Program-made: the position numbers and the translations under genes
DNA from: a virus
Length of the DNA stretch: 29,581 nt
IMG/VR virus record: IMGVR_UViG_3300025266_000031
Span: 1-29,581 of that record
Strand: one strand, 5' to 3'
Shown here: piece by piece, positions 1 through 29,581 of the stretch
Numbering within the stretch: the stretch's first letter is position 1
Layout: every line of letters begins with the position of its first letter
Notes under the pieces: model-generated
What the model saw: the letters and a program-made list of their open reading frames with translations, nothing else
Told to the model about the DNA's origin: nothing
Databases searched by the model: none

Positions 1-3000
1 TTTGCTAAACTTTAAAGTAGGTTGTTCTTTAGTTGTTTCTTTAGGTGTAACAATAAAAGTATCAACCTCTCCTTGCACTGGAGTAGTTTTAATTTGTTTA
101 TATTCCCATCCTAGCTCTTTAGAAAACCTATCAACCATAGCCTTGTAAAGTCTAGTTCTGTTGCTTTCAGAACTATTAAACACAACCCCTTTAATGTTGT
201 TTTCTTTTACAAAATCTAAAACCGAATTAGCTACTATGCTAAAAGTTTTTATAGCGCTAGTTTTACCTTCTAAAGATTTACCTGTAATGTCAAGCCCACC
301 TTCATAGTCTTCAAATTCAACGCTTAACAATTCTTTAGTACTTATACCTTTAGCTTCAAGTTGTTTTTTTAGTTCAAACTCAGCTTCAAAGTCGTCTGAT
401 ATATCATTAAGCGGAATAAGTTTTAATCCAAACTGTGTGTCACCTACTTTAAATTCTCCTTCAAAAGTAACATGACCAGTGTCTATGTTTTCGTTTTCTT
501 CAAATGCTATATCTTGTTTAGTGCTTAGACTAAACTTTAAGGTAGGCGCTCTATCTATTTCAGATAATACTTTAGCTCTTTTAGCTGGTTCTATTTTACC
601 TTCAGTAACCTCAGGAGCAGCGTCTTTAACTAACATTTCAGTTACAACATTAACTAAACCAGCTTTTCTTTTTTGATTAAAAAATTCTTTAGCCTGTTCA
701 AGCGTTGTAGGTAGTTTAGAAGACACTTTAGGTCCAGACTGTAAGTTAGTATCTTTTGGTAATATACCTTTGTTAACAGCTTCCCTAGCATCCTTAACGT
801 TTAACCTAGGACCTTGCTCTGCCAATACTTTTACTTTAGCTTCTCTTTCTAGTTTAACTAAGTCCGATGCTGGTAAAGCTTTTAATACTTCTAATATATT
901 TTTATTAAGAAATTGCTCGTCTATAGCTTTCTCTGTACCCATAAGATCAGATACGGCTTTACGTAGCTTACTTTCTCTAGCTTTTTTATTTACAGCTGTT
1001 TTAACTTTCTTACCAGGTAAGTCACTACTTAATATTTCGCCTGAAACTTCTTTAGCTAAATCGTATATTTCATCGCCTTGCTTGATACCAAGAACTCTTC
1101 TAAGCTTAGAAGTAGCTTGTTTGTCAGTAGACACAACGTCAACTGCAATTTCTTCAGCAGCAACACCTTTAGCTTCAGTTACATCATCTGTAAATTCTTC
1201 ACCTAGTATTCTTTTCGACGCCTCTATAGCTCTAGCTGGTAAAAACTTATTTATATAAGCAGCCAATGGAACACCAGACTCAGGTTTATATTCTTTAATT
1301 AAATCTAATATACCACGTTTACCTGTTTCTACTTCGTCAGTAAGTAGCTGTCTGTCAAACCCTGGAGCTTGAGATCTTTTTTCTACTATTTTATTTGTTA
1401 TAGGTTTAAACTGCTCTATAATGTCAAAAGCAGCAGCTTCACCTTGCGCGTCATATAGCTCTTGAACTTTAGTCGATGCTTCTTCAGATCTAGATAAATT
1501 TAATTTACCCGTTTTCTTCTCATCTTCTTCAGTGCCTAACTGAATTCCTTGCGTAGCTTTTGTGGTCCAGCTAGATACAAAATTAAAAACATCATCAGCA
1601 GTATCTAATTGAAAATACATAGACGCATCGCCGTTTATATATTTCATTACACTATTAACGTAAGTTTTTATTTCAAAAACACTATTAAAAGCACTTTTAG
1701 GCAAAACACCCATATTAGTAAAATCAGCTACAGCTTGAATAAGTTCGTCTGCATCTATCTCTCCGTTGGTATCTTTGTAATCATCAATTCTATTTTCAAA
1801 AGCGTCGTATTCTTCTTTTTTTATAGATCCTTGATCTAAAAGATTTTTAACTTTTGTTTTTATTCCTTCTATCATTTTAACAGCATTGCCAGAAACTTTA
1901 CCGTCTTTTATTATTCCAGCTTTTCTAGTTTGTATATGCCCTAACTCATGAAGAGGCGACATGGCTGCTATTCTAGCTCCAATTCTACCTTTTGTTGCTA
2001 TATTTTTAACTATATTTTCTTTAAACACAAGGATATCGTTGCTGCCAGTTGGATTAGCCGCATTATTATCATTGTCATAACCCTCTAAGGCTTTAGTTTG
2101 ATTTTCATCGCTGTAGTTATTATCTTTTAAATAAGCCTCAAATTCAGCTCTATTGTTAAAGACTATTTGATTTATGCCTTTTTGGTTTCTAGTTACGTTT
2201 TTAGAAAACTCATAAAGACCATAAGAATTAGCAGCCTCTACAACATCAGAAGTTTGTCCTTTAAACATATCTAAAACCTCTTGGCGTTTACCATCAAAAA
2301 CTTTTTGTCTGTTTGACAAAAGATTATCGTATTCAGTTTTTAATCTGTCTAATTCGTTTTCAGACCAAGTGCTTACATCTCCACTAGCTCCAATATTAGC
2401 AGCTTCTCTTCGTACGTTTCTTAATTCTCTATTTGTTTCTGTTATAGACTCAAATTCATCAGCAGTTAAATCAGATATTTTTAAAACCTTATTAGTATTA
2501 TCTAAAGCTAATTTTTCTAAAGCTTTCTTTTTTGATTTTTCAAGTAAATTTCTAGCTTTTATAGTTAATCCACCTTTATCTAATTGAGTTTGAATGTTTA
2601 GTAATTCTCCTCTTAGTTTACTTTCTTTTCTAGCTTCTGTTCTGTCTGAAAACTCTTGACTAACTGCATTGTATATGTTAGAACCTATGGCAGGACCACC
2701 TAAAGCAAGTGAAGTAACTGCAGTTGATCTAAAAAAATCAGAATCTATTCCCTCAAAAAAATTTTTATCTTGCTGAAGAACAGCCTCGTCTGATAAATTT
2801 TGACCAAGCGTAGTTAATGTTTCTTCTAACGTGTTTATAGAGATAGAAAGAGGCATACCAACAGCAACTGCACCCACAGATTTAGATATAGTTCTACTTA
2901 ATCCGGCATTAAAAACTTTTCTAAAACTATTATACCCAATAGCTTTAGCATACTTTTGAAAGTTTCCTATAAATCCTAAACTACCTAAAGTTTCAGCTCC

Positions 3001-4992
3001 AGCTGCTATTGCTCCATATGCGACACTATTAAAAGATTTTTGAAACTGCGAAAGATTTAATACGTCTTCTTGTTCCGATATTTCTTTTTTAATTCTTTCA
3101 ATATCGTATGGATTTGTAGCACTTTCTAAAGCTAAATTAAGATTAGCTAATACTTTTGGTGCGGCTCTTTGCTGTATTTCTAGATTAGACATTTCCCCAC
3201 CAGCTTCCATAGTAAAAAAAGCACCAAACATAGCTTTTGCAACCGTCTTTGTTCCTATAAGACCTAACTTTGCAGCTCCCATAGTCGAAACGGTAGTAAG
3301 TATAGAACCAGATTGATCAGCTAAAGTTCTAGACCAATAGCCTTTATCGCCATACCGTAATAAATCAGGTTGGTTTTCTTTTTCTTTAGCTAAAGCTTGA
3401 TTATAGTTTATCGCACCTCCTTTTAAGTTTTTAAGATAATTATGAGTTTCTTTACCCACAAAGTCAGACGCTCCCTCTCTTTGAAACATAGCTTCATCAA
3501 CAAACTGAACTGTATTAGCTATACCTTTAAGAGCACTAGCACCAAGCATTGTACCAGATCCTATAAATGATTGCTCTATAGCTAAAGAGATTCTATTTTC
3601 TAATTTGTAGTTTTTTTGAATTGCTTCGTTACCTATTTTAGTTACTCCAAAATCCTCAAAAGAATTTACAATTGAATTATTTCTTTTGTTTAATTCTTGT
3701 TTTTCTAATTCTAAATCAAAAATAGTGTTTTTAACATAGTTATTTCTTAATTCAACTTTTGAATTTAAATCTACTATTTGGTTGTTTACAATACCAAGCT
3801 CTTCTTGAGTAGTAGGTTTTGCAATTTTAATTTGCTCCTTAAGATTTGTTATTTCAGAATCTAAACTTATTACTTGTTTTTCAAAATTAGGTATTTTTTC
3901 TTCAATAAAAGTTTCTGAATCTTTAGTTACTAATTTAATTTCTTCAAAAACTCTTTTTTCTTGGCTTTCTATAGCCTTTAACGCATCTTTAGTTTGCGAA
4001 TCTCCACGAAATTTATAAGTTCTATCTTGTATAGTTTCTGTTCTAACCAAATCTCTTCCAAATTTAGCCTCAAAATCTAAAGCGTCTTTAGTATAAGCAA
4101 CTTCGTTTTTAGCTATATCAGATCTAAAATCATCATCACCGGGTAAAAAACCAAGCATTTTATTTTGCTCAATTTCACTTAATTCATTATCATTTATAAA
4201 TAGTTGAGCTGCTCGTTGTTTTTCTCGATTAATAGTACTCTTTACGAAGTCCTGAGGAAGATCTTTTATGTCAATATTTTCTTGATCTAAATATTGTTTG
4301 TATTTTTCTTCACCTAGATATTCTTTAATAGGAATAGGTTTGTTGATGTATTCTACTTGACCTGGAAGTATACCTGTTGATTTACTTTTTATAACAGGTA
4401 TTTGATCTAAATTAAAATAATCTTTTAAAATTATCTCTCTTGTGGAATCAACTGTAACTTCTTGTATCGAATCTATAAAACCTTTAGACATAGGATCATT
4501 TACTTTTGAGCCATCATTTGGGTCGTATTGAATTCCTATAGTTTTATTTAATTCTGCTTCTGTTTGGTAATCTTTATTTTGAGTTTGTATGGAAGCTTTG
4601 TAACTTTTAGGAAACGCTTTAACATAGTCTTCAACGTTTTTAAATTTACCCTTACCTTCTCCTACGTATTCTTTTTGTATCTCTTCGTATGAATACTCAT
4701 TTCCTTGTACTGTTACTGTTTTTCTAGTTCCGTTTCTATATTCTTCTTCTATAGGGTCAGCTGGGGTTTTTTTGGATTCCAAAGAACCATTTTCCAATTG
4801 CAATGCCGTATCTTTTGTTACTGCAGGTGCAACCTCCTCCACAGCAACTTCCGGCTTTCCCTCTTCTTGCGGTCCAACTGTTTTTTCTTCTTCAACAAAC
4901 AATTGTGCTGTTGGGTTTTTTGCTAAAAAATCATCTCTGTTGATTAGTCCAACTCGAAATTTCTTACCGTCTATTATATAAATTTCATTCAT
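1..4992 (-). CDS. Giant internal virion (ejection-type) protein with HELGH motif, C terminus outside window
   Basis: One open frame runs from ATG at 4990-4992 to base 1 without a stop, giving at least 1664 residues; the C terminus lies beyond the window. Visible parts: an acidic Pro/Glu-rich N-terminal region, a long coiled coil at about residues 335-430, Gly/Ala-rich hydrophobic stretches near 560-592, 650-675 and 695-720, an HELGH motif (H1015, E1016, H1019) of the HExxH zinc-peptidase type, and near the end (about 1505-1655) a compact alpha/beta domain with an N-S-S-E-S-N-R-T-R-L-Y motif like one seen in other large phage virion proteins. Length, hydrophobic patches and position at the end of the structural operon fit an ejected internal virion protein that may open the peptidoglycan or process proteins at entry. 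The start is 2 bp after the preceding stop. The virion role is inferred; the peptidase activity is suggested by one motif only. Confidence 0.75.
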   Translation of the reverse strand, partial: MNEIYIIDGKKFRVGLINRDDFLAKNPTAQLFVEEEKTVGPQEEGKPEVAVEEVAPAVTKDTALQLENGSLESKKTPADPIEEEYRNGTRKTVTVQGNEYSYEEIQKEYVGEGKGKFKNVEDYVKAFPKSYKASIQTQNKDYQTEAELNKTIGIQYDPNDGSKVNDPMSKGFIDSIQEVTVDSTREIILKDYFNLDQIPVIKSKSTGILPGQVEYINKPIPIKEYLGEEKYKQYLDQENIDIKDLPQDFVKSTINREKQRAAQLFINDNELSEIEQNKMLGFLPGDDDFRSDIAKNEVAYTKDALDFEAKFGRDLVRTETIQDRTYKFRGDSQTKDALKAIESQEKRVFEEIKLVTKDSETFIEEKIPNFEKQVISLDSEITNLKEQIKIAKPTTQEELGIVNNQIVDLNSKVELRNNYVKNTIFDLELEKQELNKRNNSIVNSFEDFGVTKIGNEAIQKNYKLENRISLAIEQSFIGSGTMLGASALKGIANTVQFVDEAMFQREGASDFVGKETHNYLKNLKGGAINYNQALAKEKENQPDLLRYGDKGYWSRTLADQSGSILTTVSTMGAAKLGLIGTKTVAKAMFGAFFTMEAGGEMSNLEIQQRAAPKVLANLNLALESATNPYDIERIKKEISEQEDVLNLSQFQKSFNSVAYGAIAAGAETLGSLGFIGNFQKYAKAIGYNSFRKVFNAGLSRTISKSVGAVAVGMPLSISINTLEETLTTLGQNLSDEAVLQQDKNFFEGIDSDFFRSTAVTSLALGGPAIGSNIYNAVSQEFSDRTEARKESKLRGELLNIQTQLDKGGLTIKARNLLEKSKKKALEKLALDNTNKVLKISDLTADEFESITETNRELRNVRREAANIGASGDVSTWSENELDRLKTEYDNLLSNRQKVFDGKRQEVLDMFKGQTSDVVEAANSYGLYEFSKNVTRNQKGINQIVFNNRAEFEAYLKDNNYSDENQTKALEGYDNDNNAANPTGSNDILVFKENIVKNIATKGRIGARIAAMSPLHELGHIQTRKAGIIKDGKVSGNAVKMIEGIKTKVKNLLDQGSIKKEEYDAFENRIDDYKDTNGEIDADELIQAVADFTNMGVLPKSAFNSVFEIKTYVNSVMKYINGDASMYFQLDTADDVFNFVSSWTTKATQGIQLGTEEDEKKTGKLNLSRSEEASTKVQELYDAQGEAAAFDIIEQFKPITNKIVEKRSQAPGFDRQLLTDEVETGKRGILDLIKEYKPESGVPLAAYINKFLPARAIEASKRILGEEFTDDVTEAKGVAAEEIAVDVVSTDKQATSKLRRVLGIKQGDEIYDLAKEVSGEILSSDLPGKKVKTAVNKKARESKLRKAVSDLMGTEKAIDEQFLNKNILEVLKALPASDLVKLEREAKVKVLAEQGPRLNVKDAREAVNKGILPKDTNLQSGPKVSSKLPTTLEQAKEFFNQKRKAGLVNVVTEMLVKDAAPEVTEGKIEPAKRAKVLSEIDRAPTLKFSLSTKQDIAFEENENIDTGHVTFEGEFKVGDTQFGLKLIPLNDISDDFEAEFELKKQLEAKGISTKELLSVEFEDYEGGLDITGKSLEGKTSAIKTFSIVANSVLDFVKENNIKGVVFNSSESNRTRLYKAMVDRFSKELGWEYKQIKTTPVQGEVDTFIVTPKETTKEQPTLKFSK

Positions 4993-4994
4993 AA

Positions 4995-6158
4995 TTATAC
5001 TGCAAATGTTTCGTCAATAACTTCTTCTTCAACCATTTCAGGTTGTACTTTTTCTTTTACAACTTCCGTAGTTTGTCCTACAGCTACCGTTGGTAGCAAT
5101 GGTTTTAAACTACCAAACATAAGCTCTTGAAACTCAGCTTGCTGCCCAGCGTCTACATTTTTACCATTAGCCGCCACAGCAAACTTAAGATCTTCTTCCA
5201 TGTTAAAGTTATTTCTCCAAACTCTATTAGCTTCTTGATAATCATTCAATAAAGCATTTGCTCTAGCTGAAGATCTAGCTTTAGTGTCATTAACTATCTT
5301 AGCCATATTAGCCGGTATAAACTCTGTTTGTAGTTTACCATCTGAAGATACTTCTATATATTTTTGATCTAGTAATAAATAGGCATCGTTATATTGTAAG
5401 CTATTATCTATAACACCAACTTGCTCTCCGTCTACACTTAAAGTGCTTGGAGCTTGAAGCATTTTTATATTTTCACCTTTTAAATCTAATACAACTCCAG
5501 GATCGTAAGCCAACCAAGTTAATGCTGGTTTTTCTACATATTCGCCATCAAGAATAGATCCAGTATATCTTAATCTTATTTCACCATCATCTCCTACGAC
5601 ATACTCTTCATTAGCATTATCACCAGCTAAACCGCTTCTTATTGCCATTGTTTTACACCAAAGTGGAGTATCTTTACCTACTAACGCCATGCCTCCTGGC
5701 TGTCCAGGGTTTTTAGAACCCTCAATACCAAAATATTCTTGCATAAAAATAGCATCAGTGTCTTTGCCTATTTCTATAATTTTATAAAGTTCTTGTAAAG
5801 ATTTATTTAGCTTTGACAAAGCTACACTAGCATCATTACTTTCTTTTTTTGTTTTAGCTTGAGCGACAGCGGCATCCGCGTAGTATACTCCCCATATAAG
5901 GTCGTTACCTAGATTAGCTAAAGATGGGTTTCGTATACCGCCTTTTTTAATATTTTTTAAAGCCTCTTCTTGATTATCAAATAATCTTGCGGATATATTA
6001 CGCTGAGTAGTAGCAGCTTCTTTTTGAGAAGCAGACATAGAAGCTTTGTTTTTATTTATAGATTTAACGGTATCTAAGCCTAATTCACTTATAGAGCTAG
6101 TCCATATTTTATTAGCTTCTTTATTTACAGATGTAAAGGTATTTTGTTTTGCTTTCAT
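4995..6158 (-). CDS. Probable internal virion protein, 387 aa
   Basis: I do not recognise a named family. The protein is soluble and mixed, with a helical Lys/Gln/Ala-rich first third (residues 1-130), a central part rich in Gly and Asp that contains P-L-W-C-K-T-M, and an acidic tail with many Glu and Val that ends E-T-F-A-V. There is no signal peptide or clear membrane segment. It sits between a glycine-zipper internal-protein candidate and the giant HELGH protein, with 7 and 2 bp gaps, so it is probably made with them and packaged in the same virion compartment. An ejected cargo protein or a tail-base component are the best guesses; both rest on position alone. Confidence 0.6.
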   Translation of the reverse strand: MKAKQNTFTSVNKEANKIWTSSISELGLDTVKSINKNKASMSASQKEAATTQRNISARLFDNQEEALKNIKKGGIRNPSLANLGNDLIWGVYYADAAVAQAKTKKESNDASVALSKLNKSLQELYKIIEIGKDTDAIFMQEYFGIEGSKNPGQPGGMALVGKDTPLWCKTMAIRSGLAGDNANEEYVVGDDGEIRLRYTGSILDGEYVEKPALTWLAYDPGVVLDLKGENIKMLQAPSTLSVDGEQVGVIDNSLQYNDAYLLLDQKYIEVSSDGKLQTEFIPANMAKIVNDTKARSSARANALLNDYQEANRVWRNNFNMEEDLKFAVAANGKNVDAGQQAEFQELMFGSLKPLLPTVAVGQTTEVVKEKVQPEMVEEEVIDETFAV

Positions 6159-6165
6159 ATTTTGA

Positions 6166-6912
6166 TTAACCTTTATTTGTTGCTCCTAATGCTTTTGCAG
6201 TATAAAAAGAACCAGCTAAATTACCTACAGCTGAAGCTCCTCCAGCTATAGCAGCTCCTTTAGCTTCAATAGACGCTCCTTCTTGCATTGCTGCTCCTGT
6301 TATTTGAGACTGCTTTCTATTAAGTTGCTCTTTTTCTCTTTTCTCTTTTTGATTAAACTGAAATAATTCAGCGTCAGCTTCAACGTCTTGTATTCTTTTA
6401 GCTTCGCCCATTAGTCCAGATTGAACTCTCTTGGCTTCGCTTAATTGAATTTGTTGAAGGTTTGCTTCTCCACCTGCTCTTAATTGTTGATTGTTAGCCT
6501 CTTGCTGTTCTATGCTAGCAGCAACACCTTTTTTACTCTCTAAAGCCATTCTAGCTAAAGCCGTAGCTCCACCAGCACTAGCTCCTGTAGCTCTAAGAGT
6601 GTCTAAAGTGTTAGCTAAAGCAATGTCAGCTTCTTCGATTTGCATTTCCGCAGCTGCTGTAGAAACAGCTAAATTAGCATAAGGATTAGAAGCTATGCTG
6701 CTAAGGTCAGAGACCATGCTAGATAAATCTGTTACACCTTCATAAGGATTTATAATATCTTGTCTGTTCTTTTCTAGCTCTTCTAGTTCGCCAGTAAGTC
6801 TGTTTTTGTTTGATCTAGCTCGTCTTTCTGCTTTACCTGCAGAAATAGCACCTATAGTACTACCTGCTACCGATGCTATGCCTCCAATTATTAATGATGT
6901 TACTAATCCCAT
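6166..6912 (-). CDS. Probable internal virion protein with N-terminal glycine zipper, 248 aa
   Basis: Residues 1-26 form a hydrophobic Gly/Ala/Ser segment (G-L-V-T-S-L-I-I-G-G-I-A), followed by a basic RRARSNK stretch and then a long, almost wholly helical Ala/Gln/Glu-rich region (about 40-215) likely to be coiled coil. A second Gly/Ala-rich segment closes the protein (I-A-G-G-A-S-A-V-G). This architecture, a membrane-inserting hairpin plus a helical bundle, is that of ejected internal core proteins of podoviruses. It starts directly after the stop of the GNAT-like gene (TAAATG) and is followed 7 bp later by the 387 aa gene. The function is inferred from architecture and neighbours; no enzymatic motif is visible. 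Confidence 0.62.
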   Translation of the reverse strand: MGLVTSLIIGGIASVAGSTIGAISAGKAERRARSNKNRLTGELEELEKNRQDIINPYEGVTDLSSMVSDLSSIASNPYANLAVSTAAAEMQIEEADIALANTLDTLRATGASAGGATALARMALESKKGVAASIEQQEANNQQLRAGGEANLQQIQLSEAKRVQSGLMGEAKRIQDVEADAELFQFNQKEKREKEQLNRKQSQITGAAMQEGASIEAKGAAIAGGASAVGNLAGSFYTAKALGATNKG

Positions 6913-7326
6913 TTATATTATTTTTTTTGATATTTCATAAGAAGGTTTTTCGTCTATCGTGTAGTTTAAACTCTTATGTGTTTCCATTAAACTTTCATTT
7001 CTACCTATGCTTATAATAGCCTCACAACCGCTTATTTTACCTACGTATTCTAATCCGGATATTAACATTTTAGTAGCTTCTTTTCTGTCACTTTCTCTAT
7101 AACTTGGATCAGAAACCAACCACTCCATCCATCCTATTTTAGAGTTAGTAGTGTAAATGAATCCAGCTATAATTGGTAATCCGTTTTTTTCTACTATAAG
7201 CCCACCTGTTCCATTTTCAGGAAGTAGTGCTTTAGGGGGATGATGCTGCCAATCAGGCCACATTTTCCAAAGACTAACTAAAGTGTCCCAATCAGACTCC
7301 TCTAGTTTTCGTATTTTTAATTCCAT
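6913..7326 (-). CDS. GNAT-like acetyltransferase, 137 aa
   Basis: The pattern matches a small Gcn5-related N-acetyltransferase: an N-terminal strand and acidic helix (I-R-K-L-E-E-S-D-W-D-T-L), a G-G-L-I-V strand, P-I-I-A-G-F-I-Y, a W-L-V-S-D-P strand at about 69-74 and the following helix where acetyl-CoA would bind. The R/Q-x-x-G-x-A pyrophosphate loop is degenerate here (R-E-S-D-R-K-E-A). The family transfers acyl groups from CoA thioesters to amines; the target is not predictable. It is inserted between tail-type and internal virion genes, a place where such genes recur in marine phages, which suggests modification of a virion or host protein. Its A/T leader is identical to that of the gene at 24452-24709. 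Confidence 0.72.
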   Translation of the reverse strand: MELKIRKLEESDWDTLVSLWKMWPDWQHHPPKALLPENGTGGLIVEKNGLPIIAGFIYTTNSKIGWMEWLVSDPSYRESDRKEATKMLISGLEYVGKISGCEAIISIGRNESLMETHKSLNYTIDEKPSYEISKKII

Positions 7327-7341
7327 TTGATTTAATTTAAT
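7324..7341 (-). promoter_or_regulatory. A/T-only translation-initiation leader of the GNAT-like gene
   Basis: Reading on the minus strand, the 15 bases before the ATG plus the ATG form ATTAAATTAAATCAAATG. The identical 18-mer precedes an unrelated gene at 24707-24724. No purine-rich Shine-Dalgarno element is present. Bacteroidota ribosomes usually rely on A-rich upstream context, so this probably acts as the ribosome landing site. Confidence 0.5.
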
Positions 7342-8767
7342 ATGATGACTCTACATATTGTGAAGAGACTGCAAACAATTCTTTCATTCCGCCTACATCA
7401 GTTACAGTATCTGTTGATATTATTACCGTTGAAAAATAACCTTTTATACCTGTCATATCTGCTCCCCAAACAACTTCACCAGCCGCTGCCGGACTGTTGT
7501 TTACAAGATTAGCCATATATTTGTTTTCTTTTCTAGTGAATCCAGCGTGATTAATTGGCGGGGTTAGTCTAGCAGGGTATTCATTACCAAAATTATCATA
7601 AGAACCTTGGTTATAACTATATATTACTTTTGTAGTGTCTTGAGTACCGTTAACAAACGGATCGTTAACAGCGCTTTCAGGCGTTCCAACGCCATGAGTT
7701 CCTGTTATATCTGACTTAAACGAAGTTATTTCCCAACCATTACTACCTTCGTAATTTAACGTCTTAAATACTTTAGACATGCTTACTTTAGGATTAAATA
7801 TAAAAGTAACATTTGAACTATACTGATCTCCATAGAAATTTGCTCTTTTAGCATTGGGTCCGTAATGAACAAATATAGCTCCATCTTTAAGAGTATAGTA
7901 GTTGCTTTTTAAACTAAAAATTTGATCTGGTTTATAACTCATAAAGCTAGGAAATCCATTAACGGTATCATCAAATGAAACTGTAGAATATGTATTTGTC
8001 CAAGGCTGTAAAGATAAAACATATTGCTTAGAGTGCATGTCCCATCCTCCAACGGCTTTACCTATATCTACACTTCTAGGACCATCTAAAGAACTCAGGT
8101 TGTCTCTAAAGTAATCAGACATGCCATAATTAGATATCTCTGTTAAACCGTCTCTAGAAAGTCTTAAAACAGCGTTTCTATCTTTATCTGTAAAGTATTT
8201 TCTAAATCCATAAATAGCAAAGCTTTCTGGGTTTTTACTTATACCATAATTACCACTAACTGGTCGTATTGCTCCAATAACCTCATTAGAAGAAGTTACT
8301 GTTCCGCCGCCTTCAGCAGAATATATAGCATCTTTATCTATAAGAGCTTGACTAACTTTAGCTTCTTGAAAAATTAATAAATTCGTATTTTCAGCATACA
8401 ATCTTTGTATAGATCCATTTGCAGGATTTACACTTTTAACAATATCTTCTCCAATAGAAAAAACATTAGTATCATTGATGCCTGTTCTAGAATTAAATAT
8501 TCCAGAGTATATCATTGAATTTACTCTACGCGAAGCATTTGGATTGTCTTCTACTAAATAAGCTTTAACTCCTAATTCAACAGAAGTATTGTTATAACCT
8601 CCTCTAATTCTAGATTCTTCTATAGCCCAATTCTTATTATCAACCCCAGCAGTTTTAGGGTATGTATTGTCTCCTCTAGAGCCATTCCAAACAGGTGTAA
8701 TGTCATCTGGGCCTACTGTTTTTCTCAGTATAAAACTGTTAAAATATTTTATTTCTATTACTCCCAT
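7337..8767 (-). CDS. Conserved tail-type virion structural protein, 476 aa
   Basis: This resembles a protein recurrent in marine podovirus-like genomes and placed right after the stabilisation-like protein. Recognisable stretches are the E-S-R-I-R-G-G-Y-N-N motif near residue 51, N-S-R-T-G-I-N-D-T-N near 90, K-V-S-Q-A-L-I-D-K-D-A-I-Y, and R-L-S-R-D-G-L-T-E-I-S-N-Y-G-M near 201, with a conserved-looking C terminus E-L-F-A-V-S-S-Q-Y-V-E-S-S-Y. The content is beta-rich, with many Gly, Asn, Ser and Tyr, as in tail-stem or nozzle proteins. No enzymatic motif or membrane segment is seen. It starts 18 bp after the previous stop behind a TGATAATATAAT leader. A structural role is well supported by context; the exact position in the tail is not. 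Confidence 0.72.
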   Translation of the reverse strand: MGVIEIKYFNSFILRKTVGPDDITPVWNGSRGDNTYPKTAGVDNKNWAIEESRIRGGYNNTSVELGVKAYLVEDNPNASRRVNSMIYSGIFNSRTGINDTNVFSIGEDIVKSVNPANGSIQRLYAENTNLLIFQEAKVSQALIDKDAIYSAEGGGTVTSSNEVIGAIRPVSGNYGISKNPESFAIYGFRKYFTDKDRNAVLRLSRDGLTEISNYGMSDYFRDNLSSLDGPRSVDIGKAVGGWDMHSKQYVLSLQPWTNTYSTVSFDDTVNGFPSFMSYKPDQIFSLKSNYYTLKDGAIFVHYGPNAKRANFYGDQYSSNVTFIFNPKVSMSKVFKTLNYEGSNGWEITSFKSDITGTHGVGTPESAVNDPFVNGTQDTTKVIYSYNQGSYDNFGNEYPARLTPPINHAGFTRKENKYMANLVNNSPAAAGEVVWGADMTGIKGYFSTVIISTDTVTDVGGMKELFAVSSQYVESSY

Positions 8768-8785
8768 ATTATATTATCACTGTTA

Positions 8786-11700
8786 TTAAGTATTACTTAC
8801 ATCGCTAGTAACAGGTTGTGCTGTTGCAACAAATTTTTTACCATCCGCATCAAACCTTGCGACAAATAATCTGTTTGATGTATTTGAAGACGAAAGATCA
8901 CTAGGTGTAACCGGTGCAGTCTGAATTGACGCATTTTCAGTCCCGTCTGCTGAAGGCTCAGCACCTAATGCGCTATAAGAATACCAACTGTTTCCTGTTG
9001 TTCCTCCGCCATCTACCCAAGGTAAATTAGGAATCCATTTTTCTGTTAAATCTGAATTATTATAAAATTGAGTTACATACCTTAAAGACCATTCTCTAGC
9101 CCAAACTTCAACCGATGGCACTTCGTTATCCGCGTAACCAACATTGTTTCTACCTCTAGGCGATACCATATATTGAAAAGACGTTTCTGGGAACTTGTAA
9201 TAAAAATCACCAAAAGATAATTTTACTTTTATATTGGAATTAACAAGATTTGCTCCATTTTCACCAAATATAGTTGGAGTTCTTAAATTAGTTGGAGTTG
9301 GTGTTATGTCTAATGTTTTTCCACTTGTATTTGGAGTTTTTTGATCATTAGGAGTTTGAGGGTATCTAATTAAAAGTCTATATTCTCCAAACTTATCATT
9401 TGTAGTATTGTCATAGCTTTCGTCTTTTCCAAAAGCAAACACTTTAGAAGCTGTAGAAGTTGTTGTACCTTGAGAACTTGAAGCAGGATACGTTGTAGAT
9501 GTTTCTATCGTGTCTTGTTGTAAAACACCTCCTCCAATACCGTTAACACTTTCGGTACTATCGTTTAATACTCCAGTAACCCCAAAACTAGATGTGCTAA
9601 TTATTGCGCCTTCATTAGTGCCATCAAAACCTATAATTAATCTACCACCAGCGCCACCGCCACTTCCAACGTTTTGTTGTGTTGCTCCAAATTTCATTTC
9701 TTGGCCTTCTACATCTGTTGCGGTTGTCCAAGCTGTATTTGCATCGGGTCTATATTGTAAATAAGCTGCTCTAATTATACCTATTTGCTGAGAAGTTGTA
9801 GGATAACCTTGACTAGCGTCTTCATAAGGCCACATTGTAAAACTAAAATCAACTTTAATATAAGCAGTTCCTACGGTTAAATCGTTACCTGCGCTTCCAG
9901 CTGCCGCGTCAAAAGCACTTGGTCTGTAGTTTGAATTTTTCCAAGAATACAGGTTGCCATTATTATCTTTGTAATTGGGGGTAAGTAGATTTAGATTACT
10001 TTCAGGCGAAGCTACAAGTCCATTTTCAGGTAATTCTAAACTCTGGTACGCAGCTCTTCCTTCTGTTCCAGATGCGTTGTTTTGCATGCCAACTGGAGAT
10101 TCAGAGTCTATTCTACTGCCTATCATGGTAGCATAACTACTTTGAGCTCCCCAATACACTCCTACAGACTCTAATCCTCCTGTTAAGTCAATGTTTTCTT
10201 TTTTTCCAAAACTATCATTAATTGGAGCTTCTCCAAATAAAACAGAAATAGGGGTGGTTAATTCATCAGTAACTCCTCCTGAATCAGTTAAAACTAAATC
10301 AAACGTATATATTCCAAAAGCAGTTCCACTAGTTTCTGTTAAAACTCCAGTTTCTGAATTTAATGACAAAGCAGGTAATTTTGGATTTTGATTTATAATA
10401 TTAAAAATTAAATCTTTTTTGTTTTGTTCAGCAGTACCAACAAAACCATTAACGCCTGCAAAAGTTGTTACTGGATTTGTAAGAGTTCTATTAGACGGCG
10501 CAGCTATAGGCGATCCTCCACCCACAGGTACAAGTGTTGGAGATACGTTTATTAAATTTTGATTTGTAATTGTAACTGGTTGAAATGTTGGATTTGCTAT
10601 TGATGGATCATCATTTCTAACGTTAAAAGTAAAAATAAAAGTATTTTTGCTAGCTTCAGGACTGTAATAAATAGAAGTAACAATACGCAGATTATACTTA
10701 TCATCTTGACCAGCTTCGTTAAATTCATCTAAAGCCCAATTAGAAGTAATGTTATCACCGTTTGCGTTAAACACGCTCACAAGACTTACAGTGCTAAGAG
10801 CCATAGCTTGATCTGCAAAATCAACCTCTATAGCTGGAGAAAAAGGAAGTGCTGTTGCAAAGTTACCAACAACAAAACCTTCTGTTTGAACAAAATTAAA
10901 ATTTATCCACCCGCTAACGCTATTATTAACGCCCGCTATAGCGTTTAGATCAGATATTAAACCAGCTGTGCTTGTTTCCCAGAATATTTCAAGTAAAGAT
11001 TCTACAGGTGCGGTTTCAAAGATACCTAAATGTATATTATATGCGTCTTTATAGTTTGCTTGTTGTAAAGATCCTATAGGGTTTCCAGCATTATCTCCTT
11101 GTGCTAGTCTAACCAAGTAAGGGTTACTATCTTGTTGATAAACAGTAGAATAAGGAGGTCCAATAGTTCCTCCGCCTCCAGTGTCGTCTTTGAACATCTC
11201 GTCTTGAGTTGCTATAGTTGAAACAGTTTGAGGATTAATTATTGGATAATAAGGTATGTTTATAGTGGGTGGCGTTGCAGCTGGCGAAGGAGTTACTCTG
11301 CCATATAACTCTACAGAGCTTCTAAACTGCTTTTGATCTGGTCCTACCTCAGTTAAATCTTTTGGCACTTTATTTATATTATCACCTAATATTGTTATAA
11401 AAGCAACTGTATTTACAGGATCAGGCTCAGTAGTTGCGCCTGCTCCATGATCTGGATAACCATTTAATATACCAGGAACAAAAACATTATAATATTCTTG
11501 CTCTGTTTGCTTTACAACAACTTTATAAGAATACCAACCTAAAGGATTATAACTGCTACTTCCTACATTATCATTATACAAACCAGGCCAACCATCTGTA
11601 AGTCTTGGACCGTCTGAAGATATAGCGGTATTTATTAAAACCTTTAAAGAATCACCAGGCCAAGAATTTATTGAATTTGTTTCAGCAGGAGTTTCTAAAG

Positions 11701-13168
11701 CCGGATTAGGCATGTATTTATGATAAAAAGTAGAACCTCCATAGGTTATTCCATCTACAGTTTGCGTAATTGAATTTACAGGAGACAGTATAGTAGTAGA
11801 TTGTCTTCCGTATCTATCTGAAAGCACAAATCCTACTTGATAATTTCTATTTTGTTTTACCGTGTGCTCTGGGTATTCAAAAATACTAGTAAAACCGTTT
11901 GTTGGGTTACTAGAATTTTTAAGAGTTACCGCTACATCATAATCTATTGTAGCTGGTGGCGTATGTTTATCTTGAAAATTACTATAAACTATTCTATTTC
12001 CTATAACTTCTTGACCATAAGCTCTAACAGGAACCTTGTCGTATACTCTTATTATTTCGCTTTCAGGAAGAGTTTTATAAGGTTTTCTTGATTGATAATC
12101 ATACAGATAAGTTGTAGTTTGATTTAACGTGTCGTCTGAATTTCTACTAAATACGTCAAAAGGAACAGAGTCTAAAACTTTAACATTTAAAGAATCAGAT
12201 TCTTTGTATAATATGTCTATTTCAGAAACATCTAAAGTTGAGTTCAAAACATCCGCATTAAAAGGAAGTGAAATATACAAGCCAACGTTGTTAACTTTAT
12301 TTTCCATAAACTGAACTATAGTACTTCTATACGCTTTATCTTCATCTCCAGGTAAAAAATAACCGTCTTGCTTTGGTATGAAAGCCTCTTGAGTAAAAGG
12401 AGCTAATATAGAATACTCTCCATCGTTAAATTTAAACCTATAACTAAACATTACAAATTTGCTTTCTAAATAATCTGGATCTCCTGGCCAGTTTTGGTCA
12501 TAAAAAGGATTTGCAGTACTTCCATCTGGAAGAGTTTCTGAAGTAACATCCTGCATTGAAGTGTAGTAAGTTCCGCCTACACTGTAGTACAAATTAATAG
12601 CTTGATAAGGATTATATTTAGCAACAGATATTAAATCTTCTGATACATAGTAGGTTCCATCACTAGCTAAATCAACATTTAATTTCCTAGGTTGATTTCT
12701 ATTGTCGGTCCAAAATAATAAATTTTCTAAAACATTAATTCCATATATAGGGTTTGTAGTGGAAAAATTTAAAAAAGCACCTTGAGCCACTACAGAAACA
12801 TCACTTGTTAAAATGTTATATGCATATATGTAATTGTTAGCTGAAGAACTATAAGTTATATTACTAGTTTGAGGTTCTGTATAATCTGTTAAAAAAACAT
12901 ATACAGTAGAAGAATTAGTATCAGCAAAAACCCCTATAGATTTTAAATTACATCCACAACCAGAAATAACACTAAAATCAACATTAGCGCCGGTTGAAGT
13001 TGAAGCTGGTAAATTACCTACAACATTTTCTAAAGCACCTACGTCTTCGCCTTCTGATTTACTAACTTGTATATTTTGTCCATCACGATATTCACCTGAA
13101 GGTAGTAATCTACTATCCAGGTCTTTATTCATTTTAGACTTTATAAAAGCATTTTTAACTTCAGCCAT
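8786..13168 (-). CDS. Large stabilisation-like (muzzle/tail stem) structural protein with Ig-like insert, 1460 aa
   Basis: The N terminus (K-N-A-F-I-K-S-K-M-N-K-D-L-D, then L-L-P-S-G-E-Y-R-D-G and D-V-G-A-L-E-N-V-V-G-N) is a signature I recognise from a marine phage structural family related in role to P22-type tail stabilisation proteins. Residues up to about 880 are beta-rich with many aromatic residues. At about 900-990 an Ig/cadherin-like domain follows (L-S-L-N-S-E-T-G-V-L-T, then G-I-Y-T-F-D-L-V-L-T-D). The C-terminal third returns to tail-like sequence with E-V-W-A-R-E-W-S-L-R-Y near 1365. It lies 5 bp after the connector gene and 18 bp before the 476 aa tail-type gene. No cysteine-rich, membrane or catalytic features are seen. 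It is probably a multi-copy tail-stem protein closing the portal. Confidence 0.75.
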   Translation of the reverse strand: MAEVKNAFIKSKMNKDLDSRLLPSGEYRDGQNIQVSKSEGEDVGALENVVGNLPASTSTGANVDFSVISGCGCNLKSIGVFADTNSSTVYVFLTDYTEPQTSNITYSSSANNYIYAYNILTSDVSVVAQGAFLNFSTTNPIYGINVLENLLFWTDNRNQPRKLNVDLASDGTYYVSEDLISVAKYNPYQAINLYYSVGGTYYTSMQDVTSETLPDGSTANPFYDQNWPGDPDYLESKFVMFSYRFKFNDGEYSILAPFTQEAFIPKQDGYFLPGDEDKAYRSTIVQFMENKVNNVGLYISLPFNADVLNSTLDVSEIDILYKESDSLNVKVLDSVPFDVFSRNSDDTLNQTTTYLYDYQSRKPYKTLPESEIIRVYDKVPVRAYGQEVIGNRIVYSNFQDKHTPPATIDYDVAVTLKNSSNPTNGFTSIFEYPEHTVKQNRNYQVGFVLSDRYGRQSTTILSPVNSITQTVDGITYGGSTFYHKYMPNPALETPAETNSINSWPGDSLKVLINTAISSDGPRLTDGWPGLYNDNVGSSSYNPLGWYSYKVVVKQTEQEYYNVFVPGILNGYPDHGAGATTEPDPVNTVAFITILGDNINKVPKDLTEVGPDQKQFRSSVELYGRVTPSPAATPPTINIPYYPIINPQTVSTIATQDEMFKDDTGGGGTIGPPYSTVYQQDSNPYLVRLAQGDNAGNPIGSLQQANYKDAYNIHLGIFETAPVESLLEIFWETSTAGLISDLNAIAGVNNSVSGWINFNFVQTEGFVVGNFATALPFSPAIEVDFADQAMALSTVSLVSVFNANGDNITSNWALDEFNEAGQDDKYNLRIVTSIYYSPEASKNTFIFTFNVRNDDPSIANPTFQPVTITNQNLINVSPTLVPVGGGSPIAAPSNRTLTNPVTTFAGVNGFVGTAEQNKKDLIFNIINQNPKLPALSLNSETGVLTETSGTAFGIYTFDLVLTDSGGVTDELTTPISVLFGEAPINDSFGKKENIDLTGGLESVGVYWGAQSSYATMIGSRIDSESPVGMQNNASGTEGRAAYQSLELPENGLVASPESNLNLLTPNYKDNNGNLYSWKNSNYRPSAFDAAAGSAGNDLTVGTAYIKVDFSFTMWPYEDASQGYPTTSQQIGIIRAAYLQYRPDANTAWTTATDVEGQEMKFGATQQNVGSGGGAGGRLIIGFDGTNEGAIISTSSFGVTGVLNDSTESVNGIGGGVLQQDTIETSTTYPASSSQGTTTSTASKVFAFGKDESYDNTTNDKFGEYRLLIRYPQTPNDQKTPNTSGKTLDITPTPTNLRTPTIFGENGANLVNSNIKVKLSFGDFYYKFPETSFQYMVSPRGRNNVGYADNEVPSVEVWAREWSLRYVTQFYNNSDLTEKWIPNLPWVDGGGTTGNSWYSYSALGAEPSADGTENASIQTAPVTPSDLSSSNTSNRLFVARFDADGKKFVATAQPVTSDVSNT

Positions 13169-13173
13169 TTAAT

Positions 13174-14409
13174 CTAGTATTTAATCCATTTAGATTTACC
13201 TCGAGCAATCTGAACAAACTCATTTAATTTTATATTTGATAATCTAATTTTAGCGTTTCTAAGTTTAGCACTTTTTTCACGTCTTAATCTTTGTATAACA
13301 TATTCAGGTTGATTAATTCTAGTTGCTAGTATAGCGTGGCTAATGTGAGCATATAGCGCCTCTTCAGCTAGTTTAGGTATTTTCATATCAGCGTCATAGC
13401 CTAAGCCATCTGATATATATTCTAATACTATAAGTTTATCGGCAAGATCACTAGAAAAAGACATTTTGCCGTTTCTTTCATTTATAGTAAACCATCCGTT
13501 TACTTGAGCTGTTTCTGGTTGTAAACCATATCTTTGACCAAAGTAATTATCTCCATACATACCACCATAACCTAAGCCATCTGATAATAACATGCCTGTT
13601 AAATTGCTTTGAGCTGCATTAATTTGTTCTAAATTATTAGTAGCCCATCGCTCTTCTGTTATAGAAGTGGTGTCTATATTTTCACCTAAATTATCTTGTA
13701 TTGCAATACCTTGTGCGTCTTGACTTGGTATTTCATAAGGATTTGTAGTTAAAGTTGTAGGGTATATAATATGTTTTATTCCTTGACCATCTATCCAGGA
13801 TACGTTTACGTAGTTAACGTAATCTTGAGGAAGTGGTATACTAAGATTAACCGGAATATTTAGTTCTTGAGATCTTATACTTTTTAAAGTGTCATAGCTA
13901 AACTCTTGTAATCCTCTTTTAGCAAAGAACATTACGTCTGTTGTTTTTACGCTTGGGATTAATTTCCCTGCTCCAACGTAACCAACCATGAAATTATTTA
14001 TAACATCTTGTAACGAAGTATAAGCATAACCGCCATAATTATCTTCAACTATATCACCAAAAGCATCTCTATCGCCATATTCGCCTCCGTATTGGGTAAG
14101 CAATTGAATTACAAACCAATCACTAGCAGGCGGAACAACGCCTAACGTTAAAACGTTATTAGAAACAGTAAACGTTCCAGTATATTCAGTAAAAGTTCCA
14201 GGAGTACCAGCCGTAGCGCCTTGAGAAGCGTATAATCTAAAATTGTTTAAATTATAACCAGCTGCCGTAGAATCTGAACTACCAAACGTTAAATCAGTAT
14301 CAAAAGTAGCAGTAAAAGAACCGCTAGCGCCATCCGTTATAAAAGTTTGAGAGCCAGCGTAGTACTGAGCATTAGTTTCGGTTATTAATCCGTTATTAGG
14401 TGTAGCCAT
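13174..14409 (-). CDS. Head-tail connector/ring-type structural protein, 411 aa
   Basis: The first ~110 residues are a Gly/Ser/Thr-rich beta domain ending in a D-W-F-V-I-Q-L strand. The middle carries S-L-Q-D-V-I-N-N-F-M near 134 and a helical F-F-A-K-R-G-L-Q-E-F-S-Y-D segment near 162, reminiscent of P22 gp4-like adaptor folds. The C terminus is a basic helical tail (R-L-R-R-E-K-S-A-K-L-R) ending K-W-I-K-Y, plausible for contact with portal or DNA. It stands between the 250 aa connector-like protein and the stabilisation-like protein, which is where a ring or adaptor protein is expected. I infer the ring role; sequence recognition is at family level from marine phages. Confidence 0.65.
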   Translation of the reverse strand: MATPNNGLITETNAQYYAGSQTFITDGASGSFTATFDTDLTFGSSDSTAAGYNLNNFRLYASQGATAGTPGTFTEYTGTFTVSNNVLTLGVVPPASDWFVIQLLTQYGGEYGDRDAFGDIVEDNYGGYAYTSLQDVINNFMVGYVGAGKLIPSVKTTDVMFFAKRGLQEFSYDTLKSIRSQELNIPVNLSIPLPQDYVNYVNVSWIDGQGIKHIIYPTTLTTNPYEIPSQDAQGIAIQDNLGENIDTTSITEERWATNNLEQINAAQSNLTGMLLSDGLGYGGMYGDNYFGQRYGLQPETAQVNGWFTINERNGKMSFSSDLADKLIVLEYISDGLGYDADMKIPKLAEEALYAHISHAILATRINQPEYVIQRLRREKSAKLRNAKIRLSNIKLNEFVQIARGKSKWIKY

Positions 14410-14412
14410 TGT

Positions 14413-15165
14413 TTAACTTTTTTTATTAGTTTCATCAGCTTGCACTAAAGCGGCTGCTGTTTGCACTACTTCGTTATCTCTTATAATTATACCAGAATAT
14501 AATAAAATCTTTAATATAACTTCCGTTTGTTCTGACTCATGTAATTCAAAATCAACAGAACCAGTAAGTTGAGTATCTTGATTATACTCTTTAGGATTAT
14601 AAACGTATTGTCCTAAATTACCAGTCGTAAAACCCCAAATAATATTATTTGGTTTTCTTATGTAATCAACTTTTATTTTATCAATTATACTTATAGGTTT
14701 TACAAATAACTTTTGATTTTCATAAAGATAAGCTGGATTTATAGTGCTAGGTTTAGTAAGTCTAGACTGATTAGCATAATAGAACTCATGCCTATCAAGT
14801 CTTTGAACAACTTTTTCATCATTATAAAGTACATTACCTAGTCTATAAAAAGAAACCGAATTACCGTAGGTATCAGTTGTAGGTAATACAAAATATGATA
14901 GGCCACCAACAGTAGTATATATTGCGTCGCCGAATGTTTTAAAAATAGCTAATTTTTCGTCAATATTTTCTTGTCTATCCGCATAATCTGTATCTGCTTG
15001 AAATACACGTAGTTGCTGGTTAAGATCATCAAAATATTTTTCAAATATTTCTAACTGTACTTGTGTTGCTACTGTGTTAAATTCAGTCGGAGTCATATAA
15101 CCACGCTGCTCTTTATTCAGTATCATTAAAACAGTTTGATATACTGTATTTACGTTTATAGCCAT
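14413..15165 (-). CDS. Head-tail adaptor/ring-type protein, 250 aa
   Basis: The helical N terminus reads V-Y-Q-T-V-L-M-I-L-N-K-E-Q-R-G-Y, then T-P-T-E-F-N and Q-L-E-I-F-E-K-Y-F-D-D-L-N-Q, a signature I have seen in marine and crAss-like podovirus connector genes. A beta-rich middle (residues 85-190) follows, and a helical end with E-Q-T-E-V-I-L-K-I-L-L-Y. There is no membrane segment or catalytic motif. It starts just after the terminator at 15188-15203 and ends 3 bp before the 411 aa connector gene. It likely sits under the portal or in the neck. The family link is from memory and the precise ring is not determinable. Confidence 0.65.
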   Translation of the reverse strand: MAINVNTVYQTVLMILNKEQRGYMTPTEFNTVATQVQLEIFEKYFDDLNQQLRVFQADTDYADRQENIDEKLAIFKTFGDAIYTTVGGLSYFVLPTTDTYGNSVSFYRLGNVLYNDEKVVQRLDRHEFYYANQSRLTKPSTINPAYLYENQKLFVKPISIIDKIKVDYIRKPNNIIWGFTTGNLGQYVYNPKEYNQDTQLTGSVDFELHESEQTEVILKILLYSGIIIRDNEVVQTAAALVQADETNKKS

Positions 15166-15180
15166 TTGTTGTTATTATTA

Positions 15181-15206
15181 AAATAAAGGAGGCTCGCGCC
15201 TCCCTT
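15181..15206 (-). terminator. Intrinsic terminator after the 254 aa gene
   Basis: A perfect 6-bp GC-rich stem (15188-15193 with 15198-15203, GGAGGC pairing GCCTCC) encloses a 4-base loop. Read on the minus strand it is followed by TTTATTTTAA. It lies 17 bp past the stop at 15220 and before the start at 15165. The AGGAGG on the plus strand belongs to this stem and is not a ribosome binding site. Confidence 0.8.
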
Positions 15207-15219
15207 ATAATATTACATG

Positions 15220-15984
15220 TTAAGAGAACTTTTTCTCTATAGACTGGAATACTTGTATTCCTTCGTCAGTCTTGAAGAAAGATGCCATAGCTGAGTATGG
15301 ATTTTCATCAAAAGGTATTGTCATTAATTTACGCCCATTAGATGCCCAGGTAAATGTTCTTTGGTCATCAGCTAATTTAATTATATTAGCTTCAGTTGCT
15401 CTAATAGCAAAATTTCTAAGTTGAACATTATCGTCATTAGCAAGATCTAAGAATAATTTAGGATTATACTTAGCAAATAAGAATAAGTCTCTTTTAAGCT
15501 CCTTAGAACTCATGTCTGACACTTTAGATCCTAACTCCACACGTAGTATTGCTTCACATTGATCGATGTCAATGTTTTTAGCAACGTTTAAAGCTTCTAG
15601 CTCCATTTCTAATTCAAATAAATCATCTTTAGCATCTTCTTGAATATCTTGCTCTGTATACATTATGCTTAAAAGCGGATGATATAAAGATAATATTTTT
15701 TGAAGAGCTTGATTTTCTTTAGTAACTAATAAACTTCCTTCTTTAAATCTAATATGACCAAGCGTAGCTTCACCAGCTTGTTCATCTTTAAATGGAGAGT
15801 TTTGATTAGTTGCGTATCTAACTTCTCTTTGTTCGTTTTTTTCAGCATCATACCACAACAGTGGATGCCTTGCTGTATGTTTTGAAGGTATTTTTAATGT
15901 TAAAGGATTATGAGGTCCTTTTAAAAAATAAGTTCTGTCTTTTATTTCCCAAGACGAATCTTGAATTGTTTGTTTTTTAGCCAT
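15220..15984 (-). CDS. Conserved phage structural-module protein of unknown function, 254 aa
   Basis: No named family recognised. The N-terminal half is basic and beta-like (K-G-P-H-N-P-L-T-L-K-I-P, then H-P-L-L-W-Y-D). Residues 115-200 are strongly helical and charged, with F-E-L-E-M-E-L-E-A-L, and the end has A-I-R-A-T-E-A-N-I-I near 192, R-T-F-T-W-A-S-N-G-R and a P-F-D-E-N-P-Y-S-A-M segment. It looks like a small conserved virion or assembly factor found just after the capsid gene in related marine phages. Uniquely in this operon, hairpins lie on both sides (16013-16054 and 15188-15203), so its transcript level may be set separately. The start is ATG preceded by a TTATATTATATT leader. Confidence 0.65.
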   Translation of the reverse strand: MAKKQTIQDSSWEIKDRTYFLKGPHNPLTLKIPSKHTARHPLLWYDAEKNEQREVRYATNQNSPFKDEQAGEATLGHIRFKEGSLLVTKENQALQKILSLYHPLLSIMYTEQDIQEDAKDDLFELEMELEALNVAKNIDIDQCEAILRVELGSKVSDMSSKELKRDLFLFAKYNPKLFLDLANDDNVQLRNFAIRATEANIIKLADDQRTFTWASNGRKLMTIPFDENPYSAMASFFKTDEGIQVFQSIEKKFS

Positions 15985-16012
15985 AATATAATATAATTTG
16001 ATATTTAATAAG

Positions 16013-16054
16013 AGTAGAAGTTACCCTCGTCAGTTCAACGAGGGTAAATCTACT
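16013..16054 (-). terminator. Strong two-part hairpin after the major capsid gene
   Basis: Inner arms 16022-16030 and 16038-16046 (TACCCTCGT with ACGAGGGTA) are a perfect 9-bp stem with a 7-base loop; outer arms 16013-16018 and 16049-16054 (AGTAGA with TCTACT) add 6 bp across a small internal loop. It starts 8 bp past the capsid stop. The downstream tract on the minus strand (CTCTTATTAAATATC) is only moderately U-rich, so it may be a partial terminator or an mRNA 3'-end stabiliser rather than a full stop. Confidence 0.7.
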
Positions 16055-16061
16055 AGAGTAA

Positions 16062-17531
16062 TTACACTCCTTTGAATAATACAAAGTTGTTAGCAGCTTG
16101 CACTACTAAACATCTTTCAGATAAGAAGTTAACTTCCATCGCATCAAGAGTACTTGTGAAAGCACCACCTGCTGATCCAGTTAACCAAGACTTCATACGA
16201 CGATCTTCTGTTTGAGAAGCTCTGTATCGCACGTGTAAGAATGGTCTACGGATGTTAGTTCCTAAAATTTGATCGTATACTGTAGAAGTTCCAGCTGGCA
16301 CTAAGATACCTTCGATAGAAGATGGTCCTGTTTGCGCACCACGAGTAGAAGCGTCATTTAAGTATTTCCAGTCAGTTTTATAGAAGTCATAAGATCCTCT
16401 GCGGAAACCACTAAATCCAAGATTTAATGCCATTTCTTCAGAATTTTCAAATAATCCATAAGCAGTACCACCTTGAGATCCTTGAGATACAGCACTTAGC
16501 ATGTTATCAAATTCTAGTGAAGTTGAACGCTGTAAAAACAACATGTTTTCTTCAATAGCTCCTTGAGTATCTAAGTTTTTCAAAATCTCATCAAAGTCAT
16601 CAATTCCGCTTGCGCCGCTAAATCCAACTTCAACATTACCTCTAGACTGTACAGCAGCGAATAAACCTTGAGTACCTTTAAACGTAGCTGCTAAAGCCGC
16701 TGATCCTGCCGCTGCAAGCTCACCTTCAATAACACTCATTTCTAAGTAATCTTCAAAACGTAAACGAGTTTCAGATTCAGCTTTTAAATACCATAAGTAT
16801 CCAGAAGTACCATCTTCAGTAGCAACTTCTACCCAACCGATCTGAGCCATGTCAGAACCATTGATAGTATAAGTATTACGAATAATGATAGGTGAATTAG
16901 AAAACTGAGTAAATGAAGGATCAATACTGATGTTAGTAGTTCCAACAGCTGGATTAACGCCACCTGCTACAGAATTAGTCGTTTGAGATCCTTTATTAAA
17001 TTCAGAACCGTATACAAAAATCTTAACGATAGCACCTAAACCAGCTGTATTTGCAGCAGTATAAGGAGCAACTGTTAATTGACCAGCAGTAGCGACTCCA
17101 GGAGCAGACAAACTACTAGCTGTAACGATACATTTTAATTCTTGACCAGCTCCATCCATAGCAACAATAGTTTGCCCTGGAGATACTACGTTAGTAATAG
17201 CCGGAAGACCAGCTGCAGCTACACGAACAGGAATAACAAGTACATTAGCACCTGCATTACCTACATTGTCATAAGAGATATGTAATCTGTTTTGTTCTGA
17301 CCAAATAACTTGATCTGAAGTCATTGGCATTTCAGCTCCAACCATACGTAAGAATCCAGAAAGAGTTCTGTTTCCGTAACGCTCTACTTCTTGTTCGTAG
17401 ATTTCAGGTAGATACTGTTGTGCAAAATCATTGGCGTTAGCACCGCCTGTGTTAAATGCTAAATAGTTTGTCGCTAACAGTTGTTGTTGTTGCGATGGTA
17501 CTATCGAACCGAATTGTGGACTTAAAGCCAT
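16062..17531 (-). CDS. Major capsid protein, 489 aa
   Basis: It is recognised from its place after portal and scaffold-like genes and from the N-terminal pattern Q-F-G-S-I-V-P-S, E-I-Y-E-Q-E-V-E-R-Y-G-N-R-T and S-D-Q-V-I-W-S-E-Q-N-R, which I know from marine phage capsid genes; an HK97-type fold is assumed. The middle is rich in Ala, Gly, Thr and Val strands; the C-terminal half contains R-R-P-F-L-H-V-R-Y-R-A-S-Q. Sampled lines of the gene reach about 45% G+C and it uses CGT/CGA for some Arg, unlike neighbours that favour AGA, which fits selection for high expression. A strong hairpin follows its stop. No protease cleavage site could be assigned and no prohead protease is seen nearby. Confidence 0.88.
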   Translation of the reverse strand: MALSPQFGSIVPSQQQQLLATNYLAFNTGGANANDFAQQYLPEIYEQEVERYGNRTLSGFLRMVGAEMPMTSDQVIWSEQNRLHISYDNVGNAGANVLVIPVRVAAAGLPAITNVVSPGQTIVAMDGAGQELKCIVTASSLSAPGVATAGQLTVAPYTAANTAGLGAIVKIFVYGSEFNKGSQTTNSVAGGVNPAVGTTNISIDPSFTQFSNSPIIIRNTYTINGSDMAQIGWVEVATEDGTSGYLWYLKAESETRLRFEDYLEMSVIEGELAAAGSAALAATFKGTQGLFAAVQSRGNVEVGFSGASGIDDFDEILKNLDTQGAIEENMLFLQRSTSLEFDNMLSAVSQGSQGGTAYGLFENSEEMALNLGFSGFRRGSYDFYKTDWKYLNDASTRGAQTGPSSIEGILVPAGTSTVYDQILGTNIRRPFLHVRYRASQTEDRRMKSWLTGSAGGAFTSTLDAMEVNFLSERCLVVQAANNFVLFKGV

Positions 17532-17543
17532 AATAGTTTAATT

Positions 17544-18743
17544 TTAATTGTTAAATTTTCTTGTTTTAATCTTAAGCTTTGAAGAATCAAGACCGCTAAT
17601 TGCTTTTACTTTTAATCCATTAACAAATACATTACCATCTTGCGTTTTGCGAGGTTCTGTAACTATGTTTTTAGATTTAGCTAATTGACTTTTAATAGCG
17701 TCAGTTTTGCCTTGCTCATAAAAATGTTGTGCTATAGTGTCAGCATTTCTAGCTGCGTATAAAGCCTTATGATAACCTTTAGTATCTTTAATTTCTCCTT
17801 TATCATTTAAGAACGTCTTAATGAATGTAGAAATATCTTTTTGGTTATCTGCAACTTTGACTGGATCTTTAACGCCATATCTAAACTTTTTCTCTCCAAC
17901 TTTAAAATCAAAACCTTTGAAATCATTATTAAGAAGTTCGTCTGTTTTGGCACGAAACACGTCTTGGTTAACCTTATTGAGCTCTTGCTCTTCGTTGTAT
18001 CGGTTGAAAAAATCTGTAGCTTTTTGCTGCTCTTGATTTACTCCAGGTCTCAACTTGATCTCTGCATAGTATTCATCTTTAAGCGAATTCAAATAGCTTT
18101 TAGCTTTTGCAACTTCTTCTTTATATGCGAGTTTCTTTTTACGTATATCTCGCGCTTCATCTAAATCTTCATCAAAATTAAAAGTATCTTCAATTACAAA
18201 TTGAATTTCTTCTGAATCTAAATGAGGCTTAGCTTGTTTGTAGTATTCTTTTAACAATGCTTCTCCATCTACATTACTGTAGTCGGCATTTAATCTAGCA
18301 TAGTCATCTATAGTTCCACCTGTTTCTTTCATAAAAGAAACTAATTTCTCTAAGTTTTCTGGTACGTTTTGTGCTTCAGTTTGCGGTAGTACTTCTTTTT
18401 GTTCCTGTGAGGTGTTGGGACTTTCAGTGCCTCCAACCATTGTGATCTCCTCAGCGTTATCACTTTCATCTTCTACTAGTTCTAATGGAGATTCTACTTC
18501 TTCGCTTTTGATTTCAACTTTAGTAATCTCGCTGGACTCCCGTACTTGTTCTTCCACTTTAGGTATATCTCCGGTTTGTTTATCATCAACCACTTTTTCT
18601 GTTTCTCCGATTGAAATGGCATCTTCTGTTGGTTTTTTAGTTAAATCTACTTTGGTGATTTCTGGAATAGTGTCCATGTCTTTATACTTAGGCATGTGAT
18701 GCTTAACTTTAAATTCACCTTCTTGTTTTACTTGTTCTGACAT
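17544..18743 (-). CDS. Scaffolding-like protein, 399 aa
   Basis: The first ~130 residues are very acidic and low-complexity, with Glu, Val, Lys, Thr and Ser dominating, hence probably disordered. From about 130 the chain becomes charged helix (L-E-K-L-V-S-F-M-K-E-T-G-G-T-I, K-K-K-L-A-Y-K-E-E-V-A-K-A-K), and the last 40 residues are basic (K-L-K-I-K-T-R-K-F). A gene with an acidic disordered N terminus, helical body and basic tail between portal and major capsid is the classic layout of a scaffold that binds the capsid protein through its C terminus. No catalytic Ser/His/Asp protease arrangement is visible. Assignment rests on composition and position. It starts after a TATTATATTATATT leader. 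Confidence 0.75.
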   Translation of the reverse strand: MSEQVKQEGEFKVKHHMPKYKDMDTIPEITKVDLTKKPTEDAISIGETEKVVDDKQTGDIPKVEEQVRESSEITKVEIKSEEVESPLELVEDESDNAEEITMVGGTESPNTSQEQKEVLPQTEAQNVPENLEKLVSFMKETGGTIDDYARLNADYSNVDGEALLKEYYKQAKPHLDSEEIQFVIEDTFNFDEDLDEARDIRKKKLAYKEEVAKAKSYLNSLKDEYYAEIKLRPGVNQEQQKATDFFNRYNEEQELNKVNQDVFRAKTDELLNNDFKGFDFKVGEKKFRYGVKDPVKVADNQKDISTFIKTFLNDKGEIKDTKGYHKALYAARNADTIAQHFYEQGKTDAIKSQLAKSKNIVTEPRKTQDGNVFVNGLKVKAISGLDSSKLKIKTRKFNN

Positions 18744-18771
18744 AATATAATATAATAAAATTAATAATTCA

Positions 18772-21183
18772 CTATCTTGGCGTAAACTGCTCTAACCCAA
18801 ATCCATCTAGATTATCATTACCTGATGATTCAAAATTTTTAGGTAATAAATCGTTTTGTCTTTGATCTATCAGTTCGCTTTGTTGTGTACCTTGCATTTG
18901 TAATCTTTGATCTTTTCGATCTTCTATTTGTGATTCTTTTTGAGTGTCTGCTTTTGCTCTCATTTCAGCTAATTTAATTTGATACGAAAACTCTTCGGCC
19001 ATTAAACCTCTTTTTATTTGAGCTTCTTGTTCCATTCGTTCTATTTCAAATTGAGATTTAGCTTGTTCTATTTGAACTGTCGTTTGAGCTAGCGCTTGTT
19101 GTTTTTGTACTTCTGCGGCTGCTGCTTTTTCTGCAGACTCGCTATTAGCTTGAGCTTGCGCTTGAATATTTTGCATTTGTGCAGCTCTTTGAGCGTCTTC
19201 GTTTTCAGCTTGTCTAAACTTAAGTAATGTATTAGCTAGCTTTATGTTCTGTATATTTCTTATATCTATAGCGTCAGCTAGTTTAATACCTCCTGATTGC
19301 AATGCTATTTGTATGCTTTTTTCTAATTGAGCTTTATCTTCTTCATCTGGTTCTAAATCTAAAAATATTCCAAAGTCATGTAAAGACAAAGAGTCTATTT
19401 CTTGAAGAGTAGCAACATTAAAAGCATTTATACTGTTTAATAAAGAAGCTTTAGTTAAAGGAAACTGAAGCATATCACTAACTCTTAAACTAACATTCTC
19501 GCATGAACGTATAGTTAGATACATTAAAGACTGTAATATATGTCTTGTAGCTGTATTAGAATTAGCTGCTGCTAGTTTTTGTAAACCAACTAGCGCGTTT
19601 TTATCTGGAGCGCTACCATCTCTAGCTTCATTAAGCCCGGTTACATCGCGTATCATTTGTAAGTAATATTGATACGTTTGTATCATGGCCTGTATCTTAG
19701 ATATACCTGAAGAACTTTGAAGTTCTTGAATAGGTATTTTACCTCTATTCATTTCGCCATCTTGAGTGAGCGATCTACCTACTATTGTACCTGTTTGAAA
19801 GTACATGTTTAATGCTTCTGCTGCGTTATAATTTGTTCCGTTACCTAAATCAACTTCAGCTAAACCATCAACATCTACATACACTCCATCTGGAACCAAC
19901 CTAGCTAAAACTTGTTGTAATTTAAGATGCGTCAACTGAATCATATCAGCAAAACCAGTTGTTCTACTAACTATAGACTCTATACGTCCTTGATACATTC
20001 TAGGAGCAGATATAACGTAATTCATATTAACCTTTGTAGTATCGCCGTAAGGTCGTGTCATGTTCTCAGACAGTTCCCACTTAAGTATACTATCGCCCAT
20101 GCCTAGTATTTTTGCTCCTGTGTATAAAACCTCTATAGATCTTGAAGCTCTTTCAAAGTTATCACTAGGCGGTGGATTAAAAGTATCTTGTTTTTCTAAG
20201 ATTTTTTCTAGTCCTTGCTCTGTTTGTTTTATTTTAAAAACTTGATCTTGATACGTCTTGTATTCAAAAAACAATACTTGATGTTGATTAACATCACTAT
20301 TAACCTGCCAATCGCTTTGAGCGTAATTCTGACGTCCTGGATATTTTTGTATTCTTTCTAACTCTTCGTCTGTTAAAGCTGGAAACAATTTTTTTATTTC
20401 TGGAAGAGTTATGCTTTTTATCTCACCAACATAATATATGTCTTCAAAATTAGGATCATCTGTAGCTGAATAAACTAAATTAGCTGGATTTACATAGTCT
20501 ATAGTGATTCCTTCAGCTAAATTAAAACTAGTCTTAACCGCTGATATACCTAACACGGTTAAATCATAAGCTAATCTTTTTTTAGTTTCATCAAATTTAT
20601 TTGAATCAAGAATGTTATTTATAACTTCTTCTTCAGCTATCTCAATGCTCTGCTTGTAATTAAGTTGCATGTATAAATCTAACTCGTCTTGATCCTTGGG
20701 AAGGTTGTCGGGATCTGTTGAAGCAAAGAAATTTTGACCCGTTGCTTGAGATAGTTTTTCTATTGCTGCTTTATTTTTAATGTCACGCATGGCATTAGAA
20801 GCAAAATCAGTACGTTGTTTTAACGCAAACGGATCAGAGGCAAATGAATTTAATTCATATCCTTTTTCTGTCATACCATTAACTACAATATCTACAAACT
20901 TAGATAATACAGGTATTGGTTTCCAGTCTAAATTTAAATAAGACAGATCACCATTATTTGACAATTCGTCTTTATATTTCTGCACAGGCTGTTCGCCTCT
21001 AGCATATAATCTTAGTCTATTAAAGTTCTGGAAATTATAGGAAAACCTATTCTGTCCACTGTTATTTCTAAACCACTCTTGCTCAATAGCGTTTCCAACA
21101 GCTAAACCATATTCAAATGATTTCTTTTCTTCTTCAGGTACCACCTGATCTGGAAAGATGCTATTATTATTAGTATAGACCAT
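18772..21183 (-). CDS. Portal protein, 803 aa
   Basis: Size, position directly after the large terminase and recognised segments support this: F-A-S-N-A-M-R-D-I-K-N near 127, R-P-Y-G-D-T-T-K-V-N near 374, and D-V-T-G-L-N-E-A-R-D-G-S near 512 followed by a long stem-like helix with A-A-N-S-N-T-A-T-R-H-I-L. From about residue 645 to 765 there is a very Gln/Ala/Glu-rich coiled coil, the likely barrel or internal extension, and the end reads G-L-E-Q-F-T-P-R. A twelve-fold ring at the packaging vertex is the known role of the family. It begins 3 bp after the terminase stop and ends 28 bp before the scaffold-like gene. The 803 aa length is on the large side for podovirus portals but similar to crAss-like ones. 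Confidence 0.88.
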   Translation of the reverse strand: MVYTNNNSIFPDQVVPEEEKKSFEYGLAVGNAIEQEWFRNNSGQNRFSYNFQNFNRLRLYARGEQPVQKYKDELSNNGDLSYLNLDWKPIPVLSKFVDIVVNGMTEKGYELNSFASDPFALKQRTDFASNAMRDIKNKAAIEKLSQATGQNFFASTDPDNLPKDQDELDLYMQLNYKQSIEIAEEEVINNILDSNKFDETKKRLAYDLTVLGISAVKTSFNLAEGITIDYVNPANLVYSATDDPNFEDIYYVGEIKSITLPEIKKLFPALTDEELERIQKYPGRQNYAQSDWQVNSDVNQHQVLFFEYKTYQDQVFKIKQTEQGLEKILEKQDTFNPPPSDNFERASRSIEVLYTGAKILGMGDSILKWELSENMTRPYGDTTKVNMNYVISAPRMYQGRIESIVSRTTGFADMIQLTHLKLQQVLARLVPDGVYVDVDGLAEVDLGNGTNYNAAEALNMYFQTGTIVGRSLTQDGEMNRGKIPIQELQSSSGISKIQAMIQTYQYYLQMIRDVTGLNEARDGSAPDKNALVGLQKLAAANSNTATRHILQSLMYLTIRSCENVSLRVSDMLQFPLTKASLLNSINAFNVATLQEIDSLSLHDFGIFLDLEPDEEDKAQLEKSIQIALQSGGIKLADAIDIRNIQNIKLANTLLKFRQAENEDAQRAAQMQNIQAQAQANSESAEKAAAAEVQKQQALAQTTVQIEQAKSQFEIERMEQEAQIKRGLMAEEFSYQIKLAEMRAKADTQKESQIEDRKDQRLQMQGTQQSELIDQRQNDLLPKNFESSGNDNLDGFGLEQFTPR

Positions 21184-21186
21184 TTA

Positions 21187-23406
21187 TTATATTATTTTTG
21201 AATTTTCACCTGTATTATTGTATTTCCTAAAACCTAAAGACACTTTTGATATAACTTTCTGTGCCACAGGTGTATATCTATTTTTATTGCAAGCCATTAT
21301 AGCTAAACCTGAGCTTATAGAAGCATCATGTTTTGTTCTGTTATTTATATTGAATTTTTCCCAGTCTTCTAATGTTCTTTGAAAATACATATTACCATAA
21401 CCTTGATCTTGTATACCTATATGGTGTTCTATATAATCTTCTATCGCGGCAGCGTGAGCTTGTTTTATATCCTCACTTGAATTAGGTATTCCACCTATTT
21501 CTCTTTCTGTAACAGATAATTTATGTATAATCTTATCTGGTCTATTCATAGAATATCCTCTATAACCTCTTCTTTTTATATAGTATAAAAGTCTAGGTTT
21601 ATTATTCTCTGCTAATATTGGCATACCATAAAAAACCAGAGCCATTAAAACGTCTTCAAAAAACATTTCAGCAGTTTGTGGTCTAGCTATGTATTCTAAA
21701 AAGAATAAATTAGGAGGAACGTCTTCCATTGAAAACTTAGTTAAACCATGCAAAGCACCGTTGGATCCTCTGCCATCTACCGTTCCTGATATGTCATAAC
21801 TATCACAGCCAAATGCACCGCAATGATCGTTACCTGGATATTTTGTATTGTTTTTTAATATATACTTATTCTGCAAATTACTTGGAGGAACCCAACTAAC
21901 GAAAAATCTACCATTTTTACTTGGTAAAAACATTACCCTAGTATCTTTAATCCCACCTTCCCATTGAAAATTACCCTGTGTAACAACATTAGTATTACGA
22001 AGGTCTTCATTATAGTCTATTTGCTCGTATATTTTAGTTAAATTAAACAAAGCTTGCTTAGCTTCATCTCTAAAAGCATGCTTAGTTGTTCTTGGGAATT
22101 GTCTATAGTATTCATTTAGACCGTCTTGATCTGTTTTCAAACCATCAACTTCATTTTCCCAATGAGAAATAACACCTATATCTATATCTTCTCCATCAAT
22201 ACCTTTAATTGGTTTTTTTGGAGTGTCGAATACAGGAAATCCATAAGTATCAATGTATCCTTCGTAGTTCCATTCCATAGGTATGAACAAACTATATAAT
22301 CCTGAACTAGTCTGTCCATTGCGGTTTCTTTCGGTGACGTCCGAAGCTTCGTATAATTTCTTAAAATTTGCTCCACCTTTATCTAATGCGTTTGAGGTAG
22401 AACCCATCATACATTTTCCTACTATTTTTCTACCTAATCTTAAAGTTGTTTTCGTAACCCTCCAGTTGTTGAGGATGTTGTCCGGTCTCTCCCATTTACC
22501 CGATTCATCATGGACGAGGAGTTTGAGCTTCTCTCCATCGTACGAGTTGTCACCGGTATTCTTCCAGTCGATCGTGGTATCAAGACCGTCTTGTATCTCC
22601 TCGCTGGCTTCTTTAATCGAGTTTCTTGTGAGTCGCTTAGACGGTACCTTGTAGGATAACTCCGTCTTTGGTCTTTCCATACCGTCTTGTACGGGTTTGA
22701 AAAAAAACGGGTAGTTAAGTGATATGGGTACAACCTTGTCTGTAAACATCTTCTTAGCATCAGCTCCCGATTTAGAGAGTATCCCAAACCTAGCATCTCT
22801 TGATATTGTAGCGAGGTTAACAGTGTCTGCGGATGCCATGAATGAGAATCCAGAACGACGGTTCTTAAGATAGCACATTCCGTAACTGCGGTTGTCTGCC
22901 TTGCAAGCCTCCCAGAATATATAGAATAATCTGTTTGACTCCCTAAAGTCTGCTGACCCCACATCAATTTTAGTCCACTGCAAGTACATGTACTGAGTAC
23001 CAGTAATATAAGTAGGAATACCTTTGTTATAATACCAGTAACCTTCTTCACGCTTGATAAATTCTTGGTTAATATAGTCATACCATTTATCTTTAAACCC
23101 TTGCGGGTATTGATTCCAGTCAAAAACTGTTTGTATTTTTTTTAATTCTTCAGGTAGTTTTTTAACTTCCCAGAATTGTTCGTTAGCTTTTTTAGATCTT
23201 TTATATACTTTTTCAGATAAAGGTAATGCTATTTTTAAATTTTGAATCTCGTATATTTCACCTATCTTACCTGTCTTGCTTATAACAACAACATCGTGCT
23301 CTTTGTTATATCCGTAATCCCATTGGTTGTAACGATTTTTTCTTTTTACAATATGAGGTTTTATGTGGTCATCAACCACGTTATATAGATTTTGAATATA
23401 AATCAT
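21187..23406 (-). CDS. terL: Terminase large subunit, 739 aa
   Basis: ATPase and nuclease of the DNA packaging motor. A Walker-A-like loop K-N-R-R-S-G-F-S lies at 181-188, a Walker B strand L-K-L-L-V-H-D-E-S at 294-302 (D300, E301), then M-M-G-S-T-S as a probable coupling motif at 333-338. The RNase-H-type nuclease follows: G-C-D-S-Y-D at 533-538 (D535, D538), A-E-N-N near 599-602, and K-H-D-A-S-I-S-S-G-L with D694. The start overlaps the upstream stop (ATGA at 23403-23406). Length is typical for crAss-like and T4-like terminases and above lambda-like ones. Bases 22441-22980, coding about residues 142-322, are clearly richer in G+C than the rest of the gene and the neighbours, so this core may have a different history. 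Confidence 0.92.
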   Translation of the reverse strand: MIYIQNLYNVVDDHIKPHIVKRKNRYNQWDYGYNKEHDVVVISKTGKIGEIYEIQNLKIALPLSEKVYKRSKKANEQFWEVKKLPEELKKIQTVFDWNQYPQGFKDKWYDYINQEFIKREEGYWYYNKGIPTYITGTQYMYLQWTKIDVGSADFRESNRLFYIFWEACKADNRSYGMCYLKNRRSGFSFMASADTVNLATISRDARFGILSKSGADAKKMFTDKVVPISLNYPFFFKPVQDGMERPKTELSYKVPSKRLTRNSIKEASEEIQDGLDTTIDWKNTGDNSYDGEKLKLLVHDESGKWERPDNILNNWRVTKTTLRLGRKIVGKCMMGSTSNALDKGGANFKKLYEASDVTERNRNGQTSSGLYSLFIPMEWNYEGYIDTYGFPVFDTPKKPIKGIDGEDIDIGVISHWENEVDGLKTDQDGLNEYYRQFPRTTKHAFRDEAKQALFNLTKIYEQIDYNEDLRNTNVVTQGNFQWEGGIKDTRVMFLPSKNGRFFVSWVPPSNLQNKYILKNNTKYPGNDHCGAFGCDSYDISGTVDGRGSNGALHGLTKFSMEDVPPNLFFLEYIARPQTAEMFFEDVLMALVFYGMPILAENNKPRLLYYIKRRGYRGYSMNRPDKIIHKLSVTEREIGGIPNSSEDIKQAHAAAIEDYIEHHIGIQDQGYGNMYFQRTLEDWEKFNINNRTKHDASISSGLAIMACNKNRYTPVAQKVISKVSLGFRKYNNTGENSKII
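22441..22980 (-). other. Higher-GC patch over the terminase ATPase core
   Basis: Counting 60-base lines by eye gives about 40-48% G+C throughout this stretch, against 33% in the lines just outside (22381-22440 and 22981-23040) and about 28% in a line of the same gene at 21481. Codons here use C or G in third position and CGT/CGA for Arg more freely. The reading frame is not disturbed. It explains the long spurious open frame (22440-23123) on the same strand. Recombination with a related phage is one explanation. Confidence 0.7.
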
Positions 23407-23675
23407 TTTGATCTACCTTCTGCAAATCCTTTAAAAGCTTCTACTTTTGCTTCTAATGGTTTGTCATTTAAAATATTTTCTTCAGCTTCTATCCTAGCTA
23501 ATATTTCAAAAGCATCAAATATAGCTAACTTTTTAGTAGCGGCAGCATTTTTAAGTCTATCAGCCGAGATATCATCTTCTGAGTCTACGATCTTTTCTTT
23601 TGCTACCTTTATAAGTTCTTCAACTGCTATTTGCCCAGCTTGGATTATATTCAGTTTCGTTTCCTTTATTTTCAT
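23403..23675 (-). CDS. Small protein in terminase small-subunit position, 90 aa
   Basis: Wholly helical and charged protein (Q-A-G-Q-I-A-V-E-E-L-I-K-V-A, then R-L-K-N-A-A-A-T-K-K-L-A-I-F-D-A-F) ending in a basic E-G-R-S-K. It lies immediately before the large terminase and overlaps its start by 4 bp (ATGA), so the two are probably translationally coupled. That position and the helical oligomeriser-like sequence make it a candidate TerS, but no DNA-binding helix-turn-helix is evident and it is shorter than most small terminases. It overlaps the preceding co-chaperonin-like gene by 56 bp; no later start would shorten the overlap without removing half the protein. Stop codon is TGA. Confidence 0.55.
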   Translation of the reverse strand: MKIKETKLNIIQAGQIAVEELIKVAKEKIVDSEDDISADRLKNAAATKKLAIFDAFEILARIEAEENILNDKPLEAKVEAFKGFAEGRSK

Positions 23676-24225
23676 ACTTAATTAAAATATCATTTGATTG
23701 CATACAATAAAGTACCTCACCGTCAATTAAGAACTCAAACTCTCTGTTCTTTTTAAATCCGACTAAATCTCCATTGATGATTTTAAGAGCTTCTAAGGTA
23801 CTATTGCTATATTTAACTATACCAATGCACTTTTTAAGCTTACTTAAGTTAGAAGTATCCTTATCAACCACAGGCTTAATAAAGCAGTAGTTATCTAAGG
23901 TTTCCCAAGAGCTTTTGCTCTTTTTCATATAAACTTGATCGATAGAAGCAAAGCACATGTCATCTTTAAAGAATTTAGTGCTATTAACTGACTTACCTTT
24001 TAAATTGTAATATCTTCTAAATAGATTGTGATGAACGATAACTCTATCACCTTTATTTAACTTAGTTTTATAAGCTAAAGGCGTGGCTACTATTTCTGCT
24101 TCTCTATTCACAAACTTATGGTCAGATATACTAGAATTAACTATTAGTTTTTTATTGCCAATAGTTAACTCATTGTTATATCTTTCACCTATAGGTTTTA
24201 CTATGAATTGGTGAATACTATTCAT
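23620..24225 (-). CDS. GroES-like co-chaperonin with two cpn10-like halves, 201 aa
   Basis: Two consecutive segments follow the cpn10 beta-barrel pattern. In the first (about 5-75), H-Q-F-I-V-K-P-I is followed by A-E-I-V-A-T-P and K-G-D-R-V-I-V-H-H. In the second (about 110-197), N-Y-C-F-I-K-P-V is followed by C-I-G-I-V-K-Y and a C-terminal E-V-L-Y-C-M-Q-S-N-D-I-L-I-K-Y, the usual last strand. GroES-like proteins cap the host GroEL chamber; phage versions (T4 gp31) help fold the capsid protein, which fits the place ahead of the head genes. The GroES mobile loop (G-G-I-V/L) is not clearly conserved. No GroEL is in the window. Start ATG overlaps nothing upstream but shares TAATG with the next gene's neighbour stop at 24225. 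Confidence 0.68.
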   Translation of the reverse strand: MNSIHQFIVKPIGERYNNELTIGNKKLIVNSSISDHKFVNREAEIVATPLAYKTKLNKGDRVIVHHNLFRRYYNLKGKSVNSTKFFKDDMCFASIDQVYMKKSKSSWETLDNYCFIKPVVDKDTSNLSKLKKCIGIVKYSNSTLEALKIINGDLVGFKKNREFEFLIDGEVLYCMQSNDILIKYENKGNETEYNPSWANSS

Positions 24226-24452
24226 TAATATTCTAAATCGTATTCAATTGATACTGCCATGTTTTTATTAAACTTCTTCCAAGGCAAAATCTCATCACTC
24301 TTTTTTATATGAATATTATACGATTGCTCGTTTTCTTCGAAAAGAATATGAGATATTGTATGTCCTCCATATACTGATTGACCAACTGCATAATGCATAG
24401 CATCATTTTTATAATCAGAACCAATGCTGATTTTTCTTATGATATTGTCCAC
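24225..24452 (-). CDS. Conserved small unknown protein, 75 aa, GTG start
   Basis: No family name recognised. It has K-I-S-I-G-S-D-Y-K-N-D-A-M-H-Y near the N terminus and alternating strands with H-I-L-F-E and Y-N-I-H-I-K, so a small beta-rich fold. The start is GTG at 24450-24452, overlapping the previous stop by one base (TAGTG), and its own stop overlaps the next ATG by one base (TAATG). This tight coupling on both sides argues that it is a real gene made in step with the co-chaperonin-like protein. Similar short proteins accompany head genes in marine phages, as far as I recall. Confidence 0.6.
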   Translation of the reverse strand: MDNIIRKISIGSDYKNDAMHYAVGQSVYGGHTISHILFEENEQSYNIHIKKSDEILPWKKFNKNMAVSIEYDLEY

Positions 24453-24709
24453 TATTTTTCTTTTTCAATTTCAGTGTACGTTCCATCTTCTATGTTGATA
24501 TTGATGGCCCCGTAAATATCTTCTAACTCTTTTTTGTACTTTTCAACATCATCAACAATCCCAGCATAATCATGCAATAAGCTATGCTTTTGAGTTTCTA
24601 AAAACCCAATATTAGTTAAAGATTTGTTTAGATCTTTTTGATGTTTTGTGATTACTTCTAATTGTTCACTTGTAATTTTTGATGCTTCTTTACTTTCTAC
24701 TTTTTTCAT
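24452..24709 (-). CDS. Small coiled-coil protein, 85 aa
   Basis: Helical, charged chain with heptad-like leucines (I-T-S-E-Q-L-E-V-I, S-L-T-N-I-G-F-L-E-T-Q-K) and a distinct end G-A-I-N-I-N-I-E-D-G-T-Y-T. The pattern recurs in marine phage genomes but I know no function. It starts 33 bp after the beta-rich 199 aa gene behind the ATTAAATTAAATCAA leader also used by the GNAT-like gene. It could be an assembly chaperone or a regulatory binder; nothing in the sequence decides this. Confidence 0.65.
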   Translation of the reverse strand: MKKVESKEASKITSEQLEVITKHQKDLNKSLTNIGFLETQKHSLLHDYAGIVDDVEKYKKELEDIYGAININIEDGTYTEIEKEK

Positions 24710-24724
24710 TTGATTTAATTTAAT
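24707..24724 (-). promoter_or_regulatory. A/T-only initiation leader identical to that at 7324-7341
   Basis: On the minus strand the ATG and the preceding 15 bases form the same 18-mer as in front of the GNAT-like gene 17 kb away, although the two coding sequences are unrelated. It lacks any Shine-Dalgarno core and probably serves as ribosome landing site. Confidence 0.5.
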
Positions 24725-24742
24725 TGATTGTTATTATTGTTT

Positions 24743-25342
24743 TTATCTAAGAGCCAGTAATCCTGATGTTGGACTTCCAGCTGCTGCAAGATTAACGTTA
24801 GTACACAGTACGCTTAAAAAAGTTCCAGCTGCTACACCTACAAATTTTACTTCATTAGGATCACTTGCCAGTGTTAAAGTTATATCACCTGCAGTTCCAG
24901 CGTATAAAGCTACTGGATGTTGAGTGAAATCCGTGCTTGGTAATTCTAAATTAGCAGTCGCTGGAGTGTATGTTATTACTCCTGTTATAACTGGATTTTG
25001 AACTCCAAAACCTTGTTTTAAAGCAGCTGAACTAAATGTAATAGTTTTACCTGCCGCAAAGTTAGGTCCTTTAGTAATTACTGTTATACTGGCTACCGTA
25101 CCATCAGCAGCTGAGGTTACTTGATATAAAGCACCTGCAGTGGTTCCTAGTATGCTTTTAGTTGCTGAACCGGTAAATGTTCCACCGTCTGCATAGACAA
25201 CAGCCGTTGAACTTGCAGGTAAATTAGCTACAGTGCTAACTAAAGCAGCGTTTGCTAACACTACAGTTTCAGCTTTTAGCGTAGAAACTAAAAGAAGATC
25301 AATAGCACTTGTAGTGAAATCACTTTGATTTTTTTGATACAT
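24743..25342 (-). CDS. Beta-rich Ala/Thr/Ser/Gly structural protein, 199 aa
   Basis: Composition (Ala, Thr, Ser, Val, Gly) and strand-turn repeats (A-V-V-Y-A-D-G-G-T-F, S-I-T-V-I-T-K-G-P-N-F-A-A-G-K) suggest a beta-sandwich virion protein such as a head decoration or fibre-base protein. The C-terminal third (H-P-V-A-L-Y-A-G-T-A-G-D-I-T-L-T-L) repeats the same style. There is no signal peptide or enzymatic motif. It stands between the holin and the coiled-coil gene, with 6 bp to the holin stop, and has the leader TAAAATAAAAAATT before its ATG. A second protein of similar composition is encoded at 26533-26931. The virion role is inferred from composition only. Confidence 0.6.
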   Translation of the reverse strand: MYQKNQSDFTTSAIDLLLVSTLKAETVVLANAALVSTVANLPASSTAVVYADGGTFTGSATKSILGTTAGALYQVTSAADGTVASITVITKGPNFAAGKTITFSSAALKQGFGVQNPVITGVITYTPATANLELPSTDFTQHPVALYAGTAGDITLTLASDPNEVKFVGVAAGTFLSVLCTNVNLAAAGSPTSGLLALR

Positions 25343-25348
25343 AATTTT

Positions 25349-25729
25349 TTATTTTACTTTGTCTTTTATTTTTTCGTATGTTCGAAGACCTCCTAATCCT
25401 AGCATACCTAGAAGTACGGTCATTAAATGTTCCATTTGTAATGGTGGTGGTGCATCTGTAGTTTTAGTTATCCATATAAATAAATCTCTGATAACGAAGT
25501 TGTAAGCTAATGCAAACCCACATATCCAACCTATAAACGGTCGCCATCCGGCAACGAATAAAGTTCTATGTGAAGCTTCAGCTAGATTTATTTTGGTTTG
25601 AAGTTCTATTAATTTTTCAGGATCTAATTCTTTCCCTTTAATTGCTTCTCTTATTTCCCAAGCTAAACCTCCAGCTACAGACTTCCTACCTTCACCTCCT
25701 TTTAAAAGACCTAGTAGTACTTTCCACAT
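25349..25729 (-). CDS. Holin of the 3TM/GTA type, 126 aa
   Basis: The core F-V-A-G-W-R-P-F-I-G-W at residues 58-68 followed by a hydrophobic stretch to about 88 is the hallmark of the Holin_3TM family. A second hydrophobic segment lies at 100-116 (M-T-V-L-L-G-M-L-G-L-G-G-L), and the chain ends in a basic K-I-K-D-K-V-K. The helical N terminus with I-N-L-A-E-A-S-H just before the core is also typical. Such proteins make holes in the inner membrane at the end of infection. The start overlaps the upstream stop (TAATG at 25727-25731). No endolysin was found beside it; the HExxH protein two genes upstream is the only lysis-like candidate nearby. Confidence 0.85.
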   Translation of the reverse strand: MWKVLLGLLKGGEGRKSVAGGLAWEIREAIKGKELDPEKLIELQTKINLAEASHRTLFVAGWRPFIGWICGFALAYNFVIRDLFIWITKTTDAPPPLQMEHLMTVLLGMLGLGGLRTYEKIKDKVK

Positions 25730-26049
25730 TACAATTTAACTATACCTTTTGGTTTTGGACCATCAATTGGTTTTGCTTTTGTTCGGCTTATTTTTTTAGA
25801 ATAACTCTTGTATGCCATTACCGCTTTATCGCTATTGACATCAAAGATTTTTTTACCTTTGGCGTCTAATTCACTTCTTTTTACCTTTGGTTCGTATCCT
25901 GGAGTACCTGGAACACCTGGAGCATCTGGATCAATAGCTGAATGTGGATGTTGGTGCACTGGAAAAGAGTTGTGATTTAAAGCGCTTGCTTTATCATCAA
26001 CAGGCATATATTTTAATAAGTTTGAATGTTTTGACATGAATGTTCCCAT
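25729..26049 (-). CDS. Small Pro/Lys-rich protein with FMSKHS motif, 106 aa
   Basis: I chose ATG at 26047-26049 rather than the farther upstream one at 26106, because the shorter version lies 4 bp after the previous stop instead of overlapping that gene by 53 bp, and because it has the A-rich leader CTAAAAAATAATATC. The N terminus reads M-G-T-F-M-S-K-H-S-N-L-L-K-Y-M-P; F-M-S-K-H-S recurs in the protein at 27007-27249. The middle is Pro/Gly-rich and likely disordered (D-P-D-A-P-G-V-P-G-T-P-G), and the tail is basic. No known domain. A virion or assembly-associated role is guessed from the neighbourhood. Confidence 0.6.
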   Translation of the reverse strand: MGTFMSKHSNLLKYMPVDDKASALNHNSFPVHQHPHSAIDPDAPGVPGTPGYEPKVKRSELDAKGKKIFDVNSDKAVMAYKSYSKKISRTKAKPIDGPKPKGIVKL

Positions 26050-26053
26050 GATA

Positions 26054-26371
26054 TTATTTTTTAGTTTTAGTGTATGCTTCTTTTTCCCAAGGAAGGTTTT
26101 TAGCACCTTCTTTCATTGAAGCTCTTGAGTATTTTTTACCTTCCCAATACACGTTGTCATCATCATAATCTAATCTACCGTCTTTCATTTGCTGTATATG
26201 TACCATCTCGTGGTCTATGACGTCGTCTATCTGTTTAGGATCTTTTATTTTGTTATTTAAAGTAATGCTTCCATTGTTGTTAGCTTTACCTAATACACCA
26301 TCTTCCATATCTACATTGTAAATAGGAGTGTTATCAGTACTGTAAGGCGCACCTTTCATTATAAAGCTCAT
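26054..26371 (-). CDS. Small HExxH zinc-peptidase-like protein, 105 aa
   Basis: The centre reads I-D-H-E-M-V-H-I-Q-Q with H54, E55 and H58, the HExxH signature of zinc metallopeptidases; a downstream acidic pair at L-P-W-E-K-E-A-Y (E96, E98) could supply the third ligand. The N terminus carries M-K-G-A-P, resembling the short S/A-P motif of neighbouring small proteins, so translation might start at that inner ATG (26357-26359) instead. The length is minimal for a peptidase, and it may be a minigluzincin-like enzyme or an inactive binder. It sits two genes before the holin, so a peptidoglycan or processing role is conceivable. The substrate cannot be told. Confidence 0.62.
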   Translation of the reverse strand: MSFIMKGAPYSTDNTPIYNVDMEDGVLGKANNNGSITLNNKIKDPKQIDDVIDHEMVHIQQMKDGRLDYDDDNVYWEGKKYSRASMKEGAKNLPWEKEAYTKTKK

Positions 26372-26374
26372 AAA

Positions 26375-26533
26375 TTATTGTTTATAAGGAAAAACTTTAT
26401 TTAAAGTTTCTTTTCTTTGTTGACAACCACAGGGAATATTTAATCCCTGTGATACTTTGTCAACGAAGGTTTTGATTCCAGTTGCTTCTGTAAATTTCTC
26501 TACGCTATCGCCGAAACCTTGTGATTTTCTCAT
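26375..26533 (-). CDS. Conserved small protein with CGC motif, 52 aa
   Basis: Short gene found by translating the gap between 26371 and 26533. It starts at ATG 26531-26533, overlapping the preceding stop by one base (TAATG), and ends at TAA 26375-26377. The protein has G-F-G-D-S-V-E-K-F-T-E-A-T-G-I at the front and I-P-C-G-C-Q-Q-R-K-E-T-L-N-K-V-F-P-Y at the end, a pattern I recognise from several phage genomes. The C-x-C pair could bind metal or form a disulfide. Function unknown. Confidence 0.72.
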   Translation of the reverse strand: MRKSQGFGDSVEKFTEATGIKTFVDKVSQGLNIPCGCQQRKETLNKVFPYKQ

Positions 26534-26931
26534 TATGCAAATACAGCTGTTCCCCAGAACATTTGAGCTCCATTTGGAAGCGCTACTGTAGCTGCTGCTT
26601 GGTCATTACCTAAAGAACAAGTAGTTACTACGCCACCTGGGTTAGCCGTTATAGCTGAATGTACTGCGTCTTCTAAAGGATTTCTTTGTCCGTTTACAAA
26701 TGCTGGAGCTACTAAAGCAGATTGACTAGTTGAAGGCTGAAGAGTTAAAGATGTGTAACCAGCGATAGTATTTCTACCAGTAAGTCCAATAACTACACTA
26801 GATTGAGCTCCTGCTGCTCCTGCTGCTGCTACTGTTGTGATGTCGTCTACGTTTATCAAGATCGGTGAGATCGGGGCAGCTGGTTGAGTAGCGCCTGTAA
26901 GCGTAATGTTAAATTTGATGAATTTTGCCAT
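26533..26931 (-). CDS. Beta-rich Ala/Thr/Gly structural protein, 132 aa
   Basis: The protein opens with K-F-I-K-F-N-I-T-L-T-G and is dominated by Ala, Thr, Val and Gly in strand-turn rhythm, ending P-N-G-A-Q-M-F-W-G-T-A-V-F-A. It resembles in composition the 199 aa protein at 24743-25342 and could be a head decoration or other surface protein. Its leader is a run of six ACAAACA heptamers ending 2 bp before the ATG, unlike any other gene here, which suggests special, perhaps high, translation. Its stop overlaps the start of the 52 aa gene. No domain family recognised. Confidence 0.62.
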   Translation of the reverse strand: MAKFIKFNITLTGATQPAAPISPILINVDDITTVAAAGAAGAQSSVVIGLTGRNTIAGYTSLTLQPSTSQSALVAPAFVNGQRNPLEDAVHSAITANPGGVVTTCSLGNDQAAATVALPNGAQMFWGTAVFA

Positions 26932-26933
26932 TG

Positions 26934-26975
26934 TGTTTGTTGTTTGTTGTTTGTTGTTTGTTGTTTGTTGTTTGT
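26934..26975 (-). repeat. Six tandem ACAAACA heptamers in the leader of the 132 aa gene
   Basis: The plus strand shows TGTTTGT six times without a mismatch; on the transcribed strand this is (ACAAACA)6, ending 2 bases before the ATG. The array contains no U or G, so the mRNA leader would be unstructured. It may act as a ribosome-loading enhancer, and copy number could vary by slippage. Confidence 0.9.
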
Positions 26976-27006
26976 TGGCTAGGTTTTAGACAGTCCTAAT
27001 CTGTTT

Positions 27007-27249
27007 TTATTCGTAATCTTTTTTGGATTTACTGTCATCACCTTTTTTACCACCATACATCATAGCGGGTGATTCTTGTTTTCCATACATAGATAATGGA
27101 GATGAATGAGAATGCTTAGACATAAATGAACCTCCACTAGCGTGTGAAGCTATAGGGTTATCATTCATTAAATTTTTCTTTTCTTGACCTGACGATTCAG
27201 AACCGTAGCCTTTGTTTAGGTTTTTTACTGGAGTTTTTTCTTTATACAT
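27007..27249 (-). CDS. Small disordered Met/Gly/Ser-rich protein with SP motifs, 80 aa
   Basis: I chose ATG at 27247-27249: it has the leader TAAAAAATAAAACT, identical to that of the 38 aa gene at 28292-28408. An in-frame ATG 33 bp upstream (27280-27282), directly abutting the previous stop, would add 11 residues and cannot be excluded. The protein contains G-G-S-F-M-S-K-H-S-H-S-S-P-L-S-M-Y-G-K and then S-P-A-M-M-Y-G-G-K, followed by a charged tail. No fold is predictable. The F-M-S-K-H-S string is shared with the protein at 25729-26049, and the SP-x-M/L pieces with other small proteins here. Confidence 0.6.
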   Translation of the reverse strand: MYKEKTPVKNLNKGYGSESSGQEKKNLMNDNPIASHASGGSFMSKHSHSSPLSMYGKQESPAMMYGGKKGDDSKSKKDYE

Positions 27250-27263
27250 AGTTTTATTTTTTA
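27247..27263 (-). promoter_or_regulatory. A-rich initiation leader identical to that at 28406-28422
   Basis: On the minus strand the 17-mer TAAAAAATAAAACTATG ends with the chosen start codon. The same 17-mer precedes the 38 aa gene; close variants precede the genes starting at 28287 and 26049. No Shine-Dalgarno core is present. The match helps to decide the start of this gene. Confidence 0.5.
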
Positions 27264-27282
27264 GTGTATTTGCAAGCGACAT

Positions 27283-27600
27283 TTATATTGGACCACCTGT
27301 CATGTAAGCCACGGCAGGATTATTTGATGGTTGTAAACCTTTTTTTCCGCTTAGATTAAGTAAAGGTTCTTCAGCACTCATTTGAGCTGGCGCATCAGAT
27401 ATAGCTTTTTTTAAGTGATCTGGTAGTTTATTTTGATCTCCTACTAACGCTCTTTGAGCTGGAGAATCGTGTTTATAATCTTTGTCAGCATTATGAAGTT
27501 GCTTTTTAGCATCATAAATTAATTCACGATCGTGAATCATTTCTTCTTTTCTTGAGTGTCTTGCGTTTCCGGTATATTGACCGTAATGTCCTTTTTCCAT
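27283..27600 (-). CDS. Small charged unknown protein, 105 aa
   Basis: Begins M-E-K-G-H-Y-G-Q-Y-T-G-N-A-R-H-S-R-K-E-E and is rich in His, Lys, Asp and Ala. Two short proline motifs, H-D-S-P-A-Q-R and S-D-A-P-A-Q-M, resemble each other and the SP motifs of neighbouring small proteins. The end is Gly/Pro/Met-rich (V-A-Y-M-T-G-G-P-I). No membrane segment, no catalytic motif, no known family. It lies 21 bp after the DUF6321-like gene. The virion or assembly role is a guess from context. Confidence 0.62.
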   Translation of the reverse strand: MEKGHYGQYTGNARHSRKEEMIHDRELIYDAKKQLHNADKDYKHDSPAQRALVGDQNKLPDHLKKAISDAPAQMSAEEPLLNLSGKKGLQPSNNPAVAYMTGGPI

Positions 27601-27621
27601 TGTTTTAGTATTTATGTTTGT

Positions 27622-27900
27622 TTAGCATTTCCATCTTCTTCTAGCAGCTTTACCTCTTTCTCCGGTCCAGCCTTTTGATCTAGCACAGAAAGATTTACGA
27701 CGTTTAGCGTCTTTGCTCCCTGGTTTAACATCTCCAGTAACAGCAGTTTTTAACTTACTACCTGGATTTTCTGCTTTATATTTTTTAACTCCTTTACTAG
27801 TCATACCAGCACCTTCTTCAGTTGTTCTGAAGTTTCTACCTTTACCTTTTGTAGTTTTTCTTACTTTAGCTAATGGAGAGTTGTGTTGTATATAAGGCAT
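27622..27900 (-). CDS. Small basic protein resembling DUF6321, 92 aa
   Basis: The core G-A-G-M-T-S-K-G-V-K-K-Y-K-A-E-N-P-G-S-K-L followed by K-R-R-K-S-F-C-A-R-S-K-G and a final R-R-R-W-K-C is, from memory, the DUF6321 pattern common in aquatic phages and giant-virus relatives. It is very rich in Lys and Arg, so nucleic-acid binding is likely. Compared with the usual form, the part between the S-F-C-A-R block and the C-terminal W-x-C looks shortened by roughly a dozen residues. The N terminus has the short H-N-S-P-L-A-K-V motif found in variant form in neighbouring small genes. Biological role unknown. Confidence 0.75.
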   Translation of the reverse strand: MPYIQHNSPLAKVRKTTKGKGRNFRTTEEGAGMTSKGVKKYKAENPGSKLKTAVTGDVKPGSKDAKRRKSFCARSKGWTGERGKAARRRWKC

Positions 27901-27910
27901 ATTATAATTA

Positions 27911-28063
27911 TTACTTCTTTTCTTTAAGTTTTACCCATTTAGTTATTGTATACCCGATACTTATAAGTAATAAAATAACCTTTAGGCCAACTTCTATATG
28001 TGTCATACTTAAACCTAGCGTTATTGCATTAGTTCCTAATACTTTAAAATCCAAATGATTCAT
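27911..28063 (-). CDS. Small single-pass membrane protein, 50 aa
   Basis: Found by translating the gap between 27900 and 28066. ATG at 28061-28063 is 2 bp after the preceding stop; TAA is at 27911-27913. The sequence has a short polar N terminus, a hydrophobic segment near residues 27-40 (V-G-L-K-V-I-L-L-L-I-S-I-G-Y) and a basic end K-W-V-K-L-K-E-K-K, as expected for an N-out single-pass inner-membrane peptide. It could be a small lysis accessory or superinfection factor; there is no direct evidence for either. Confidence 0.62.
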   Translation of the reverse strand: MNHLDFKVLGTNAITLGLSMTHIEVGLKVILLLISIGYTITKWVKLKEKK

Positions 28064-28065
28064 TT

Positions 28066-28287
28066 TTAGTTCATTCCTAATCCAGACTTACCTTTAGCTA
28101 TCTGCGTTATTGGTCCTGCTTTATACATTGTAGGGGCTTTTAAAACCTGCATACCTGTAATGCCAGAGCTAGATCCAGATCCATGTAAACGACCTGTTTG
28201 ATCTAACGGTCCATCCCATATTGCTGATTCACCTACTACTCCACTAGAGCCTTTGTCTGCTTTTTGATGTGCTTTGTCGTTATGCAT
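28066..28287 (-). CDS. Small Gly/Ser-rich unknown protein, 73 aa
   Basis: Low-complexity chain with H-N-D-K-A-H-Q-K-A-D-K-G-S-S-G at the front, R-L-H-G-S-G-S-S-S-G-I-T-G-M in the middle and L-K-A-P-T-M-Y-K-A-G-P towards the end. No structured domain is evident. The start ATG follows an A-rich leader (AAAAAAATAAAATT) that resembles those of its neighbours, which supports it being a real gene. The A-P-T-M-Y-K piece resembles the S-P-x-M-Y-G motif of the protein at 27007-27249. Confidence 0.6.
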   Translation of the reverse strand: MHNDKAHQKADKGSSGVVGESAIWDGPLDQTGRLHGSGSSSGITGMQVLKAPTMYKAGPITQIAKGKSGLGMN

Positions 28288-28291
28288 AATT

Positions 28292-28408
28292 TTATTTTTT
28301 TGTTTTTATTGATTTTAACATTTTATCAATCTTAACTGCTTGTCCTTTATGTAGTGCAGAAGCTTTTTTTAATTCAGCTGATATTTGTTTTAGTTTTTTA
28401 GCGTCCAT
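28292..28408 (-). CDS. Small helical Lys-rich protein, 38 aa
   Basis: The open frame extends further upstream, but ATG at 28406-28408 fits better: it lies 4 bp after the preceding stop instead of overlapping that gene by 77 bp, and it carries the TAAAAAATAAAACT leader shared with the 27249 start. The product (M-D-A-K-K-L-K-Q-I-S-A-E-L-K-K-A, ending K-S-I-K-T-K-K) is a single amphipathic basic helix, of a kind I recall from related marine phage genomes. Function unknown. Confidence 0.6.
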   Translation of the reverse strand: MDAKKLKQISAELKKASALHKGQAVKIDKMLKSIKTKK

Positions 28409-28422
28409 AGTTTTATTTTTTA
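28406..28422 (-). promoter_or_regulatory. A-rich initiation leader shared with 27247-27263
   Basis: Minus-strand TAAAAAATAAAACTATG, identical over 17 bases to the leader and start codon at 27247-27263. Part of it overlaps the stop region of the upstream gene. It probably replaces a Shine-Dalgarno element. Confidence 0.45.
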
Positions 28423-28613
28423 CAACCAAAGTTGTTAGCATAATTAGCCATTTTTCTAACGCTAGGACTATACTTATCTTCACTAGCACTCATAACTGCA
28501 GAAGCAGCACTGCAAGCATCATCAAAACCATTTGATTTAGCCCACTTAGTAAACTTACCTTTGTTCTTGTCTTTTATCTCAGGAAAACCTTCTTTGTAAA
28601 ATGGTGATTTCAT
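28413..28613 (-). CDS. Small helical protein resembling DUF5872, 66 aa
   Basis: The body G-K-F-T-K-W-A-K-S-N-G-F followed by A-A-S-A-V-M and Y-S-P-S-V-R-K-M-A-N-Y-A is a pattern I associate with DUF5872-like small proteins of phages and large algal viruses. Two Cys (C-S-A-A-S and F-G-C-K-K) are spaced to allow a disulfide or metal site. A short N-terminal extension M-K-S-P-F-Y-K-E-G carries the S-P motif of the neighbouring small proteins. ATG overlaps the previous stop by one base (TAATG at 28611-28615), implying coupled translation. Function unknown. Confidence 0.7.
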   Translation of the reverse strand: MKSPFYKEGFPEIKDKNKGKFTKWAKSNGFDDACSAASAVMSASEDKYSPSVRKMANYANNFGCKK

Positions 28614-29581
28614 TAATTAGATTTTTTATATTTTGGGTTTGTAGAGATGTTTCGCTCAGCATCACCCCATGTCATTTTAAATTCTTTTCCTTTAGACGGT
28701 CTTATTGTATCTATTTTAGTTGGATTATAGTCTTCGTTTTTAGAAACCATAAATTGACTTTTTTTGTCTCTTTTGATTTCTCCAACATCTTGAGTATAAA
28801 GTTTAGGGTATGAAGTTTCCATGTCAGTTTCGTCCATATAGTCACCTTCTTTGTAAGATCCTCCTTTTTTTCTATGAGTATGCCCTTCATAATCATTCGC
28901 ATGCCCTTTATCATGTAAAGGTGTACCTAAATTCATTAAACCTTGACGCTGCATTGGAGAACCAAATATAGATTCAGCTTTCATTTTACTTTGAGGGTTA
29001 AAATCAGCACCTGGAGTAGCATAAGGATTTCCAATCGCTGCCATATCAATAGCTCTAGCGCTAGGTTGTGAACCTTGAGCTCCTATAATAGGCTGAGCGC
29101 CTAAATCGTTTTGAGCTTGGTTCGGTGGAACTGCTCCTGGGTTTATTTGTTCGTATGGATCCATAGTATCTCCTATTAGTTTATTTGGCGAACCGTTCAT
29201 ATTAATGGCTAACATTCTTTTTCCGTCTTGAAATCTTGTTTTACCTCCATCAATAGTTGTGTTGATGCCTGTTCCTTCTTTTTTTCTATATTCAGTTGCA
29301 GCTTCATAAAACTTTTCTCTTCCACCTGGACCTTTAAATCTTGCATCGTTTTGAACATTGTTTCTATTACTATCCCATGCATTCTTATACGAAAAAGTAT
29401 TGCTTGATTTTGACAAATTAGAAGGTCCATCAGGTTGAAACTTTCTGATTAGGGAGGTCTTCAATTTTATAATTGGTAGATTTGACGTAACGGGTTCAGC
29501 AGCTGATTCTTCTAAACGACTTGTATTAGATACGTCTAATTTCTCTTTGTTTATTTTATTTTGTAATTTTTTACCTTTAGC
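28613..29581 (-). CDS. Gly/Pro/Met-rich unknown protein, 5' end outside window (at least 322 aa)
   Basis: The frame is open from the stop at 28613 to the window edge; a TTG at 29462-29464 could be mistaken for the start, but the frame continues upstream without stop as A-K-G-K-K-L-Q-N-K, so the true start lies outside. The protein is largely low-complexity: a basic first part, a Pro/Gln/Asn/Gly-rich middle (N-P-G-A-V-P-P-N-Q-A-Q), then F-G-S-P-M-Q-R-Q-G-L-M-N-L-G-T-P-L-H-D, a His-rich H-T-H-R-K-K-G-G, and a charged tail. The S-P-M and T-P-L pieces belong to the motif set of the adjacent small proteins. It may be a large disordered virion protein; no family is recognised. Confidence 0.65.
   Translation of the reverse strand, partial: AKGKKLQNKINKEKLDVSNTSRLEESAAEPVTSNLPIIKLKTSLIRKFQPDGPSNLSKSSNTFSYKNAWDSNRNNVQNDARFKGPGGREKFYEAATEYRKKEGTGINTTIDGGKTRFQDGKRMLAINMNGSPNKLIGDTMDPYEQINPGAVPPNQAQNDLGAQPIIGAQGSQPSARAIDMAAIGNPYATPGADFNPQSKMKAESIFGSPMQRQGLMNLGTPLHDKGHANDYEGHTHRKKGGSYKEGDYMDETDMETSYPKLYTQDVGEIKRDKKSQFMVSKNEDYNPTKIDTIRPSKGKEFKMTWGDAERNISTNPKYKKSN

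Follow-up and report, generated by a model that had tools for sequence, protein, structure and literature searches.

A putative two-part mRNA leader, a small pseudoknot with a nearly G-free spacer, precedes one gene family in uncultured Bacteroidota phages

In the leader of bacteriophage T4 gene 32, a pseudoknot of about 28 nt precedes an unstructured stretch of more than 40 nt that contains short repeats, and the whole is carried on a polycistronic mRNA (PMC535899, PMC3014915). This mRNA, which is cleaved immediately 5' of the pseudoknot, is highly stable, and a 2010 review considered the gene 32 operator to be perhaps the sole viral pseudoknot involved in translational autoregulation (PMC3014915). 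In F. johnsoniae, ribosome profiling and reporter tests indicate that A at positions -3, -6 and -12/-13 raises translation; the Kozak-like A-rich initiation regions of Flavobacterium and other Bacteroidota have in common A at these positions and low structure (PMC6847099). Compact pseudoknots are also found in several small leaders represented in Rfam, including preQ1-I, STAXI and Bacteroidota motifs. The preQ1-I element is located in 5' leaders, and Bacteroidota do not use Shine-Dalgarno (SD) pairing in initiation.

The window, the whole 29,581-base stretch of DNA analyzed here, is a virus record with a capsid protein 43-50% identical to its counterparts in phages of Flavobacterium and Maribacter and in an uncultured podovirus. 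Its capsid, terminase and portal genes are homologous to those of the Elemovirus-like podoviruses of Flavobacteriia, and the order terminase, portal, capsid is that of Elemovirus. On the basis of the capsid identity and this gene order, the host is very probably a Bacteroidota bacterium. The Elemovirus-like isolates that were checked have neither the leader described below nor the gene that it serves, and no isolated phage with either was found among the isolates searched. Elsewhere in the window, the proteins encoded at 7337-8767 and 8786-13168 match separate parts of PHROG 14478, a virion structural protein; in elemo and MW202828 the corresponding place is taken by one gene, and the large virion protein appears to be split in two in this phage.

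The array of ACAAACA heptamers that a sequence-only reading of the window had singled out is real: its six units are free of mismatches, and it stops two bases (CA) short of the ATG at 26931. With a TRF score of 88, it outranks every other tandem repeat in the window (next best 60) and is found in none of 100 dinucleotide shuffles, even with 3 mismatches allowed. Because the same six units recur on contigs from 13 other metagenome records, an assembly artefact is rejected. G is absent from the 47 nt upstream of the ATG and so, by direct reading, is U. The array itself is indeed unable to fold, but the claim that the whole leader cannot do so overlooked its upstream half, where an H-type pseudoknot adjoins the array on its 5' side. 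The intergenic gap holding the array is 75 nt long. Other gaps are mostly a few bases, as that reading had it, though not strictly, as three of 161, 77 and 54 nt appear in the ORF table. Comparison with relatives indicates that the heptamer repeat is the 3' tail of a conserved two-part mRNA leader, composed of the small pseudoknot and about 40 nearly G-free bases (Table 1), which occurs on hundreds of uncultured Bacteroidota-phage contigs before one small gene family.

Table 1. Features of the leader and its flanking genes, in window coordinates.
Feature	Position	Strand	Basis or remark
Preceding gene, 91 aa	27007..27282	minus	ORF table; slot filled by unrelated genes in relatives
UAA stop codon of preceding gene	27007..27009	minus	2 nt before the pseudoknot
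H-type RNA pseudoknot, ACAG-AU-UAGG-A-CUGU-CUAAAA-CCUA	26980..27004	minus	Sequence and covariation across relatives
Stem 1, 5' strand, ACAG	27001..27004	minus	Pairs with 26990-26993; nearly invariant in relatives
Stem 2, 5' strand, UAGG, within the stem 1 loop	26995..26998	minus	Compensatory changes with 26980-26983
Stem 1, 3' strand, CUGU	26990..26993	minus	Pairs with 27001-27004; nearly invariant
Stem 2, 3' strand, CCUA	26980..26983	minus	Follows the A-rich loop 26984-26989; compensatory changes
(ACAAACA)6 array	26934..26975	minus	Sequence, tandem-repeat and shuffle analysis, comparative composition; G- and U-free part of the leader, putative initiation landing region
Leader-served gene, 132 aa, MAKFIKF..., ANPGG family, probable virion protein	26533..26931	minus	ORF table, relatives, synteny

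Relatives were gathered by a protein search (80 loci) and an alignment search (80 further loci), with more added from nucleotide patterns. In its general form, the pseudoknot has a 4-bp stem 1 (ACAG/CUGU), a stem 2 of 3-5 bp and an A-rich crossing loop. Stem 2 shows compensatory pairs among the relatives, namely AGG/CCT, GAG/CTC, GGG/CCC, TGG/CCA and AGA/TCT. In a rule-based set, the downstream triplet was defined blind to the loop, giving the classes CCT, TCT, CTC, CCC and CCA; 20 of the 25 unique loop/tail-class pairs are complementary, as compared to a permutation mean of 6.5 and a maximum of 15 in 20,000. The classes other than CCT were retrieved by protein-based searches, so pairing was not built into their retrieval. 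On 43 sequences of equal length, 92.4% of cells are paired under the named structure, and sliding it brings the figure to no more than 44%. Changes on both sides affect 19 cells, a count reached by none of 500 shuffles. Some rows here came from patterns with pairing built in, and the 25-pair test is the cleaner of the two. Covariation was counted on these two sets because a first MAFFT alignment of all pseudoknots misaligned the variable-length loop. An enlarged stem-2 count was set aside as evidence, since two of its three nucleotide patterns had pairing built in. On a FastTree phylogeny of the protein, the stem-2 class changes 47 times, but the resolution of this tree is poor and recombination between leader and gene is possible, so that only a minimum is claimed, of five classes and at least four events. 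Stem 1 has little covariation of its own because it hardly varies, and the folding energy of the region is unremarkable (z -0.43).

The pseudoknot is frequent, but not universal, among the leaders of the family. Among 98 leaders retrieved protein-first, stem 2 passes a strict test in 72 and pairs in a further 4 following one extra C, while the remainder include 11 with a variant AGUAAA-loop hairpin and no visible stem 2, one with a CGGG hairpin and 7 with no hairpin. The variant hairpin, CAG-AGUAAA-CUG or its equivalent with an AGAAAA loop, is followed by an A-rich stretch and UCA, again with no visible stem 2 (L053, L062, L065, L091, L093, L099, L235). Tandem paralogues of the leader gene are present in L075 (2249, 2615), L165 (3596, 3923) and L170, with a full pseudoknot before the first copy; the second copy is hairpin-less in L075 and has only a chance-like hairpin in L165.

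In Rfam 15, the window gave two far-below-threshold chance matches and 13 relatives gave none at gathering score, and a known riboswitch or RNA family is thus rejected. The small-pseudoknot leaders mentioned above share compactness with this one, but none of them matches it there, and the leader is not described in the literature searched (open-access papers). The nearest likeness is to the gene 32 operators of T4, T2 and RB69, which combine a pseudoknot with UUAAA repeats. Both have a small H-type pseudoknot (here covarying in stem 2), a repeat-containing, unstructured leader of about 40 nt or more that extends to the start codon, and a polycistronic setting. However, the sequence differs, the spacer is A/C rather than A/U, the pseudoknot lies directly behind an unrelated stop codon, and the presumed host is SD-less. 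The gene also does not encode a single-strand-binding protein homologous to gp32, but an acidic protein lacking any match in Pfam, PHROGs or PDB. The element resembles the gene 32 leader in anatomy, with membership failing on the protein.

The element is strictly associated with one gene family. Three nucleotide patterns recovered 216 distinct copies from a viral collection, 212 of them before this family and 4 cut by contig ends, 2 of which already show MAKFI. A structural regular expression run over 2.46 Mb gave 134 matches, of which 130 lie at the family, 2 are at contig ends and 2 are due to chance; a reversed control gave 0. No more than one copy per record is present in 20 records of 42-69 kb. 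Two bacterial assemblies, a Sphingobacteriales MAG and one labelled Aliivibrio, carry the element before the same family. A DNA-level element that happens to lie before the gene, either a packaging site or an origin of replication that has a dyad and iteron-like repeats, would account for roughly one copy per record and for the combination of a dyad with tandem 6-7-nt repeats. It is nevertheless very improbable: the repeat units are unconserved between lineages, stem 2 is a crossing helix that makes sense only in a single strand, and in every case the ATG of the one gene marks the end of the element, with A preferred at -3, -6 and -12.

Upstream, the leader is not tied to any particular gene. 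The preceding slot is occupied by about 58 unrelated protein clusters. In 205 of 222 contexts, the stop codon of the upstream gene ends within a range from 8 nt before the pseudoknot to 1 nt inside it. The stop codon is UAA in 213 of the 222, and the frame relative to the next ATG is mixed, with all three present, for which reason a stop-codon readthrough or frameshift pseudoknot is rejected. The Bacteroidota -7 box (TAnnTTTG) is not enriched upstream (5 seen, 4.3 expected), and there is no space for a promoter between the stop codon and the pseudoknot, so a promoter in the gap is likewise rejected. Taken together, the unrelated upstream clusters, the position of the stop codon and the lack of a -7 box argue that the leader works within a polycistronic transcript, behind arbitrary genes. 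With the same leader abutted by unrelated genes, it also marks a recombination junction.

This position coincides exactly with the junction between two cistrons, where no trace of a promoter is seen. It would also suit a pseudoknot that serves chiefly in RNA processing or stability. In that role the pseudoknot would mark or protect the 5' end generated when a late mRNA, mono- or polycistronic, is processed, and T4 gene 32 provides the precedent (PMC3014915). We consider this unlikely as the chief role, because processing alone does not explain a G-free spacer of 40 nt, although it overlaps in part with the explanation preferred below.

The composition of the spacer is consistent with a role in initiation. 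Over 189 unique leaders it is 65% A, 19% C, 15% T and 1.1% G, and 145 of the 189 36-nt leaders are G-free. A is present in 98% at -3, 88% at -6, 88% at -12 and 92% at -13. These are the positions favored in Kozak-like initiation regions of Bacteroidota, and the array, unable to pair with itself, has the low structure that accompanies them. In this case, however, G is missing from all of the 36-40 nt, which are repetitive, linked to a pseudoknot and confined to one phage gene family. The syntenic neighbor genes of the same loci, capsid gene included, have leaders with more G, or with more T and less C. The suggestion that an unstructured G-free leader may boost initiation in a host that does not use SD pairing is thus borne out as far as sequence comparison extends.

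The copy number of the heptamer is fixed among close relatives. Exactly six units occur in 13 of 13 (92-94% protein identity; separate metagenome records), which span at least three different upstream contexts, and a fourteenth differs by a single substitution, in its first unit, with its length unchanged. In more distant relatives, the heptamer is lost but the character of the leader is kept. Strong periodicity is detected in 36% of 182 unique leaders, compared with 0.6% of shuffles, with units mostly of 6 nt; those of other lineages include AAAAAC, AAACAC, AACACT and AAACAT and are nearly G-free throughout. The distance from pseudoknot to start codon is 31-55 nt, mostly 39-46, among the copies recovered by pattern. 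From these comparisons, the heptamer is one lineage's form of a broader leader design.

The earlier suggestion that repeat slippage tunes expression as a phase-variation switch does not survive this comparison. Perfect short tandem repeats can slip, and whole-unit length differences do exist, but only between diverged relatives (L142/L159, L093/L100). A phase-variation locus is expected to vary in copy number among close relatives, and across these related contigs the number stays at six, the only change being a substitution, while other lineages use other units. Leader-length change by itself has no consequence for the reading frame, and so could not switch the gene off in that way, and the spacer is held within its range of lengths. 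Slippage is scarcely credible as the function of the repeats.

The served gene lies upstream of the GroES-like, terminase, portal and capsid genes, in a conserved order and on the same strand. Because it sits in this structural block, its product is probably a virion protein. Most members of the family are 92-159 aa long, and NPG is invariant inside the conserved ANPGG motif. The proteins are acidic (median pI 5.45; K+R 5.7%). No significant family or fold match was obtained in Pfam, PHROGs, PDB sequences, or Foldseek searches of PDB and viral libraries, and the predicted structure is alpha/beta (pLDDT 79-82); the proposal of a beta-rich surface protein thus finds no support. The downstream neighbor, at 26054-26371 in the window, is kept in 193 loci and has a DHEMVH motif resembling a zinc-protease signature; it matches only PHROGs without an assigned function.

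With a leader restricted to a single gene, autogenous control has to be taken seriously as a rival. By analogy to gp32 on T4 gene 32 mRNA, the product (or its assembly state) would bind the pseudoknot, spread along or occlude the A/C repeat leader, and stop its own translation once the needs of the virion are met. The anatomy is strikingly near that of T4 gene 32 (PMC535899, PMC3014915), and a single copy at most in each large record, always before the one family, is what gene-specific control predicts. However, the protein is small and acidic with no recognizable nucleic-acid-binding fold, the hairpin is missing from 7 of the 98 protein-first leaders, and repeat units and stem-2 letters vary so freely that recognition would need to be by shape. 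Such an operator is a genuine possibility, if not the likeliest one. It is possible, though slightly more doubtful still, that the element represents a phage leader RNA family, undescribed in the literature searched, that acts as a gene-specific autogenous operator for a virion protein, is independent in origin of T4 gene 32, and is widespread in uncultured Bacteroidota phages.

We lean towards a different reading, which on balance seems probable, namely that this is a dedicated two-part leader that makes translation of a probable virion protein both strong and insulated. The setting would be a late polycistronic transcript in a Bacteroidota host without SD pairing. One half would be the small H-type pseudoknot, set on the stop codon of whichever gene precedes it, and the other the single-stranded A/C-rich spacer, often built from 6- or 7-nt tandem units and ending at the AUG. 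The spacer could provide an open landing site and thereby strong, independent initiation. The pseudoknot may isolate it from the variable upstream gene, by blocking upstream sequence from pairing with the spacer, and/or may form a protected, stabilizing 5' end after processing. The repeats would then be a means of building an unstructured leader rather than a switch. Against this preferred reading, a leader that served strong expression alone would be expected before the major capsid gene as well, whose actual leader is A/U-rich and has no pseudoknot. Being confined so strictly to one gene, the element fits gene-specific control equally well or better. The incomplete distribution of the pseudoknot, the near invariance of stem 1, the unremarkable folding energy and the lack of an isolate with the element among those searched also count against it.

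Little is known of how phages of SD-less Bacteroidota make one cistron of a polycistronic mRNA strong. A compact (about 75 nt), gene-specific leader present in hundreds of viral contigs could provide a well-defined translation module for such hosts, and may possibly be a second pseudoknot-plus-repeat operator in phages.

In one clade (L235, L254, L264, L273, L278), the spacer contains a second small hairpin of the GGCTTAACAGCC type. Unrelated phages (L101, L106, L109, L111 and the L086 group) also have arrays of (ACAAACA)4 or more, placed shortly before start codons or purine-rich SD-like stretches. In L101, L106, L109 and L111, the same heptamer array stands just 5' of the start region, but it precedes a purine-rich SD-like AGGA or AAGG and is accompanied by neither this pseudoknot nor this gene; the use of the heptamer in these leaders is convergent.
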